DNA of 64,000 bases, taken from NCBI GenBank assembly GCA_028715885.1, contig JAQUQX010000002.1, positions 1 through 64,000 of the forward strand, written 5' to 3'. The notes beneath the pieces are model-generated. The model was not told the DNA's origin, searched no databases, and was given only the letters and a program-made list of their open reading frames with translations. The DNA comes from Candidatus Methanoperedens sp. GTDB taxonomy: Archaea > Halobacteriota > Methanosarcinia > Methanosarcinales > Methanoperedenaceae. Position numbers and translations under genes: made by a program. Position 1 is the stretch's first letter. Every line of letters starts with the position of its first letter. Below, in pieces: positions 1 through 64,000 of this stretch.

Positions 1-250
1 AAGGGAACTGGAATTCTTAAACCTCTTATACAGGGCTGTCCTGACATGACTTCAGGATCTATGGTGATTCTATTAAGAGTCATATACTTGTTATTCTTAC
101 ACCCAGAATATAATAATGGTTTCTATTTTTCAGTATATCAAAAAGCAAACCCCATTTTTTCTAAGTGCCCACTCACTTTTGTTTCCAGTTCATCCACATT
201 TGTTTTAAACTTCGGCACGGGGAACTAGGCAGGGGACATAGCTCCTTGCG

Positions 251-411
251 ATAAACGAGGTGATTACGGGGCAGAAGAAAGCAAGAACAAAGGATTCGGA
301 TATACGGTTTTTGATTCGACCGGGCTTGCGATACAGGATGTGGCGACTGCGGATATGGTGTACAGGAAGGCTCTTGAGAAAAAAATGGGTATGATGTTGC
401 AGCAATTCTAA
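251..411 (+). pseudogene. Frameshifted C-terminal remnant of an ornithine cyclodeaminase / alanine dehydrogenase family gene
   Basis: Two adjacent reading frames together give the C-terminus of the ornithine cyclodeaminase/archaeal alanine dehydrogenase family. From 251 one frame reads INEVITGQKKARTKDSDI, and from 304 another reads TVFDSTGLAIQDVATADMVY and runs to a stop at 409-411. The two join with a one-base deletion near 304. The VFDSTGLAIQD block is characteristic of the family's last domain. Nothing N-terminal is recognisable in 1-250, which holds only a weak 60-codon open frame with no recognisable product. I infer a dead gene end left at the edge of the accessory island that follows. 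A sequencing indel could explain the shift, but not the missing N-terminal part unless the gene is intact beyond the window edge, which the stop at 226-228 makes unlikely. Confidence 0.6.
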
Positions 412-527
412 TCCTTCGCGAATTTTTGCTAACGTTCCGCAGGTATATGACGTTTTGCCGTAGCGTAACGAAGGCAAAATGTGGTGCCCCCTCTCGCCGC
501 CAGAGACAGGACGGCGAAGGCGGTATT

Positions 528-3500
528 TCAATATTTTTTATATGTAATCACATTTTCTCTAAACATATATGCTTGGGAAGAACCCAAATCTACCATATTA
601 TCAAGTATCCAAACAAAGTCGTTAATTAACTGCTTGTTATTTTTTATTGTCGAAATATGATTGTAAAATAGCCTTTTAACCAGTCTTTCACCCGATGCTG
701 TTACAAGGTATTTTTTTTCATTTTGGTTCTTTTTAAGTAAATCTGTCAACCAGCTAAGCCCATCTGGAAGAAGAGTTTTTTCGCCAACGGTAGAAAGGAC
801 GTTAATTATAGATTTAGCATTGGAGAACCCTAATTCGGTCACCATTTCATGATAGAAATGTTTTTTGTTTTCAAGCGCTTTCCAATGGGATAAATCTGTT
901 TTCCATTTAATATCAAGGAAAAGAGTGGAAGTAAGATCAGGTTTACCACTAGTCTTAATTCTTTCATATAAATAATTCCATACTAGCCAGAAGTTGTCAA
1001 TAAGTTGTTTATTCTGAGCCTCATCATTTGAATTAGCAATAATTTCATCTAGTTTATAAATCGCATATTCGGGAATTTTTGAGGAAAATTCAAAAATGTC
1101 TCGCCCTGTTCTTGAATTTATATGACTTGAGTTATAGATTATATTTAATAATAAGTCAATTACGGACTTTGATAGTTTTATGTCAGCATATAATAAAAGT
1201 TCAGCTAAATAAAACTCTGTATAAAGGGTTGTTTCAGAATGTATTTGTCTTCCCTTTCTGTTTCTATTGTAAGAGTAATCTTCCTCTAATTTTAAGTCTT
1301 CTGAAAGAAGAATAATAAATTTTTTTATGAAATTGGTATATATTATTTCATAATAATATGGAGTTATAATAAATGCTCTTGCAAGAATGTATCCTTCATA
1401 ATTTTCTAAATCAATTTCTTCTATATTTAGAGTTAGATCGTCATTTATGACAAGACTTTGAATAAATTTTTCTTCATTTTCTTTTGCAGTTTTTAGCCTT
1501 TCTGAGTCATGGTCATTATGAAAGTATGGATTTACTTTTCTGAATTTAGCATACTTGATTAATCCAACCCAAACTTTTTTCCCTATTTCAGGATGCAATT
1601 TGAAAAATACAGTTCTAACATACTGGGTAATTTTATTAATTTCAGGTTCTGTAAAGGGGGCAAATAGAATGTAAATCATTAATGCAATCAGTTCATTTCT
1701 ATCTTCTTTAGTTTCAATATTGTCAAAGAGTAAATGAAATGAATTTAAAGCAATTTCTTTTTCCAATAAATTGAAGACTCTGATTAAACCAAAATTTCTA
1801 CTGAAGGTATGTTGTAGAATTGTTACTATAGATTCTGCCATGGTTTTTATACACCATTTAATTTCATCTTCGCTTAATTCACTCTTGAAGTCCCTCAAAC
1901 CTAAAACAGCCAATGTTACTGGTCGGTCATAAAGGATGTTTAAATTTTCAGTTTTAGAATAGAGTTTAAAGCATTCTTTCCAACTTTGAAATGATATTTC
2001 TCCTTTCTTTTCGTAGGCTTTAGAAAGCAACCCTGAATAATTCAATGATGTATTTTGAGCCTCAAATTCTTCTTGATTTGAATTAATAAATTCTGACACA
2101 TCACTTTCATATTTTGGTTGAATTGGAAAGCCTCCTAATTTTTCATCGTATTCACCAGCTTTATACTTTCGTCTATCAATTTCACTCAATGTTTTTTTCC
2201 AAACGATATCATCTGACCCAACCTTTGTTTGTAATTTGTCAAACACTTTATGAATTTGTTCATTCAATTTTCCGATATTGAACTGATAGTACAATATAAA
2301 ATCTCTCAATCCTCCCCTATATTTCCTGCGATGTGGTAATTGATTTGACTTCCATCTTTCTTCTTGAGCAAAAGGTATCTCATCATCATAAGGGGCAAGA
2401 CATCCGGTTTCTTGTATGCTCCTATTTAAATCCCACCAGTAAAATTCTTTAACAGAAAGTAATGGCAACATTTCTTCTCCAACCTCTTCAGGATAAGCAA
2501 TGGCAACACTTGACAAAACACTTGTAATAGCTACAGAGTTGCTATTTTTTAAAAAGTAGTTATATAAAAATTGAAGATTCTTCTTGCTGGTTTCTGTTTT
2601 GTAATTAGCCAAATCCAATAGATATTTTTCAAGGCTCATTAATAGTGATTCAAGCAAATAATTAGTTACACTTAAACCTCTATATGCTGCCCATAATTCC
2701 CAGCTTCCCCATTGTTTGGAAACAGTTCCATCGTTCAATTCTATTTCTAATTGAACTATATCTTTTTTGTATTCAAAATCTGAATTAACAAAAGATTCTA
2801 CTGAATAATTAACAAAGTCAACGATGAACTTGGCACCGATTAATGGGTGAAAAATGAGGAGATTATAAATTGGTGTTTTATATATTCCCGAAGGGAATGT
2901 GTCCAAATCATCATTTTCTATTCCCCAGCACTCCTCTTTATCTAAATAGCTGTAAGAATGAGAAAAGTGATCTTCCTCCTCTTTTTTCGGTTCTAATTTC
3001 CATACCTTCCATGCGGTTCCAGTAATTATTTCAGGTGATTCTTTTGCTAGGTTTCGAGAATGTAAATCAGAACCAGAAAGGCAATATTTTATTACGCTTT
3101 CATAGAAAGAGTGTATTCTCCAGTCGCTTCTTTCATCCTTGGCAATTATTGCCCGTGCAATTAGTTCTTTTATTTCATCTTTTGCTACATTAACCAAAAT
3201 AAATAACAATGAAATAAGATCGTTAATTTTATCCTTTATAATATCCTCTTGCCAAAATTCATCACCTTTTTCAATTTGATTTATGTATTGAAGTGCTATC
3301 ACTTTGACTGCTAAAATTTCATCAGGATGGTTTATGGTTTGAAATAGCAAACCATTTTCCCAATCGAAAAGAAGATTTAGAATGGAAAGTCTCAGATTAT
3401 CCAATTCTGCTAAATGCTCTCGGATAAAATAAATCGCTTCTTTCCAACCTGAACCAATGGGAAATAGGATTGGGATATTTAAACTACTTTCCTTACATGA

Positions 3501-5627
3501 AGTTCTTATTAAACGCAAAAATCTATTTAAAAATTCACCATTATTGTTTAAAAGTTCTTTTTCAAATGCTTTAAAGAATGAACGACAATCATCAGATTTG
3601 AATACTGCGACTAAGACTTCATCAAACCAGTATCTTTCAATAGTATTGTCTTCTAATGATGCTTTAATAAGGATGTTAATCTTTTCACTATCATCAAGCA
3701 AATAATCCTCAATCCAAAGTCTAAATGCTCTTCTTATTGCTGGTTCATTTCCTAAACTGTTGAATAGCTCTTTTGGATTGGAGAATTCTTCATATTTAGC
3801 CACAACATATTTTACAAGAGCCCAATCTTCTAAAATATCATGAGATGGTGAAAATTTATATTCATCCTTATCTTTAAAAATTACTTCATCTTCTTCCAAG
3901 GCTTCAATAGCTTCTGGATCAATATCATCATCAGGTTCAACAAAAAGGCTCATCTTTTTAGCTCTTTTAATTGCAATATTCGAGAAAGCTTTGCTACGTT
4001 TTCGTGACAACCCGCTCTTTTTGGTAGTTATGTCTTCAATGATGTTATTCCAAAGTTTATTTTTGAATTCAGTTAACGATATGTTGGAGTAATCCTCAGC
4101 TTCTTTATTAAGTGATGATATTGCGAAGTCAAGATACTTTGGAATTTGTAAAAGTTTCTTTACATTATTATTTTTTAAAACTTGACTTAGTTGTGGAAAC
4201 TGTAAAGCAACTGAATTTAATTCTTGTTCATCGAGTGGATTAACTTCTACAATATTTAGATTGTTTTGTGCTATTCCGAATTTTTGAAAAATTAAATCAA
4301 TTGCATATTTTCTTGATGTGCATACAATTTTAATATCTGGAATTTCATCTCTCAATAATGAGAGTAGTTGTTTAAAAGCGTTTTCAGGGTCACCTTCAAG
4401 TAATTTTTCTAAACTATCAATGACGAATATCTTGTCGGGAATGAGAGATATACACGAAATAAGGTCTTGTATAGTTTCATTAATCCCTTGTTTTGAGAAG
4501 ACATTCGCAAGAGTTGATTCATTAAATTGATCAGCTCTAAAAACAAAAACACTTGCTGATGAAAATTCTTTATGCAATACGGCTTTGACTGCTGCTGATT
4601 TTCCAACACCTGGTTTTCCTGTAACTATTGTAAAAGGAAATTCATTTATTGAATTTAATATTGATTGATTTGTCTCTGTCCTTTCTATATGAAATCCGTT
4701 GATTGTATTCTTTAAAGGTTTAAGAATTACTTCACCGTCACTTTTTAGCTTTTCAACTGATTTGAAGTATGGGTTTAATTTTTGGATATTAAAATGTCTG
4801 TATATTTCATCATTTTGAATACTATCTACTGTTACACTGCCACCATCCGTATTTAGTTTCGATACTAAAGAAAAAATGCTATTCCATATTTCTTTCTCGT
4901 TTGCCGCGGTTGAATTGCTTTTGGATAGTTTGATAAGATTTAAGAAATTGGTTTCATCTACACTGCCTTGATTTAAGAAATCATAATCTAAAACATCTAA
5001 GCATCTTAGAAAATCCCAAAGCTCTTTATCAGTTAATGGTTTATTATCATTAGCTTCTTTCAGAGCAGATTGAAAAATATCCAGATGCTCCTTTTTTACT
5101 TTAATCCTATTTACTTCGCTTAAGAAATCACTTTCTGTAGCATGTGTCTTGGCCCAATTTAACAATGTCTTTATGTGATTTCTTTCATTGTTGGTGAGAC
5201 CACTTTTTATTATTATTAATCTGTCATTTATATTATTGAAATATGAATTGTTGTTGAAGTCTTTCCAAAATGCCTTTATTACACCTTTGAAAGTGTCATT
5301 GTTGGAAGAAAAAATGATGTTGTGTTTTATTTGAGCCAATAACCTGTGCTGTCCTAAAGCTGATTTTGCAATCACTAATAAGTCGTCAGTTTGATAGCCT
5401 CTTTTTGTTGTTTGAAATGCCACCTCAGTAATTTCCCCTGTTGGGATACAAGGAACATTACCACGAATAATTAAAGTGGTTACAAAGGCGGTCTGAACAG
5501 ATTGTTCAAAGTTTGTTCCGCCTCCTCCTTTAGAAAAAACACTTCCTTTATCTGTCATATTCAACTTTTCATATATGTTTCTTAATATAGCGTAGATTGG
5601 TTCCGCTTTCAAGACGATTTGTGACAA
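528..5627 (-). CDS. Large STAND-type NTPase with N-terminal PD-(D/E)xK nuclease domain (Avs/Cap4-like defence protein)
   Basis: A 1,699-residue protein. The N-terminus resembles a PD-(D/E)xK nuclease of the Cap4/Mrr type: GTNFEQSVQTAF (E41), GYQTDDLLVI (D81/D82) and LAQIKHN (K101). A P-loop NTPase follows: Walker A GKPGVGKS at 337-344, Walker B IFVIDSLE at 400-407 and a CTSR motif at 436-439. The last ~1,050 residues look alpha-helical and repeat-like, as in STAND sensor domains. This order (nuclease, STAND NTPase, long helical sensor) is that of Avs antiviral proteins, which detect phage proteins and then cut DNA; the antiviral role here is inferred. The gene is visibly more AT-rich than its neighbours, which suggests transfer. 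The open frame begins with TTG at 5625-5627; ATG at 5556-5558 (residue 24), just before the nuclease domain, is an alternative start. It lies 36 bases after rhuM and is probably co-transcribed with it. Confidence 0.75.
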   Translation of the reverse strand: MSQIVLKAEPIYAILRNIYEKLNMTDKGSVFSKGGGGTNFEQSVQTAFVTTLIIRGNVPCIPTGEITEVAFQTTKRGYQTDDLLVIAKSALGQHRLLAQIKHNIIFSSNNDTFKGVIKAFWKDFNNNSYFNNINDRLIIIKSGLTNNERNHIKTLLNWAKTHATESDFLSEVNRIKVKKEHLDIFQSALKEANDNKPLTDKELWDFLRCLDVLDYDFLNQGSVDETNFLNLIKLSKSNSTAANEKEIWNSIFSLVSKLNTDGGSVTVDSIQNDEIYRHFNIQKLNPYFKSVEKLKSDGEVILKPLKNTINGFHIERTETNQSILNSINEFPFTIVTGKPGVGKSAAVKAVLHKEFSSASVFVFRADQFNESTLANVFSKQGINETIQDLISCISLIPDKIFVIDSLEKLLEGDPENAFKQLLSLLRDEIPDIKIVCTSRKYAIDLIFQKFGIAQNNLNIVEVNPLDEQELNSVALQFPQLSQVLKNNNVKKLLQIPKYLDFAISSLNKEAEDYSNISLTEFKNKLWNNIIEDITTKKSGLSRKRSKAFSNIAIKRAKKMSLFVEPDDDIDPEAIEALEEDEVIFKDKDEYKFSPSHDILEDWALVKYVVAKYEEFSNPKELFNSLGNEPAIRRAFRLWIEDYLLDDSEKINILIKASLEDNTIERYWFDEVLVAVFKSDDCRSFFKAFEKELLNNNGEFLNRFLRLIRTSCKESSLNIPILFPIGSGWKEAIYFIREHLAELDNLRLSILNLLFDWENGLLFQTINHPDEILAVKVIALQYINQIEKGDEFWQEDIIKDKINDLISLLFILVNVAKDEIKELIARAIIAKDERSDWRIHSFYESVIKYCLSGSDLHSRNLAKESPEIITGTAWKVWKLEPKKEEEDHFSHSYSYLDKEECWGIENDDLDTFPSGIYKTPIYNLLIFHPLIGAKFIVDFVNYSVESFVNSDFEYKKDIVQLEIELNDGTVSKQWGSWELWAAYRGLSVTNYLLESLLMSLEKYLLDLANYKTETSKKNLQFLYNYFLKNSNSVAITSVLSSVAIAYPEEVGEEMLPLLSVKEFYWWDLNRSIQETGCLAPYDDEIPFAQEERWKSNQLPHRRKYRGGLRDFILYYQFNIGKLNEQIHKVFDKLQTKVGSDDIVWKKTLSEIDRRKYKAGEYDEKLGGFPIQPKYESDVSEFINSNQEEFEAQNTSLNYSGLLSKAYEKKGEISFQSWKECFKLYSKTENLNILYDRPVTLAVLGLRDFKSELSEDEIKWCIKTMAESIVTILQHTFSRNFGLIRVFNLLEKEIALNSFHLLFDNIETKEDRNELIALMIYILFAPFTEPEINKITQYVRTVFFKLHPEIGKKVWVGLIKYAKFRKVNPYFHNDHDSERLKTAKENEEKFIQSLVINDDLTLNIEEIDLENYEGYILARAFIITPYYYEIIYTNFIKKFIILLSEDLKLEEDYSYNRNRKGRQIHSETTLYTEFYLAELLLYADIKLSKSVIDLLLNIIYNSSHINSRTGRDIFEFSSKIPEYAIYKLDEIIANSNDEAQNKQLIDNFWLVWNYLYERIKTSGKPDLTSTLFLDIKWKTDLSHWKALENKKHFYHEMVTELGFSNAKSIINVLSTVGEKTLLPDGLSWLTDLLKKNQNEKKYLVTASGERLVKRLFYNHISTIKNNKQLINDFVWILDNMVDLGSSQAYMFRENVITYKKY

Positions 5628-5663
5628 AACCGTATCTTAAGACATTAACGGTTACTCTCATTC

Positions 5664-6686
5664 CTATGATTCCTTCTTACTTTTTGCATTTTTAGCTAAA
5701 TATTTCTTTACCATCCTGTCAAAGTCAGATTCAAAGCGTTTATCCTGCTCTACACGGAAATTTTCATACTCTTTTTCCGCCAGCGCCACCGCCACTTCAT
5801 GCGATACCTTGCCTGCGTTTTCCAAAATATCCTGCTCATTGAACTTGAGAAAAGCATCGAGTTTCCCGCTCCAATCCCGCATATACATGGGCTTTCCCCT
5901 GCTTGCCTGGAATTCAGCGTAATCGATGTACATATTCACAATCCTGTTAAGTTTATCCAGTTCGCCTTTTTGCAGGTAGTTTTTAGCAATTCTGACGTCA
6001 CCGGGAAGGATCTTGCCTATGGGTGATTTTCGCCAAGTGGTAAGTCCCATATTCGGTTTATTCTTATCTGCGCGTGAGGCAATAATTTCCGCTGCAGTCT
6101 GTCCTGTAATAGCAAAATGAAGTTTGTTCTGGACAGCAGCAAAAAACTTTTCCGCTTGTGCGGTATGTGGTGAATAATCAATGGCTGTAACATAAATGTC
6201 CGTGATTTTTTGATACGCCATGCGTTCGCTTGCACGAATCTCGCGAATTTCTTCCAAAAGCTCATCAAAATACCGCGTTTCAAAGCGGGTTCCATGCTTG
6301 AATCTCTCGCTGTCGATAGCAAAACCCTTTAAAATATAACCCTTTAATTTATCTGTAGCCCAGGTACGAAATTGGGTGCCGCGCTCAGAATTCACCCTGT
6401 AACCAACAGCAATGATCGCCTCAAGGCTGTAATGCTTTGTTTTATAATTTTTCCCATCAGAAGCAGTTATCGAGTATTCCTCGGTAACTGAATTTTGGTC
6501 TAACTCACCTTCAGCAAATATGTTTTTAAGATGGAGAGAAATATTGTCCGTTGAGCAATCAAAGAGCACAGCAATGAGTTTCTGTGTCAGCCAGACGTTT
6601 TCATGTTCAAAACGTACTTCTATCCGGGCTTTGCCATCCTCTGTTTCGTATATGGTAATTTGATTGCTTAACTTATCTTTATTCAT
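5664..6686 (-). CDS. rhuM: RhuM family protein
   Basis: A 340-residue protein matching the RhuM ('virulence RhuM') family across its length: N-terminal NQITIYETEDGKARIEVRFE, WLTQKLIAVLFDCSTDNIS, the central YSLEAIIAVGYRVNSERGTQ block and a C-terminal charged helix. The family is named from a Salmonella pathogenicity island, but its biochemical role is unknown; the first 100 residues look like a DNA-binding antirepressor-type fold. RhuM genes are commonly found in restriction and defence islands, as here beside the STAND-nuclease gene 36 bases downstream. It probably belongs to a minus-strand unit vapB-vapC-rhuM-STAND. Base composition is closer to the rest of the window than that of the STAND gene, so the two may not share one origin. 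Confidence 0.85.
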   Translation of the reverse strand: MNKDKLSNQITIYETEDGKARIEVRFEHENVWLTQKLIAVLFDCSTDNISLHLKNIFAEGELDQNSVTEEYSITASDGKNYKTKHYSLEAIIAVGYRVNSERGTQFRTWATDKLKGYILKGFAIDSERFKHGTRFETRYFDELLEEIREIRASERMAYQKITDIYVTAIDYSPHTAQAEKFFAAVQNKLHFAITGQTAAEIIASRADKNKPNMGLTTWRKSPIGKILPGDVRIAKNYLQKGELDKLNRIVNMYIDYAEFQASRGKPMYMRDWSGKLDAFLKFNEQDILENAGKVSHEVAVALAEKEYENFRVEQDKRFESDFDRMVKKYLAKNAKSKKES

Positions 6687-6739
6687 AGTTTTATTCTCTT
6701 GCGGTTCTCTCTAAAGAACTCAAGTATTTTATCAGACAT
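6683..6739 (-). CDS. Possible 18-residue leader peptide before rhuM
   Basis: ATG at 6737-6739 opens a frame reading MSDKILEFFRENRKRIKL, whose TGA overlaps the rhuM ATG by four bases (ATGA). The overlap suggests translational coupling, and the peptide is amphipathic and basic. It starts nine bases after the vapC stop. No homology is recognised and an open frame this short can occur by chance, so confidence is low. Confidence 0.25.
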   Translation of the reverse strand: MSDKILEFFRENRKRIKL

Positions 6740-6747
6740 CTTCACTA

Positions 6748-7128
6748 TTATATAAAAATTACATCCTTCAAATGTTCAAAATGCATATCCCCGCTGACCA
6801 CTTTGCAGCCCATTCTCTTTTGCTGGGCTATGATAAGCGCATCCATCATACCAAAGCCTTTTTTTGTTCTCCTGAGTTCACTTCTAATCGTGGCAGCATC
6901 CAGCCAATCCTGTGTTAAAATACACCTGACATCAGAAACTTTCCTTAAAATGGAATACAGCTCTTCAAAATCCATATCTTCCCTGATAGCCCAGCCTTTT
7001 ATTTCAGCTATGCAGCATTCAGGAGTGAGGATAACATTATTTTCATCCTCTATTATTTTTTTAACCTTTTCTCCTCTTTTTGAACCTGTGAAATATTCAA
7101 CCCAGGCATAAGTATCTATCAAGTACAC
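6748..7128 (-). CDS. vapC: VapC-type PIN-domain ribonuclease toxin
   Basis: A 126-residue PIN domain. The first strand carries the acidic residue in VYLIDTYAWVEYF (D5), the middle has a conserved Glu in CCIAEIKGWA, and the C-terminus has GFGMMDALIIAQQK and KVVSGDMHFEHL, giving the usual acidic quartet that binds Mg2+. VapC toxins cut RNA, often tRNA. I chose the GTG at 7126-7128, four bases past the stop of the antitoxin gene, because it puts the first strand at the N-terminus; the longer open frame to 7197 lies inside the antitoxin gene. It is paired with the AbrB-type antitoxin upstream. Confidence 0.85.
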   Translation of the reverse strand: MYLIDTYAWVEYFTGSKRGEKVKKIIEDENNVILTPECCIAEIKGWAIREDMDFEELYSILRKVSDVRCILTQDWLDAATIRSELRRTKKGFGMMDALIIAQQKRMGCKVVSGDMHFEHLKDVIFI

Positions 7129-7132
7129 AGCA

Positions 7133-7339
7133 TCACCAGAGGTCTTCGTGCTCAGGTTCTTCCCTTTCAAACGGCTTTTTCCCCTTTGCAATCCCAAACC
7201 CGCTTACTTTTTCTTTTTTTAAAATATCTATATCAATTATATCCTTTTCAAATAATCCTAACTCAGCGACCTTGTCTTTTGGGATGATTACACCAAGGGA
7301 ATTACCCCATTTTTTTACTTCTACAGCGGCATGGCACAT
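7133..7339 (-). CDS. vapB: AbrB/MazE-type antitoxin (VapB)
   Basis: A 68-residue protein with the swapped-hairpin AbrB fold signature VKKWGNSLGVIIPKDKVAELGL near its N-terminus, followed by FEKDIIDIDILKK and a charged, probably disordered tail that would wrap the toxin. The ATG at 7337-7339 lies about 25 bases downstream of a TATA box (7362-7369 read on the minus strand), so the mRNA is probably leaderless. The neighbouring vapC starts four bases after its stop. Autoregulation through the inverted repeat at 7370-7389 is expected from family knowledge. Confidence 0.85.
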   Translation of the reverse strand: MCHAAVEVKKWGNSLGVIIPKDKVAELGLFEKDIIDIDILKKEKVSGFGIAKGKKPFEREEPEHEDLW

Positions 7340-7361
7340 AAATACAACAATGTAATTCCAG

Positions 7362-7389
7362 CTATATAAGTTATACGATATTGTATAAC
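7362..7389 (-). promoter_or_regulatory. vapBC promoter and operator-like inverted repeat
   Basis: On the minus strand a TATA box (CTTATATAG, 7362-7370) sits about 25 bases from the vapB ATG, the spacing for leaderless archaeal transcripts. Directly upstream is a perfect inverted repeat, GTTATAC-N6-GTATAAC (7370-7389), covering the position of the BRE. A VapB dimer bound there would block TFB/TBP. The binding is inferred. Confidence 0.55.
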
Positions 7390-7497
7390 AGAAAAAAAGG
7401 AACTTTATAGAATTGTTTGTACAACGCGGAGATGATTTCATAACCAAAACCTTTAACCTGAAATAACAACACTTACCGATATTAGGAGATAAAAAAC

Positions 7498-7707
7498 ATG
7501 GCAGTAAAAAAATATGAAGCCACCGTAACGATTGAAATTGATGAAGACAAATGTAACGGCGACAGTGAATGTATAAACGTCTGCCCGACCAATGTTTTTG
7601 AACTCGTGGATGGAAAATCAAAAGCCACCCGCGTGGCTGACTGCATCGAATGCTGCGCCTGCGTGGATGCGTGCCCCACAAAGGCTATAAAACACAGTTC
7701 GTGTTAG
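7498..7707 (+). CDS. Dicluster [4Fe-4S] ferredoxin with one Asp-ligated cluster motif
   Basis: A 69-residue bacterial-type ferredoxin that carries low-potential electrons in the cytoplasm. The second cluster motif is canonical (CIECCACVDACP). The first reads CNGDSECINVCP, so the second ligand position holds Asp instead of Cys (CxxDxxCxxxCP), as in the Pyrococcus furiosus ferredoxin, where Asp is a cluster ligand and cluster potential and spin differ. There is a good Shine-Dalgarno (AGGAG, 7483-7487) before the ATG and a TTTATAG box near 7402. The gene is monocistronic and its stop overlaps the end of the convergent phosphoesterase gene by four bases. The partner enzyme is not evident. Confidence 0.93.
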   Translation: MAVKKYEATVTIEIDEDKCNGDSECINVCPTNVFELVDGKSKATRVADCIECCACVDACPTKAIKHSSC

Positions 7708-8381
7708 CGCCCAACCCTTAACCGCAAAGCCAGTTTTTCGGGAAGATGTGCTGCAAGCATGTCTTCAATTACTTTTTCAATATCATAAGCTGCTCTTTTC
7801 ATCTCGATTTTTCCAGATTCAGTGTCCAGAACCGCAAAAGCCGCATCCGGATTCCCATCCCTTGGCTGCCCCACCGAGCCGGGATTTACTATTAAACCCT
7901 CAGGAAATTCTTTTTTGAACTGGATGTGGGTATGACCCAGCACAAGAATATCACAATTCACAGCAGATAATAAATCGGACGATACATTCTCAGGACAAAC
8001 ATATTCATCAAAATCATACGGGCTTCCATGTACCATCACTATTCGTTTTGCATCTTCGATTATTGATTCAATATTTTTAAGTCCCGCAATATAACCAACA
8101 TTATCAGGCGATGTAACACTTCGCGTCCACTCAAGCGCCGTAGCTGCATAAGGGTTGAACCCGAAAACATCTCCTGTAACCAGAGCCCTGTCATGGTTTC
8201 CAAGAATGGAAATTATCCTGTTCTTTTTGAACAATTCGATTGTCTCATCAGGATAGGGATTATAACCGATAATGTCGCCTGCATGCAGTATTTTACCTAC
8301 GCAAAGCGCATCAAGGGCAGAAAGCACGGCTTTAAGCGCTACAGCATTGGAATGCACGTCTGCAATTATCCCGATCAACAT
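7704..8381 (-). CDS. YfcE/MJ0936-type metallophosphoesterase
   Basis: A calcineurin-like phosphoesterase with all metal motifs: DVH (IGIIADVHSN), GDIIGYNP, GNHD, VMVHGSPYD and GHTH. The length (225 residues) fits the small archaeal/bacterial phosphodiesterase group (YfcE, MJ0936) that hydrolyses phosphodiesters with two divalent metals; the natural substrate is unknown. I chose the ATG at 8379-8381 because it opens the first beta strand (MLIGIIADVHSN); the 39 extra codons upstream overlap the divergent radical SAM gene and carry no domain sequence. No Shine-Dalgarno is evident, so it may be leaderless. Confidence 0.88.
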   Translation of the reverse strand: MLIGIIADVHSNAVALKAVLSALDALCVGKILHAGDIIGYNPYPDETIELFKKNRIISILGNHDRALVTGDVFGFNPYAATALEWTRSVTSPDNVGYIAGLKNIESIIEDAKRIVMVHGSPYDFDEYVCPENVSSDLLSAVNCDILVLGHTHIQFKKEFPEGLIVNPGSVGQPRDGNPDAAFAVLDTESGKIEMKRAAYDIEKVIEDMLAAHLPEKLALRLRVGR

Positions 8382-8421
8382 AAGATTAGATATACCATGA
8401 TTTCCCAAATAGTTGTCTTTG

Positions 8422-9402
8422 ATGAGGAAAGTCAGGGCTTCAATGGGAACCTTAGGAGTTTTAGGGCTTGAACTTATTGAGATGGATACGCCTCCCACGA
8501 CTGCGTATCTTCAGATTTACACAGAAAAACGCTGCATGGCGAACTGTCAGTTCTGCGCTCAGGCATCCGGCTCGCAGGCTGACCGGAACCATATAGCTCG
8601 GGGGTTGTATGTACCTGCGGAACTTGAACCGGTTGTCAAACGGCTTAAGATAGCTTTCGAGAGAGGGTATCTTGCCCGCGCCTGCATCCAGACCGCATTT
8701 TACGATACATGGTGGCACGATACGGTCTATCTGATCAAAAAAATCCGAAGCTTAAGTCCTATCCCGATATCACTATCAGTATTCCCGCTAAGCGATGAGC
8801 GGTATGAAGAACTACAAAAACTGGGTGTTAATGAACTTGTGATACCCCTTGATGCCTGCACGCCGCAGTTATTCGACATGATTAAAGGAAAAAACGCAGG
8901 CAGCCCTTTTTCCTGGGAGACGCACATGGATGGGTTAAAACGCGCCGCCCGCATATTTGGAAAAGTTGGAACGCACATTATGCTAGGGCTCGGGGAGAGC
9001 GATGAGGATGCTGTCGGGGTTATCGGTGAACTGTGGAAGAATAAGGTGAATCCTGCGCTTTTTTCATATACGTATATTCCCGGGACGCAACTTGTTATCC
9101 ATGATAAAAATGAAAATATAACCGGGCATTACCGTAAAGTGCAGCTTGCACGGCATCTGATTGTCGAGGGCATCGCAGGTTATGGTGATATGCGGTTTGA
9201 GAACGGAGTTCTTTGCGATTTTGGCGCGGGCAGTGATATGATTCTTTCGATTATCGAGGAAGGAGAAGCTTTCCGGACATCCGGATGCCCTGACTGCAAC
9301 CGCCCTATGGCGAATGAGACGTTTTCAAAAATATACAATTTTCCGAGAAAACCGGATGATACAGAAATAGAGAACATCAGGAAAGATTTGGGATTGGCAT
9401 AA
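8422..9402 (+). CDS. Radical SAM protein, biotin/lipoyl synthase-like archaeal subgroup
   Basis: A 326-residue radical SAM enzyme with the cluster motif CMANCQFC (CxxxCxxC) about 35 residues in, followed by AQASGS, resembling BioB-type enzymes. A second cysteine set near the C-terminus (SGCPDCNRP) could bind an auxiliary cluster or metal. The N-terminus from ATG 8422 reads RKVRASMGTLGVLGLEL, which fits the start of archaeal 'biotin synthase-related' proteins better than the TTG at 8413. Some archaeal relatives act in lipoate synthesis (LipS type), but no lipoate or biotin genes adjoin it here, so the substrate stays open. The gene diverges from the phosphoesterase by about 40 bases. Confidence 0.75.
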   Translation: MRKVRASMGTLGVLGLELIEMDTPPTTAYLQIYTEKRCMANCQFCAQASGSQADRNHIARGLYVPAELEPVVKRLKIAFERGYLARACIQTAFYDTWWHDTVYLIKKIRSLSPIPISLSVFPLSDERYEELQKLGVNELVIPLDACTPQLFDMIKGKNAGSPFSWETHMDGLKRAARIFGKVGTHIMLGLGESDEDAVGVIGELWKNKVNPALFSYTYIPGTQLVIHDKNENITGHYRKVQLARHLIVEGIAGYGDMRFENGVLCDFGAGSDMILSIIEEGEAFRTSGCPDCNRPMANETFSKIYNFPRKPDDTEIENIRKDLGLA

Positions 9403-9471
9403 CCCGACCAGATACCGCAATCTTAATTTACAATCCAGACAAAGTTACATATCAATCGGGAGAGGTAAACA

Positions 9472-10581
9472 ATGGAAATTACTGAAGAAATATTCGAATT
9501 TGCGGATGAGATAGGTCCTGAAAAAGTAATTCATCTATATGAACCAAGAACAAAAATGAAAGCCATAGTTGTCGTTGACAATATAGCCGCAGGTCCTGCC
9601 ATCGGCGGGGTGCGAATGGCGCCCGATGTGACCACGACCGAGGTTAGAAGGCTTGCCCGCGCAATGACGTACAAAAATGTCATGGCAGGTCTGCCCCATG
9701 GCGGCGGGAAATCCGGGATTATAGCCGACCCAAAAACCGTAAATAAGGAACAGGTAACCAGGACTTTTGCCCGCGGGATAAAAAGCCTTGAGGAATACAT
9801 CCCGGGACCTGATATGGGCACCGATGAAGCAAGCATGGCGTATATCTATGATGAGACCTCGCGGGCTGTCGGGCTTCCGCGAGAACTCGGCGGGATACCT
9901 CTTGACGAAATGGGCGCGACGGGATATGGTGTGGCTGAATGTACAGAAGTGGCGAAAGAATTTATCAATCTCGACCTGAACGGGGCGCGATTGACCATAG
10001 AAGGGTTCGGGAACGTGGGAAAACCTGCGGCGCGTTTTCTTGCCGAGAAAGGCGTGATACTGGTGGGCGCAAGCGATTCAAAAGGGACGATTTACAATTC
10101 CGATGGATTGAATGTGGAAGAATTGATACGAATCAAAGAAACCACAGGATCGGTGACAAATTATAAAAAAGGCGAGGTATTGAAATCCACAGACCTTCTT
10201 ACGATTAGCACTGATATTTTCGTTCCTGCAGCTCGCCCTGATGTGATAACCGAAGCAAACTCGGACGTGCTGGACGCGAAATTGGTAATAGAAGGAGCCA
10301 ATATCCCGATTACGGAAAATGCAGAGAAGATGCTTCATGACAGGGGAATACTCATAGTTCCTGATTTTGTGGCTAACGCAGGCGGAGTGATAACAGCGTC
10401 TGTAGAATATCATGGAGGGACTGAGACTGCGGCGCTTGAGCGGATTAAAAGCACGATTTCAAGGAACACAAAAGAGATTCTTGAAAAAGTGTACAGTGGA
10501 AAAACATATCCCAGGGATACGGCAATCAGCATCGCGAAACAAAGAGTGCTGCGCGCTATGAAATACAGGGAATGGAGTTAA
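9472..10581 (+). CDS. Glu/Leu/Phe/Val family amino-acid dehydrogenase
   Basis: A 369-residue NAD(P)-dependent oxidative deaminase. The catalytic region GPAIGGVRMAP, MTYKNVMAGLPHGGGKSG and PGPDMGTDE is conserved, and the Rossmann segment reads IEGFGNVGKPAARFLAEKG, with D near ASDS pointing to NAD specificity. It is about 50 residues shorter than classical archaeal GluDH and is closer in length to leucine/branched-chain dehydrogenases, so substrate choice is uncertain. A Shine-Dalgarno (GGGAGAGG) precedes the ATG. The 3' end overlaps the start of the acyl-CoA synthetase alpha gene, forming a dehydrogenase-acdA-acdB operon that suggests amino-acid catabolism or its reverse. Confidence 0.85.
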   Translation: MEITEEIFEFADEIGPEKVIHLYEPRTKMKAIVVVDNIAAGPAIGGVRMAPDVTTTEVRRLARAMTYKNVMAGLPHGGGKSGIIADPKTVNKEQVTRTFARGIKSLEEYIPGPDMGTDEASMAYIYDETSRAVGLPRELGGIPLDEMGATGYGVAECTEVAKEFINLDLNGARLTIEGFGNVGKPAARFLAEKGVILVGASDSKGTIYNSDGLNVEELIRIKETTGSVTNYKKGEVLKSTDLLTISTDIFVPAARPDVITEANSDVLDAKLVIEGANIPITENAEKMLHDRGILIVPDFVANAGGVITASVEYHGGTETAALERIKSTISRNTKEILEKVYSGKTYPRDTAISIAKQRVLRAMKYREWS

Positions 10582-11957
10582 TGCTCTCCTCAATATTCGA
10601 GCCCGCCTCAATAGCAGTGATTGGCGCCTCAAACAATGAAACCAAGTGGGGAGGGCGCATACTTAAGAACATATTGAGCGGTTTTAAGGGAAAAGTGTAT
10701 CCTGTAAATCCCAATGAAAAGGAAGTGCAGGGTGTGGTTTCATACTCTTCGGTTGCGGATATTCCCGATGATGTGGAGATGGCTGTAATCGCCATACCTT
10801 CCCAGCTTGTGCTTCCAGTTGCGGAAGAATGCGGAAAAAAAGGCGTAAGGGGAATTGTCGTGGTGAGCGCGGGGTTCAGCGAGACCGGAAGTGCAGGGGC
10901 AGAGCTTGAGCAGAAACTCGTATCAATCGTAAGAAAATACGGGATGCGCATGATAGGACCCAACACGCTGGGTATTGTTAATGAACCTGTAAACCTCAAT
11001 GCCACTGTCATAGGAAGGCTCCCCAGTCCGGGTACAATATCTTTTATAACGCAAAGTGGAACGCTGGGTCTTGCAATAGCCGAATGGACTATAGATATGG
11101 GGCTCGGGCTCTGCAAAGTTATCAGCACAGGCAACAAAGCGGATACTGACGACGTTGACCTGATAGAATACCTGGACAATGACCCCGCCACCGGCGTTAT
11201 AGCGATGTATGCGGAAGGGATAAAGCGCGGCAGGAAGTTTCTTGAAGCCGCCCGCCGCACTAAAAAACCTATAATCGCAATCAAGACAGGCAGGTCAAAA
11301 AGGGGTGCGAAAGCGGTTTTTTCGCATACAGGCTCGATAGCCGGCTCTGATGAGGTTTACTCTGCGGCGTTTCGGCAGGCGGGTATTCTTCGCGCGGACA
11401 CCATTGATGAGGTTTTCGATGCGGCGCTTGCATTCTCATGCCAGCCGCTTCCGAAGGGAAATAATGTCGCAATTATCTCAAACGGCGGGGGCGCTTCGAT
11501 TGTCGCCACCGATGAATGCGAGAAGCAGGGCATGAACATTGCTGATTTAAGCGATGAAACGAAGGAAAAAATCAAGAGGGTCATTCCGGGTTTTGGTTCG
11601 GCTTCGAATCCCGTTGATACCGCCGGGACATCATCCTATACGGCTTACAGCGAGAGTATCAAGGCGCTTCTCCTCGATGAGAATGTGGATGCCCTGATAG
11701 CCATTTACGTGCATACCCTGATGTCGGATGCGATACCGCCAGCCGAGGCTGTTGTCGAAATTAAACGAAAATGCCCCAAACCCGTAATCGCCTGCTGGAT
11801 GGGGGGCGCGGGTACAGAGAAAGGCGTGGATATCCTGAAGAGCGGCTGCCTGCCTAACTACTCTGTTCCTGAGAGGGCCGTGAAAGCGCTGGCTGCGCTT
11901 ATCAGGCACAGGGAGTTCCTTGTAACCGTAAAAACAAGAGGGGGAAGCTATGAGTAA
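10572..11957 (+). CDS. acdA: ADP-forming acetate/acyl-CoA synthetase, alpha subunit
   Basis: A 461-residue alpha chain of ADP-forming acyl-CoA synthetase (acyl-CoA + ADP + Pi = acid + ATP + CoA). It starts with the CoA-binding fold (IFEPASIAVIGASNNETKWGG), then succinyl-CoA-ligase-like domains including SQSGTLGLAIAEW and the phosphohistidine loop VFSHTGSIAGSDE, whose His is the phosphorylated residue. The separate beta subunit follows with an eight-base overlap, the usual split form in archaea. ATG 10572 overlaps the end of the dehydrogenase gene; ATG 10581 is an alternative directly at that stop (TAATG). Confidence 0.93.
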   Translation: MELMLSSIFEPASIAVIGASNNETKWGGRILKNILSGFKGKVYPVNPNEKEVQGVVSYSSVADIPDDVEMAVIAIPSQLVLPVAEECGKKGVRGIVVVSAGFSETGSAGAELEQKLVSIVRKYGMRMIGPNTLGIVNEPVNLNATVIGRLPSPGTISFITQSGTLGLAIAEWTIDMGLGLCKVISTGNKADTDDVDLIEYLDNDPATGVIAMYAEGIKRGRKFLEAARRTKKPIIAIKTGRSKRGAKAVFSHTGSIAGSDEVYSAAFRQAGILRADTIDEVFDAALAFSCQPLPKGNNVAIISNGGGASIVATDECEKQGMNIADLSDETKEKIKRVIPGFGSASNPVDTAGTSSYTAYSESIKALLLDENVDALIAIYVHTLMSDAIPPAEAVVEIKRKCPKPVIACWMGGAGTEKGVDILKSGCLPNYSVPERAVKALAALIRHREFLVTVKTRGGSYE

Positions 11958-12597
11958 GGTACTTACCGAGCATGAGGCAAAAAATCTACTTGCAAAATAC
12001 GGGATTCCTGTCACAAAAGGGCAGATTGCAGCCACTGCTGATGAGGCTCTTGCTATTGCGCTGCAGTTAGGAACTCCTGTGGCTATGAAAATTTCATCAC
12101 CTGACATTTCGCACAAGAGCGATGTGGGCGGCGTGGTTCTTAACGTGGGACGGGAGGATGTGAGAGCCACGTACAACGAGATTATATCAATAATTAAAAA
12201 AGCAGTGCCGAATGCAAACATCGAGGGAATCCTCGTGCAGCAGATGGCGCCGCCGGGGCATGAGACCATCGTGGGTTTGAAAAAGGATGCGCAGTTCGGT
12301 CATGCGCTGATGTTCGGGCTGGGGGGGATTTTTGTGGAGGTCTATAAGGATGTGTCGTTCCGGGTCGTGCCTATCGATAAGAGCGATGCGCTTGATATGA
12401 TTGCGGAGATTAAGGGCTATCCGATACTTAAAGGCATTCGCGGGAGGAAGCCTGCGGATATTGAAGCTATTGCGAGGGTATTGATGTCGGTTTCGGATTT
12501 AGCTGAGAAAGAGAACATTATCGAGCTTGATATTAATCCGCTAATTGTGAGCGAGAGCGGGGCGGTGGCTGTGGATGCGAGGGCGATGGTGGAATAA
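11950..12597 (+). CDS. acdB: ADP-forming acetate/acyl-CoA synthetase, beta subunit
   Basis: A 215-residue ATP-grasp chain. LTEHEAKNLLAKYGIPV opens the domain, MKISSPDISHKSDVGGV is the family signature, and GLGGIFVEVYKDVSFRVVP and IIELDINPL are the metal/nucleotide-binding strands at the C-terminus. The length is normal for the stand-alone beta subunit. It overlaps acdA by eight bases, so the two are translationally coupled. Together they make ATP by substrate-level phosphorylation from acyl-CoA, or activate acids in reverse. Confidence 0.93.
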   Translation: MSKVLTEHEAKNLLAKYGIPVTKGQIAATADEALAIALQLGTPVAMKISSPDISHKSDVGGVVLNVGREDVRATYNEIISIIKKAVPNANIEGILVQQMAPPGHETIVGLKKDAQFGHALMFGLGGIFVEVYKDVSFRVVPIDKSDALDMIAEIKGYPILKGIRGRKPADIEAIARVLMSVSDLAEKENIIELDINPLIVSESGAVAVDARAMVE

Positions 12598-12629
12598 ATT
12601 TATTTAGTAGAAAGTAGAATGTAGAAATT

Positions 12630-12941
12630 ATGCCATCCACCGCCAGCGTCAAAATAAGCTCCGACGCAAAGCTCCTACTTGACACGCTCCATCAAAAACT
12701 GCGCGCCACGGGCATGAAAGTCACTGAACAGAAGATTCTGAATACCCTGATAGAATACACCGACATAACTCAAATCAAAAAACTCCTCCAGAAAGAAGAA
12801 AACGTAGCCCTTGCAATGTTGAAAAAACCTGTTGACTGGGGCGTTGAAGATTCTTCCGAGAATATAGACAAATACGTATATGGTGAAATTCATGAGCCTC
12901 CTACTCGATACCTCAGCGCTCGTCGCCGCAAGAAACGTTAA
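12630..12941 (+). CDS. Probable antitoxin of a VapBC pair
   Basis: A 103-residue protein directly before a PIN toxin. The N-terminal part (STASVKISSDAKLLLDTLHQ) looks like a ribbon-helix-helix or similar DNA-binding segment, the middle is helical, and the tail is basic (SARRRKKR). The 3' end overlaps the toxin gene by about 60 bases, an arrangement frequent in toxin-antitoxin loci. It is identified mainly by position, and I do not recognise the exact family. Confidence 0.7.
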   Translation: MPSTASVKISSDAKLLLDTLHQKLRATGMKVTEQKILNTLIEYTDITQIKKLLQKEENVALAMLKKPVDWGVEDSSENIDKYVYGEIHEPPTRYLSARRRKKR

Positions 12942-13299
12942 AGATAAAAACCACAACAAAGCTTTGGATATAATGACTCCTGCGCTGCAAGGCAAATACG
13001 GCAAGCTGTTTGTCACCGACTATATCTTCGATGAAGCTGTAACCCTTGCTTATGCCAGAACAGGCAGCAGGAAATTCGCTAATGATATAGGAAAATTCGC
13101 AAAGGCAAAACCCATAAACTTCCGCTTCATAGAGCCGATAGATTTTGACAGGGCATGGGAACTTTACCTGCAATATGAAGATAAACATTTAAGTTTCACA
13201 GATTGCACAAATATTGTCCTCATGGATAGACTTAAAATTGATACTATTTTCACTTTTGACATGGAATTTAAAGGACTGGTAAATTTAATAGCTTTATGA
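12880..13299 (+). CDS. VapC-type PIN-domain ribonuclease toxin
   Basis: A PIN domain of about 135 residues. Acidic motifs are LLLDTSALVAARN (first Asp), FVTDYIFDEAVTLAY (Glu), LSFTDCTNIVLMDR (Asp) and IFTFDMEFKGL (Asp), enough for the Mg2+-dependent RNase site. The frame opens at ATG 12880, with a second ATG at 12892 nearer the first strand. Both lie inside the antitoxin gene. This is the window's second VapBC pair, distinct in antitoxin type from the one at 6.7-7.3 kb. Confidence 0.85.
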   Translation: MVKFMSLLLDTSALVAARNVKDKNHNKALDIMTPALQGKYGKLFVTDYIFDEAVTLAYARTGSRKFANDIGKFAKAKPINFRFIEPIDFDRAWELYLQYEDKHLSFTDCTNIVLMDRLKIDTIFTFDMEFKGLVNLIAL

Positions 13300-13309
13300 A
13301 ATAGCTATC

Positions 13310-14740
13310 TCACCCTTTTCCTCTGTACTTCCTGATTTCCTCAATCATCTTCTTATCCACAACCCCTGGCTCTGTCATCTTCCTTGCATCAAGTATCTCA
13401 TTCAAATATTTCTCAGGTATAACATCCTTCTCAATAAGCACCTGCCTCAACGATTTATTCTCAGCCAGCGCCGTCTTGACAAGCTGCGCCACTGCATCAT
13501 AGCCGATATAAGGATTCAGCACAGTCGCAAGCGCATGGCTCTTCTCAAGAAGCTCGCTGCACCTTTTCTCATCCACTATCATGCCTGATATACAATCTTC
13601 CCTGAGCATCCTGACAGTATTCATCAAAAGCTCAATGCTCCATAAAAGGTCAAAAGCGATAAGAGGCGTCATCACATTGAGTTCCATCTGCCCCGCCTCC
13701 GCCGCCAGCGATACTGCATGGTCGTTGCCAATGACCTGGAAACATACCATATTCACAGCTTCCGGAATCGAGGGGTTGATTTTCCCCGGCATTATGGACG
13801 AGCCCGGCTCAACCTCGGGCAGGATTATCTCGGCAATACCCGTTTTCGGCCCTGAATTCAGGAGGCGCAGGTCGTTTGAAATCTTGTTAAGCTCTATTGC
13901 CAGAGTCCGCAGCGCGCCGGATACGTCCACAAAACCCGCCATGCTCCAGTGGAGCATGATGCAGTTTCCCTGATAAAACTCAAACCCCGTAAGTTTGCCC
14001 AACTCCGAAATAATAGTCTTTTTGAAATCCGGATGCGTATTGATACCCGTGCCCACAGCCGTGCCGCCGATTCCCAGCTCCAACATGCTGTTTTCCGAAG
14101 CAGCAAGCCTCACGATGCATTTCCCGAGCGATGCTGCATACCCACCAAACACCTGACCGTACCTTATAGGCACCGCATCCTCAAGATGAGTCCTTCCGAC
14201 CTTGATAACATGGTCATATTCCCTTGCTTTTAGGTTGAACTCTGAAAATAGCTTTTCCAACTCCCCGATAAGAGGCGAAAGGGTTAGAAGCACGCTCAAC
14301 CGTATCGTAGTTGGTATCACGTCATTGGATGACTGCGCCATATTGACGTGGTTGTTGGGATGAACGAGATGATAATCTCCGGGCTTCCCGCCCAGTTTTT
14401 TGATGGCGACGTTTGCGATGACTTCGTTTGCGTTCATGTTAAAAGGAGTGCCTGCGCCCGCCTGGAATACATCGAGTATGAACTGGTCGCGGTATTTTCC
14501 TTCGATGACCTCATCAGCCGCTTTGACTATCGCTTTTCCGGTTTTTTCATCAAGCATTCCGAGTTTCATATTTGCCAGTGCGGCTGCTTTCTTTATGATT
14601 GCAAGCGACTTTATGAATTCAGGCTTTGCACGCAGCCCGCTAATCCTGAAATTTTTTGAAGCGCGTGTGGTAAAGGCACCGTAAAGGACATTATCAGGAA
14701 CTTCTATTTCACCCAGACTGTCTTTTTCAATTCTGCTCAT
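13310..14740 (-). CDS. aspA: Aspartate ammonia-lyase (aspartase/fumarase superfamily)
   Basis: A 476-residue class II fumarase/aspartase superfamily enzyme. The signature loop is GSSIMPGKINPSIPE; the IPE ending is typical of aspartase, where class II fumarase usually has TQ. Other conserved blocks are HPNNHVNMAQSSNDVIPT, VGRTHLEDAVPIRYGQ and GGTAVGTGIN. It would deaminate aspartate to fumarate and ammonia. A Shine-Dalgarno (GAGGAG) lies seven bases before the ATG on the minus strand. It ends close to the convergent vapC gene. Fumarase activity cannot be excluded from sequence alone. Confidence 0.88.
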   Translation of the reverse strand: MSRIEKDSLGEIEVPDNVLYGAFTTRASKNFRISGLRAKPEFIKSLAIIKKAAALANMKLGMLDEKTGKAIVKAADEVIEGKYRDQFILDVFQAGAGTPFNMNANEVIANVAIKKLGGKPGDYHLVHPNNHVNMAQSSNDVIPTTIRLSVLLTLSPLIGELEKLFSEFNLKAREYDHVIKVGRTHLEDAVPIRYGQVFGGYAASLGKCIVRLAASENSMLELGIGGTAVGTGINTHPDFKKTIISELGKLTGFEFYQGNCIMLHWSMAGFVDVSGALRTLAIELNKISNDLRLLNSGPKTGIAEIILPEVEPGSSIMPGKINPSIPEAVNMVCFQVIGNDHAVSLAAEAGQMELNVMTPLIAFDLLWSIELLMNTVRMLREDCISGMIVDEKRCSELLEKSHALATVLNPYIGYDAVAQLVKTALAENKSLRQVLIEKDVIPEKYLNEILDARKMTEPGVVDKKMIEEIRKYRGKG

Positions 14741-14861
14741 CTTTACTCCTCGATTAGTGTTATATTATTTGAATCACTTAAAATCTTACTGGAAAGGATT
14801 TGGATTTCCCAGCATAATATTTTAGCCATCCTGTACCAATACAACAACATCCATTCTTTTC

Positions 14862-17696
14862 ATGTCAACAGAAAAAATCACCATAAAAGGCGCCCGCGTC
14901 CACAACCTCAAGAACATAGACCTTGAGCTTCCCAGGAACAAACTGATTGTGATAACCGGACTTTCAGGTTCTGGAAAATCCTCGCTCGCATTCGATACTT
15001 TGTATGCCGAAGGTCAGCGCAGGTATGTCGAATCGCTGTCTGCATACGCCCGCCAGTTCCTCGGACAGATGGACAAACCCGACGTGGAATACATCGAAGG
15101 TCTATCTCCCGCCATTTCCATCGAGCAGAAATCCACAAGCAAAAACCCCCGCTCCACCGTTGGCACGGTCACGGAAATATACGACTACCTCCGCCTCCTG
15201 TATGCAAGGATCGGGAAACAGCACTGCCCCGTCTGCGGAAGCGAGATAGCGCCCCAGACCGTTGAGCAGATTGTAGAGCGGCTGATGTCGCTTCCCGAAG
15301 GCACGAAGCTCCATGTGCTTGCGCCTCTTGCAAGACAGAGGAAAGGCGAATACAGGCAGGTTTTTGACAACCTCGTCAGTTCGGGGTTCAGCCGCGTGCG
15401 CGTGGACGGCAGGATATACGAGCTTTCGGAAGAAATCGTGTTAAACAAGCAGCAGAAACACGATATTGATGTCGTCGTGGACAGGATTATAATAAAAGCC
15501 GGGATAGGGGAACGACTTGCGGATTCTGTGGCTACGGCGCTTAAGGAAGGAAATGGCACCGTCGTAGTTGATGTTCCCGGCAGCCCTGAGCTTCTATTCA
15601 GCGAGCATGCCGCATGCACAAAGTGCGGAATAAGTTTTGAGCCACTTGAGCCCAATATGTTCTCATTTAACAGCCCGCGGGGCGCGTGCCCTTCCTGCCA
15701 GGGACTTGGTAATACGATGGAATTTGACCCTGACCTCATAATTCCGGATAAAAGCAAATCCATAAGCCAGGGCGCTATCGAGCCATGGGGGTATGAGCAC
15801 GGGTATTATCGCCAGATGCTTCAATCCGTGGCAAAGCATTATGGTTTTTCGGTCGATACGCCGTTCCTGGAACTTGCGCCCGAACATGCGCAGGTGATAC
15901 TGCACGGCAGCAAAGAACAGATACACTTCAGATATGTGCCGCGTGAAAAGGAAGGGCTCTGGGAGCACTGGAGCAGTTTTGAGGGAATAATACCGCATCT
16001 TGCAAGAAAATACAGGGAATCACAGTCCGAGGAAGTCAGGGAAAAAATCCAGCAGTACATGAGCATCAAACCCTGTACTGTGTGCAACGGGGAGCGACTG
16101 AAACCCTCAAGCCTCGCTGTCACGGTCGCAGGCAGCTCTATTATCGGTACAACACGCCTCTCCGTGAAAAAAGCGCTCGGGTTTCTTGATGGCATTACTT
16201 TCACGGAAAAGGAAGCCATAATCTCAAAGCCCATCATGAAGGAACTCAGGGCGCGCCTGGGCTTCCTCATGGACGTGGGGCTTGATTACCTCACGCTCGA
16301 CAGGGCGGCAGGCACGCTTTCCGGGGGAGAAAGCCAGAGAATCCGGCTTGCCACGCAGATAGGCTCAAGCCTCGTAGGCGTGCTTTACATTCTCGATGAG
16401 CCCAGCATCGGGCTCCACCAGCGCGATAACGGAAGGCTGATACGCATGCTCACCCAGCTTCGCGACCTCGGAAACACGGTGATAGTGGTGGAGCATGATG
16501 AGGAGATGATACGGAGTGCGGATTTCATTGTGGATATGGGACCGGGCGCAGGAGTGCACGGCGGCGAAGTCGTGGTGACGGGAAGCCTGGAAGATATAAT
16601 CAACTGTGAAAATTCCCTTACAGGTAAGTATCTTAGCCATAAAAAAGCGATACCTGTGCCAGCCGGACGAAGAAAATCAAGAGGTCAAATAACAGTCGTC
16701 GGGGCGGGTGAGAATAATTTAAAGCAGATTGATATCAACATACCCCTCGGGGTGATGACCTGCGTTACAGGCGTATCCGGCTCGGGCAAGAGCACGCTGG
16801 TCAACGACATTCTTTACAGGGCACTGGCGCGGAGGTTTTACCATGCAAAAGAAAAACCCGGCAAGCACAGGGGCATGATAGGACTGGAAAACATCGACAA
16901 GGTTATTATAATCGACCAGTCCCCGATCGGCAGGACGCCGCGTTCAAACCCTGCCACATACACCGGAGTCTTTACTCCTGTACGAGACCTGTTTGCCAAA
17001 CTTCAGTCCTCGAAGACCCGGGGCTACATGCCCGGACGCTTCAGTTTTAATGTAAAAGGAGGAAGATGCGAAGCCTGCAAGGGAGACGGGATAATCATAA
17101 TCGAAATGCATTTCCTCCCAGATGTTTACGTGCCCTGCGAGGTGTGCCACGGGAAACGCTTCAACAGCGAGACTCTTGAAATCACGTATAAAGGCAAAAA
17201 CATATCACAGGTGCTGGATATGACCGTGGAGGAGGCACTTTCCTTTTTTGAGAACATCCCGGCGATAAAACGACAGCTTCAGGCGCTTTTTGACGTGGGG
17301 CTGGGATACATCAGGCTTGGGCAGCCCGCAACCACGCTTTCTGGAGGAGAGGCGCAGCGAGTCAAGCTCTCCACGGAACTCAGTAAAAGAAGCACGGGCA
17401 GGACGCTCTACATCCTTGATGAGCCTACCACGGGCTTGCATTTCGCGGATATACAGAAACTGCTTGACATGCTCTCCCTGCTCGTGGATGCGGGGAACAG
17501 CGTGGTGGTGATAGAACATAATCTCGATGTGATAAAGGTGGCTGACCACATAATAGACCTGGGACCCGAAGGGGGCGATAACGGCGGGCGCATCATTGCC
17601 GAGGGGACGCCGGAGAAGGTGGCGAGGATTGAGGGATCTTATACCGGATATTATCTCAAAAAAGTGCTAAATCCATCAAAACCAGTGCAAACATGA
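14862..17696 (+). CDS. uvrA: Excinuclease ABC subunit A (UvrA)
   Basis: A 944-residue damage sensor of nucleotide excision repair with two ABC ATPase modules. Walker A motifs are GLSGSGKSS (near residue 34) and GVSGSGKST (near 643), each with a signature LSGGESQRI / LSGGEAQRV, and zinc-binding cysteine modules are present (CPVCGSE, CTKCGIS, CEACKGD, CEVCHGK). This bacterial-type system is found in many mesophilic methanogens. The stop overlaps uvrC by four bases (ATGA); uvrB is not in the window. A TATA-like TAATATTT stretch lies about 40 bases before the ATG. Confidence 0.98.
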
Positions 17697-19453
17697 CCAA
17701 AACCCTCGATGATGCAAAAAACCTCCCCGATTCACCCGGCGTTTACCTTATGAAAGACCGGGAAAATAAGGTAATCTACGTGGGAAAAGCCCTCTCTCTG
17801 CGTGACCGGGTGAGCCAGTATTTCAGGGAGCAGGGCTCCCCTAAGAACAGGATGCTGGTGCGGAACATCGAGGACATTGAATATATCGTTACAGGGAACG
17901 AGGTCGAGGCGCTGGTGCTGGAATCCAACCTCATAAAAGAACATACTCCGCGCTACAACGTGCGCCTGCGGGACGATAAGGCGTATCCTCTTATCAAGAT
18001 AACAAACGAAGAATATCCCCGCATCTGCATTGCACGCAGCCGGGAGCGGGATGGGGCGCAGTATTTCGGTCCTTACCCCGGTTCAAAGGCTGTGCGGGAA
18101 ATGATACGGATGGCTTCAAGTTTCGGTATCAGGCGCTGTCGGAAAAAGCTCCCATGCCCCCCGTGCCTTAACTACCACATAAAACAATGCGCTGCGCCGT
18201 GTCTTGGCGAAGTGACGAAAGAGGAGTATCTGGACATAATCAGGAACGTCACCAGTTTCCTTAAAGGCAAGGGCAGCGAGCTGATACATTCCCTGAAAGA
18301 AGATATGAACCGACTGTCAGAGATGCAGGAATATGAAAAGGCTGCGCGCCTCCGCGACCGGATTAATGCACTGGAGGAACTGTCTATTAAGCAGCGCGTC
18401 AGTGTTGCTGGCAGGAAAGAACAGGATATAATCGCATATGCCGTATCAGGCGCCATCGGATGCTTGCAGCTCTTCCACGTAAGCGAGGGGAAACTCAAAG
18501 GGCGGGAGACGTTTTCACTGAATACGGCAGGCTCGGACGAGGCGGAAGTGCTATCGAGTTTTATCAAACAATACTATCAGGATGTCAAGCCGCCGCAAGA
18601 AATCATAATCCCGGTTGAGCTGACAGACGGCTCCATATTGCGCTGGCTCTCCCAGAAGGGTTCGAAGCTTAAAACTCCAAAGGATAAAACTGAGAAGGGG
18701 CTCCTGAACCTTGCACGGGAGAACGTGCAAATGCTCCTGAAACAGAAAGTGCTTGCGCAAAGCAAGGGCAACAACGAGGCACTTTCTCAACTGCAAAAAG
18801 CGCTGGCTCTGCCTGTTCTGCCCTCGGTAATCGAAGCTTTCGATATTTCAAACATCAGCGGCACGGATGCTGTCGGCTCTCTTGTGGCGTTTGAGAACGG
18901 AGAGCCTGATAAAAAGAATTACAGGCGCTTCAAAATTAAGACAATCCATGGAGCGGATGATTTCGCCATGATGGAAGAAGTGGTTGCGCGTGCGTATTCG
19001 CGCAGGAAGGAGGAAGGAAAAAGGATGCCAGACCTGATACTGGTAGACGGCGGGATTGGTCAGTTAAATGCCGCCCTGGCTGCGCTTTCCGGAGTTGGTT
19101 TGAAGCTGAACGCAGCGGCGCTTGCAAAGGAGTTTGAATATATTTTCCTCCCCCAGAGAGATGCGCCGGTCATTTTGCCAAAAGACTCGCCTGCGCTCCA
19201 GTTATTGCAGAGGATAAGGGATGAAGCCCACAGGTTCGCCATCGGGTATCACAGGAAATTGAGGGGGAAAAAGCTTGTGGAGTCGGAGCTTGACGGGATA
19301 GCCGGGATAGGGGAGAAGAAGAAACGGGCGCTCTTGCAGTATTTCGGGTCGGTTGAAAGATTACGGAAAGCAGGGATTTCCGGTATTGAAAAAGTGCCGG
19401 GCATTACGGGGAAGGATGCGGAGAGGGTGTGGAGATATTTTCATGGGGCATGA
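17693..19453 (+). CDS. uvrC: Excinuclease ABC subunit C (UvrC)
   Basis: A 586-residue nuclease that makes the two incisions of nucleotide excision repair. It has an N-terminal GIY-YIG domain ([20 protein letters not shown]), a UvrB-interacting UVR motif ([17 protein letters not shown]), a central cysteine cluster ([18 protein letters not shown]), an RNase H-like C-terminal nuclease domain ([30 protein letters not shown]) and terminal HhH motifs ([20 protein letters not shown]). It is full length and coupled to uvrA. Confidence 0.98.
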
Positions 19454-19470
19454 GGTCTGAACCATGCCTT

Positions 19471-20211
19471 CTATTTCTCTTCAACTACGAATTTACAGTG
19501 GCGATAGCCTGTCCCGCTACACTCGGTTTCTGTAACCTTGCAATCACGGTTCAATCTGCTTGAAAAAATACCTTCAATAATCCCTTCGTCCATAGAACAC
19601 AATGTTTTTCCCACATTCGGCATTTTACTGCAATGGTAGCAGTTTTTAACCAGCAATGCAAGCCCATCGCCGCTGGCAACAGTCATGTCCCCAAGCTTAT
19701 GATATTCCCAGAATAAAGAGAGTTCCTTTAAAATTCCATCATCATCCTCTGATTTGAACCCCTGCCCGATTTTTCTTCCCATATCATTTCCCAGTTTTTT
19801 TAAAATCGGTTTTGGGTCAATGCCATACGCTTCCATCCCGTATCGGAAACTGCAAAAAAGGTTTTCTTTAAACGAATCACCATTCAATATAGACACCGCA
19901 ATGGTATCCAGGTGCTTGTTATATTGTTTATGTAATGGGGGTTCAGAATACGCCAGGTAAAGCGCGTTCAATACGAAATATTTTTTGCGTTTATCTTCCG
20001 GGAATGTTTTCTCCTGTATGAGGTTTAATTCCTCAAGGTCATGCAGATGCACTGAAATCGTGGACTTAGCCTTCATGGATTTCTCAACAAGTTCATCAAA
20101 AGAAGTAGTGCCGCTTGCAAGAAGTTCAAGTATTTTTAACTTAACAGGACTATCGAGGGCTACCATACCTTTTTCTGTTGAAAAAATCGCGGTAGTCCTG
20201 TCCGTTTCCAT
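19471..20211 (-). CDS. msvR: MsvR-type redox-sensing transcriptional regulator (wHTH + V4R)
   Basis: A 246-residue protein with an N-terminal ArsR-like winged helix (SPVKLKILELLASGTTSFDEL ... STISVHLHDLEEL) and a C-terminal V4R domain carrying cysteines (NCYHCSKMPNVGKTLC, CKVTETECSGTGYRHCKF). This is the domain order of MsvR, a family known from methanogens that binds promoters depending on thiol redox state. The ATG lies about 25 bases from a TATA box (20231-20240 on the minus strand). The element at 20245-20260 matches the known MsvR box pattern, so autoregulation and control of the divergent gene are likely. Confidence 0.85.
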   Translation of the reverse strand: METDRTTAIFSTEKGMVALDSPVKLKILELLASGTTSFDELVEKSMKAKSTISVHLHDLEELNLIQEKTFPEDKRKKYFVLNALYLAYSEPPLHKQYNKHLDTIAVSILNGDSFKENLFCSFRYGMEAYGIDPKPILKKLGNDMGRKIGQGFKSEDDDGILKELSLFWEYHKLGDMTVASGDGLALLVKNCYHCSKMPNVGKTLCSMDEGIIEGIFSSRLNRDCKVTETECSGTGYRHCKFVVEEK

Positions 20212-20230
20212 AGTTTGTAAATAGTTATAG

Positions 20231-20260
20231 TAATATAAATAATGTTCGTTATTGTACGAA
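20231..20260. promoter_or_regulatory. msvR promoter with MsvR-box-like operator
   Basis: TTCG-N6-TACGAA (20245-20260; symmetric core TTCGT/ACGAA) lies in the 99-base divergent space between msvR and a methyltransferase gene. TTCG...TACGAA boxes are the published binding pattern of MsvR proteins, quoted here from memory of the family and with spacing that may differ. On the minus strand TTTATATT at 20231-20240 is the msvR TATA box; the operator overlaps the BRE side of it. Confidence 0.6.
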
Positions 20261-20310
20261 TTTAATCTTTGTGGTATAACATAAATATGAATCCATCAAT
20301 ATGATTGCCA

Positions 20311-21336
20311 ATGACACGGGATAAACACACCATCAAATTTACAAAACCGATTGTATCAAATGCTGATGGTTTGCAGCTTGCCACTCCCGAAATTGTTGCA
20401 AAGTACATAGCAAAAAGGCTGAAAACGGATATAATCGCAGACCTTGGTTGCGGAATAGGGGGGCAGGTTATTTTTTTTGCAAAAGAATGTAAAAATGTCT
20501 ATGCCGTTGAAAGAAATACGGAAAAGCTTGAATATGCAAAACAAAATTGTAAATTATATGGTGTAAACAATGTAGAATTTATCCCGGGAGATGCGCTTTC
20601 CGAAGATGTTAAAGCAAGAGTATCCAACGCTGATATTATTTTTTCCGATCCCGCGCGCCCGCTGGCTGAAAAGGAACGGACGCTTGAGAATCTTGAGCCT
20701 CCGATTATTGAAATATTGAAGATGTATTCCGATATTACCACCAGATTCGCGTTCCATGCCCCACCGCAGATAGCGCCCGAGCGTCTGGCGTTCGATTGCG
20801 AGCGCGAGTACCTGTCATTGAACGGGCAGTTGAACAGGTTGACGCTGTATTTCGGCGCTCTGAAAAAATGCGAAAGGAGTGCTGTTGTTCTTCCAGATGA
20901 GGCACGGCTTTGTTCTTCGGATGCGCCTGCTATTAAAACTGGCGCTCTGGGAGAATATGTTTATGAGCCCGAACCTTCGGTTGTGAATGCAGGGCTTTTG
21001 AACGAGCTGGCGCAAACAATAGCAGAAACGGGTAAGGAAATTTTCTTTTATAAAGGCGATGAGCGGCGCATTCTTCTCACATCATCCAGTTTAATAGAGT
21101 CGCCGTTCTTTAAAGACAGTTATAGTGTTGTGGGTAAAACTGGGATGGACATTGCGAAAATAAAAGAGGTTTTGAAAAAAGAAAACGCAAAAAACGCTGT
21201 GCTAAGGCTTGATATTAAGCCTGAGGCTTACTGGGAGTTCAGGAAGGCGCTTGAGTGTGGGTTGCAGGGCAGCCGGACGCTGCATGTGTTCGGGTTCGGG
21301 AATGAGGTTGTGGTGGGGGAGAAGGTCAAAAGATAA
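20311..21336 (+). CDS. Class I SAM-dependent methyltransferase with THUMP-like C-terminal part
   Basis: A 341-residue protein. SAM-binding motif I is IADLGCGIGGQVIFFA, motif II VYAVERNTEKLEYAKQN, and a post-motif reads NADIIFSDPARPLAEKER, where the DPAR(P) element recalls proteins annotated as 'THUMP-like domain methyltransferases'. The substrate is unknown and may be RNA. ATG 20311 is preferred; a TTG two codons upstream is also open. It is divergent from msvR, so it may be redox-regulated. Confidence 0.7.
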   Translation: MTRDKHTIKFTKPIVSNADGLQLATPEIVAKYIAKRLKTDIIADLGCGIGGQVIFFAKECKNVYAVERNTEKLEYAKQNCKLYGVNNVEFIPGDALSEDVKARVSNADIIFSDPARPLAEKERTLENLEPPIIEILKMYSDITTRFAFHAPPQIAPERLAFDCEREYLSLNGQLNRLTLYFGALKKCERSAVVLPDEARLCSSDAPAIKTGALGEYVYEPEPSVVNAGLLNELAQTIAETGKEIFFYKGDERRILLTSSSLIESPFFKDSYSVVGKTGMDIAKIKEVLKKENAKNAVLRLDIKPEAYWEFRKALECGLQGSRTLHVFGFGNEVVVGEKVKR

Positions 21337-21341
21337 TATAC

Positions 21342-22382
21342 TCACGGCATCACAAAAATCCCCTTCGCCGTCTTAACAACCTTAATCTCATTCCCCGCCT
21401 CAGCACTCAAAAATTCCGGTCTCTTAATAGTAACAGTCTCAAACGTATGAGGGTCCATCACCTGAATTGTTCTCCCTTCATCCGAAACAAGCACGGCAGG
21501 AACCGCATCCTCCCTCCTGCTCAGTTTCTTAACCTCCATCAGGTCATTAAAATTCTCGATAAACCTTTTTCCCGTTTCAAGGTCAATACCGCTTACGTGC
21601 TTCCCGCAGCTTTGCACCTCTATAACCATGCCATCCGCGCTAATAATATCCCCGCGCACAAATTCAGGAAGCCGCAGGGCAAACGTGATGCGATAAAGGT
21701 CTTCGCCGTTTTTCTGCCCCACAAGTTTCGGGGATTCCGAGAATTTACCTCCGAAAACATCGATTATGGCTCTGCAAATCTGCTTGCCGAGCTTAATCGA
21801 CCCCACATATAAATCAGCGCCCTCGTCAAGCTCCTCGGTCTTTGCAATAAATGCAAGCCTGTCACCTTTTTCCTGCGCGCGGACTGCAACATCCCCGGCA
21901 ATGTTCTTGCATCTCTCAAGCTCCTCGCCCGTGGGAAGCCTCCCGTCAGCCCTTACCTGCACGATGCCTTCAAAATAGCCCCCTGAAATCCTGCTGCATG
22001 TATCGCAGGTTTCCCAGCTAATCCTGACCTCCACATCCAGTGCAGCGTCTACCGGAGCGTCTTTTATTTTCGCTATTGCCTCTACATGAACGCCATACCT
22101 GGAATAATCAAGCTGCTTCGGCGATATTGTCAACTCGATATTGCAAGCCTGCTTTTCAAGCTTGAGAGCATCTTTTACACACGAAATAATAGTCTCGCTC
22201 TCGTCTTCTTTTAATGACCATTTTCCTCTCTTGAATATGGAACCGCATGTCGGGCATATCCTCGAATAAAGAACCTGCGGGCACTCAAGTAGTTTTTTAT
22301 CCCCGATAAAACACTGACTGCACACGTTATCATAAAAAACACCAGCGTCTTTCCCGCATTTTGGACAGAACAGGGCAGTCAT
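21342..22382 (-). CDS. nmd3: Archaeal NMD3-like ribosome-associated protein
   Basis: A 346-residue homologue of the eukaryotic 60S export adaptor NMD3. The N-terminal zinc ribbons are CPKCGKDAGVFYDNVCSQC and CPTCGSIFKRGKW, followed by the eIF5A-like and S1-like beta domains seen in archaeal NMD3. In archaea it probably acts in late large-subunit assembly or quality control; export has no meaning there. Its ATG overlaps the stop of the upstream epimerase gene by one base (TAATG), giving a two-gene unit. Confidence 0.9.
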   Translation of the reverse strand: MTALFCPKCGKDAGVFYDNVCSQCFIGDKKLLECPQVLYSRICPTCGSIFKRGKWSLKEDESETIISCVKDALKLEKQACNIELTISPKQLDYSRYGVHVEAIAKIKDAPVDAALDVEVRISWETCDTCSRISGGYFEGIVQVRADGRLPTGEELERCKNIAGDVAVRAQEKGDRLAFIAKTEELDEGADLYVGSIKLGKQICRAIIDVFGGKFSESPKLVGQKNGEDLYRITFALRLPEFVRGDIISADGMVIEVQSCGKHVSGIDLETGKRFIENFNDLMEVKKLSRREDAVPAVLVSDEGRTIQVMDPHTFETVTIKRPEFLSAEAGNEIKVVKTAKGIFVMP

Positions 22383-23326
22383 TATTGATTCCCTAATGCG
22401 CTTCTAACCGCCGCAACCACGCTGCTTTTCGAATTGTGAACCGGCTCCCAGCCAATTTTTTTTAGTTTATCAATGGAAAGTTGCATCCTCGGCACGTCGC
22501 CTTTCCACCCTCGCTTCCCGCCCGTATATGTGAATTCAACATCTTTTAACCCCATCTCGGAAACTACTATCTTCCCGATCTCAGTCGAATTTATAGTGTC
22601 ATCCGAGCCTATGTTGAAAATATTTACCATTTCATCGCTGTGACCGACCGCAAACTGTATCGCGTCCAGGCAGTCGGAAACATGCAGATATGATTTGAGC
22701 TGCCGCCCATCACCCAGGATTTCAAGTGAATTGGGGTTATTTCTGAGCTTGTTTATGAAATCCACGATTATCCCGTGCGTGCTTCGCGCGCCAACAATAT
22801 TTGCAAACCTGAAAATCCACGACTTCATGCCAAAGGTGTGGCAGTACGATGTTATCAGCGCTTCACAGGCGAGTTTCGAGGCGCCGTATAAGGATATTGG
22901 AATCAAGGGCCCGTAATTCTCAGGCGTTGGAATAACAGCAGCCTCGCCGTAAACAGTGGACGTGGATGTGAAAACGATATTCTGCTGTTTGTTTACCCGC
23001 ATGGCTTCAAGCAGGTTGTACGTGGTAATTATATTTTGTTCAAGATGGATTCGTGTATCCTCAGCTCCCAGGCGGACATCGGGGTTGGCTACGAGATGGT
23101 ATATGATGTCTGAACCACAGATTGCTTTTTTAAGTTCTTCAAGCTCTAAAAGATCGATGTTGATAAATCTGAAATTGGGTTCTTTAAGATGATGTTCGAT
23201 AAATTCCATTCTCCCGGAGCTCAGATTATCAATTACGGTTACTTCATTGCCACTGGATAGCAGTTTGTCAACCGTGTGGCTTCCTATAAAGCCCGCCCCT
23301 CCTGTTACTATGATTTTGTTATTCAT
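22382..23326 (-). CDS. NAD-dependent sugar-nucleotide epimerase (GalE-like SDR)
   Basis: A 314-residue extended short-chain dehydrogenase. The nucleotide site is VTGGAGFIGSHTVDKL, the catalytic Ser/Tyr-xxx-Lys is in TSTSTVYGEA and YGASKLACE, and NIGSDDTINSTEIG is a substrate-binding segment. It probably works on UDP-glucose/UDP-galactose or related sugars for surface glycans. Co-transcribed with nmd3 although the two have no evident functional link. A second epimerase of the superfamily lies at 63.1 kb. Confidence 0.85.
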   Translation of the reverse strand: MNNKIIVTGGAGFIGSHTVDKLLSSGNEVTVIDNLSSGRMEFIEHHLKEPNFRFINIDLLELEELKKAICGSDIIYHLVANPDVRLGAEDTRIHLEQNIITTYNLLEAMRVNKQQNIVFTSTSTVYGEAAVIPTPENYGPLIPISLYGASKLACEALITSYCHTFGMKSWIFRFANIVGARSTHGIIVDFINKLRNNPNSLEILGDGRQLKSYLHVSDCLDAIQFAVGHSDEMVNIFNIGSDDTINSTEIGKIVVSEMGLKDVEFTYTGGKRGWKGDVPRMQLSIDKLKKIGWEPVHNSKSSVVAAVRSALGNQ

Positions 23327-23418
23327 AATTTTAAGTTCATAAATCAGATATCTCTAATCTTAACTCGCAACAGCGATAAGGTTCATTACCATAAATAAAA
23401 GTTTCTTCTTTTTTTAGC

Positions 23419-23456
23419 GGAATACCCCCTCAACTTGCCGTGGGGGGCTTCATTCC
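23419..23456 (-). repeat. G/C hairpin resembling an IS200/IS605 (TnpB) right end
   Basis: GGAAT-A-CCCCC ... GGGGG-GCTTC-ATTCC forms an interrupted inverted repeat. On the minus strand it reads GAATGAAGCCCCCC, then CACGGCAAGTTG, then a return stem into GTATTCC. The pattern 'GAATGAAGCCCCC-loop-GGGGG-TATTC' is what I know from right ends of TnpB-carrying IS200/IS605 elements. No tnpA or tnpB lies nearby, so it would be a solo end. It also supplies the stop codon of the membrane-protein gene and could act as its terminator. Confidence 0.35.
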
Positions 23457-23767
23457 CTGGTGAAATATAACAGGATACTCAACGCTATGAACTCAAGCAC
23501 ATCCGGGATTACTACATATACTGGATTATATCCTAACAGATTGACAATTATTGGATACATAGCCGGCGGAGGCGGGTTTGCAATAATAAGCAATAAAAGA
23601 ACAGCCCGTGAGATGCTCTGTAACAGGAGCGCAATTGTGAAGATAATAAGACCAAGGGTAAAATTGGACTTGATTTTACTGTATATCTGGAAATATGAAA
23701 CCAAAAGCACAAGCAGTAACACGATGTTACCGGATGTGACATAATATGCAATCTCTGTTATCTGAAT
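23450..23767 (-). CDS. Small membrane protein co-transcribed with a wHTH regulator (probable ATT start)
   Basis: Three hydrophobic segments (residues ~8-30, 40-62 and 80-102) make this a small integral membrane protein of unknown role. The first ATG/GTG is GTG at 23720-23722, inside the first membrane segment. A perfect Shine-Dalgarno AGGAGG at 23775-23780 sits seven bases before an in-frame ATT (23765-23767), which would give MIQITEIAYYVTSGNIV at the N-terminus and 105 residues. The in-frame stop at 23783-23785 excludes anything longer. It begins 22 bases after the wHTH gene ends. Pairs of this kind (wHTH plus small membrane protein) recur in archaea. Confidence 0.65.
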   Translation of the reverse strand: MQITEIAYYVTSGNIVLLLVLLVSYFQIYSKIKSNFTLGLIIFTIALLLQSISRAVLLLLIIANPPPPAMYPIIVNLLGYNPVYVVIPDVLEFIALSILLYFTRE

Positions 23768-23788
23768 AAAACTTCCTCCTGATTATGT

Positions 23789-24076
23789 TCATTTACTTTG
23801 CTTATCAATTTTTTCCCAAATTTGATTAAATTCATTTAAATTCGCCTCCATAACCTTGGAAAGAAAATACATTGCGCCGTATTTGTCGCCTTCCATTGTG
23901 ATGACTCCATTTTTGACCAGAGTGTCTAGATGATGCCTGATTGTTTTATAATCCATATTCATAGCCTCAGCCAGCTGGTTTGCATTGTAAGGTCTATCAA
24001 TAAGCAGTTTCAGGATTAATGCACGGGTTTGCCCGCCGCGTGTTCCTGCAATCAGATACCACAATAGTTTTTTCAA
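23789..24076 (-). CDS. Winged-helix (ArsR-like) transcriptional regulator
   Basis: A 95-residue protein consisting of one winged helix: GGQTRALILKLLIDRPYNANQLAEAMNMDYKTIRHHLDTLVKNGVI is the HTH with recognition helix YKTIRHHLDTL, followed by the wing. No ligand domain or metal-binding cysteine is present. It is the first gene of a two-gene minus-strand unit with the membrane protein, whose state it may read or whose expression it may control. Confidence 0.8.
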   Translation of the reverse strand: MKKLLWYLIAGTRGGQTRALILKLLIDRPYNANQLAEAMNMDYKTIRHHLDTLVKNGVITMEGDKYGAMYFLSKVMEANLNEFNQIWEKIDKQSK

Positions 24077-24146
24077 AAACTCTTCTCCTGCACTGTTACT
24101 CAGGATAAATGAACATCCTAATAATTATAGATTATGGTAAAAATGT

Positions 24147-24758
24147 TTATCCAGTGCCGCCGTACCCCCTGACTTTAAGGTCTGCGCAATATTCCTTTGC
24201 AATTTTCTTACATTTTTCCACATCCACCACAGGCAGATTAACAACCGTGAATCGAAGTTGCAATCCCGATTTAGAAACATCCCTGGCAAACTCAAGCATT
24301 TTCTGGTATGCTTTAATGTATTTCGGGTCGCACAATTGATTATATGTTTCCGCATCCTGCGCATTAAGACTTATGGAGACAACTTTCATTCCGGATTCTG
24401 CAAGTTCCTGAACCACATTCCTGTCAGGATACAGTAGTTTGGCATGCCCGATGGTGTCAAGCCGCACAGGAATCCCGCGCGTCGTAAGCCATTTTGTGAT
24501 ATCAAGAACATCATCCAGGCGCACCAGCGGCTCCCCGAAGCCTGTGAAAACAACTTCTTTATATTTAGAAAGGTCGATGTCTGAAAGTTCTTTTATGATT
24601 TCAGAAAGCGTGGGTTCCTTTGAAAGCCGAAGATTATAACCATATACACCGTCAGAATACCGTTTGATGCAAAAAATACACTCAGCCGTGCACCTGTTTG
24701 TAATGTTGAGATACAGGTTGTCGTGTGCCTCGTATATTATGGTATCCTTTTTCTTCAT
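24147..24758 (-). CDS. TatD-associated-type radical SAM protein
   Basis: A 203-residue minimal radical SAM protein. The cluster motif CTAECIFC (CxxxCxxC) follows NLYLNITNR near residue 22; the GFGEPL motif binds the SAM amino group. The short length and the NLYLNITNRC opening fit the 'TatD family-associated radical SAM' group, which has no proven reaction. No tatD gene adjoins it here. The C-terminus ends in RGYGGTG. Confidence 0.75.
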   Translation of the reverse strand: MKKKDTIIYEAHDNLYLNITNRCTAECIFCIKRYSDGVYGYNLRLSKEPTLSEIIKELSDIDLSKYKEVVFTGFGEPLVRLDDVLDITKWLTTRGIPVRLDTIGHAKLLYPDRNVVQELAESGMKVVSISLNAQDAETYNQLCDPKYIKAYQKMLEFARDVSKSGLQLRFTVVNLPVVDVEKCKKIAKEYCADLKVRGYGGTG

Positions 24759-24803
24759 TGTCCCACATTAGTAATTGTGTCTTATGACTCATATTACTTT
24801 TCC

Positions 24804-25640
24804 TCACCGTGTTATTACGTCACAACCCTCTTCATTGACAATCACGGTATGTTCAGCCTGTGCGACTATTTGACCGTCCGCTTCGATTAATTCAAAATAT
24901 TCTCTCAACCCTTTCACATCCTTCGTGTTTATTTGGGGTATCCATCTCGGTGTAAAAGGCAGGGCGCCAAATTTTTCCTGTATTTCTTCAGCTATTTTTC
25001 CTTTAGCCTTATTAATAGCGAAAATATGCGGTTTTCCGTGGCGGATGTTGCCTTTACCGTATGTTGCAAAAGGTTCGATAGCAAAAACCATGTCTTTTTT
25101 TATCTCATGGCTAAAAAAACTCTTATAATTGGGAATGGTGATGCCGGCGTGCAGTTTATATCGCTCTAAGCTGTGCCCTGTCAGGTCATTGACAGGGTTG
25201 AAACCCTGTTTTTTAATGGTCTCCTCTATTATCCTGCCTATTGTGCCTGTCTTTGCCCGATCTTTGACTGATGCGATAGCCTTTTCAAGCGCTTCTTCAC
25301 AGGCGGCGATTAATCTTCCGTGGTTCTTTGTCTCCACTTCGACAGTGCTTGCAGTATCTGCAATATAGCCTTCCACATGTACTCCAATGTCGATTTTGAC
25401 TACATCTCCTTTCTGAAAACGCGGCGCATCATCCTGCGGCGTGTAATGGGAGGCAATTTCATTGAGGGATATATTGCAGGGAAATGCCGGCTTTGCGCCA
25501 AGGGATTCTATCCTGTTCTCAACATATTGCGCCACATCGAGTAACGGGACGTCTTCTTTTATCCTGCACGCCGCTTCTTTCCTGATTTTTGCAGCAATTT
25601 TTCCCGCTTCAAGATAACATTCATGAATACAATCGTTCAT
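24804..25640 (-). CDS. map: Methionine aminopeptidase, type II
   Basis: A 278-residue archaeal MetAP2-type enzyme that removes the initiator Met. The five metal ligands are visible: Asp in VVKIDIGVHVEGY and YIADTAST, His in GHSLERYKLHAG, Glu in AIEPFAT and Glu in QAEHTVIV. The length is normal for archaea, without the N-terminal extension of eukaryotic MetAP2. Its ATG overlaps the end of the upstream transporter gene by four bases, so the two form a transcription unit. Confidence 0.95.
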   Translation of the reverse strand: MNDCIHECYLEAGKIAAKIRKEAACRIKEDVPLLDVAQYVENRIESLGAKPAFPCNISLNEIASHYTPQDDAPRFQKGDVVKIDIGVHVEGYIADTASTVEVETKNHGRLIAACEEALEKAIASVKDRAKTGTIGRIIEETIKKQGFNPVNDLTGHSLERYKLHAGITIPNYKSFFSHEIKKDMVFAIEPFATYGKGNIRHGKPHIFAINKAKGKIAEEIQEKFGALPFTPRWIPQINTKDVKGLREYFELIEADGQIVAQAEHTVIVNEEGCDVITR

Positions 25641-26500
25641 TTTTCTTTCATAACCAATGCGGCTCCTATCAATATAAGCGCACCGCCGATTAGTTCAGGG
25701 GTTGAAATTTGTTCCCCAAGAATAAGAACTGCTAAAATAACTGCGCTTACAGGCTCAATTAACCCCAGGATACTGGCGCTTTGCGCCCTTACTTTTTTCA
25801 AGCCGTTAAAATAGAGCGATACAGCCAGTATGGTGGGGAATATAGCAAGGAGCACGATATAGTTCATGTTTCTGATAACCACATCCATAGGCATCATGCC
25901 TACAGGAAAAAGAATCAGCATTGCTATTACGAAACCCCAGAAAGCCTGGGCATAGCCCGAATATCTCAGGCTCAAGTATTTCGAGGTCATTATCTGGAAG
26001 GCGTATGCGATACCGGATATTATGCCTGCCAGTATCCCGATTGAATATCTGGAAAATTCAAGTTTTCCGGGATCAACGATAAGTATGACGCCGGCAAACG
26101 ATAAAACAAGGGCTATTATCCCTTTTTTAGTTGAACTCTCTTTCAAAAGCCAGGGGGAAAATAGCGTCACATATACGGGCGCCGTGTACAGCAATAACAC
26201 TGCAACCGAGACTGATGCGTTCAATATTGATACGAAATAAGCCATCATCGTGGCTGCTTGCAGTACTGCAAAGAGCAACAGGTACATTTTTTTATCCCCA
26301 AGCTTTATCAGATTTAAGTTCCCGGATATTAGTAAAACAATAAAAAATATTATGGAGGCAAAAGCCACCCTGTAGAAAATAATACCCTGGGCTGGCATAC
26401 CGGTTATCATTTTTGCAAGTATTCCGGCAAGACCCCACAGTACCGAGGCTGTGATTATTTCGCCGTATCCCGAAAATGTGATGCGGTTTAGACATTTCAT
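25637..26500 (-). CDS. EamA-family (DMT superfamily) transporter
   Basis: A 287-residue protein with ten predicted membrane helices in two EamA repeats, each of five helices (first TASVLWGLAGILAKM, second SIGILAGIISGIAYAFQIM). Members export amino acids or other metabolites; the substrate here cannot be read. It overlaps map by four bases. The promoter lies next to the palindrome at 26548-26573. Confidence 0.85.
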   Translation of the reverse strand: MKCLNRITFSGYGEIITASVLWGLAGILAKMITGMPAQGIIFYRVAFASIIFFIVLLISGNLNLIKLGDKKMYLLLFAVLQAATMMAYFVSILNASVSVAVLLLYTAPVYVTLFSPWLLKESSTKKGIIALVLSFAGVILIVDPGKLEFSRYSIGILAGIISGIAYAFQIMTSKYLSLRYSGYAQAFWGFVIAMLILFPVGMMPMDVVIRNMNYIVLLAIFPTILAVSLYFNGLKKVRAQSASILGLIEPVSAVILAVLILGEQISTPELIGGALILIGAALVMKEK

Positions 26501-26547
26501 AAGTTTCTGAATAGCCTATAACGCAAAATAACTTGCTGAACAGAAAA

Positions 26548-26573
26548 ATATATACGATAATATTCGTATATAT
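26548..26573. promoter_or_regulatory. Perfect 10-bp inverted repeat in a divergent promoter
   Basis: ATATATACGA-N6-TCGTATATAT lies between the EamA transporter (minus) and a small plus-strand gene. The arms are exact complements and contain TATA-like sequence, so a dimeric regulator bound here would cover the promoters in both directions. No regulator gene adjoins it. Its TACGA...TCGTA core is the inside-out order of the MsvR-type box at 20245. Confidence 0.5.
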
Positions 26574-26619
26574 ACTAACTAGCAGCTCGAAATCAAAATT
26601 AAACTGGATGGATAGGACA

Positions 26620-26778
26620 ATGTACAAGACACGATATACTGTATTAGTCAGGAAATTAACGGATGGCGATTTGATTGAAACCGACGGCATCATCGAAGGA
26701 CTGACCACGAAAATAACAGGCAAAAGGTGTCTGCATATAGGCGGCGTGGTCAGGGATACCAGAGGCGAGATTTTCTAA
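26620..26778 (+). CDS. Small conserved-looking hypothetical protein (52 residues)
   Basis: ATG 26620 opens a basic 52-residue protein (YKTRYTVLVRKLTDGDLIET ... HIGGVVRDTRGEIF). It has the look of a small beta-rich protein, with a beta-strand opening and a glycine-rich end. Earlier in-frame ATGs (26533, 26608) extend it through promoter sequence and are less likely. A TATA stretch lies within the palindrome at 26548-26573. No family is recognised. The stop is followed at once by a terminator-like palindrome. Confidence 0.5.
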   Translation: MYKTRYTVLVRKLTDGDLIETDGIIEGLTTKITGKRCLHIGGVVRDTRGEIF

Positions 26779-26781
26779 ATA

Positions 26782-26800
26782 CCCCGTATTAAATACGGGG
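26782..26800. terminator. Palindrome CCCCGTATT-A-AATACGGGG between convergent genes
   Basis: A 9-bp perfect stem with a minimal centre lies between the ends of the 52-residue gene and nrdG, and on the minus strand the nrdG stop codon falls inside it. On the plus strand it is followed by GGCTGATTTTTTCC. It probably ends transcription in both directions. A near-identical palindrome occurs at 51749-51770. Confidence 0.5.
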
Positions 26801-27511
26801 GCTGATTTTTTCCTCACCCTTTTCACGTGTCCTTATCCTGACATCTTTCAAAAAAAGTATCTTTCGGGCAAGAGCTATCATTTCATCCCTACTAAAGGGT
26901 TTTTCTTTTTGAATTTTACCATCCGGAGCGTTTTCAGGAATGCCCTGCTGGAGGACATACGTACAGTCATGCCCTTCAAGGGATTTAGCAATTTTAGGGA
27001 TGTCTGCAAATGAGCGAAAGACGGTAGTCCTCACTTCGATAGGAACGCCCCGAAGCTTCAATGACTCATGAGTGCGTCCCGCAGCTTCTCCAATACCTCC
27101 GGTTATCATGCAATATGTTTGAGCATCATCGAGCGGGGCTTTGATATCCAGGAAAATTTTATCCACAAGTTTTTTCCCGATCAATCGCTTGAGCCTCTCC
27201 GGGTAGTAACCGTTGGTTTCAATCCCTACAAGCAGCCCATGCTCTTTTGTGAATCGTGTAAGATGCTCCAGCGCTTCATATTGCAGTGTGGGTTCTCCGC
27301 CCGAAAACACCACCCCGCTTACAAAGTCTTTCACATCAACGATTTTTTTCTCGACTTCTTTAATATCAATGGGATTGATAGCATCAAGGAGCCTGTAATT
27401 CTGGCAGTAAACGCACCTGAACGGGCAGTTATTGAAGAAAATAACAGAAACCGACCTGCCGTACCAGTCTATTGTTGAGATGGAGATCATGCCGCCAAAA
27501 TTCAATTTCAT
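26789..27511 (-). CDS. nrdG: Anaerobic ribonucleotide reductase activating protein-like radical SAM enzyme
   Basis: A 240-residue glycyl-radical-activase-type radical SAM protein. CPFRCVYC (CxxxCxxC) follows FFNN, then FSGGEPTLQ (GGE motif), ETNGYYPERLK and DIKAPLD. These match the archaeal NrdG2/TIGR02495 group that activates class III ribonucleotide reductase. No nrdD gene is in the window. The last codons form part of the palindromic terminator. Other glycyl-radical partners are possible. Confidence 0.8.
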   Translation of the reverse strand: MKLNFGGMISISTIDWYGRSVSVIFFNNCPFRCVYCQNYRLLDAINPIDIKEVEKKIVDVKDFVSGVVFSGGEPTLQYEALEHLTRFTKEHGLLVGIETNGYYPERLKRLIGKKLVDKIFLDIKAPLDDAQTYCMITGGIGEAAGRTHESLKLRGVPIEVRTTVFRSFADIPKIAKSLEGHDCTYVLQQGIPENAPDGKIQKEKPFSRDEMIALARKILFLKDVRIRTREKGEEKISPRI

Positions 27512-27596
27512 TTGTATCCTTTATCAAAAAGATTTATCAGTTAATAAACCAATTTCATATTGGGGCGATATATTAAATCTTGCGCCTGTTAAGGTG

Positions 27597-27625
27597 TTAA
27601 TTGCATTACGCCAGTTAACAATTAA
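27597..27625 (+). promoter_or_regulatory. Inverted repeat before the phasin-like gene
   Basis: TTAATTG (27597-27603) and CAATTAA (27619-27625) are perfect complements 15 bases apart, just upstream of the Shine-Dalgarno AAAGGAGG of the phasin-like gene. A TATA-like GATATATTAA lies near 27567-27576. It could be an operator or, in RNA, a stem next to the ribosome-binding site. Confidence 0.35.
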
Positions 27626-27642
27626 TTAAAGGAGGATAAAAG

Positions 27643-27960
27643 ATGTCGGATATGTCAGAAATGTTTAAAAAAATGGGTTTGTTCGGTATCGGGGTAATTT
27701 CCCTGACGCAGGAAAAGATTGAGGAATTTACACAGGAAATGATAAAAAAAGGGGAAATGAGCAAAGAAGAAGGAAAAAAATTTGTAAAAGAAGTTTTATC
27801 CGAGAAAGAAAAACATCTCAAGGATATTGAAGGCAAGATAAATGAGAAGGTAAAGGAGAACATCAAAAAGAGCGGGATTGTTATGAAAAGCGATATAGCA
27901 GCCCTTGAGCGGAAAATCGAAAAGCTTGAAAAAACAATGCAATCGCTCGCAAAAAAATGA
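27643..27960 (+). CDS. Phasin-like coiled-coil protein
   Basis: A 105-residue, lysine/glutamate-rich, almost wholly helical protein. The N-terminus MSDMSEMFKKMGLFGIGVISLTQEKIEEFTQEMIKKGEMSKEEGKKFVKE matches small phasin-like proteins (polyhydroxyalkanoate granule-associated family), and the C-terminus is a coiled coil (ALERKIEKLEKTMQSL). A strong Shine-Dalgarno, AAAGGAGG, precedes it. Similar small proteins often sit next to UbiB-family kinases, as here (20-base gap). A role in granules is only inferred. Confidence 0.65.
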   Translation: MSDMSEMFKKMGLFGIGVISLTQEKIEEFTQEMIKKGEMSKEEGKKFVKEVLSEKEKHLKDIEGKINEKVKENIKKSGIVMKSDIAALERKIEKLEKTMQSLAKK

Positions 27961-27980
27961 ATTATCTCCGGAAGTAGATC

Positions 27981-29666
27981 GTGCGTCTGCTTGATAAAGA
28001 ATATGCCTACGTCAAACGATACCGGCAAATCGTTGACGTAATGATAAGGCACGGCTTCGGATACCTTGTAGATAGGTTTGGGCTTCGTCAGTCTAGATCA
28101 ATACGGGAGAAACTGTTCGGACCAAAACCCCTCAGGGAGCAGTTGCTTACACTATCCGAAGCTGAAAGACTGCGCCTTGCATTGGAAGAACTCGGACCCA
28201 CATTTATCAAGTTCGGACAGATATTAAGTACCCGTTACGACCTAGTTCCCGGGGAATACATACGGGAACTCTCAAAGTTGCAGGACACGGTGGCACCTTT
28301 TCAGTATTCAGAAGCAAAAAAAGTGATTGAAAAAGAACATGGAAAAAAAATAGATGAGATTTTTTCAGTATTCAATCCTCAACAAATCGCGTCGGCTTCA
28401 ATAGGACAGGTCTATCGCGCAACATTGTCTGATGGCAAAGAAGTAGCAGTTAAAGTAATGCGCCCGGGCGTGGAAGATGTAATTGAAACCGACCTTGCCA
28501 TCCTGGCAAGCCTGGCAAGATTCGCTGAAAAGCATGTAAAAGAAAGTAAATTTTTTAATCCCGTGGGTTTCATAGACGATTTTTCCCGCGTAATGAGGCA
28601 GGAAGTTGATTATTCACATGAAGCCCAGAATGCGGACAGGTTTTATTCGAATTTTGCAGGAATCACAACGGTCAAAATCCCAAAAATCTACTGGGAATAT
28701 ACCACAAAACATGTCCTGACGCAGGAATATTCGGAAGGTATCAAGATATCAGATATTGCACAGCTTGAGGCTGTTGGGCTTGATAAGAAAAAGATCACAA
28801 TCGACCTTGCAAATGCATATCTGAAAATGATATTTGAGGATGGTTTTTATCATGCAGACCCCCACCCTGGCAATATCCTGGTTTCTCGTGAAGGGGTTAT
28901 TATCTTTCTTGATTTCGGGATGGCAGGACACGTTGACCCCGTACTTCATGAAAATCTTGCCAATCTTATAATATCTATTCAGAGAAATGATATGAATTTT
29001 CTTATAGAAGCCCTTTCGGAAATCGGATTGGTCAGTGATGCCGGAAGCGAGAGTCCGATGCTTCGGATTAAACTTGAAGATCTTTTAAACCAGTACTACA
29101 GTTTATCTACCAGGCTAATAGATCCGACTGCGTTTTTACGTGACCTTATACATATATTTGCAAAAACCGGGGGAAAAATCCCTTCAAATATAATGCTGCT
29201 CTCAAAAACGCTTATTATCAGGGATGAAATCAGCCGCAAACTCGACCCCGAGCATAATTTTGCCGAGATGACAGAGCCTTATGTTAGAAAGATGCTTGAA
29301 GAGCGGACCCATGCTTCTTATATAATGAAAGAGGTTGCAAAAACTATATGGGATTTTGCCCACCTGATTAAAGTCCTGCCAAGACGGGTGAACCATATCC
29401 TCGCAAAAGCGGAAAAGGGAACGCTGAGATACGAATTGGAACACCAGGGACTTGAAAATTTTATCGAGGAAATGGACATTATGAGTAACAGGCTCTCGTT
29501 TTCTATGATAATCGCTGCTTTGATTGTGGGTTCTTCTCTTATTATCCAGACAAGAATGTCGCCCAGTCTTTTCGGCGTGCCTCTGCTTGGGATTTTCGGA
29601 TTTTTTATCGCAGGGTTTCTGGGGATTGGGCTTTTGATTTCTATTCTCAGGTCTGGTAGATGGTAA
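27981..29666 (+). CDS. ubiB: UbiB/ABC1 (AarF) family protein kinase-like ATPase
   Basis: A 561-residue atypical kinase of the UbiB/COQ8 family. The family-specific KFGQILSTRYDLVPGEYIRELSKLQD motif, SASIGQVYRATLSDG (Ala-rich loop), VAVKVMRPG (ATP Lys), ADPHPGN (catalytic loop) and FLDFGMAG (DFG) are all present. The C-terminus has two membrane helices (FSMIIAALIVGSSLII and LGIFGFFIAGFLGIGLLI). Relatives support isoprenoid quinone synthesis, so methanophenazine or menaquinone metabolism is a plausible link to the Fpo complex. GTG start at 27981; probably co-transcribed with the phasin-like gene. Confidence 0.93.
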   Translation: MRLLDKEYAYVKRYRQIVDVMIRHGFGYLVDRFGLRQSRSIREKLFGPKPLREQLLTLSEAERLRLALEELGPTFIKFGQILSTRYDLVPGEYIRELSKLQDTVAPFQYSEAKKVIEKEHGKKIDEIFSVFNPQQIASASIGQVYRATLSDGKEVAVKVMRPGVEDVIETDLAILASLARFAEKHVKESKFFNPVGFIDDFSRVMRQEVDYSHEAQNADRFYSNFAGITTVKIPKIYWEYTTKHVLTQEYSEGIKISDIAQLEAVGLDKKKITIDLANAYLKMIFEDGFYHADPHPGNILVSREGVIIFLDFGMAGHVDPVLHENLANLIISIQRNDMNFLIEALSEIGLVSDAGSESPMLRIKLEDLLNQYYSLSTRLIDPTAFLRDLIHIFAKTGGKIPSNIMLLSKTLIIRDEISRKLDPEHNFAEMTEPYVRKMLEERTHASYIMKEVAKTIWDFAHLIKVLPRRVNHILAKAEKGTLRYELEHQGLENFIEEMDIMSNRLSFSMIIAALIVGSSLIIQTRMSPSLFGVPLLGIFGFFIAGFLGIGLLISILRSGRW

Positions 29667-29719
29667 GCTTAAAGTAAAGTGCCTGGAGCAAGGTTATTTA
29701 CATAGTAGATGAATTGAAA

Positions 29720-29797
29720 ATGGATAGAAATATGATGCCTGCAGCGCTGGCGCTCGCGGGCGTAGCGGGTGCGGACGTGCAGTCGATAAACAAATAG
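29720..29797 (+). CDS. Possible 25-residue peptide gene
   Basis: ATG 29720 opens MDRNMMPAALALAGVAGADVQ and four more codons, ending at TAG 29797. The hydrophobic alanine-rich core looks like a membrane or signal segment. It lies between ubiB and a secreted DUF2341 protein. The higher G+C of the stretch and the lack of a clear Shine-Dalgarno leave open that it is a gene fragment. Confidence 0.2.
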   Translation: MDRNMMPAALALAGVAGADVQSINK

Positions 29798-29852
29798 CAA
29801 CTTTTATTACTGTGCAAAGAACTTAAAACATCATTATTAAAAAGGTGGTTTC

Positions 29853-31355
29853 ATGAATAACGGGAAGAATGCGAATGCTGCGCATACCCTTGCGATGGGT
29901 GTGGTGGCGGCGCTGTTTATAGTAAGCTTTGCAGTTACAGGTATGGCAGCACCGGCGCTGTCCAACTCCGGCGGAGGTAGCTGGCAGTACTATAAAGAAA
30001 TAAAAGTAAGCAACTCAGGAGGCGAGCTTAGCGATTATCAGGTGCTTGTGCAATTGTCAGGCAGTAACTTCCCTTCAAATGTACGCTCTGATGGTTCTGA
30101 TTTTAGATTCACGGATGCGAGCGGGACAGAATTGAACTACTGGATTGAAAGCTGGGATTATGCTGGAAGGGGTGCGAAGATTTGGGTGAAGGTGCCGAGC
30201 ATAGCTGGCGGTGGGAGTGCTGCCGTACGGATGTATTATGGAAATCCAGATTCGGGTGTGATAAGCAATGGAGACAAAGTGTTTGAATTTTTTGATGATT
30301 TTGAAACTGGAAATGCAAACAAATGGTCGATTATAGGTAGTCCGCAAATAGGTAGTGAGTATGCTTTTTCCGGTAATTATGGAATTAGGGTCTACGGAGA
30401 TATGACAAATTTCATAAATAAATCCTGGGTGCTAAATCCCATGGCAATAGAGTTTAGAGGAAAAAGAATAGGTGGCGACTTATGGGGTGGGGTTGGAATT
30501 ACAAATGACAGATTAGTTGGAATGGAAAGATCATGCAATAAAGATGTGGCGTGGGATACAACACAGAGATGCGGAAGTTTCGGGATGGATAGTAATTGGC
30601 ATAAATACAGGGTTTTAATCGGTTCTTCAGAAACAAGATATTATGCCGATAGTGACTATATTTGGACAACTTCTGGTTCAACTGGAATGTATCCAAATAT
30701 TGTATTTTATACGGCTGGCGCACCAGGTGATGGTTATATCGATGATGTTTTTGTCCGCAAATACGCCTTCTCAGAGCCTACAATAACCCTCGGCGCCGAG
30801 CAAACGACATCGATGCCAACTCCAACTACACCAGCCCCTACAACCCCAGCGCCGACAACCTCGACACCATCAACCACCTCATCCGAACCCGCGAGTTCAG
30901 CAGTTCTGTTGCATGGAGAAAAAACCGATGTCGTTCTTGGTGAGGATGTTTTATTAAAACTATCAGCAGTCAATCTAATCACAAAGCCTCAGATGGCGGT
31001 TCAGGTAATGATATATCCGCCGTCTGGCATGAGCGTTACAAGCTCTGAATTTGTGAACTCAGGGGCAGGCATATATACCACAACGTATTCCTTAAATCGG
31101 GGTGAAGGAAAAGATATAGAGGTGCGCATAAAAACCAATCAGGAAGGGGATTTCAATGTCAAAGGCAGGATCGTTTATTATTTTGGAGATAATCAATCAA
31201 CAGCTGAAGACCACACCCTGAATTTGCCAATAAAGGTAAGGAAAGAACCTGTAGATTCTGCACAAAATGTGCAGAAGCCGATTTCTGGATTCGGTATAAT
31301 TATTGGTATAATCGGACTATTGTTCACCACTCTTCTAAAAAGGAGACGTGGATGA
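29853..31355 (+). CDS. Secreted, membrane-anchored DUF2341 surface protein
   Basis: A 500-residue surface protein. A signal peptide (about 1-34, hydrophobic AMGVVAALFIVSFAVTGMA) is followed by a DUF2341 domain (about 40-125: YKEIKVSNSGGELSDYQVLV ... MYYGNP), a lectin-like beta domain (about 145-315), a Thr/Pro linker (PTPTTPAPTTPAPTTSTPST), an Ig-like domain (about 365-465) and a C-terminal helix GFGIIIGIIGLLFTTLL with RRR, an archaeal anchor or sorting tail. It probably sits in the cell envelope, with glycan binding or structural roles inferred. It shares the DUF2341 module, including a 104-bp identical stretch, with the large gene at 59-62 kb. Confidence 0.85.
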   Translation: MNNGKNANAAHTLAMGVVAALFIVSFAVTGMAAPALSNSGGGSWQYYKEIKVSNSGGELSDYQVLVQLSGSNFPSNVRSDGSDFRFTDASGTELNYWIESWDYAGRGAKIWVKVPSIAGGGSAAVRMYYGNPDSGVISNGDKVFEFFDDFETGNANKWSIIGSPQIGSEYAFSGNYGIRVYGDMTNFINKSWVLNPMAIEFRGKRIGGDLWGGVGITNDRLVGMERSCNKDVAWDTTQRCGSFGMDSNWHKYRVLIGSSETRYYADSDYIWTTSGSTGMYPNIVFYTAGAPGDGYIDDVFVRKYAFSEPTITLGAEQTTSMPTPTTPAPTTPAPTTSTPSTTSSEPASSAVLLHGEKTDVVLGEDVLLKLSAVNLITKPQMAVQVMIYPPSGMSVTSSEFVNSGAGIYTTTYSLNRGEGKDIEVRIKTNQEGDFNVKGRIVYYFGDNQSTAEDHTLNLPIKVRKEPVDSAQNVQKPISGFGIIIGIIGLLFTTLLKRRRG

Positions 31356-31433
31356 AGTAGAAAAGGCAGACGATGCGCCTCAAATCTACCTTCTTAAACC
31401 AATAACTTCATACGCCCATGAAAAGTATTCAGA

Positions 31434-32990
31434 TTGATGATTAAAAAGCGCCCTCTATTACTAATGATACTCGACGGCTACGGTCTTCGCGAGGATAAAG
31501 AGGGAAACGCCATAGCATCCGCAAAAACCCCGAACCTCGACCGGCTTTTTTCAACTTATCCGCATACTACTCTCGATGCCTCCGGCTTATCCGTAGGCTT
31601 GCCAGAAGGTCAGATGGGAAACTCTGAGGTCGGGCACCTCAACATCGGCGCCGGGAGGATTGTTTACCAGGATTTGACGCGGATAACAAGCTCAATCAGG
31701 GATGGGGATTTTTTCAGGAACAAAACGCTTCTGGATGCCATGAAAAAGGTCAAAAATCACAAATCTTCCCTGCATCTTATGGGTTTGCTATCGGACGGCG
31801 GCGTGCACAGTCATCTCAGTCACCTGTATGCGCTTCTTGAGCTTGCAAAAAAACAGGGCATTAAAAAGGTATATGTGCACGCCTTCCTTGACGGCAGGGA
31901 TGTGCCTCCGAAAAGCGCTTTGGTTTACATAAAAGACGCAGAAAAAAAGATGAAGGAATTGGGCGGGGAAATAGCCACTATCATGGGCAGGTATTATGCC
32001 ATGGACAGGGACAAAAGGTGGGAGAGGGTTGAAAAGGCTTACGATGCCATGACATCTGGTAAGGGCATCACAGCAGAAACCCCCGCTCTTGCTGTGGAAA
32101 ATGCTTACGTACGTGGCGAAACGGATGAATTTGTCCCCCCCACAGTTATTGTTAAAAAAGGCAAGTCCGTCGCTCTCGCCTCGAACAACGATTCAGTGAT
32201 TTTTTTTAACTTCCGCAGCGACCGTGCGCGGGAGATTACAAGATGCTTTATTGAGGATGATTTCAAGGGTTTTAAAAGAAAATTATACCTTCACACGCAT
32301 TTCGTGGGTTTTACGCAGTACGACGAGACTTTTAGTGTTCCTGTCGCTTTCCCTCCCGAATCCCTGAAAAATATTCTTGCAGATGTTCTTTCACGGAATA
32401 ATTTAAGACAGCTTCGAGTTGCAGAAACCGAGAAATACGCCCATGTTACGTTCTTTTTCAACGGGGGGCGGGAAACGCCAGTAAAAGGCGAGGAACGCCT
32501 CCTGATACCTTCCCCAAAGGTAGCGACGTATGACCTCCTGCCTGAAATGAGCGCCTATCCAGTGACGGACGAGGTGGTAAAAGCGGTATCTTCAGGCAAA
32601 TATGATGTGATTATCCTGAATTATGCCAATCTCGACATGGTGGGGCACACAGGTGTATTTGATGCTGCCGTGGCTGCAGTGGAAGCAATCGATAAATGCA
32701 TCGGCAGGGTTTGCGGTGCAGTGTCAGCCGCCGGCGGACTGCTGATAATTACTGCCGACCACGGCAATGCCGAACAGATGCTCGATGAAACAGGAGGGAT
32801 TCATACAGCCCATACCTGCGACCCCGTGCCCTTTATTTTTTGCGAAAAAGGTATTAAGCTTAAGGATGGAATACTGGCAGATATAGCCCCAACAGTTCTT
32901 GATGTGCTTGGTATTGAAAAGCCGGAAGAGATGACAGGAAGGTCTTTAATTGTTATCGTTGGTATAAAGGGGATAAATTCATATATATGA
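31434..32990 (+). CDS. gpmI: 2,3-bisphosphoglycerate-independent phosphoglycerate mutase
   Basis: A 518-residue two-domain iPGM of the alkaline phosphatase superfamily, interconverting 3- and 2-phosphoglycerate. The metal/phospho-Ser site is [18 protein letters not shown]. Further motifs are [31 protein letters not shown] (substrate arginines), [12 protein letters not shown] and ITADHGNAE. This bacterial-length form (not the ~410-residue archaeal ApgM) is common in Methanosarcinales. Two adjacent ATGs open the frame. Confidence 0.97.
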
Positions 32991-32992
32991 AT
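32977..32992. promoter_or_regulatory. Perfect AT palindrome at the gpmI stop, probable promoter of the next gene
   Basis: ATTCATATATATGAAT is self-complementary over 16 bases, includes the gpmI TGA and is followed by a second ATTCATAT. Its centre is about 25 bases before the ATG of the NapH-like gene (33009), so CATATATATG can serve as TATA box of a leaderless transcript, and the symmetry suggests a repressor site. Confidence 0.4.
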
Positions 32993-33008
32993 ATTCATAT
33001 ATTAGAAT

Positions 33009-33680
33009 ATGACCTTAGAATCTGCGATCAAAACCCGAAATAGAAAGCAATACCTTACTTGGTGGATACTTCCTCTCGTGGTTATCGGGGGCTGGTTCTA
33101 TCCTCTGCTTGGTTATCTGCTTCCTATCTGTATGATGGCTGCAATTGGCATTGCCCTTTTTAAAGGAAGATACTGGTGCGACTGGATGTGCCCCAGAGGG
33201 GCGACTTGGGATTTGCTCCTAAGCAAACTCAGCCTGAAAAAAGATGTACCTCCGTTCTTCAGAAGCACGCCCTTTAGAATGCTGTGGATAATGATTCTCA
33301 TGGGCGTTCTTGCATGGAAATTGCCCCCTGCGCTGGCAAGCCTTAATCCGGTAAACCAGGTGGGGCTGGTGTTTACTATGCTTTTGACGGTTACAACGCT
33401 TGTTGGCATTGTTCTTGGCATACCTATACATCACCGCATCTGGTGCGGTTTCTGTCCGGTAGGCACGATGTCCAACTGGATTGGAAAGGGCAAGTATGCA
33501 CTGGAGATTAACTCACGTTGCAAGGAATGCGAAACATGCCATGATGTATGCCCCATGCAGGTAAAAAAATGGGAATATAAACCAGAAAAAGGATGGGCAG
33601 TTGTAGAAAACTGGGACTGCTTGAAATGCGGGCTGTGCATAGAGGTTTGCCCGGATAAAGCTTTAAAATTCAAGGAGTGA
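33009..33680 (+). CDS. NapH-like membrane polyferredoxin
   Basis: A 223-residue integral membrane protein with about four helices. Two NapH/NosR-type CxxxCP motifs face the cytoplasm (WCDWMCPRG, WCGFCPVGT) and the C-terminus carries two [4Fe-4S] motifs (CKECETCHDVCP and CLKCGLCIEVCP). Proteins of this type move electrons between the quinone pool and soluble partners. It could feed reductant to a thiol/sulfur system encoded downstream, although a 51-base gap and the separate promoter-like palindrome leave the operon extent open. Confidence 0.85.
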   Translation: MTLESAIKTRNRKQYLTWWILPLVVIGGWFYPLLGYLLPICMMAAIGIALFKGRYWCDWMCPRGATWDLLLSKLSLKKDVPPFFRSTPFRMLWIMILMGVLAWKLPPALASLNPVNQVGLVFTMLLTVTTLVGIVLGIPIHHRIWCGFCPVGTMSNWIGKGKYALEINSRCKECETCHDVCPMQVKKWEYKPEKGWAVVENWDCLKCGLCIEVCPDKALKFKE

Positions 33681-33731
33681 TTCAAAGATCAGCTTATGAA
33701 TTAGAATATATCTAAGAAAATCTGAGGAACT

Positions 33732-34460
33732 ATGGAAGAAAACAATAAAAAAACTGAAAATTGTATGATATGCGGCGAGGAACTCGCATATTTGACTGCC
33801 GCCATTCCTGTAACGTGCACCTATTGCGGGAAAGCAGAATCCGCTAATATTCACTGCCCTGCTGGTCATTATGTATGCAATGAATGCCACGCCAGTGATT
33901 CAATTAAGATAATCACCCAGTTCTGTCTTTCTTCAGGCTCCAAAAACCCCATGGAAATGGCGAAGGTCATTATGAAGCATCCAACTATGCCAATGCACGG
34001 GCCTGAGCATCATGCCATGATCGCAGCAGTACTGGTTACTGCCTACAAAAATATCACAGGCAAAGCGACGGATGAAGATATTAAAGAAGCCATCCGGCGC
34101 GGCGCTACTGTGCCAGGCGGTTACTGCGGTTTGTATGGCGCGGATGCGGCAGCCATATCCACAGGCATTGCCATGAGCACAATACTGAAAGCCACACCAT
34201 TGACAGATCATGAAAGACGAACTGCAAATATGATGACTTCAAGAGCACTTGCGGCAATAGCAAGTAACAGGGGAGCCAGATGCTGTAAACGGAGCACCTT
34301 TGTTGCAATAGATTCTGCAAACCAGTATTTCAAGGAAGTGCTTGGCGTTGAATTTGAGCATATCCCGGTTTCGAAACTCAAATGCGAGCATAGCTCCAGG
34401 AATAAACAGTGTGCTAAAGCTGATTGTCGCTTTTATGCTGTAAAGGTGAATTCGTTGTAA
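33732..34460 (+). CDS. DUF5714-type cysteine-rich protein
   Basis: A 242-residue protein with an N-terminal zinc-ribbon-like region (CMICGEEL, CTYCGK, CNECH) and a central domain (MHGPEHHAMIAAVLVTAYKN, GATVPGGYCGLYGADAAA) typical of DUF5714. The C-terminus has more cysteines (CCKRSTF, CEHSSRNKQCAKADC). Function is unknown; the conserved His/Cys pattern suggests metal binding or thiol chemistry. It lies between the NapH-like gene and an ArsR-DsrE-OsmC cluster, all on one strand, which hints at sulfur or metal stress. Confidence 0.7.
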   Translation: MEENNKKTENCMICGEELAYLTAAIPVTCTYCGKAESANIHCPAGHYVCNECHASDSIKIITQFCLSSGSKNPMEMAKVIMKHPTMPMHGPEHHAMIAAVLVTAYKNITGKATDEDIKEAIRRGATVPGGYCGLYGADAAAISTGIAMSTILKATPLTDHERRTANMMTSRALAAIASNRGARCCKRSTFVAIDSANQYFKEVLGVEFEHIPVSKLKCEHSSRNKQCAKADCRFYAVKVNSL

Positions 34461-34502
34461 TCGCAGGTGTGAAGAGATAATATAAAGTGAAGAGGTATAA
34501 GA

Positions 34503-34799
34503 ATGAGCAATAAAGATTCAACATTGTGGATACTCATAGCGTTACTTGTGGCAGTGGTATTGCTATTCGGCGGCGGAATGATGGGTTTCGGCTTGGGCTT
34601 TGGAATGGGCATTGGAGCCATCATAATGGTATTATTCTGGGGAGCAATAATATGGCTTGTGATTTCACTAATAAATACAGGAACAAAAAAACCAGAAGAA
34701 ACGCCTGAATCCGCGCTTACAATTCTGAAAAAAAGATACGCTAAAGGCGAGATAACAAAAGAGCAGTACCTTGAAATGGAGAAGGAACTGACGGAGTAG
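34503..34799 (+). CDS. SHOCT-domain membrane protein
   Basis: A 98-residue protein with two hydrophobic segments (about 9-26 and 36-57, glycine-rich GGGMMGFGLGFGMG between) and a C-terminal SHOCT helix pair (ALTILKKRYAKGEITKEQYLEMEKEL). SHOCT regions are short oligomerisation modules without enzymatic activity. It starts 42 bases after the DUF5714 gene and ends 21 bases before arsR, so it is probably in the same operon. Confidence 0.8.
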   Translation: MSNKDSTLWILIALLVAVVLLFGGGMMGFGLGFGMGIGAIIMVLFWGAIIWLVISLINTGTKKPEETPESALTILKKRYAKGEITKEQYLEMEKELTE

Positions 34800-34820
34800 A
34801 TATTAGCCGGAGTACATAAA

Positions 34821-35141
34821 ATGGATAAGAAAATCTTTGAAATGCATGCAGAAATATGCAAGGTATTCACCAGCCCCACGCGATTGGAAATAATCAGCCT
34901 GCTGAGGGACGGGGAAAAAACAGTGAATGAGCTGGCAGAGCTTGCAGGAGTTCCGCAGGCAAATATCTCACAGCACCTCACGGTCTTGAGACAGAATAAC
35001 GTTGTTACCACAAGAAGGGAAGGGGCAAATGTTTACTACAAAATCGCAAACCCGAAAATCTTGCTGGCATGCGATTTGATGAGGGAAGTACTTTTAGAAA
35101 AATTATCAGAGAATGAAAAGTTAGCAAAGAGGATGTCATGA
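34821..35141 (+). CDS. ArsR-family transcriptional regulator
   Basis: A 106-residue winged helix: FTSPTRLEIISLLRDGEKTVNELAELAGVPQANISQHLTVLRQNNVV. The CxC metal site of classical ArsR/SmtB is absent. Two cysteines, C13 and C84, lie in the first and last helices, where a thiol switch similar to persulfide sensors (SqrR/BigR) would be possible; this is inference. The stop overlaps the DsrE gene by four bases, so it probably regulates its own sulfur-related operon. Confidence 0.85.
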   Translation: MDKKIFEMHAEICKVFTSPTRLEIISLLRDGEKTVNELAELAGVPQANISQHLTVLRQNNVVTTRREGANVYYKIANPKILLACDLMREVLLEKLSENEKLAKRMS

Positions 35142-35461
35142 AAATAGGAATGATAATAAACACAAATGATCCGGAAACGGTGTGGAATGCCTTTAGATTT
35201 GGTACAACTTCTTTACTTATGGAGCACGAGGTAAAAGTGTTTCTCCTGGGTAAAGGTGTTGAGAGCGAAAATATTCAGGATGAAAAATTCAAGGTTCAAG
35301 AACAGATAGGGCTGTTTGTTGAGCATAAAGGTCAGATTTTTGCATGCGGAACCTGTCTGAAACTGAGGCAGATGAAGGGAAGCGAGGTTTGCCCAATCTC
35401 TACAATGCATGATATGCTTCATATAGTTGAGGAATCTGACAGGGTTTTAGTATTTGGATAA
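35138..35461 (+). CDS. DsrE/DsrF-like sulfur-carrier family protein
   Basis: A 107-residue DsrE-fold protein (MKIGMIINTNDPETVWNAFR, EVKVFLLGKGVE, DRVLVFG). The conserved cysteine loop reads GQIFACGTCLKLRQM, with another Cys in SEVCPIS; DsrE proteins carry persulfide sulfur on such residues. Coupled to arsR by ATGA and followed 20 bases on by osmC. A sulfur-trafficking role is inferred from fold and neighbours. Confidence 0.8.
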   Translation: MKIGMIINTNDPETVWNAFRFGTTSLLMEHEVKVFLLGKGVESENIQDEKFKVQEQIGLFVEHKGQIFACGTCLKLRQMKGSEVCPISTMHDMLHIVEESDRVLVFG

Positions 35462-35481
35462 AAAAGGAAAAAGGTGAGAAA

Positions 35482-36012
35482 ATGATGGTAAACAGAGTTG
35501 ATGTGGACAAGTTCAGGGAAACAGTTGAAAACACAAAAAAAGACACTGCCAGCGGCAAAAAAACTATGGAAGTGGAAGGTGAGTGGAGGCTTGGCAAAAC
35601 AGGTCCCCAGTTTGAATCCAGGATAAAAACAGAAAAAGGGGGAGAGATTACCCTTTTTTCTGACGAGACGCTAATTCTTGGAGGCGGCGGAACTGCTCCT
35701 AACCCAGTGCAGTACTGCATTTACGGATTAATTGCCTGCTATGCCGCCACCTTTGCCAAATGGGCTGCAATGGAGGGTATTGTGCTTCGGAGTTTCAGGA
35801 TTAAGGCTACGGCAAACATGGATCTGACAAGGGCTTTTGGAGTTACAGATAACCCTATTCTTGAGCATCTGAAATGGGAGATGATTGTGGACTCGGATAC
35901 AAGCATGGAAAAGCTTGAAAAACTGAACGAGATTGCAAAGGAGCGCTGCCCGGGGTATTACTGCGTGACGCATGCCATCTTCCCGGAAATAACACTCAAA
36001 AAAGTAAAATGA
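35482..36012 (+). CDS. OsmC-family thiol peroxidase-like protein
   Basis: A 176-residue OsmC/Ohr-type protein. The two redox cysteines typical of the family are in QYCIYGLIACYAATFA and ERCPGYYCV, and the beta-rich N-terminal half includes GGGGTAPNPVQY. Family members reduce organic peroxides or act on persulfides. It is the last gene of the arsR-dsrE-osmC unit. A purine-rich stretch (AAAAGGTGAG) before the ATG is the Shine-Dalgarno. Confidence 0.85.
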   Translation: MMVNRVDVDKFRETVENTKKDTASGKKTMEVEGEWRLGKTGPQFESRIKTEKGGEITLFSDETLILGGGGTAPNPVQYCIYGLIACYAATFAKWAAMEGIVLRSFRIKATANMDLTRAFGVTDNPILEHLKWEMIVDSDTSMEKLEKLNEIAKERCPGYYCVTHAIFPEITLKKVK

Positions 36013-36072
36013 AATTTTTTAATTTTTTGTCCTTGAGCCGATGGTATCAAAAATTAATATCGGCATTATAAC

Positions 36073-36080
36073 TTTATATA
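36073..36080 (+). promoter_or_regulatory. TATA box of the RMD1/YagE-like gene
   Basis: TTTATATA is centred 26 bases before the ATG at 36103, and no Shine-Dalgarno precedes that ATG. This is the spacing for a leaderless archaeal mRNA. Confidence 0.55.
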
Positions 36081-36102
36081 CTTTTCAATCATATTTCATT
36101 AT

Positions 36103-37215
36103 ATGGATGCTACAGGCGATTTAACCATTTTCAACGGCAAACTCACCATACTTGTGGCTTTCGGGCATGGGGGGAAGGTGGATAAAAGCCAGTTAAAAAA
36201 ATTTATCGGTTCAGAGGCGGTTGCGGAAAGATGGAATAAACCCATAGAAGTGGCACATTCTGAAGGCGTGGCTGTAATCGTTGCGGGTAATGAAAAAATA
36301 ACGTGCAACACAAATATATACACCGATGTTTTTGTCGCAGGCGTATCACTCCTCCGGACTGAAATCGAAATCAGGGACAGGATATTGTTCAATGATATAC
36401 TGGTGGCACTTCATTCAAACACGATTATTGTAGAAGGACTTGATTTTCAGTCGTTCGTCAACAAGAGGATCAACGAGACTCGCGAAAAACTCAACCCATA
36501 CATGGCGATTTCGTATTCTCAGGTCACAAAGAGATACACGCTCCTTAAACTAAAAGAATTTACTCCCAAGCTTGACCAGAAAACCCTGAAGGAGCATTAT
36601 GGCGAGATAATCACACGTTTCCTGTCAGGCGAAACCTCCATCCGTGCGCTGCACAGCAAGGAGATTACGGAAAAACTTGCAAACGACCTCTCATATTACG
36701 ATGAGGACCTCTTTCTTGCCTCGACAGAGGGAGTAATAATTCTCGGATGCGAGGATTACTTCAAGGAGCTGCGCGAACTGCTTGAACTGGCGATATCGCT
36801 CTTGCTTTTATTCCAGATATATGACATGAAGATCGACGTTGAAATTACAAATGCTTTTGACTCGATAACCAAACTACGCAGTTCCCGGTATTATTTCCTT
36901 ACGCAGGTGCCGAGAAAACTTGAAAAATCCCTGCTAAAAGTAAGCGAAATCGGGCTTGTAATCCTTGATGATATCGAAGACCTGATGAACCCCCATAAGA
37001 TAACATCAGACTGGTATTACCAGTCAGTCTATCAGAAAATGCTGAACACTCTCAGGGTTGGGGAATTCGAGAAAGTGGTGCAACACAAGATTGATTCCCT
37101 GCAACAACTCTATGCCACTGCAAGGGAACTTTCCACAGGGCAATTAAATATCATACTTGAGGCTGCGATAGTCTTGTTGATATTGTGGGAAGTTGTTAAA
37201 CCGATGCTGGTTTAA
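36103..37215 (+). CDS. RMD1/YagE (DUF155)-like protein
   Basis: A 370-residue protein resembling the RMD1/Sif2/YagE (DUF155) family: a mixed N-terminal half, the helical middle LLELAISLLLLFQIYDMKIDVEI, coiled-coil stretches (KLRSSRYYFLTQVPRKLEKSLLK, KIDSLQQLYATARELSTGQ) and one C-terminal membrane helix (LNIILEAAIVLLILWEVV). Family members in eukaryotes are mitochondrial or ER membrane proteins; the human relative RMND1 supports mitochondrial translation. The role in archaea is unknown. Probably monocistronic with a leaderless transcript. Confidence 0.7.
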   Translation: MDATGDLTIFNGKLTILVAFGHGGKVDKSQLKKFIGSEAVAERWNKPIEVAHSEGVAVIVAGNEKITCNTNIYTDVFVAGVSLLRTEIEIRDRILFNDILVALHSNTIIVEGLDFQSFVNKRINETREKLNPYMAISYSQVTKRYTLLKLKEFTPKLDQKTLKEHYGEIITRFLSGETSIRALHSKEITEKLANDLSYYDEDLFLASTEGVIILGCEDYFKELRELLELAISLLLLFQIYDMKIDVEITNAFDSITKLRSSRYYFLTQVPRKLEKSLLKVSEIGLVILDDIEDLMNPHKITSDWYYQSVYQKMLNTLRVGEFEKVVQHKIDSLQQLYATARELSTGQLNIILEAAIVLLILWEVVKPMLV

Positions 37216-37224
37216 TCGGGCTGG

Positions 37225-37914
37225 CTATTCAGCGGCTGTTTTCGGCTCCAGTGCATCCTTGTTGTATCTCTCAACATAGAGTATTTCCTTGATATCCGTG
37301 TTGTTGATAATCTCGCGTGCAATCTGCCTTTTTGCCATTAGCCATCTCTGGTTATAAGTCAGCTCGGGTTCGATTTCAACCGTTGCAGTTTCGTCATTTA
37401 CCTGAACAGAGAAGTCTTTCCCGATGTAGAGAGACAGAATACCCTTTACTTTCCCCTCAGCATCTTCTATCTTTTCTTTTATCTCATAGTCATAGGTGAC
37501 AGTCTGCCCTGCAAGGAACCTGTTAAAATCCACCTGCGTCATCCTGCCAATCATTCTTATTACCATTCCAGTACGACCGTCAATCTCCACCACCACCCCT
37601 ACCTGCGGTCTGTCTTTGAATTTTGTTATCGGCACGCTTTCAATGAGTTCAGGATTCCTGATTCCGAAGGCTTTTTCAGGCGGTATTGTCACGCTGCCTT
37701 TGTAATTCTCATCCTTGCCTATCAGATCCTCATCCAGCCCTGCGACTGTATGTCCTGCGCCCACAATGATAATATCCCCGCCGTATTTTCCCTTCTCATT
37801 GTATACATTATTGGCTTTTGCCACTTCTTCGTCCGTGGTATCGAAAATCCGACCATCGTCTGCGGTTTTACCCGTGTATGAAACTTTTATGAAATCTCCT
37901 TTCTGGATGCTCAT
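37225..37914 (-). CDS. FKBP-type peptidyl-prolyl isomerase (SlyD-like, long archaeal type)
   Basis: A 229-residue FKBP. MSIQKGDFIKVSYTGKTADDGRIFDTT opens the isomerase domain, interrupted by an insert-in-flap chaperone domain (about 80-130), with GAGHTVAGLDEDLIGKDE and VTIPPEKAFG as active-site loops, and a C-terminal extension (about 155-225) as in the long archaeal FKBPs such as those of Methanocaldococcus. It acts as a folding helper in the cytoplasm. Confidence 0.93.
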   Translation of the reverse strand: MSIQKGDFIKVSYTGKTADDGRIFDTTDEEVAKANNVYNEKGKYGGDIIIVGAGHTVAGLDEDLIGKDENYKGSVTIPPEKAFGIRNPELIESVPITKFKDRPQVGVVVEIDGRTGMVIRMIGRMTQVDFNRFLAGQTVTYDYEIKEKIEDAEGKVKGILSLYIGKDFSVQVNDETATVEIEPELTYNQRWLMAKRQIAREIINNTDIKEILYVERYNKDALEPKTAAE

Positions 37915-37963
37915 ATATTATCTTCCTTTTTTCCGCCTTCCATGTATCAATGGTATAAAATAC

Positions 37964-39142
37964 TTACTTACTAAAAGTTTGCACAGGCATTTTCCTGCGT
38001 TTAAGTATATATTCAGACAATCTCTTTTTAATCCTCATATATTCCACATCGGATAGCCCCGACGCTTCAAGCGCGCCGTCCCTCAGGTAACACGGTTTGG
38101 TTATCTTGCAGCACCATGTCATACTGCCAAAACAGGTCCCATCGCCGTATTCAATCGGCGTTTTGCGGGCAAATTCCGTTTTAATCTTCATGAATTCCTC
38201 GGCGCTTATGCCAGCCTGTTTCAGCGCGCCGTGAAGAGAGCATGGTTTGACCGGAAGGCAGCAGAAAGCCAGCGCTCTTAAATCACCGCCACCGCAGATG
38301 TGCTTGGGCGCGTTATACCAGCCGGTCATGGACTGGAATGAAGATACTTCGGATACGAGCTGGTTAATAATTCCGGGATTTGAACGAACTGCGCGAGCAA
38401 CCGATACCATGTCTGCGCCGTGCGAGAACATTTCCTTGGCGCTCTCGAAATCCACAACCGAGTTGTTGCCGATGATGAATAAACCTGTAGAGTTGCGAAC
38501 GCGTCTTATAACCCCGATATCAATGCCCTGCGGATGCATGGCGTCTATATGGATAATATCCGCTCCCGCTTTCTCAAGAGCCTGGGCAAGCTCGACATCA
38601 TTTACCACATTCGCCCTTGTTTTCACTGAAAGAACCGCGCCGGTTTTTTTAATCTCGCGAATATACTCGCAAAGGTGCGGGATATCTTTCAATAATGCTT
38701 CGCCTGCGCCGAGTTCTGTCATTTCAGGCTGCCTGCAGTGGGCGTTTATTTCGAGTATGGCGCCGGATTCCAGAGCCATATTTGCAGCCTTTTTATAAGG
38801 TTCAAGCGATGCCGCGCGTACATTAACCGCTATTGTGGTCATTCCTTTCGTTGCATCAAGCTCAGAGTTCAGGAATTCCATGGGTTCATCTGATACAAAT
38901 TCAGTCCTGCCGCGCCCTATCTCTTTCTTTGCAGCGTCGTTCGTTTTCTCATCAAGGTTATAGCCGCCCAGAATGACCAGTCCCGCATTCTTGAACCCGG
39001 AGGCGAACTTACTATCAGTTATACCTGCCATGGAAGCAAGAGCGATGGGATTCTTGAAGGACGCATAACCGGCTTTAATGTCAAATAAATTATCTATCAC
39101 GTTATTCCTTCTAATGTAACCGTCCTCAGTAGTCTCTTTCAT
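37964..39142 (-). CDS. Methanogenesis marker protein 9 (dihydrouridine synthase-like barrel with Cys-rich tail)
   Basis: A 392-residue protein of the methanogenesis marker 9 family. The N-terminal two thirds are a TIM barrel like FMN-dependent dihydroorotate dehydrogenase or tRNA-dihydrouridine synthase (NPIALASMAGITDSKFASGF, EINAHCRQPEM, VSVKTRANV, GADIIHIDAMHPQG). The C-terminus has a tandem cysteine module, CGGGDLRALAFCCLPVKPC and CFGSMTWCCKITKPC, each followed by a similar helix. Restricted to methanogens and relatives; the reaction is unknown. Divergent from the fpo operon with about 80 bases between. Confidence 0.85.
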   Translation of the reverse strand: MKETTEDGYIRRNNVIDNLFDIKAGYASFKNPIALASMAGITDSKFASGFKNAGLVILGGYNLDEKTNDAAKKEIGRGRTEFVSDEPMEFLNSELDATKGMTTIAVNVRAASLEPYKKAANMALESGAILEINAHCRQPEMTELGAGEALLKDIPHLCEYIREIKKTGAVLSVKTRANVVNDVELAQALEKAGADIIHIDAMHPQGIDIGVIRRVRNSTGLFIIGNNSVVDFESAKEMFSHGADMVSVARAVRSNPGIINQLVSEVSSFQSMTGWYNAPKHICGGGDLRALAFCCLPVKPCSLHGALKQAGISAEEFMKIKTEFARKTPIEYGDGTCFGSMTWCCKITKPCYLRDGALEASGLSDVEYMRIKKRLSEYILKRRKMPVQTFSK

Positions 39143-39174
39143 TTAAGAATCTTACGCTAAAACAATTTCATAAG

Positions 39175-39218
39175 CTTTTTATATCTATAGTCCTTCTTAA
39201 AGCCGTGATAGAGGAGGT
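39175..39218 (+). promoter_or_regulatory. Promoter and ribosome-binding site of the fpo operon
   Basis: A TATA-like CTTTTTATATC (39175-39185) is followed by a strong Shine-Dalgarno GAGGAGGT (39211-39218) three bases before the fpoA ATG. The distance from TATA to ATG (about 40 bases) gives a short leader, unlike the leaderless genes nearby. Confidence 0.6.
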
Positions 39219-39221
39219 CCA

Positions 39222-39596
39222 ATGGTCTCAAATGAAATTCTTGATAATTATTTGCCTGTAGTGATTCTTACTATTATCGGCGTTGTTTTTGTCGCAGTCT
39301 CTTTATTAATGTCCCGGATGGTTCGTCCCAGCAATAAAACCAAGGAAAAACTATCCACATACGAATGCGCAGAAGTGCCTGTGGGGGATGCAAGAGTGCA
39401 TTTTAATATACAATACTATTTGATAGTGATTGTTTTCCTGATATTTGATGTGGAGGTTTTGTTTTTATACCCGTGGGCTGTGCAATTCAAGAAACTCGGA
39501 CCGCTCGGATTCTTTGAGATGGTCATCTTTATCGAAGTGTTAATTATCGGTCTGGCATATGCCTGGAGAAAGGAGGCTTTAGAGTGGATCCAGTAA
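39222..39596 (+). CDS. fpoA: F420H2 dehydrogenase subunit A (NuoA-like)
   Basis: A 124-residue membrane subunit with three helices, first of the complex I-like F420H2:quinone/methanophenazine oxidoreductase operon. The conserved [42 protein letters not shown] block is the NuoA signature and carries the loop that lies near the quinone site. The gene overlaps fpoB by 13 bases. Confidence 0.93.
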
Positions 39597-40177
39597 CTAT
39601 CGACACCACAAAAATCAAATCAATCAAAAGGAAGCCCGTGACAGCTCTTGAAAAACTGGAAGATACCGGGCTTATAAGCACGGTTCTGGCAGCAAGGGAA
39701 AGGGAAGGATTGATTCTTTTATCAACGATTGACCAGGTTTTTAACTGGGCGCGGTTAAGTTCCCTGTGGCCTGTGACATCGGGTCTTGCGTGCTGCGCCA
39801 TCGAAATGATGGGAGTAGCTATGGCGCATCATGACATTGCGCGCTTCGGAATGGAGATTTTCAGAGCCAGCCCGAGGCAGGCAGACCTTATGTTTGTGGC
39901 TGGCACGGTGACCAAGCGAATGGCTCCGAGAGTGAAGCAGTTGTACGAAATGATGCCTGACCCCAAATGGGTGATAGCGGTGGGAAGCTGTGCATCAACA
40001 GGCGGACCTTATCACGAATCTTATTCGGTCTTAAAAGGCGTGGACTTAATCATACCCGTGGATGTGTATATTCCGGGCTGCCCCCCGCGACCCGAGGCGT
40101 GGTTATACGCGATTATCCAGCTCAGGGAGAAAATCAAGAACGAGGGATATGGCGCAAAATGGGGGCTTAATAAATGA
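39584..40177 (+). CDS. fpoB: F420H2 dehydrogenase subunit B (NuoB-like, N2 cluster)
   Basis: A 197-residue subunit holding the terminal [4Fe-4S] cluster N2, which passes electrons to the lipid carrier. The ligand cysteines are visible in [21 protein letters not shown] and IPGCPPRPE. It sits between the peripheral and membrane arms. GTG start at 39584, inside the fpoA end; it overlaps fpoC by four bases. Confidence 0.95.
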
Positions 40178-40677
40178 ACCCGGCAGAGGAGTTGAAACAG
40201 AAATTACCTTCGGCTGTGGTAAGTATCGGCATTCAGGTCAATAAGCCTATGGCTGTAATCAAGAAAGAGGAGCTTTTAAATGCCGCTCAAAAAGTAAAGG
40301 AAATGGGTTTTGACCACCTTTCGGTGATTACCGGAATTGATTATATGGATCATTTTGAAGTCGTATATAATTTCTTTTCTTACGCTAAAAAACAAAATCT
40401 TGCTTTGAAAGTGATTACAGACCATGAGGACCCGGAAGTGGACTCGCTCACATCGCTCTGGAAAGGAGCAGACTGGCTTGAACGGGAAACGTATGACCTT
40501 GTGGGAATTAAGTTCATTGGGCATCCTAACCTTGTCCGCATTCTTTTACCGGACGGATGGATAGGACATCCTCTCAGGAAAGACTATGACATGGATACAG
40601 AGCAATTCGTTACCATAGGAGAAGGCGGGGAGGATATAGTGAGTACGGATGGCTCAAATCTTCTGAGGAGGAAATAA
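40174..40677 (+). CDS. fpoC: F420H2 dehydrogenase subunit C (NuoC-like)
   Basis: A 167-residue connecting-module subunit. The C-terminal signature [36 protein letters not shown] is that of NuoC/30-kDa subunits. No cofactor is expected. Coupled to fpoB (ATGA) and followed by fpoD one base after its stop. Confidence 0.94.
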
Positions 40678-40678
40678 A

Positions 40679-41827
40679 GTGGAAACCGATGAACTTATTA
40701 TAAACATGGGTCCTGTGCATCCCAGCACGCACGGCGTGCTCCGCTTCAAGTTAAGGATGGATGGCGAGATAATTAAGGAATGCACGCCGGTTCTTGGTTA
40801 TCTCCACAGGGGAACTGAGAAACTCGGGGAAATGAAAACATATCTTCAGTTCATCCCTTATACCGACCGGCTGGATTATATCTCAGCCATGCCCAATAAT
40901 TACGCTTTTGTCAAAGCTGTGGAAGAACTTGCGGGAATAGAGGTTCCCCTGCGGGCTGAATACATCCGTGTTATCACAATGGAGCTTAACAGGGTAGTAA
41001 ACCATCTCGTTTCAATAGGCTCCCTGTTAATGGACCTCGGGGCAGCCACAATGATAATGTGGGGCTTTCGCGAGAGAGAGAACGCCCTCCAGTTATACGA
41101 AATGCTCTGCGGTGCCAGGATGACCTTCAATTACATCAAGCCAGGCGGGGTGAGAGAAGATATCCCCGAAGGGTTCATACCAAAACTCAATGAGTTCATA
41201 AAAGACATGGAGAAACGCATTGAGGATTATGAACAGCTTATCAACACCAATGAAATTTTCATGATGAGAATGAAAAATATCGGCGTAATAAGCGCCGAAG
41301 ATGCGATAAATTACGGCATGACAGGTCCCACGCTTCGGGGTTCAGGCGTAAATTACGACCTTCGCAAAGTTGAGCCGTATTCGATATATCGCGATATTGA
41401 TTTCAAGGTATGTGTTCGTCGCGAATGCGACAGCTATGCGCGATACATGGTCAGGATAGACGAGATGAAGGAATGCCTGTATATTCTAAGGCAGGTAGTG
41501 GATACCATGCCGGAAGCGAAGATCGTTTCCAATCCCAAATATGGAATAGCTCCGATGACCGGTGCGCCTTCGGCTGTCATGCCATATTTCCCGAGGATTT
41601 TTACTCCTCCTGCAGGCGAGGTTTACAGCAGGATTGAAGCGCCGAAGGGAGAGCTGGGTTTTTACGTTGTCAGCGATGGCACCACGAAACCGTATCGTGT
41701 AAAGATACGCTCGCCATCTTTCTGCAATCTCACAGCTATTCCCGGAATGGTTGTGGGGCTTAAAATCCCTGACCTGATAGCTGCCTTTGGAACCATTGAC
41801 GTTGTGCTTGGCGACGTGGACAGGTGA
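40679..41827 (+). CDS. fpoD: F420H2 dehydrogenase subunit D (NuoD-like)
   Basis: A 382-residue 49-kDa-type subunit derived from the [NiFe]-hydrogenase large subunit. The quinone-site loop MGPVHPSTHGVLRFKLRMDGE is near the N-terminus and the rest is conserved (HRGTEKLGE, PYTDRLDYIS, IEAPKGELGFYVVSDG). The Ni-binding cysteines are absent, as expected for complex I. GTG start at 40679 with GAGGAGG upstream. Confidence 0.96.
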   Translation: METDELIINMGPVHPSTHGVLRFKLRMDGEIIKECTPVLGYLHRGTEKLGEMKTYLQFIPYTDRLDYISAMPNNYAFVKAVEELAGIEVPLRAEYIRVITMELNRVVNHLVSIGSLLMDLGAATMIMWGFRERENALQLYEMLCGARMTFNYIKPGGVREDIPEGFIPKLNEFIKDMEKRIEDYEQLINTNEIFMMRMKNIGVISAEDAINYGMTGPTLRGSGVNYDLRKVEPYSIYRDIDFKVCVRRECDSYARYMVRIDEMKECLYILRQVVDTMPEAKIVSNPKYGIAPMTGAPSAVMPYFPRIFTPPAGEVYSRIEAPKGELGFYVVSDGTTKPYRVKIRSPSFCNLTAIPGMVVGLKIPDLIAAFGTIDVVLGDVDR

Positions 41828-41831
41828 TAAC

Positions 41832-42932
41832 ATGATAGCAAACGCTTACGAACTTATAGTATATATTTTAACGTTATTCAGGGTTTATGAGCCGCTCCTT
41901 AACGTATTCCAGGCGCTTGGCGCCGAGTACGTTTTGAGAATTATAATAGTACTGGTGGAGATAGCTGTCCTGTTTGTTTTTGTTCTTCTTACCGTGATGT
42001 TCCTGACGTGGATGGAACGTAAAGTCGTAGCCATGGTACAGTCAAGATACGGACCTATGGTCACAGGGCCGCGCGGGCTTCTCCAGCCTGTTATGGACGG
42101 CGTAAAGCTCATCGGAAAAGAAGATATTATCCCGGCGAAGGCTGACAGGTGGATTTTCACGCTTGCTCCTTTCATTGTATTTATCCCCGCGCTCCTTGTG
42201 TTTATTCCTCTTCCCTTCGGCGAATCGCTGATTATATCGGATTTGCGAGTTGGTCTGCTCTATATCATCGCGATTTCAGCAATATCGCCCATAGCCATCC
42301 TGCTTGCAGGGTGGGCATCCAACAATAAATATTCTCTGATGGGGGCGATGAGGGCTGTGGCGCAGGATATCAGCTATACTATTCCGCTGGCGCTTGCAGC
42401 TATTGCAGTTGTTTTGCTAACGGGTTCGCTCAGTATGGTGGATATCGTGAATGCACAGGGCGGAGCATGGTTCGGGGTAATACCGCAGTGGTTCATATTT
42501 ATCCAGCCGCTCGGTTTTATCCTGTTCCTCATTGCTTCAATTGCAGAAATGGGGCGCATACCCTTTGACTTCCAGGAGTCCGAATCCGAACTTGTAGCGG
42601 GTTTCTTCACCGAGTACAGCGGGATGAAATTCGCCATGTTCTTCCTTGCGGAGTATGCCCATTTGTTCGCAGTCTCGGGAATTGTAGTAACGCTCTTCCT
42701 CGGGGGCTGGACAGGACCGGTGCTTCCCTTCATCCCTGTTCAGATAACCTCGCTTGTGTATTTCCTTATTAAAACCTATGCGGTCATATTCTTTGCAATG
42801 TGGCTCAGGGATACCGTACCAAGAGTCAGGATAGACCAGCTTCTAAATCTCGGATGGAAAATCATGGTGCCTCTGGCTCTGTTGAACCTTCTTGTGACTG
42901 GGTTCCTTGTTACAGCAGGGGTGATGGTCTGA
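41832..42932 (+). CDS. fpoH: F420H2 dehydrogenase subunit H (NuoH-like)
   Basis: A 366-residue membrane subunit with about eight helices that couples the redox site to the pump. Signatures: ERKVVAMVQSRYGP, GLLQPVMDGVKLIGKEDIIP, EMGRIPFDFQESESELVAGFFTEYSG. I start it at ATG 41832, four bases after the fpoD stop; the longer frame to 41787 lies inside fpoD. The stop overlaps the fpoI ATG by one base (TGATGG). Confidence 0.95.
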   Translation: MIANAYELIVYILTLFRVYEPLLNVFQALGAEYVLRIIIVLVEIAVLFVFVLLTVMFLTWMERKVVAMVQSRYGPMVTGPRGLLQPVMDGVKLIGKEDIIPAKADRWIFTLAPFIVFIPALLVFIPLPFGESLIISDLRVGLLYIIAISAISPIAILLAGWASNNKYSLMGAMRAVAQDISYTIPLALAAIAVVLLTGSLSMVDIVNAQGGAWFGVIPQWFIFIQPLGFILFLIASIAEMGRIPFDFQESESELVAGFFTEYSGMKFAMFFLAEYAHLFAVSGIVVTLFLGGWTGPVLPFIPVQITSLVYFLIKTYAVIFFAMWLRDTVPRVRIDQLLNLGWKIMVPLALLNLLVTGFLVTAGVMV

Positions 42933-43348
42933 TGGCATGGATTAGCAAGAACTGGGCAATGAGCGGTATAATAGCGGGACTCATTGTTACATTGAAGCAT
43001 GTTTTACACATCGGCAACAGACCCACGGTGACAGTCCAGTATCCGTATGAACGGATGAAAGTATCGCCCAGGTTCAGGGGATTGCATGCGGTTGATGAGA
43101 ATGCCTGCATTGGCTGCGGGATATGTGAAATAAATTGCCCGAACAGCACGATTCAGATAGTTAAGTACAATACTAAATGGTATCCGCAGGTCAATATCGG
43201 GATGTGCCTGTTCTGCGGGCTCTGCGTTGACGTATGCCCCATGAACGCCATGAAAATGACAGGGAACTATGAACTGGCGGATTATACCAGGGAGAGTCTT
43301 GTGTACGGTCCTGACAGGTTGTTGTTCAATAAAGAGGTGAAACAGTGA
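42932..43348 (+). CDS. fpoI: F420H2 dehydrogenase subunit I (NuoI-like polyferredoxin)
   Basis: A 138-residue subunit with two [4Fe-4S] motifs, CIGCGICEINCP and CLFCGLCVDVCP, carrying electrons from FpoF to FpoB. The start at 42932 (MAWISKNWAMSGIIAGL) is set by the overlap with the fpoH stop; an open frame reaching back to 42800 is inside fpoH. The N-terminal amphipathic or membrane-contact helix is normal for NuoI. Confidence 0.95.
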   Translation: MAWISKNWAMSGIIAGLIVTLKHVLHIGNRPTVTVQYPYERMKVSPRFRGLHAVDENACIGCGICEINCPNSTIQIVKYNTKWYPQVNIGMCLFCGLCVDVCPMNAMKMTGNYELADYTRESLVYGPDRLLFNKEVKQ

Positions 43349-43590
43349 TAGACATTGTATTTTTGGTTATCTCGATTGCCACGATTTTTTCATCCATTAT
43401 GGTTGTGCGCTCCAAAAAATTAGTTCACAGCGCTGTGTATCTGGCAGGGACGTTCATAGGCACAGCCGGGCTTTTCATTCTGCTTAAGGCAGAGTTCCTC
43501 GCCTGGGTACAGGTGCTGGTCTATGTCGGGGCGGTTGTTACGCTGATACTGTTCACTATCATGTTAACCAGGAAGGGAGAGGAAGAATAA
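43345..43590 (+). CDS. fpoJ: F420H2 dehydrogenase subunit J, N-terminal part (NuoJ-like)
   Basis: An 81-residue protein with three helices matching the N-terminal half of NuoJ (LVHSAVYLAGTFIGTAGLFILLKAEFLAWVQVLVYVGAVVTLILFTIML). The VQVLVYVGAVVTLILF segment is the conserved NuoJ helix containing a pi-bulge in complex I. The rest of NuoJ is encoded by the next, separate gene. ATGA overlap with fpoI. Confidence 0.88.
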   Translation: MIDIVFLVISIATIFSSIMVVRSKKLVHSAVYLAGTFIGTAGLFILLKAEFLAWVQVLVYVGAVVTLILFTIMLTRKGEEE

Positions 43591-43847
43591 TGTTCAATAA
43601 ATTTTTTAATTTGCTGATTGCATTGCTATTATTCGCAGTATTGTTCACAGCAATCGATGATAGTTATACCGATCTGGCTAAAAAAGGTGATGTAGTTACT
43701 TCCATCGGTATCGAAGATATCGCAGGAGGTCCTGATATCAGGTACGGTATATTCAGCGACTTTGTCTTTTCATTCGAATTACTCTCGCTGTTATTGCTTG
43801 CAGCCTTAATCGGCGCTCTTTATATTGCGAAAAAGGAGGCTTATTAG
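43590..43847 (+). CDS. fpoJ: F420H2 dehydrogenase subunit J, C-terminal part
   Basis: An 85-residue membrane protein with one N-terminal helix and one C-terminal helix (FELLSLLLLAALIGALYIAKKE), matching the second half of NuoJ. It starts at the last base of the preceding gene (TAATG). Splitting of NuoJ into two polypeptides is intact on both sides, with good coupling, so it is a normal gene arrangement and not a frameshift. Confidence 0.82.
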   Translation: MFNKFFNLLIALLLFAVLFTAIDDSYTDLAKKGDVVTSIGIEDIAGGPDIRYGIFSDFVFSFELLSLLLLAALIGALYIAKKEAY

Positions 43848-44147
43848 ATGTCCCTTTATACATATCTTTTAATTTCAGCCATCATATTCGTGATCGGCGC
43901 ATACGGGATAATTACGCAGAGGAGCGGGATTAAAATCCTGATGTGCATAGAACTTATGTTAAATTCTGCAAACCTCAATCTTGTGGCTTTTTCAAGCTTT
44001 AACGGCAATGCGACAGGGCAGGTATTTGCGATATTTTCCATAGCCATAGCAGCCGCAGAAGCTGCCATCGGGTTTGCTATACTCGTTGCATTGTTCAGGG
44101 TACGCGACACAATAAATCTCGACAATATCAATATCCTGAGGTGGTAA
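43848..44147 (+). CDS. fpoK: F420H2 dehydrogenase subunit K (NuoK-like)
   Basis: A 99-residue three-helix subunit. The conserved glutamates of the proton path are in [17 protein letters not shown] and [17 protein letters not shown]. The length equals NuoK. It starts directly after the fpoJ stop. Confidence 0.94.
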
Positions 44148-44148
44148 C

Positions 44149-46110
44149 ATGTTCAGCGACTTTGCAGCATTAATAGTGTTGTTGCCTGTGATTGCATTTG
44201 TACTCACGCTTTTCCTTGGAAAGAAACTTCCCCACGGCGGAGCGTATCTTCCGATTGCAGCCATTGCAGGCTCGTTTATCATCTCGCTCGGGATTTTCCT
44301 TCAAATTTACCCGGAAGGGATTGTCCAGCAGTCAATACCGTGGTTTGCGGGCATGAATCTTGGCATACTGATTGACCCGTTGGCTGTGGTTATGTTGATG
44401 ATGGTCTCGTTTGTAAGCATGCTCATTCATATCTATGCGGTTGGATACATGTCCCACGACCCGGCAAGACCGCGTTATTTTGCCGAGACATCGCTGTTTA
44501 CCGCCGCAATGCTAAGCGTGGTTCTCTCGGATAACATACTCCAGTTCTTCATTTCATGGGAACTGGTGGGGCTATGCTCATTTTTACTCATCGGGTTCTG
44601 GTATCACAAGCCGTCCGCCGCAGCGGCGGCAAAGAAGGCTTTCCTTGTAACAAGAGTTGGCGATGTGTTATTCCTTGCGGGAATTGTCCTGCTTTACGTC
44701 AATATGAGCGATATTATTACAAGCCGCGCATTTTCTCTTGCGCCCGGTAATTTTATCCTGCAATTCAAATCCATGTTTGATGCAATACCGCTTATTGACA
44801 AAACGCAACTGACATATATCACACTCCTCTTCTTCGGAGGCGCCGTGGGCAAGAGCGGTCAGTTCCCGCTTCATGGGTGGCTGCCCGATGCCATGGAAGG
44901 TCCAACCACGGTATCTGCGTTGATTCACGCCGCAACGATGGTTACGGCAGGCGTTTATCTTGTAGCCAGGACATTCCCCATGTTTGTTGCAGCTCCGGAT
45001 TCGCTTCTTGTAGTAGCATACGTGGGCGGATTCACCGCGCTGTTCGCTGCCACAATGGGACTTGTGATGAATGACATTAAAAGAGTGCTTGCGTACTCAA
45101 CCGTCAGCCAGCTCGGGTATATGATGCTCGCTCTGGGAACAGCCGGAGCGGTTGTAGGCGCTAAAGCAGTCGGAATTTCCATGTTCCACCTGATAAGCCA
45201 TGCCTTTTTCAAAGCGCTGCTTTTCCTGTGCGCGGGAAGCGTTATTCATGCAGTGGGCACAAACGATATACGTGAAATGGGCGGGTTATTTGGCAAGATG
45301 AAGATTACTGCAACCACTATGATGATAGCAGCGCTGGCTCTTGCAGGAATAGGTATCCCGTTCATCAATATAGGCACGGCAGGTTTCTTCAGCAAAGACG
45401 CAATCATTGAAGGAGCCTTTGAGTACGGTGAAAAAACCGGGGATTTGATTCCATACGGCTTTGCAGTTATAGCAGCCCTTCTTACTTCTATATACATTTT
45501 CAGGCTGTGGTTCATGGCATTCACAGGAACGCCGCGTTCCGAACGGCATTCTCACGAATCCCCGGGTGTGATGACCGGACCGCTCATGATTCTGGCTGTA
45601 TTTGCCCTGTTCTTCGGATTCTCGCAGACCGGATTCTATCATTATCTTGAGACAAATTTTGAGCTTATGGGCGTATCAATCGCGGCTCATGAAGGCGAGG
45701 CTGTTCCCCCTCCGATTATAGTAGTATTGCTGCCTGTAATTGTCGGAGTACTGGGTTTTCTGATATCGTATGCGATATACCATAAACGGATGCTGGATAT
45801 GAGCAAGCTCATATCGTCCCAGAACCCGCTGTACAAACTATTATTAAACAGGTACTACGAACCCAAAATCGGTGCGGATTTAATAGGAGTGAAATTGACA
45901 CATAACGTAGTTGCGCAGTCGGGCGAGTTCGTGGACAGGAAGATTATCGACGGGCTTGTAATTGACAATATTATCAGCAACACGCTGTTCCAACTGGGTG
46001 AGGTTGTCAGGAAATTGCAGACCGGAGTTGTACAGAATTATGCCTCTGTAACGCTTCTGGGAATAGGTTTGCTTCTGGTTTTGTTAAGAATCAAATTCGG
46101 AGGGACATAA
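44149..46110 (+). CDS. fpoL: F420H2 dehydrogenase subunit L (NuoL-like antiporter)
   Basis: A 653-residue proton-pumping subunit with about 16 helices. Antiporter signatures: FFISWELVGLCSFLLIGFWY, PLHGWLPDAMEGPTTVSALIHAATMVTAGVYL (Lys/His path) and VLAYSTVSQLGYMMLALG. The C-terminal part (about 540-653) would be the lateral helix HL and final helix. Full length; one base after fpoK. Confidence 0.96.
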   Translation: MFSDFAALIVLLPVIAFVLTLFLGKKLPHGGAYLPIAAIAGSFIISLGIFLQIYPEGIVQQSIPWFAGMNLGILIDPLAVVMLMMVSFVSMLIHIYAVGYMSHDPARPRYFAETSLFTAAMLSVVLSDNILQFFISWELVGLCSFLLIGFWYHKPSAAAAAKKAFLVTRVGDVLFLAGIVLLYVNMSDIITSRAFSLAPGNFILQFKSMFDAIPLIDKTQLTYITLLFFGGAVGKSGQFPLHGWLPDAMEGPTTVSALIHAATMVTAGVYLVARTFPMFVAAPDSLLVVAYVGGFTALFAATMGLVMNDIKRVLAYSTVSQLGYMMLALGTAGAVVGAKAVGISMFHLISHAFFKALLFLCAGSVIHAVGTNDIREMGGLFGKMKITATTMMIAALALAGIGIPFINIGTAGFFSKDAIIEGAFEYGEKTGDLIPYGFAVIAALLTSIYIFRLWFMAFTGTPRSERHSHESPGVMTGPLMILAVFALFFGFSQTGFYHYLETNFELMGVSIAAHEGEAVPPPIIVVLLPVIVGVLGFLISYAIYHKRMLDMSKLISSQNPLYKLLLNRYYEPKIGADLIGVKLTHNVVAQSGEFVDRKIIDGLVIDNIISNTLFQLGEVVRKLQTGVVQNYASVTLLGIGLLLVLLRIKFGGT

Positions 46111-47607
46111 ATGGCTGCTTTAATTTCATTGATGATTGCAATCCCATTAATCGGTGCGTTCATTGCATTTCTAACAAGGACACGGGAACAGGCACGCTCC
46201 ATAGCGTTACTTACCTCTGGTATTTCCCTTGTAATATCCCTGATATTGTTTTCAAGATTCGACAGTTCAATATCTACCATTCAATTTGGCGAGTCATATC
46301 CATGGATTGCCAGTCTTGGGGTTAGCTTAAAATTCGGGCTTGACGGTATTGGTATGCCGCTTGTGCTTTTATCAAATTTAGTAATTCCCCTCACAGTTTT
46401 ATTCGCATGGGGAGAGACAAAGGAGGCAAACAAGTTCTACGGCTTGATACTTCTTGAGCTTGTGGGGGTGCTTGGCGTATTTACCTCACTTGACTTCTTT
46501 GTGTTCTACATATTCTGGGAGATTGTGCTTATTCCCATGTACTTCCTTATCAGCATCTGGGGAGGACCCCGGAAGGACTATTCCGCAATCAAATTCTTCA
46601 TATATACACATGTGGCGAGCCTCGTGATGCTGCTTGCAATATTTTCACTGTACTGGAATACATACCAAATCACAAATACTTTTAACTTTGACATGTTCAC
46701 CCTGCTGAAAAACTACTCGCTAATTGAATCAAGCATATTCAAGGATGCAATATTCCTTGCATTACTGTTCGGTTTCCTCGTCAAGATGCCTGCCGTTCCC
46801 TTCCATACGTGGCTGCCCGACGCGCACGTGGAAGCGCCTACTGCGGGCAGTGTCATACTTGCTGCGTTGCTGCTTAAGATGGGAGGCTACGGATTGTTCA
46901 GGGTAATCCTCCCGATTCTTCCGTATTCAGGCTCCCCTGGCAAATTAATAAGTTTGATGGCTATAATCGGAGTCCTGAGCATTCTTTACGGAACGTTCCT
47001 GGCGCTGGCGCAGCGCGACCTCAAGAAGATGGTGGCGTATTCGAGTATAAGCCACATGGGGTATGTCACGCTTGGCGCAGCCGCTCTTGTTCCGCTCTCG
47101 GTAAGCGGCGCCATGTACCAGCAGTTTTCGCACGGGCTCATTACAGCCGTTTTGTTCATGTCCTGCGGCGTAATCCAGCACAGCGCAGGCACAAGGATAA
47201 TCCATGACCTTGGCGGCATTGCGAAGCACATGCCAAAACTTGCATTCCTGATGCTTGCAGGCTTCCTTGCCTCACTCGGACTTCCGGGAATGAGCGGGTT
47301 CATAGCCGAATTCCTCATACTGGTTAATTCATACTTTACATTGCCAACCTTCGTGATACTTGCGCTTTTCGGCATTGTGTTCACGGCAGGGTATCACCTG
47401 TGGGCGATGCAGAGAGCAGTATTCGGGACTTACAATGAAAAACTGGGGCATATCCATGACGGAGCAGACTATGAGGTGCTCTCCATGGCTATATTTATAC
47501 TGCTTATAATATTCTTCGGGTTAAACCCCAACCCTGTGCTTAATATGATGACTACAAACGCAGAACAATTATTGAAATTCGTAGTGCTAAGAGGAGTGAT
47601 AACATGA
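46111..47607 (+). CDS. fpoM: F420H2 dehydrogenase subunit M (NuoM-like antiporter)
   Basis: A 498-residue, 14-helix antiporter-like subunit. Conserved features: FWEIVLIPMYFLI (Glu of the pump), PFHTWLPDAHVEAPTAGSVILAALLLKMGGYGL and MVAYSSISHMGYVTLG. Starts directly after the fpoL stop; overlaps fpoN by four bases. Confidence 0.96.
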   Translation: MAALISLMIAIPLIGAFIAFLTRTREQARSIALLTSGISLVISLILFSRFDSSISTIQFGESYPWIASLGVSLKFGLDGIGMPLVLLSNLVIPLTVLFAWGETKEANKFYGLILLELVGVLGVFTSLDFFVFYIFWEIVLIPMYFLISIWGGPRKDYSAIKFFIYTHVASLVMLLAIFSLYWNTYQITNTFNFDMFTLLKNYSLIESSIFKDAIFLALLFGFLVKMPAVPFHTWLPDAHVEAPTAGSVILAALLLKMGGYGLFRVILPILPYSGSPGKLISLMAIIGVLSILYGTFLALAQRDLKKMVAYSSISHMGYVTLGAAALVPLSVSGAMYQQFSHGLITAVLFMSCGVIQHSAGTRIIHDLGGIAKHMPKLAFLMLAGFLASLGLPGMSGFIAEFLILVNSYFTLPTFVILALFGIVFTAGYHLWAMQRAVFGTYNEKLGHIHDGADYEVLSMAIFILLIIFFGLNPNPVLNMMTTNAEQLLKFVVLRGVIT

Positions 47608-49079
47608 GTTATAGCCTTCTTGCCCCGGAAATAATACTGACCATATTGGGTTTGGTAATTATATTAATTGGTCTTTTGACAAAAGACGAATCCAAGAACA
47701 TGATAGGATACCTCAGCGCAGCAGGTCTTATTGCATCTCTCGTGTATGTTCTTGGAAACATAAACGGCATGGGGACTTTCTTTTATAATGCGCTGGTAAT
47801 CGACCCCCTATCACAGATATTCAAATTAATCTTCCTGGTAGTATCACTACTGGTAGTGATTGCTTCTATCAGTTATTTCAAGGATAATCGCAATCAGGAT
47901 GAGTATTATGCGCTGATTCTCCTCTCCACAGTGGGAATGATGGTGGTTGCATCTGCAAATGACCTTGTTACATTGTTTGTGGGGTTTGAACTGGCGAGCA
48001 TGTCCACGTATGTTCTTGCAGGTTTTGAGAAAAGGAATCCCGCATCGCTGGAAGCCGCCTTGAAATATTTCATAATAGGCTCGCTTTCCTCGGCATTGAT
48101 GCTGTTTGGTATGTCACTGGTTTATGGAATCACGGGTTCTACAAATATTCCGGCAATTATTGCTTATTTCAAGACAAATCCCCTTTTTGCAACGAGTTCG
48201 CTTGATATAATCGCTATGATATTCCTTATTGCGGGATTCGGTTTCAAGATGGCACTCGTTCCATTCCATATGTGGGCGCCCGATACATACGAAGGCTCAC
48301 CCACGGTGGTTTCGTCGCTCCTCGCAGCAGGTTCAAAGAAGATGGGATTTGTTGCAGCGTTCAGGGTGCTCGTACTGGCGCTTGTGGCAATACGCATGGA
48401 TGTCCAGATGGCGTTTGCGATTCTCGCGGTAATTACCATGACATACGGCAATATTGTTGCTATCTCACAGCGAAGCATCAAGCGTATGCTCGCATATTCT
48501 TCGATAGCACAGGCGGGATACATAGCCCTTGCATTCGTGGTCACCACCCAGATGTCCATTGCCGGAGGCGTACTGCTTGCTCTTGGTCATGCGCTTATGA
48601 AAAGCGGGGCGTTTATCGCTGTCGCTGTTGTGGGATATATGGTTTTATCTGATAACAGGAACGCAAAGAACACAGACGACCTTGATAACTTCGCCGGACT
48701 TGGAAAACGCGCACCGATTACAGCCTTTTCGCTGTTTGTATTCTTCCTTGCTTTAGCCGGCATCCCGCCGTCTGCGGGATTTATCGGGAAATTCGTGCTT
48801 TTCTATTCAATCACCATCGAAGCTGTCGCCCAGGCAAGCAACTGGCTGCTCTTCATCGTGATTATTGCAATTTTGAACAGCGCTCTCTCCATTTATTACT
48901 ACGCCCGCGTAATCAGGTACATGTATGTGCTGCCTCCAGTCGGAGAGAAGATAAAAGAACCGGCACCTTATGTAATAGCAATTTTGCTTGCAGTGATAGG
49001 GACAATTGGCGTGGGGATTTATCCTGAACCGTTTATCAGAATGGCGATGAATGCAGCATCGGTAGTATTAGGAGTGTGA
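47604..49079 (+). CDS. fpoN: F420H2 dehydrogenase subunit N (NuoN-like antiporter)
   Basis: A 491-residue, 14-helix subunit. Signatures: FVGFELASMSTYVLAGF, PFHMWAPDTYEGSPTVVSSLLAAGSKKMGF and MLAYSSIAQAGYIALAF. It is the innermost antiporter-like subunit, next to FpoK. Overlap with fpoM is ATGA. Confidence 0.96.
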   Translation: MSYSLLAPEIILTILGLVIILIGLLTKDESKNMIGYLSAAGLIASLVYVLGNINGMGTFFYNALVIDPLSQIFKLIFLVVSLLVVIASISYFKDNRNQDEYYALILLSTVGMMVVASANDLVTLFVGFELASMSTYVLAGFEKRNPASLEAALKYFIIGSLSSALMLFGMSLVYGITGSTNIPAIIAYFKTNPLFATSSLDIIAMIFLIAGFGFKMALVPFHMWAPDTYEGSPTVVSSLLAAGSKKMGFVAAFRVLVLALVAIRMDVQMAFAILAVITMTYGNIVAISQRSIKRMLAYSSIAQAGYIALAFVVTTQMSIAGGVLLALGHALMKSGAFIAVAVVGYMVLSDNRNAKNTDDLDNFAGLGKRAPITAFSLFVFFLALAGIPPSAGFIGKFVLFYSITIEAVAQASNWLLFIVIIAILNSALSIYYYARVIRYMYVLPPVGEKIKEPAPYVIAILLAVIGTIGVGIYPEPFIRMAMNAASVVLGV

Positions 49080-49084
49080 GTTTT

Positions 49085-49435
49085 ATGGCAGATTGCGAAC
49101 TGTGCGGCGTGGCAAGACCTACCCTTTGTCCTGTGAAAGTGAATGACCCTGCCCAAAGGAGCGCATACCCGACAGGCACATGGAGGGGAATTAACGAGGA
49201 ATGTCTTGCCAGTTGCCACGAGGCTAACCTTAACAGGACTCCCTCAAATAGCAAGAAATGCGACCTGTGCGGTATAAAAAATGTTCCCCTTTTCGTTGCA
49301 AAAATCCAGGTGCCGATTTTCCAGGAGCCTTACCACAGGGAGGTCAGTAAGGCTATATGCGAGAGCTGTCTTCTCGCGTGCGAGGACACGATAAAGAGAA
49401 GGGAAGCTGAGAAGGAAGAGGCGCATCATCACTGA
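49085..49435 (+). CDS. fpoO: F420H2 dehydrogenase subunit O (small cysteine protein)
   Basis: A 116-residue soluble protein closing the operon, in the position and with the cysteine pattern of FpoO, the subunit found only in the archaeal F420H2 enzyme: CELCGVARPTLCP, CDLCGIKNVP and CESCLLACED. An iron-sulfur or zinc site is likely; its role in electron input is not settled. ATG 49085 is chosen because AGGAG lies nine bases upstream; the GTG at 49076 overlaps that site. No fpoF follows. Confidence 0.85.
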   Translation: MADCELCGVARPTLCPVKVNDPAQRSAYPTGTWRGINEECLASCHEANLNRTPSNSKKCDLCGIKNVPLFVAKIQVPIFQEPYHREVSKAICESCLLACEDTIKRREAEKEEAHHH

Positions 49436-49523
49436 GTATCTGTATATTTTCAACCTCTCCTATCTATAATCTACCCGATTCTACTAAAAATTGGCGCCCT
49501 TCAATAATGGAAATAGAAAAAAG

Positions 49524-49600
49524 GAGGGTATCTGGTTTTTAGTTCATGGATAGGATAGGACGATGCCCCTTATGGTAAAAGGAGTATATCAGATACCCTC
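49524..49600. ncRNA. Candidate structured RNA or inverted-repeat element between fpoO and ksgA
   Basis: GAGGGTATCTG (49524-49534) and CAGATACCCTC (49590-49600) pair perfectly over 11 bp and enclose 55 bases that contain a smaller CCTT/AAGG hairpin. The element lies alone in the 191-base gap between the convergent fpo operon and the ksgA operon. It may be a small RNA, a long-stem terminator or a short mobile inverted-repeat element. No RNA family is recognised. Confidence 0.35.
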
Positions 49601-49626
49601 AAATCTATAATGATTATTAATAGTAT

Positions 49627-50391
49627 TTAAATCCTTTCATCGAACAGGACGTCAGCAAGCATTGCCAGTTGCTGTGGAGACAGTGTTTCAGCCCTTCTAT
49701 CAATAAGGTCAGCGGGCAGTTTTTGCAACGCTTTGGCTGTATTCTTGATTCCAAGCAGGCTTGCGTTATTTATTATCGCATTCCTGAGCTTTTTTCTTCT
49801 TTGTGAAAAAGCCGCGCTTATAAATTTCATGAAAAAATCCACATCCTTGACATCATAAGGCGCGGGTCGTGGCACGAGCCTGGTTATCGCAGAACTCACC
49901 TCCGGGGGAGTACTGAACGCCGTCCTTGGCACGACCTCCAGTATTTCAACATCAGCATAATACTGCACTGTTACCGAAAGCCTGCCGTAATCTTCACTGT
50001 TTGGTAAAGCAACCATTCTCTTTGCAAATTCATGCTGGTACATCAGGATCCCGAAATCAAATTTGCACTGCAGCAGTTTGAAGGTAACAGGAGAAGAAAT
50101 AGAGTAAGGCAGGTTGGATATCACCTTATTAAATCGTGGAAATTCTATTATAAGGGCGTCTGCGATTATGACATCAACGTTTTTCCACCTGTCAAGGGAG
50201 GCGGCAAGCTGTGCATCCACTTCGACTGCTATCACCTTGCCGGCTTTTCGTGCAAGTTTAGCAGTGAGATTACCATAGCCAGCGCCAATTTCCAGGACAG
50301 TATCCTGTTTATTCAATTTACCGTGTTCGATTATTCTATCCAGAACCCGTTCGTCGATTAAAAAATGCTGGTCTTTCTTATACCATTTCAT
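49627..50391 (-). CDS. ksgA: 16S rRNA dimethyladenosine transferase (KsgA/Dim1)
   Basis: A 254-residue methyltransferase making the twin dimethyladenosines near the 3' end of 16S rRNA. Motif I is VLEIGAGYGNLTAKLA, the catalytic motif IV is NLPYSIS, and FSQRRKKLRNAI lies in the C-terminal RNA-binding part. Last gene of the trmY-pus10-rpl21e-rpoF-DUF655-ksgA operon; its start overlaps the DUF655 stop by one base. Confidence 0.96.
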   Translation of the reverse strand: MKWYKKDQHFLIDERVLDRIIEHGKLNKQDTVLEIGAGYGNLTAKLARKAGKVIAVEVDAQLAASLDRWKNVDVIIADALIIEFPRFNKVISNLPYSISSPVTFKLLQCKFDFGILMYQHEFAKRMVALPNSEDYGRLSVTVQYYADVEILEVVPRTAFSTPPEVSSAITRLVPRPAPYDVKDVDFFMKFISAAFSQRRKKLRNAIINNASLLGIKNTAKALQKLPADLIDRRAETLSPQQLAMLADVLFDERI

Positions 50392-50981
50392 TATCTTTTA
50401 GGTGGCATCGGTGTTGTAAAGACGCGGTATTTTATATTGTCATCCTTCAATTCGTCTATAACCCGGTGGGCGATTAGTTTCTCGGGTGTGTGAATTCCTT
50501 TCACCCTGTCAACAATATCCTTAAAATTCGCAAACTTTCCCTTCTTCTTTACGTCGATTATTCCCCACATGAGTTTCTTTCCTATTCCTGGCAATAACTC
50601 AAGCATATGCAAGCGTGTGGTTATCGGATAAGCTTCATTAAAGAATTCCAAAAACCTGCTTTCGTTTGCAAGTATTATTTTTTCTATCACCACAGGAAGC
50701 TCCATCTGGGCTCCGTGCGTCAGTTCATTAAATGTGATTCGCCTCTTGACATGGTCGATTACAGGACGGTCGCCTTCACCGATATAAACCCGGTCATAAG
50801 TTTTCGGGACAACATTTTCTTTCGGTGTCATCTCCATAAGAACAAAATGCTTTTCCCCGATTCCTTGAACAATGGTTTTTTTTTGATACATGGGGCGTGT
50901 ATCATCCGAGCGTCCATAAGGCAGGTAATCAAGAACATATGCAAAATCTTCTTTTTCCAGTTTTTTCCCTATGGTTATCAT
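50391..50981 (-). CDS. DUF655 family nucleic-acid-binding protein
   Basis: A 196-residue archaeal DUF655 protein. The N-terminal part is an S1/OB-like barrel (YAYVLDYLPYGRSDDTRPMYQKKTIVQGIGEKHFVLME), the C-terminal part a helix-hairpin-helix region (RLHMLELLPGIGKKLMWGIID, FKDIVDRVKGIHTPEKLIAHRVIDEL). It is a conserved neighbour of rpoF and ksgA in archaea; probable RNA binding, exact role unknown. Confidence 0.9.
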   Translation of the reverse strand: MITIGKKLEKEDFAYVLDYLPYGRSDDTRPMYQKKTIVQGIGEKHFVLMEMTPKENVVPKTYDRVYIGEGDRPVIDHVKRRITFNELTHGAQMELPVVIEKIILANESRFLEFFNEAYPITTRLHMLELLPGIGKKLMWGIIDVKKKGKFANFKDIVDRVKGIHTPEKLIAHRVIDELKDDNIKYRVFTTPMPPKR

Positions 50982-51075
50982 TAAAATCCACTCTCGCTAC
51001 GACTCTCCTTGTTGACGTCTCCTTGCTCAAACTATTAATAATATTAGAATAGATGTTTATATAGTTTTACAAATT

Positions 51076-51426
51076 TCAGCTAAACCTGACCACCAAATCC
51101 AGGATTTGTTTAAGTTCGTTTTCGCTAAGAGTATAGCGTTCTTTTGCATAAATCGACCTTATCTCATCATTGGACATTGGAAGAATGTCTGTGATTCTGA
51201 CGGCTATCTCAGGCTTCATTTTTTCAAGCTTCATCAGCTCGCTCATTAATTCCCTGGACTTTTTTGCATCAAGTTTTGAAAACATTTCCGAATGGGATAT
51301 TGCTTTTCGAAGTTCATAGCCAAGCTCCTTGTTCTCGTTTTCTCTCTCTTTTTTTACCTCATCAAGCAGCTCCCTGACCTCGCCGAGAGTCAATATCTCT
51401 TCGCTGATAATTTGTTTCACTAACAT
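51076..51426 (-). CDS. rpoF: RNA polymerase subunit Rpo4 (F)
   Basis: A 116-residue homologue of eukaryotic Rpb4, which forms the stalk of archaeal RNA polymerase with Rpo7. The protein is wholly helical with the HRDC-like C-terminus (EIAVRITDILPMSNDEIRSIYAKERYTLSENELKQILDLV). Context fits: 11 bases after rpl21e and before DUF655, as in many archaea. A 94-base gap, AT-rich at its centre, separates it from DUF655. Confidence 0.9.
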   Translation of the reverse strand: MLVKQIISEEILTLGEVRELLDEVKKERENENKELGYELRKAISHSEMFSKLDAKKSRELMSELMKLEKMKPEIAVRITDILPMSNDEIRSIYAKERYTLSENELKQILDLVVRFS

Positions 51427-51437
51427 TATTTCACCGT

Positions 51438-51728
51438 TTACTTTTGCGGGGTCAAATGCTCGGGTAGAATGATCACTTCTTTCATCATCCCGCCATCAGC
51501 GACTTTAACTATATAGGCTCTGCCGCGCTGTCCCACAACCTTTCCCGTTCTTCCCTGGAACTTTGGGTGAGGCATTCCATTCTGGATACCGGGGTCAAGA
51601 TCGATGTTTACAATATCTCCTTCAATGAATTCCTGTATCGCCCGGGTTATTGGAGACAATCCTTTCTCTCGTACTGTTTTTTTGAGCTTATATCGTGATT
51701 TTCTTCTTGTTCCGTGGGTTTTTGCCAT
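51438..51728 (-). CDS. rpl21e: Ribosomal protein L21e
   Basis: A 96-residue large-subunit protein: [24 protein letters not shown] at the basic N-terminus, then the SH3-like barrel ([35 protein letters not shown]). Archaeal/eukaryotic specific. Preceded by GAGGAAT as a Shine-Dalgarno and by the palindrome at 51749-51770, which separates it from pus10. Confidence 0.97.
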
Positions 51729-51748
51729 AAATATTCCTCGAGTTTTAT

Positions 51749-51770
51749 ACCCCGTATTTAAATACGGGGT
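51749..51770. repeat. Perfect 22-bp palindrome between pus10 and rpl21e
   Basis: Arms ACCCCGTATTT and AAATACGGGGT meet without a spacer. It occupies the 43-base space between the pus10 stop and the rpl21e start. The same sequence, one base shorter in the centre, lies at 26782-26800. In this operon it could act as an attenuator, processing site or internal terminator; a repeated extragenic palindrome family is the alternative. Confidence 0.55.
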
Positions 51771-51771
51771 C

Positions 51772-53004
51772 TTATCCTACTTTTATTACTTCAAGTTCTA
51801 TAACCTTTGCCTCGCTTCCTGTCAGGGAAGCAACGCTGGGTATGGTACGTCCGTTATCGCCAGAAACCAGTTCCTTGACATACAGCCCTCCTTCACAATT
51901 TATGATGAGGACAGCGATATTTTCGCTGAACGATTCAAGCTCGGTTGAATGAACCCTGCGTATTCGTTCAAGGTCGGCGCGCCTGTGAAGCACTCTGGTG
52001 GGTGTTTTCTGTTTGATTGGAGTTCCACTTATTATGTCGAGGGATGATTTAAGTTTTTCCTCTGTTGTATGATGTTCGATTTTAAGGCGATAGATTTTAT
52101 TGGCTTTCATTGATTTTAGCTGTTCAACAGTCTCGCTTTCCACGAATTTCAGCCCCAGAACTTCGATTTTCCCGGCAGCTTTGCTGTTTATATCAGATTC
52201 AAGCAATGCTAAATCCATGCCCCTTATATGCGGTCTTTTCGCTTCGACCACAAATGGGCGACCATCACCAAGCATGAGGGCATCTATGTCCTCACGCCCG
52301 GCGCCATGAAAGGCAGTATCCTCGCATTGCGCCGCTGCCACAAGATGCGGCTTTATAAGTTCGTCCACGGACTCCTGGTACATCTTGCCGGTGTTATCGC
52401 ACCGCTCGCACCCTTTGCCGCTGCATTCCCTGCACGGCCATCGTGTCTGGGGAATCCCACGAATGAGTTTCCTGTACCTGCCGTATATGTATAGGGAATT
52501 AATCTCAAGTTCGAAGTTATCGTTTTCAATGTCCAGAAGCGCTACGATTTGCGGTTTTTTGAGGTTCGCCTTTTTTCCTGTCTGTTTTTCAATCCTTTTC
52601 CCGACTTCCCGGTTCAATTCTGTTTTAAGAGGCTCGGCAAATGTAGTCCCGCTTTCCGCCCAGATAATCTCCTCATTCTCGGCTAATAATCCTGTTACCT
52701 TTGTTCCGACAAGGAAATTGTAGTATTCGTAATCAGAAAGCGCCGTGATTGCCTTTTGCGCCCATGAATCAAGATGTTCAAAGAGGTTATTGCAAACCCA
52801 GCATTTGCCTGCGCTTTTTGCAAGCAAATCCTTGAGCGTTTCATCTTTCTGGGCGCCCGCCTCCATTGCAAGTACGAGTCTCAATGCTTTTCCGCGCTGG
52901 TCGTTGCTTAATCCCGTTGAAAGTTTTGCAAACTGCCTTCCGAGGCAGTGGTCGCAAATGGAGCCCTCATGCAGGATTTTGCGCGCTGTGTCCAGTATTG
53001 TCAT
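51772..53004 (-). CDS. pus10: tRNA pseudouridine synthase Pus10
   Basis: A 410-residue enzyme forming pseudouridine 54/55 in archaeal tRNA. The N-terminal cysteine and THUMP-containing part has [12 protein letters not shown] and CWVCNNLF; zinc-like [12 protein letters not shown] lies just before the catalytic domain, and the catalytic Asp is in [36 protein letters not shown] precedes the C-terminal [19 protein letters not shown] segment. Downstream of trmY, whose product methylates the pseudouridine 54 that Pus10 makes, so two successive tRNA-modifying steps share one operon. Confidence 0.95.
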
Positions 53005-53028
53005 TCAGCCCTGAATATGCGCTGTGTT

Positions 53029-53613
53029 CTAAATATGTTTCTCTACCCTGTCCATTTCATTATGTAATAGAACGATGCAATGGTCGGCATGCAGGGATAG
53101 CGGACCTACGCTTAATATCTCATGTTCGTTTGTTTCGATTGTTTTTTCTTCGTCATCTGTGAGACCAAGATGGTCGCCCAGGACGAATAAAGGCTCATCA
53201 AACGTCATTCTCCGGACATTCTCACCATCCTCTCGCAAATATATTATTTTCTTGCCAAGTTCTACAAGAAGGTCACTGAAAGTGCCTTTCCTGATGTACA
53301 CTCCGGGCGTGGATTCTGTCCAGAATTCCTGCACGTTCTTCTCAAGGGCTTTTTTTATAAGAGAGGCTGCGCTTCGCTCATCGGGGCTTAAATACCTGAC
53401 TTCGGCGCCGTCAAAACGGATGAGCTTCGGAGGGACTGGCTCGCCCTTCAGGACAAGATATACACGAACGTCTCTTCTTAAGTCATGGGAGAGAAAGAGC
53501 GCGGCATTGACGCACCGGCACAGGATGTCCATGCGTCCTGCGGCGCCTGGGAGGTCGTTCAGGGAAAAAGGGGCTGTAACAGCTTTATGACCGATGATTA
53601 CGAAGTCTTTCAT
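53029..53613 (-). CDS. trmY: tRNA (pseudouridine54-N1)-methyltransferase TrmY
   Basis: A 194-residue SPOUT methyltransferase that converts pseudouridine 54 to N1-methylpseudouridine in archaeal tRNA. The trefoil-knot C-terminal half contains PLFVLGDHLGLTDDEE and LSVGPLSLHADHCIVLLHNEMDR. First gene of the operon with pus10, 24 bases upstream of it. The ATG at 53611-53613 is the 3' end of a 9-bp hairpin (see leader), so translation may be gated. Confidence 0.95.
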   Translation of the reverse strand: MKDFVIIGHKAVTAPFSLNDLPGAAGRMDILCRCVNAALFLSHDLRRDVRVYLVLKGEPVPPKLIRFDGAEVRYLSPDERSAASLIKKALEKNVQEFWTESTPGVYIRKGTFSDLLVELGKKIIYLREDGENVRRMTFDEPLFVLGDHLGLTDDEEKTIETNEHEILSVGPLSLHADHCIVLLHNEMDRVEKHI

Positions 53614-53712
53614 AAAGGGTTACGCCCCTTTATGACGTCCCGAGTCACGCCTCGGGAGGGCGTGTGCGCGGTGTAAACCGACGCAACAGTTTTTGATAAA
53701 CCTTTCTTAAAG
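53611..53712 (-). promoter_or_regulatory. trmY leader: promoter block, hairpin, and start-codon hairpin (copy B)
   Basis: On the minus strand, 53712-53691 reads CTTTAAGAAAGGTTTATC plus AAAA, probably BRE/TATA. A CCCGAG-N6-CTCGGG hairpin lies at 53639-53656. Finally CATAAAGGG-N6-CCCTTTATG (53634-53611) makes a perfect 9-bp stem whose last three bases are the trmY ATG. The first and last blocks recur almost unchanged before the coiled-coil gene at 57121. In RNA the start codon would be paired. Confidence 0.65.
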
Positions 53713-53800
53713 TTTTTCATGTGAGCAAAAAAGTCATGGGATATATTAAAGGTAGCTCGCTCTAAGGACTATCGACTGGAAATCTAATATGAAATGCCAG

Positions 53801-53941
53801 CTATTTCCATTCGTACATTTCGACATGCGGGGTTTCGCAACAGAGGCAGCTTCCGCACATCACATTGATGGTAAACTGCGGCGCGCCGCAGTCGCATGGC
53901 GCACATTCTTCGCAGCCTTTCTTGCATTGCCGGAAATCCAT
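53801..53941 (-). CDS. 46-residue cysteine-rich protein (putative metal or cluster binder)
   Basis: ATG 53939-53941 opens MDFRQCKKGCEECAPCDCGA, then PQFTINVMCGSCLCCETPHV and EMYEWK before TAG. Nine of 46 residues are Cys, arranged CxxxCxxCxxCxC and CxxCxCC, separated by a hydrophobic strand. This could hold zinc or an iron-sulfur cluster, like small metal carriers. A TATA-like AGTATAAT lies about 30 bases upstream of the ATG on the minus strand. No family is recognised. The regular Cys spacing and codon use argue for a real gene. Confidence 0.6.
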   Translation of the reverse strand: MDFRQCKKGCEECAPCDCGAPQFTINVMCGSCLCCETPHVEMYEWK

Positions 53942-54005
53942 GCTAATGTATTATTCGATTATACTAAAAATAAGTTGCGGTTGAAGAGCGCCATTGTATA
54001 TTTTC

Positions 54006-54599
54006 TTAACCCTTTTTATATCCATGGAAAAGTTCGCTTCCCGCGCCGGGATAGACTATCCTTTCATCCGGCGGCGTCACCCGTCTGGCTTCCTGCCATT
54101 TTTTCTGCGGCTCTGAACCTTCAAGCGCAGCCTTTGTAGGCTGTACATCTCCCATCCCCGGCGTCTTCCTGATATCGATTCCACTCACATTATGGCTGAA
54201 TTCTATGGGAATGTTATTGGGGTCATAGGCATATATGGAATGGATGAAACCATGGTCAATGACCTCGGAAACCTCGAATCCTGCGGCTTCAAGCTTCGCT
54301 TTCAATTTCCAGAGGTCTTCCTCCTCCTCGACGCCAAAAGAAACATGGTCAAAACCGAATTTGCCGCTCACAGGTCTCCCATGCTCTTTTTTTATCATGG
54401 GTTCAACGCCTTTCCACTCAAAGAAAGCTATCAGGTCTGTTGGCGAAATCTCAAAAAAATAATGCCGATAACCCGGCTGCCCGAGACCTGCCACAAGCCG
54501 CATTCCCAGCAGGTCGCGCCAGAAGCGTATCGTCTTATCCATATCTCCGGTTGCCATTGCAAGATGATTGATGCCGTTAAAATTTATCCTGATTGACAT
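54006..54599 (-). CDS. VOC-superfamily (glyoxalase/dioxygenase-like) protein
   Basis: A 197-residue protein with two paired beta-alpha-beta-beta-beta modules: INHLAMATGDMDKTIRFWRDLLGMRLV (metal His) and GFDHVSFGVEEEEDLWKLKAKLEAAGFEV (second His), with acidic ligand candidates in LIAFFEW and PIEFSHN. It resembles glyoxalase I, fosfomycin-resistance and extradiol dioxygenase folds; the substrate is not evident. The C-terminal 40 residues are an extension beyond the usual fold. Confidence 0.85.
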   Translation of the reverse strand: MSIRINFNGINHLAMATGDMDKTIRFWRDLLGMRLVAGLGQPGYRHYFFEISPTDLIAFFEWKGVEPMIKKEHGRPVSGKFGFDHVSFGVEEEEDLWKLKAKLEAAGFEVSEVIDHGFIHSIYAYDPNNIPIEFSHNVSGIDIRKTPGMGDVQPTKAALEGSEPQKKWQEARRVTPPDERIVYPGAGSELFHGYKKG

Positions 54600-54666
54600 T
54601 TGCTAACCTCACACATATATTGAGGCTCGAAACATTGATGTACTTTTCGGACTTTAGTAGTTCCAA

Positions 54667-56751
54667 ATGGCACAATCATCGGTTCAAATATGGGAAGATT
54701 TCTTCAAACGTTATTACTGGGAGAACATACTTGAACTCGCCAAGGATTATCCCGAAAAACGCAGTCTTGCAGTTCAGTTTCCGGATATTGAACAATTTGA
54801 CCCGGATATTGCACGCGAGCTGATTGAGCATCCCGACCCCGTACTAAAACATGCAAACGAAGCGCTCAATGCAATTGACCTGCCTGCAGACGTTATTTTT
54901 ACCAGCACTCACGTCCGGATTATCAAGCTTCCTCAACGCATCCAGATAAGGGAATTACGAAGCTCCGACATTAATAAATGTATAGCAGTATCCGGTCTTA
55001 TCAGGAAAGCCACTGAAGTAAGACCCAAGATTATCAATGCGGCTTTCAAATGCCAGAGATGCGGGCAAGTCACCCTGGTTCCGCAGGCAGAAGGCAAATT
55101 CGTTGAGCCGTTTGAATGTGAAAGCGAGGAATGCGGGCGCAAAGGTCCGTTTAAACTCATCCACGAAGAATCCGAATTCATCGATGCGCAGAAGCTGCGG
55201 ATTCAGGAATCGCCAGACGACCTGCGCGGCGGGGAGCAGCCCCAGACTCTGGATGTGGATGTTGACGACGACCTTGCGGGAATCGTTTCGCCTGGCGACC
55301 GCGTTGTAATATCGGGAATACTGCGCTCATACCAGAGAAGCACCCCGCACGGGAAAAGCACTTTCTTTGACCTCGTGCTTGACGGCGTATCAATCGAAAT
55401 CGAGGACAAGGAGTTTAAAGACATAGAGATTTCAAACGAAGATATCGAAAAGATATTGTCACTCGGGAAAGACCCCGAAGTTTACAAGAATATAATAAAA
55501 TCCATAGCGCCTTCGATTTATGGTTATGATGAAGTCAAGGAAGCCATGGCGCTTCAGCTTTTCTCAGGCGTGCCAAAAAACCTCCCGGACGGCACCCGAA
55601 TACGCGGCGACATGCATATTCTTCTTGTGGGCGACCCGGGCGTTGCGAAATCCCAATTGCTGCGCTACGCAGTTAAGCTTGCTCCACGGGGAATTTACAC
55701 AAGCGGCAAAAGCTCAACCTCGGCAGGCCTCACAGCGACAGCGGTCAAGGACGAGTTCGGGGAGGGGCGGTGGACGCTTGAAGCAGGTGCTCTAGTGCTG
55801 GCAGATATGGGTCTGGCATGCGTGGACGAACTAGACAAGATGGAAGCGGATGACAGAAGTTCCATGCACGAGGCTATGGAGCAGCAGACTATCAGCATCG
55901 CAAAAGCAGGCATCATGGCGACCTTGAAATCCCGGTGCGCGCTTCTGGGCGCAGCCAATCCCAAATTCGGGAGGTTTGACAGGTACGAGCCTATCGCAAA
56001 GCAGATTAACATGCCTCCGGCTCTCCTTTCGCGTTTTGATTTGATTTTCATTCTTACAGACGAACCATCGGTAAGCAGGGATACCGCAATTGCTGAGCAT
56101 ATACTGAAAGCCCATTATGCAGGCGAGCTTGCCGTGAGAAAGGAATACATCATCAATTCCGGCATAAGTGAAGAAGAGATAACGAGCGCCATGGAGGTTA
56201 TCCAACCGGAAATAGAGTCAGAGATGCTGCGCAAATATATCGCTTATACAAAGAGGAACATCTTTCCCATTATCCAGGATGATGCACGCAAGCAGTTGAT
56301 TGACTTTTACCTTGGCTTGCGAAAACAGGGCGAAGACCCCAGTTCCCCGGTGCCAGTGACGGCGCGCCAGCTTGAAGCCCTTATCCGCCTGACTGAAGCC
56401 AGCGCCCGCGTGCGGCTGAGCAGCGTCATAACTACGGAGGATACCTCCCGCGTCATCCGTATAGTGATGGCAAGCCTCAAACAGGTAATGACAGATCCGG
56501 AAACCGGCAAGCTGGATTCTGACATCATTAACGTGGGGATGGGTAAGAGTCAGCGCGTTAAGGTTAAGACGTTGAAAGAAATAATCAGGGAGCTTCAGGA
56601 AGAATATAAGAGCGCAGTGCCACTGGAAGAGATTATATCCAGGGCGGAAGAATCAGGCATCAAGAAAGATACTGTTGAAGACATGATACAAAAATTAAAG
56701 CAGGTTGGAGAAATACTTGAGGCGAGCAACAACAAGTTCAGGGTAGTTTGA
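54667..56751 (+). CDS. mcm: Replicative DNA helicase MCM
   Basis: A 694-residue archaeal MCM. The N-terminal domain includes a zinc finger (CQRCGQ ... CESEECG) and beta-hairpin; the AAA+ core has Walker A VGDPGVAKSQLL, Walker B LACVDELDKM, sensor 1 GAANPKFG and arginine finger LLSRFDLIF; a C-terminal winged helix (about 625-694) follows. Forms the hexameric replicative helicase. It forms an operon with the DUF424 gene, whose start is two bases past the MCM stop. Confidence 0.98.
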   Translation: MAQSSVQIWEDFFKRYYWENILELAKDYPEKRSLAVQFPDIEQFDPDIARELIEHPDPVLKHANEALNAIDLPADVIFTSTHVRIIKLPQRIQIRELRSSDINKCIAVSGLIRKATEVRPKIINAAFKCQRCGQVTLVPQAEGKFVEPFECESEECGRKGPFKLIHEESEFIDAQKLRIQESPDDLRGGEQPQTLDVDVDDDLAGIVSPGDRVVISGILRSYQRSTPHGKSTFFDLVLDGVSIEIEDKEFKDIEISNEDIEKILSLGKDPEVYKNIIKSIAPSIYGYDEVKEAMALQLFSGVPKNLPDGTRIRGDMHILLVGDPGVAKSQLLRYAVKLAPRGIYTSGKSSTSAGLTATAVKDEFGEGRWTLEAGALVLADMGLACVDELDKMEADDRSSMHEAMEQQTISIAKAGIMATLKSRCALLGAANPKFGRFDRYEPIAKQINMPPALLSRFDLIFILTDEPSVSRDTAIAEHILKAHYAGELAVRKEYIINSGISEEEITSAMEVIQPEIESEMLRKYIAYTKRNIFPIIQDDARKQLIDFYLGLRKQGEDPSSPVPVTARQLEALIRLTEASARVRLSSVITTEDTSRVIRIVMASLKQVMTDPETGKLDSDIINVGMGKSQRVKVKTLKEIIRELQEEYKSAVPLEEIISRAEESGIKKDTVEDMIQKLKQVGEILEASNNKFRVV

Positions 56752-56753
56752 AT

Positions 56754-57044
56754 ATGTTCATGAAAAAATACGATACAGACGGGCAAACCATTGTAGCGGT
56801 CTGCGATAAGAACATTATCGGAAAAAAATTCAGGGAAGGCGCCCTTCTTCTTCAACTGGATGAATGCTTTTATAAAGGTGAAGATGCATGCGAAGAGGAA
56901 GTAAAAGAGGCTCTCCAGAGTGCTACAATCGCAAACGTCGCAGGTGAAAAATCAATCGCATGCGCTGTTGAATGCGGGTGTGTTGACCCTGAGACCATTA
57001 TATTTATCGAAGACATCCCTCATGCGCAGATGGTGAAGATATGA
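56754..57044 (+). CDS. DUF424 protein
   Basis: A 96-residue archaeal DUF424 protein: DGQTIVAVCDKNIIGKKFREGALLLQL, then KEALQSATIANVAGEKSIACAVECGCVDPETIIFIEDIPHAQMV. The family is conserved across archaea and often neighbours replication or translation genes; its function is unknown. It follows mcm immediately. ATG 56754 is preferred over the TTG at 56748. Confidence 0.85.
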   Translation: MFMKKYDTDGQTIVAVCDKNIIGKKFREGALLLQLDECFYKGEDACEEEVKEALQSATIANVAGEKSIACAVECGCVDPETIIFIEDIPHAQMVKI

Positions 57045-57048
57045 AAAC

Positions 57049-57123
57049 CTTTAAGAAAGGTTTATCAAAAGAAGGGGTATGTGCCATACCCCTATATGTC
57101 ATAAAGGGGTGTAACCCTTTATG
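57049..57123 (+). promoter_or_regulatory. Leader of the coiled-coil gene pair: promoter block and start-codon hairpin (copy A)
   Basis: CTTTAAGAAAGGTTTATC plus AAAA (57049-57070) is identical over 22 bases to the trmY leader. A GGGGTATG-TGC-CATACCCC hairpin follows (57074-57092), then CATAAAGGG-N6-CCCTTTATG (57100-57123), a 9-bp perfect stem that ends with the start codon at 57121. The final hairpin differs from the trmY copy only by T versus C in the loop. The middle hairpin is unrelated in sequence but occupies the same position. Confidence 0.65.
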
Positions 57124-57780
57124 AGCGAAATAATTGAAACCAACAGGTTAATCGAAATGGTTATTGATAAGCATAACAGGTTTCTTGAAACATTTAATTC
57201 TGAATTTAAAGAGATTGAAAGTAAGCTAAATCTTATAAAACAACAATCAGATGCAGTTAAAAAAGAATTAGAAACCACTGAAACAAGAATAACAGTCCTT
57301 AATGAGAAATATTACCTGCTTTTCCACCAGGCAAAAAAACAGAGGGAAGAGATATTCAGGCAGGCGCTTGAAAAGATGCGTGCGGGTAAGGCGATTAATT
57401 TTCAGGATGTAATGCGCCTTTCCAGCAGAATAGAAGAATTTGAGAAGAAACTACATAATTCTAAAAATATTGAAGATGAAGAAAGGACAATAGTTGAAAT
57501 TAAAAAACTGCTGTACGATTTTGAATCTGCGGTAAGAAAAGCGGGGATAATTGTAACATCAGTAGGGATTATAGATAAATTAAATGAAGCAAACTCATCC
57601 CACAAAGAACTGGCAGCGCTTCAGAATAAGCCTAAGCAGGATGCAGGCTCTGTAAATGATATTGACAGGCAAGCAGGCGAGATTGACGAGCGCCATAACT
57701 GGTTAAAACGCAGGATTGAAAGTCATAACAATGCCCTTGCTTACTGGGAAAAACAAAAAGGCGGGATTAATGTTGGCTGA
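57121..57780 (+). CDS. Coiled-coil protein of unknown function
   Basis: A 219-residue, lysine/glutamate-rich, predicted long coiled coil (KEIESKLNLIKQQSDAVKKELETTETRITVLNEKY; SSRIEEFEKKLHNSK; DRQAGEIDERHNWLKRRIE) without membrane segment. Overlaps the next coiled-coil gene by 11 bases, so the two may form a hetero-oligomer. Its start codon is inside a conserved hairpin shared with trmY. Confidence 0.75.
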   Translation: MSEIIETNRLIEMVIDKHNRFLETFNSEFKEIESKLNLIKQQSDAVKKELETTETRITVLNEKYYLLFHQAKKQREEIFRQALEKMRAGKAINFQDVMRLSSRIEEFEKKLHNSKNIEDEERTIVEIKKLLYDFESAVRKAGIIVTSVGIIDKLNEANSSHKELAALQNKPKQDAGSVNDIDRQAGEIDERHNWLKRRIESHNNALAYWEKQKGGINVG

Positions 57781-58828
57781 ACCTGAGAATACGCAGGATG
57801 TAAAGGCAGAGGTTAGCGCACCGGCAGATGTGCCTGCCAGTACCCCGGTTGAAGCATCAGTTGAACCTGTTATTGAACAGAAGGATGAAAATGTGAACGC
57901 TGAAGTTATTCAGCAAGCGCTTCCCAAGCTTACAGAGCGGGAATTAAAAGAAAAAATCAACCTTCTGCGGCAGCGAGTGGAGCAAAACGAGAGGGAACTG
58001 AAAAGCACGTTCCGGGAGATTTCACTTCATAATACAGGAGGGGACGAATTAAAAACCAAACGCGATAGCCTGAATGCCCGGACTAAAGAGTTGTTCCAGA
58101 AAGCCGCAGAGCTGCGAAAAAAGCGTGATGAGGCAAATGCCAGGATTGCAGAGTTGAAATCGCAGCGTGACAGGCTCAGGGGCATCGGGAAGGAATTTAG
58201 CGAAAAAGTGGGTGAACTCAAGAAAACCCGCGACGAGCTGAACCAGACAGCGCGGGGAAGACTTGAAACCCTTGAAAAAGCATACGGCGAGGAACTTAAC
58301 CTTTTTTTGACTGCTGACCTCCCTCTTGACTATGAAATCAATATTTTTAACCGCCTGAACGAGTTGAGCCTGAGACTGGGCGCCACCAAAAAAGCGAACG
58401 AAATCCATACCGAGATTTCGGTGGAATACAGCCGGGCAAAAGAAATATACACGGATATGGATTCTCTGCATGCAAAGATTCAAACCCTTGCGCAGGAATC
58501 CCAGAAATATCATGAGGAACTTATCGCGCTTTATAAGGATATCGACGCGCTCCGCAAGGAAGCGGACTCATATCATTCACAGTTGACAGAGAAATATAAA
58601 GGAATAGCGCCGCTGCGGAAGAAGATTAGCGCTATCAAGGCAGAGCTTCCCAAACTGCGGGATGAGCTCGGGATTTACCTTGAACAGATGAAGGAAGTCC
58701 AGTTAACGAAAGATGAGCAGAAAAACATAGGGAAGCGGGAGGAGGCAAGGGAGAAATTCCAGAAAAACGGGCGCGTGAGTCTTGATGAGTTCAGGATTCT
58801 GGTTGAGAACGAGGATATTAAGCTTTAG
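57770..58828 (+). CDS. Archaeal coiled-coil protein (COG1340-like)
   Basis: A 352-residue protein: an acidic, low-complexity N-terminus (about 1-50, rich in Ala/Pro/Val/Glu) and a long coiled coil (LTERELKEKINLLRQRVEQNERELKST, KRDSLNARTKELFQKAAELRKKRDEANARIAELKSQRDRLRG, LRKKISAIKAELPKLRDEL). The sequence fits the COG1340 'uncharacterised archaeal coiled-coil' group; such proteins are sometimes mislabelled as phosphoserine phosphatase. ATG 57770 is chosen because it needs only a short overlap with the upstream gene; the frame to 57716 lies deeper inside it. Confidence 0.8.
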   Translation: MLAEPENTQDVKAEVSAPADVPASTPVEASVEPVIEQKDENVNAEVIQQALPKLTERELKEKINLLRQRVEQNERELKSTFREISLHNTGGDELKTKRDSLNARTKELFQKAAELRKKRDEANARIAELKSQRDRLRGIGKEFSEKVGELKKTRDELNQTARGRLETLEKAYGEELNLFLTADLPLDYEINIFNRLNELSLRLGATKKANEIHTEISVEYSRAKEIYTDMDSLHAKIQTLAQESQKYHEELIALYKDIDALRKEADSYHSQLTEKYKGIAPLRKKISAIKAELPKLRDELGIYLEQMKEVQLTKDEQKNIGKREEAREKFQKNGRVSLDEFRILVENEDIKL

Positions 58829-58847
58829 AGAGTGCAACTGCGGGCGG

Positions 58848-59033
58848 CATAAAACCAATCTGTTGCGACGTGGGATGTAACACAACAACCTACTGTTGCA
58901 ACTACGACTTTGTCCAGGACGGCAATTAGATGCAAGAAGGTCACCTGCGCCGCGGTCACTTCAGAGAGGAGTGGCACAGGCGGGTGGCGTTCTGAGGAAA
59001 AGGAATTGAGACTATCCTCTGGGTTAATTTATT
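58848..59033 (+). pseudogene. Degenerate open stretch after the coiled-coil operon
   Basis: After a TAA at 58845-58850 region an open frame without a start codon reads NQSVATWDVTQQPTVATTTL and continues SRTAIRCKKVTCAAVTSERS to a stop near 59033; an overlapping frame gives a cysteine-rich ICCDVGCNTTTYCCNYDF. Either may be the tail of a lost gene. The VAxWDxTQ run recalls VAWDTTQRC in the DUF2341 gene at 30.5 kb, a weak similarity. No functional gene is claimed. Confidence 0.2.
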
Positions 59034-59048
59034 AAAAAATACAGAGGG

Positions 59049-62000
59049 TTAATCCCTCTCAATCTCATCCTTCTCCTCAATCTTATCTTTGTGTATCTGT
59101 ATGTTTCCTCCGCCTAATATTCCGCTTGAAATGTAATTTATTGCAGGTATATTGATGGAGAGGGCATCCGTTTTGCCATGTTCGCCGTTATCCACTGCTG
59201 TTACGGTATATGTATATTTAGCTCCGTTTATTTCAGCAAGCCCGCTGAATGTCGCTGTGTTTGCTTCTTTGTCCACGCTCAGTGTTGTTACATTACCATG
59301 GATTTTTACATCTGCCGCATGATCTGTGAACTCTATTCTTCCATCTGGCTTTCCATTAACATAGCTGGCGGCAAATTCAAAGGTTGCTTTGTTATTGTTC
59401 TTCCGTACCGGGGTTACTGGACTAACAATCCAGCCCTCACCGGTTACTTTGCCGACAATCGGTATTGCCGGACCTCCGGCATCCAGAATTATTCCGTTGG
59501 CAGTCAGGTCATCATCGCCAACACCGCCGTCTTGCAACTGTATTGTTATCACGTTATCTCCGTCGTTACTTCCGAGCGGAATCTGGTACCAGTGAGGTAA
59601 TGGAGTATCAGGTGTGCTGCCATATTTCCAGTACTGCGCCGCAGAGGAAATATTCCGGGGCAGTGTGATAGTGATTCCAATGGTTTGACCACTGTTCAGA
59701 CCTGAGATATTGAAACCAAAAATACCATAAGGGAATTTATAAGGCGGTTTTCCGGTTAACAATAATGGTTTCAAACCTGATGCTTTTATAAAGTTTCCCG
59801 AACCTGTGAGAAGATTAATAGTGCCAGCCCCGTTGTATGCTATGACATCAATATTCTTCTGTGGCTGTGCCAGGATTGTATCGATTGAGTCTGGATTTAT
59901 GGTTTTGTCGGTTATTCCGTCACCGTTCAGGTCTATTTCCATTTTATAGCTGGTAATTGGATCGCTTACGTTAACAGTAGCAATTGAACTTTCTGTGACA
60001 TTTATGCTATTGAAGGTTATCTCTGTGGTTGATATTTCTCTCTGTTTTTCTAGGGTCAGATTGAAGAATACAGGCTCCAAAGACGGAACATTTTGTATTG
60101 TAGCTAACGATTGGGCGTTTGTAATTGAGTTTACAACATTTGGTTTTTTGCAAGAATAGACTTTTGCTTCATTGATTGGGGAGTAGCTTATTATAACCTG
60201 TGGCGTAAAAGACCCACCATAGTCTCCAGTGTAGTAGGAATCCTGTATCCCGAGTTCAAAATCATCGCATCCTGTTATCATTCCAGTATGTTCTCCTGAG
60301 AAATTGAAAGCATGAAGCCCCAACCTTGAATTAACCTCTTTTTTATTATCTGGCCCCCATACTCTAAATTCGCCCGAGTTTCGTATATATCTAGGCGGAG
60401 ATACAGTATTGTAAGGATATACTCCATTATTAACATCAATAAGTCTGTATCCAGGTCCACCGTTTTCATCCATGGTTGCACTCCGGGTTTGAATGAACAA
60501 TGGTCTGTTTAAGCTACTGTTATCAACTGAATTTCCGGTTAAATTGAATATCGAATCATTGTGATTATGACCTGTAAGAACCAGTTGGACATTACTATCT
60601 CTTGTATAGTTTATAAAATTCCAACGATTTACGGCGATTGCTCCATTATTTCCGCCTGGCGCACCGTCGTGGGGCACGCCTGCCAAAGTACGACCTGATA
60701 GTGTCAATGATGAATCATTTTCCCAACTCATTACAGGATGGTGCATAAAAATTATTTTAGGATAACTATTATTGAACTCGTCTTTTAGCCTTCTTATCTG
60801 GTCATCAGATAAGCCGGTCGCTTCAGGTGATGTTGGATCTTTATGATAATCTGCACCTGAGTCCAAGCCTATAAAACGATAGCCTTTGTAGTCGAAAGAA
60901 TAATTGTTATCGACTGAAGAAGGATTACTTATAGGTTTTATATAATTATTGTAATTTAAAATATTATCACCTAGAATCACGTTACGTCTATCGTGATTTC
61001 CTAGCGTAGTATAGACTGGGATATTAATACCTTTTAATAGGTTTCTAAATGCCTTGAAAAAGTCCGAATTATCATACTGAACAAGGTCACCAGTGATAAG
61101 TATAAAACTGGGATGATTTTCTTTAACTGCCTGTAATGTGTCTGTGAACCTAATGGCAGATGTTACCATATATTGAGGAGAACATTGTATAGAAGCAAAG
61201 AGAGTATCAATGCAGTATTCTCTTCCTGGGTAATAGCCTATATGCACATCAGTTATATGCGCAATTTTGAAATTCTCCGCGACATTAGAAACCTCTGCGC
61301 CCACACTGACCGAGGGCTCGGGGGAGGCGTATTTGCGGACAAAGAAGTTATCCACATAGCCTCGAAGCGTGTTATAATCTCCACCCGCTGTAATTTTATG
61401 CATGGAGCCTGCTGAATTCGGGGGGCCATTATAAGTAATACTTGGACTGCTTGGCCTGGAACTCTCTTTTTGCCATAATCTTACTTCGAGACTATCATCG
61501 CTTTTTATAATCATCTCTCCTGTAAGCCATGTATCGACAGGGAGAATTAGCGAAGCACTTGCTACAGCACCTCCATTATCATATATGTAAAGAGTGTTAG
61601 TCTGTTGAATATATAGCCAACCGTAACCAGTATACCATAATCCCGAAGTTGGTGCTCGCACCATAGTACCGTACGCGCGGTATGCACTTCCGGATGCAAT
61701 GTGAAAATCATTCTGGATTGATATGCCATTGTTGTCACCATCTCTATAAGCCCACGGGTCTTTCACAGCATCGGTCGCTAATCTTGCTTTGTTTGTGTCT
61801 ATTTTAACGGAACCCTGTACAACTGTCCAGCCATTCCCTATAGATCCATTTGCTCTATTAAAATCATCGAAGAACACAAAAGTGGCATCCCCCCTACTCG
61901 CACTACCCGCGCTCGGATTCCCATAATACATCCGTACGGCAGCACTCCCACCGCCAGCTATGCTCGGCACCTTCACCCAAATCTTCGCACCCCTTCCAGC

Positions 62001-62300
62001 ATAATCCCAGCTTTCAATCCAGTAACTTAACTCATTTCCATCAGTATCTGTGAACCTTGTGTCTGCGCCGTCAGGGCGCGCGTTTGAAGGGAAGTTGTTA
62101 CCATCCAGATTTACCAGCACTTGATACTCAGTCAAGGCATCGCCGGTGTTTGTGATTATAATATTCTTGTTGTATGACCAGCTTCCACCGCCAGAGTTCG
62201 ATAAAGCACTCGCACTACCCGCCAGCAATAAGATCGCAAGCGCCGTTATTCCAACCGCTATTCCGAGGGCACGCCCTCCGCAAATGTTATTTGGTACCAT
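59049..62300 (-). CDS. Secreted DUF2341 - metallophosphoesterase - post-COAP-type surface protein
   Basis: A 1,083-residue secreted protein. Signal peptide about 1-32 (ALGIAVGITALAILLLAGSASA); DUF2341 about 35-125; lectin-like beta domain about 135-320; calcineurin-type phosphoesterase about 345-620 with HITDVHIGY, ITGDLVQYD, TLGNHDRRN, FMHHPVMSW and LTGHNHND; a beta-rich middle; and a C-terminal VTGEGWIVSPVTP ... KATFEFAASYVNG ... GGGNIQIHK domain like 'post-COAP-1' domains. No C-terminal membrane anchor is seen. Extracellular phosphate release or nucleotide/glycan hydrolysis at the cell envelope is inferred. Its DUF2341 part contains a 104-bp block identical to the gene at 29.9 kb. Confidence 0.85.
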   Translation of the reverse strand: MVPNNICGGRALGIAVGITALAILLLAGSASALSNSGGGSWSYNKNIIITNTGDALTEYQVLVNLDGNNFPSNARPDGADTRFTDTDGNELSYWIESWDYAGRGAKIWVKVPSIAGGGSAAVRMYYGNPSAGSASRGDATFVFFDDFNRANGSIGNGWTVVQGSVKIDTNKARLATDAVKDPWAYRDGDNNGISIQNDFHIASGSAYRAYGTMVRAPTSGLWYTGYGWLYIQQTNTLYIYDNGGAVASASLILPVDTWLTGEMIIKSDDSLEVRLWQKESSRPSSPSITYNGPPNSAGSMHKITAGGDYNTLRGYVDNFFVRKYASPEPSVSVGAEVSNVAENFKIAHITDVHIGYYPGREYCIDTLFASIQCSPQYMVTSAIRFTDTLQAVKENHPSFILITGDLVQYDNSDFFKAFRNLLKGINIPVYTTLGNHDRRNVILGDNILNYNNYIKPISNPSSVDNNYSFDYKGYRFIGLDSGADYHKDPTSPEATGLSDDQIRRLKDEFNNSYPKIIFMHHPVMSWENDSSLTLSGRTLAGVPHDGAPGGNNGAIAVNRWNFINYTRDSNVQLVLTGHNHNDSIFNLTGNSVDNSSLNRPLFIQTRSATMDENGGPGYRLIDVNNGVYPYNTVSPPRYIRNSGEFRVWGPDNKKEVNSRLGLHAFNFSGEHTGMITGCDDFELGIQDSYYTGDYGGSFTPQVIISYSPINEAKVYSCKKPNVVNSITNAQSLATIQNVPSLEPVFFNLTLEKQREISTTEITFNSINVTESSIATVNVSDPITSYKMEIDLNGDGITDKTINPDSIDTILAQPQKNIDVIAYNGAGTINLLTGSGNFIKASGLKPLLLTGKPPYKFPYGIFGFNISGLNSGQTIGITITLPRNISSAAQYWKYGSTPDTPLPHWYQIPLGSNDGDNVITIQLQDGGVGDDDLTANGIILDAGGPAIPIVGKVTGEGWIVSPVTPVRKNNNKATFEFAASYVNGKPDGRIEFTDHAADVKIHGNVTTLSVDKEANTATFSGLAEINGAKYTYTVTAVDNGEHGKTDALSINIPAINYISSGILGGGNIQIHKDKIEEKDEIERD

Positions 62301-62402
62301 TTTTTCAACCTATCCCTGATGGCAGTCCCACCGATGCGTTTTTTGAACGACACCACCAAATTTAGAAATCCACGATTACGTGATACTATAAAAGACTTCC
62401 GT

Positions 62403-62796
62403 TTATTTTTTATGATTATGATAAAAATGATTATAATGATTATAACACGCCCAAAAATCTGCTATGTGTCGCCTGCCAGCTTTAATGCAATCTGTGTATG
62501 CAGTATATCTCATGTTTTTGTGTCCACCCGTTGTTTTTGATTCTTGTACAAGTACCGCACATACAGTTGTGATTCTGTAGATTCCTGATATTTTTTCGCT
62601 GATTTTTGGAGTTTTCATTCGGATCAATTTTCAGGTTCAAAACAAAATATTCTCCTGTTTCTTTATAGAGTTTTATTAATTGCTGTATTCGCCGCTTAGA
62701 GACGTTAAAATCATTGGCTACGTTAGCGGTAGTTTCTCCTTTTTTCAAAACCCAGTTTATTGCCAGGCGTATTCTTTTGTTCGTCATTTTTACCAT
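62403..62796 (-). pseudogene. Frameshifted IS481/integrase-type transposase remnant
   Basis: From ATG 62794-62796 the minus strand reads MVKMTNKRIRLAINWVLKKG and continues to a homeodomain-like HTH (NVSKRRIQQLIKLYKETGEY), the N-terminal DNA-binding domain of IS481-like transposases. The sequence then loses similarity and continues only in broken frames (stops at 62482 and 62403). The catalytic DDE domain is absent. No clear terminal inverted repeats are seen. It is debris of an insertion sequence next to the surface-protein gene and accounts for most of the gene-free stretch 62301-63086. Confidence 0.55.
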
Positions 62797-63086
62797 GAGA
62801 CCTGTGAACTGGTCTCCTAGCGAAAAATTCCGACGAAATAATTTCGGGATACTACAAAACGGTGTGACTGTTACATTACATGTTGGTGCAGTCAAACGTT
62901 GCGACGGCACACCCAATCGCAACAGAGCTGCGGGGTATAACGATAAAAATCAAGGCAAATCGATGAACTTTTCTGGATACTCATCCGATAAATTGTGAGA
63001 GTGAAAGCCAATCCAATTCTCTTAAAAAGCGCAAGGCTAAAGAAACAATAAAATACTTAAATGATATTTTAGGTATGGTGAAATAA

Positions 63087-64000
63087 ATGAAGATACTAGT
63101 AACCGGCGGTGCAGGATTCGTGGGATCGCACCTCGTGGACGAACTTACGAAGAAACATGATGTAATTATTTATGACAATCTCGAACCTCAGGTTCATAAG
63201 AATTTTCCGAATTACCTGAGTAATGGTGCAGAGTTAATAAAAGAAGATATTCTCGACAGAGATAGGCTCAAAGAGGCAATATCTGATTCTGAAATCATAT
63301 TCCATCAGGCAGCAATGGTGGGGGTAGGTCAGAGCATGTACCAGATAGAAAAGTACATGGGTGTCAACACCATGGGGACCGCAAAATTACTCGATATACT
63401 GGCGAATGAAGAAAATGATGTTCAAAAACTGATAGTGGCTTCATCCATGTCCATTTATGGTGAAGGCAAATATGAATGCTCTGAATGCGGTATTCTTTAC
63501 CCCCCGCTGCGCACCAATGAACAGCTTAAAAAGAGAGAGTGGGAGATGAAATGTCCTTCATGCGGCAGGGTGGTCAAGCCAGTACCCACGGATGAAAATA
63601 AACCCCTGCAACCCACATCCATTTACGCTATATCAAAGAAAGATCAGGAAGAGATGTGCCTTGCTGTGGGACGCACCTACGGCATCCGTACAGTAGCTTT
63701 ACGGTATTTCAACATCTACGGCCCAAGACAGGCACTCTCAAATCCATATACGGGCGTATGCGCCATCTTCTCATCACGAATTAAGAATAACAATCCGCCA
63801 ATTATCTTTGAAGATGGGCTTCAAACAAGGGATTTCATTTCAGTACATGACATAGTTCGTGCCAACTTACTTGTTATGGAAAAGTCAAAGGCAGACTACG
63901 AAATGTTCAATGTGGGCACAGGGAAACCGGTATCCATACTTGATATCGCTCGAACCCTGTCAAAGCTGTATGGTAAAGCGCTCAAGCCTGATATAGTGAA
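63087..64000 (+). CDS. NAD-dependent sugar-nucleotide epimerase with zinc-ribbon insert (3' end beyond window)
   Basis: ATG 63087 opens an extended SDR epimerase cut by the window end after about 305 codons. VTGGAGFVGSHLVDEL binds NAD, ASSMSIYGEGKYE and YAISKKDQE give the Ser/Tyr/Lys site. Between the two an insert with CSECG ... CPSCG (about 131-172) makes a zinc ribbon, as in proteins annotated as dTDP-L-rhamnose 4-epimerase. Probably surface-sugar synthesis. An AT-rich TATA-like TTAAATGATATTTTAGG lies upstream. Confidence 0.85.
   Translation, partial: MKILVTGGAGFVGSHLVDELTKKHDVIIYDNLEPQVHKNFPNYLSNGAELIKEDILDRDRLKEAISDSEIIFHQAAMVGVGQSMYQIEKYMGVNTMGTAKLLDILANEENDVQKLIVASSMSIYGEGKYECSECGILYPPLRTNEQLKKREWEMKCPSCGRVVKPVPTDENKPLQPTSIYAISKKDQEEMCLAVGRTYGIRTVALRYFNIYGPRQALSNPYTGVCAIFSSRIKNNNPPIIFEDGLQTRDFISVHDIVRANLLVMEKSKADYEMFNVGTGKPVSILDIARTLSKLYGKALKPDIV

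Follow-up and report, generated by a model that had tools for sequence, protein, structure and literature searches.

Twin gene leaders in Candidatus Methanoperedens are probably copies of a mobile hairpin element with a coupled mini-ORF at start codons

Methanoperedens is an environmentally important methane-oxidising archaeon that is hard to culture. In a 64,000-nucleotide stretch of a Candidatus Methanoperedens genome (contig JAQUQX010000002.1, positions 1 to 64,000; hereafter the window), trmY and a coiled-coil gene are preceded by similar leaders. These twin leaders are genuine, yet they are not regulatory leaders of two genes. We think it likely that they are copies of a MITE-like, non-autonomous hairpin element which sits at a start ATGA and carries a mini-ORF coupled to the host gene.

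Results

The pattern CATAAAGGG-N6-CCCTTTATG is present at 53611-53634 and 57100-57123, with only 0.05 matches expected from shuffled sequences even when 3 mismatches are allowed. The initial annotation had described the same hairpin at both gene starts, one loop base apart and with the ATG as its last stem bases, and this was found at both sites: the loops of this hairpin (H3) read GCGTAA and GTGTAA on the gene strand, and the last three bases of its stem form the ATG of trmY (minus strand, 53613) and of the coiled-coil gene (plus strand, 57121). It had also pointed to a 22-base promoter-like block. The identity of CTTTAAGAAAGGTTTATCAAAA at 53712-53691 (minus) and 57049-57070 (plus) holds, but the promoter reading was rejected because the block is most of another hairpin, H1, inside the mini-ORF, while a promoter-like sequence, TTTAATATAT, precedes the element at trmY and likewise occurs at empty sites. 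The middle parts do not occupy equal positions as had been thought, the ATG-to-ATG insert measuring 107 nt at trmY versus 80 nt at the coiled-coil gene. Both leaders can be read as open frames that begin at an ATGA further upstream (53720, minus; 57041, plus) and whose closing TGA overlaps the start codon of the gene.

At the first locus, a mini-ORF of 36 codons, MKNFKKGLSKTVASVYTAHTPSRGVTRDVIKGRNPL (53610..53720, minus), is inserted at the start of trmY (53029..53613, minus; NCBIfam NF002560 and Pfam PF04013 from residue 1), whose ATG its TGA overlaps; the corresponding empty sites are found in three genomes (G005, G009 and G015). Sequence and folding delineate H1, with one stem mismatch (53698..53716, minus), and inner palindromic modules that recur in other copies (53635..53693, minus); H3, which is of type B and ends in the trmY ATG (53611..53634, minus), is further defined by its pattern and by covariation. 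The second locus holds a standard mini-ORF of 27 codons, MKTFKKGLSKEGVCAIPLYVIKGCNPL (57041..57124, plus), identified from the sequence and from empty sites. Its ATG overlaps the stop of an upstream gene of 98 aa (56748..57044, plus; ORF list and empty sites), whose ATGA stop overlap is the insertion site, while its TGA overlaps the start codon of the coiled-coil gene (57121..57780, plus; ORF list), a gene conserved across the genus (29 of 30 genomes). Empty sites at this locus retain the plain stop overlap of the 98-aa gene. Covariation and folding delineate H1 (57045..57063, plus), H2 with its hypervariable stem (57073..57093, plus) and a type B H3 matching the pattern and ending in the gene's ATG (57100..57123, plus).

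The leaders are not a pair. In a census by pattern and BLAST searches, about 25 copies of the element are present in this genome (G000), with 33 BLAST matches to it, the exact hairpin pattern at 6 places and the wider hairpin family at about 27, and relatives hold up to 43 matches to H1; counts from one scan across genome contigs are lower bounds. The H1 pattern was found in 18 of 60 related genomes, all belonging to a single genus, and gave zero matches in the control; the hairpin repeat was absent from the genomes searched outside Candidatus Methanoperedens. Matches in Saprospiraceae, Clostridia, Prochlorococcus and Sulfurospirillum are lone H1-like palindromes lacking H3 and were taken as chance. 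A viral origin was also considered and rejected: IMG/VR contained no H1 match, and its sole H3 match (L261), lacking H1, was likewise taken as chance. A literature search with thin coverage of preprints and subscription journals yielded only Borg tandem repeats for Methanoperedens, so that the lack of a published description is weak evidence.

Comparison with sister species revealed orthologous empty sites at trmY, rpl14 and the coiled-coil gene, with exact junctions. The insertion point is the native start codon: ATG(A) flanks the filled copies on both sides and is single at the empty sites. This has the form of a target site duplication, although a repeat of 3-4 nt could also belong to the element's end. 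Duplicated bases occur at the kae1/bud32 junction and in the tRNA-Tyr intron as well; being ambiguous, they were left out of this evidence. Placed on the tree, filled and empty sites are patchily distributed among close relatives, and the inner structure at one and the same gene (trmY, rpl14) varies between species. At the level of sequence, this comparison of filled and empty sites establishes mobility, and the duplicated mobile leader that had been suggested as one meaning of the twins is borne out by the scatter of copies, the exactness of the empty sites and the patchiness among relatives. A short multicopy element with precise filled and empty sites is what is expected of a MITE.

A standard copy adds 80 nt, arranged as ATGA-[H1-H2-H3]-ATGA. 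Each end is a separate hairpin, with no inverted-repeat relationship between the two ends. In the covariation analysis of the copies, 98.6% of stem cells were paired, and changes on both sides of a stem were observed in 66 cells versus 21.4 ± 3.0 after shuffling; the further copies and covariation proposed as a check in related genomes are thus both present in abundance. Two types of H3 occur, type A with GAGGT just 5' of the ATG and type B with stops in all three frames immediately before it. Composite copies grow by extra palindromic modules with the frame retained.

The mini-ORF frame is largely conserved. The copies are related, so that counts across them, here and elsewhere, are not independent events. 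In 50 of 63 start-located copies, composites of up to 269 nt included, the first in-frame stop is the TGA overlapping the host ATG. The ATG-to-ATG distance is 2 mod 3 in 52 of the 63, whose frame is out of phase with that of the host gene and is closed by a stop. Nine copies depart from this by having the other phase, with the frame open for up to 399 nt, and in 8 of them the stop lies 9 nt ahead of the ATG; both stop positions are as expected for a coupled pair. The ATG frame stays open in 24 of 32 composites, against 1 for each of the other frames. The product has recurring ends (MKNF-K-LS ... IKRGVAL or IKGRNPL), whereas its middle third, encoded by H2, is unrelated between copies, and residues encoded by H1 shift along with stem compensation (NF.KV to TF.KG). 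Structure and an open frame are kept rather than a peptide: covariation in the stems is strong, and the encoded residues follow it. The earlier view that coding does not account for the stem needs to be reversed: the hairpins do lie inside a mini-ORF of conserved frame, but its peptide is not conserved.

Discussion

We propose that the element inserts, or survives, at a start codon ATGA, which then flanks it on both sides. Ribosomes that formerly started the host gene would now start the mini-ORF, using the original upstream signals, and its translation would melt the hairpins. The ribosome would stop at the TGA within ATGA and restart on the overlapping ATG, a step that GAGGT, a Shine-Dalgarno match, would help in type A copies, three-frame stops taking its place just before the ATG in type B. 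The host gene probably stays on through this coupling, because ribosomes finish one frame and restart on the next; expression would be preserved even for rpl14 and rpoA2, which are expected to be essential. The element would be targeted to, or tolerated at, starts because the start is rebuilt as a coupled stop/start pair.

The position of the copies is biased, and in the genus dozens of unrelated genes carry a copy precisely at their start. Of 27 H3 hairpins in this genome, 24 terminate at the start codon of an ORF 95 aa or longer, as do 18 of 20 outermost H3 hairpins in a relative (G022). The bias could come from blind insertion without any targeting, copies at starts being over-represented as the others are lethal or quickly deleted. 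This is a variant of our proposal that differs only in the origin of the site bias, and we give it somewhat less than an even chance. It fits the family members that lie elsewhere: some are in the tRNA-Tyr intron or a few spacers, others nested within further copies or at the kae1/bud32 junction. Yet ATGA is more frequent in spacers than at starts (70 versus 29 sites in the window), spacers hold almost no H3-bearing copies, and near-identical, presumably young copies are found at starts as well. The bias could instead reflect an insertion step that itself targets translation starts, through an enzyme or at the RNA level, the element being organised so that a coupled mini-ORF restores the gene, its last hairpin carrying the stop codon and the Shine-Dalgarno motif. 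We regard this stronger form as rather unlikely. Start-codon specificity is in any case not absolute, because some members sit in the tRNA-Tyr intron and in a few spacers.

Strong stem covariation, the H3 covering the start codon and the conserved frame would also suit leaders adopted by the host, in which a regulon shares a translational or attenuation switch made of hairpins and leader peptides, kept for its control of the genes. This is improbable: close relatives have or lack the leader at the same gene, where its inner structure may also differ, H2 and the peptide are unrelated between copies, and Rfam gave no match up to E = 1 (53000-57800). Nor do the host genes share a theme (rpl14, rpoA2, argH, nurA, oapB, a polyprenyl synthase and a sugar epimerase, among others), and a switch sensing TrmY or the state of a tRNA was rejected because they are unrelated. 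A small protein as the selected feature would account for the conserved frame and recurring ends, but is very improbable for a product whose residues follow stem compensation, whose middle third is unrelated between copies, which reaches 90 codons in composites and which matches no protein family. Least credible is translational bypassing, with ribosomes starting at the first ATG and hopping over the hairpins to the second: the mobile hairpin insert flanked by the same codon recalls it, but hopping would need neither a frame open for up to 269 nt (399 nt in the other phase) nor a terminal stop overlapping the start.

As to what moves the element, no mobilising enzyme was found and no gene-bearing long copy was present in the fetched loci, which counts against the proposal. 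Y1 (TnpA) transposase was rejected as the mover, as it does not track copy number among the genomes compared: one genome has no Y1 transposase and 31 H1 matches (G015), another a single Y1 fragment of 52 codons and 30 H1 matches (G022). The mover may be extinct, and the element points to an unexplained transposition route in Methanoperedens.

Small mobile elements usually survive in spacers, or through splicing, skipping or fusion. The Methanoperedens element would survive on the start codons of core genes by providing a short frame from which the ribosome passes to the gene. The element illustrates the one-step origin of a leader ORF, and sister species that carry or lack it at a given gene are a natural test set for termination-reinitiation in archaea. 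If insertion is truly start-codon-directed, it would open a new safe niche for selfish DNA in dense, essential operons.

The element resembles prokaryotic MITEs of the REP/PATE type, related to IS200/IS605, in being small, non-autonomous, dispersed and nested, with terminal hairpins and a short direct end repeat; it differs in that no parent transposon was found and Y1 transposases do not follow its copy number. In the literature found, there is no description of a precise coupled stop/start at a MITE end. Mitochondrial byps are mobile translational bypassing elements skipped by the ribosome in mid-gene. They too are small mobile hairpin insertions in genes that translation has to cope with, whereas the frame of the Methanoperedens element stays open up to a terminal stop. 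Rickettsia palindromic elements (RPE) resemble our element as short, dispersed, frame-compatible palindromes in functionally unrelated genes, and are considered selfish (PMC10969869). However, RPE extend the host protein from within the gene and encode a conserved peptide, whereas our element occupies the start codon, its frame closes before the host protein begins and its peptide shows no conservation; in-frame addition of the RPE kind was seen only for the kae1/bud32 module. The sequences are unrelated as far as pattern searches show, and the genus is archaeal. Borg tandem repeats are likewise frame-compatible and associated with Methanoperedens, but they are tandem rather than dispersed palindromes and are reported to be virtually absent from Methanoperedens host genomes (PMC9879509). 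The closest translational parallels are reinitiation leader peptides and ATGA-overlapping gene pairs, which have a short frame with its stop near or overlapping the next start (Korolev 2016, PMC4833913; Huber 2019, PMC6728339), and termination-reinitiation at ATGA has been demonstrated in an archaeon (Huber 2019, PMC6728339). Those leaders are resident sequences of single genes, whereas the Methanoperedens leader is a repeated mobile unit found at many genes.

A dispersed hairpin repeat at gene starts

Two leaders in the window, at the start of trmY (minus strand, mini-ORF 53610-53720) and at that of a coiled-coil gene (plus strand, 57041-57124), are copies of one element, a hairpin repeat of the form ATGA-[H1-H2-H3]-ATGA that adds 80 nt in its standard copy. 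The initial annotation had located both hairpins and a shared 22-base block correctly in the window sequence, and the likeness of the hairpins is beyond chance (2 exact matches in the window versus 0.05 expected at 3 mismatches). The block had been read as promoter-like, which is wrong: it is most of hairpin H1. Nor are the middle parts equally placed, because the inserts differ in length, with 107 nt at trmY against 80 nt for the coiled-coil gene. The exact hairpin pattern was found at 6 places in the 2.09 Mb genome of the window (G000) and at none with a reversed-pattern control. When the leader was BLASTed against this genome, 33 matches were obtained at E<=10, and the matched copies share the order H1, variable H2, H3, with the consensus AAAMCTTT-NNN-AAAGKTTT-ATCA for H1 and CATAAAGSG-N6-CSCTTTATG for H3; part of them hold extra palindromic modules between the hairpins.

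The H1 pattern was present in 18 of 60 related genomes (G000 included), all of one genus; matches numbered up to 43 per genome, and 0 in the control direction. In a pattern scan of the genome contigs of 84,980 species, this genus was Candidatus Methanoperedens among the matches listed, where clearly unrelated organisms showed lone H1-like palindromes and no H3. No family member was found in the viral contigs searched. At two loci of the related genome G014 (L039 and L057), H1-like units form degenerate tandem arrays (repeats of CTTAGGAAAGTTTTATCAAAAGAAGGGTATAAC), in contrast to the hairpin mosaics seen elsewhere.

Conserved pairing and a maintained reading frame

Covariation was scored on 25 distinct 84-nt copies, aligned without gaps, over three helices totalling 26 pairs. 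Pairing was kept in 98.6% of cells and fell to 36-63% with sliding partners; changes on both sides were seen at 8 pairs, in 66 cells compared to 21.4 ± 3.0 in shuffles. The window copies had fold z values of -6.2 and -5.3, and the stems of H1 and H3 are predicted to reach into the flanking ATGA. H3 exists in two versions. In type A the loop reads, after a G, AGGTGT (24 copies), AGGTTT (4) or AGGTAT (2), which places GAGGT 8 nt before ATG; given what is established on 16S ends, this would be a Shine-Dalgarno match. In type B, carried by the window copies, every one of the three frames contains TAA or TGA near ATG.

The element is open throughout from an ATG just 5' of H1 and ends in TTATGA, its TGA overlapping the ATG of the next gene. 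A standard copy encodes 27 residues; one such peptide is MKNFRKVLSKEGYASHTLYLIKRGVAL, and that of the window is MKTFKKGLSKEGVCAIPLYVIKGCNPL. Among 63 distinct start-located copies, ATG-to-ATG distances were 2 mod 3 in 52 cases, 0 in 9 cases and 1 in 2. In 50 copies the overlapping TGA was the first stop in frame, in 8 this was a TAA lying 9 nt upstream, and the ATGA tetranucleotide stood on the left side in 61 and on the right side in 61. In the 32 composite copies the ATG frame was open in 24 and each of the other two frames in 1, and the frame is therefore kept even where modules were gained. The peptide is not maintained: along with a switch of the H1 base pair, the encoded residues NF.KV become TF.KG, and H2-encoded residues are unrelated between copies. 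At rpl14 of G014 (L198), a shortened 13-codon leader (MKNFMNIKRGVAL) has lost H2 entirely and H1 for the most part and has kept H3 and the ATGA overlap, which suggests that H3 is the indispensable part. Some copies (L053, L046, L128) have a rebuilt start with TTGA in place of ATGA (CCCTTTTGA, CGCTTTTGA), so the element may tolerate drift to a weaker codon for the restart.

Copies sit on start codons of unrelated genes

Of 27 H3 hairpins in G000, 24 terminate at the start of an ORF that is 95 aa or longer, 2 lie within composites and 1 is without ORF. Of the 20 outermost copies in the related genome G022, 18 terminate at an ORF start, and 2 further copies do so at another mini-ORF's start codon. 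The host genes are unrelated (trmY, a PUA-domain RNA-binding protein, nurA, argH, rpoA2, rpl14, oapB, and genes for an aminotransferase, glycosyltransferase, nucleotidyltransferase, polyprenyl synthase, sugar epimerase and others), and family matches of many host proteins start within the first few residues. Simple gene calls placed 29 ATGA of the window at gene starts and 70 at intergenic non-start places, so neutral insertion into ATGA should yield mostly spacer copies. Under such insertion, 24 of 25 copies at starts has a probability of 3e-12, a figure overstated because the copies are kin. Either insertion is directed to starts, start-codon targeting being possible, or copies elsewhere disappear much faster. 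Stacking was also observed (L331 and L364 in G022, L059/L197 in G024): where one copy has entered at the start codon of a second, two mini-ORFs follow each other, each joined to the next by an ATGA overlap.

Filled and empty sites

Loci of trmY, rpl14 and the coiled-coil gene from genomes of the same genus were compared. Empty trmY sites in G009 and G015 read ...gacttttttgctcac|ATGAAAGACTTC, and the filled site of the window ...gacttttttgctcac ATGA[...]ATGAAAGACTTC. The rpl14 site is empty in G005 and others (gaggtggcaaa|ATGAAAGGG), filled in G009, G025, G024 and G000, and occupied by different or shortened forms in G004 and G014. At empty coiled-coil loci the gene simply overlaps its upstream neighbour by ATGA; the site is filled in the window and G022. 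These states are scattered across close relatives on a tree from four proteins, a distribution that reflects recurrent gain or loss and not simple inheritance of a regulatory leader. Sequence comparison firmly shows the element to be mobile. As for its mover, the presence of Y1 transposases does not follow copy number, and no longer, gene-bearing copy was found among the fetched loci.

After insertion, the original start signals of the host gene would start the mini-ORF; the ribosome would translate across the hairpins, stop in ATGA and restart on the overlapping ATG. Termination-reinitiation of this kind has been shown in Haloferax volcanii, where a Shine-Dalgarno motif usually helps and is not essential (PMC6728339), and such coupling is likely in Methanoperedens. 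In bacteria, reinitiation after leader peptides was proposed to increase expression (PMC4833913).

Related insertions and known systems

The H1-H2 module also occurs at the kae1/bud32 junction of four genomes, G000 (C43:553-1137, minus strand; L280, L292), G005, G022 and G026, where both genes share a single frame through the linker KPLGKVYQTGGMPSIPQH or a close variant of it. In many relatives kae1 and bud32 are separate and overlap, and another clade has them fused through a different linker. The tRNA-Tyr(GTA) intron holds a copy in G000 (L279, C46:4180-4350, minus strand), G022 and G015, where it measures 96-111 nt, and a shorter H1-bearing form in G028, of 64 nt (further loci L336, L339 and L334); plain introns in other species have 36-40 nt. 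ACGT flanks a related 81-nt unit on either side and recurs in both arms of its last hairpin, as though this hairpin always contained the duplicated target; the unit is nested inside another palindrome in L278, L022 and other composites. From these three settings, we conclude that mobility is a general property of these hairpins, which are tolerated where harmless.

The element works like a MITE harmless to its host gene, for which no parent transposon was found. It works in the same harmless way like a Rickettsia palindromic element, but is not an in-frame protein insert. It also works like a reinitiation leader peptide, but is not a resident leader. Each of these three points concerns a defining feature of the kind compared, so we class the element as a variant of its own.
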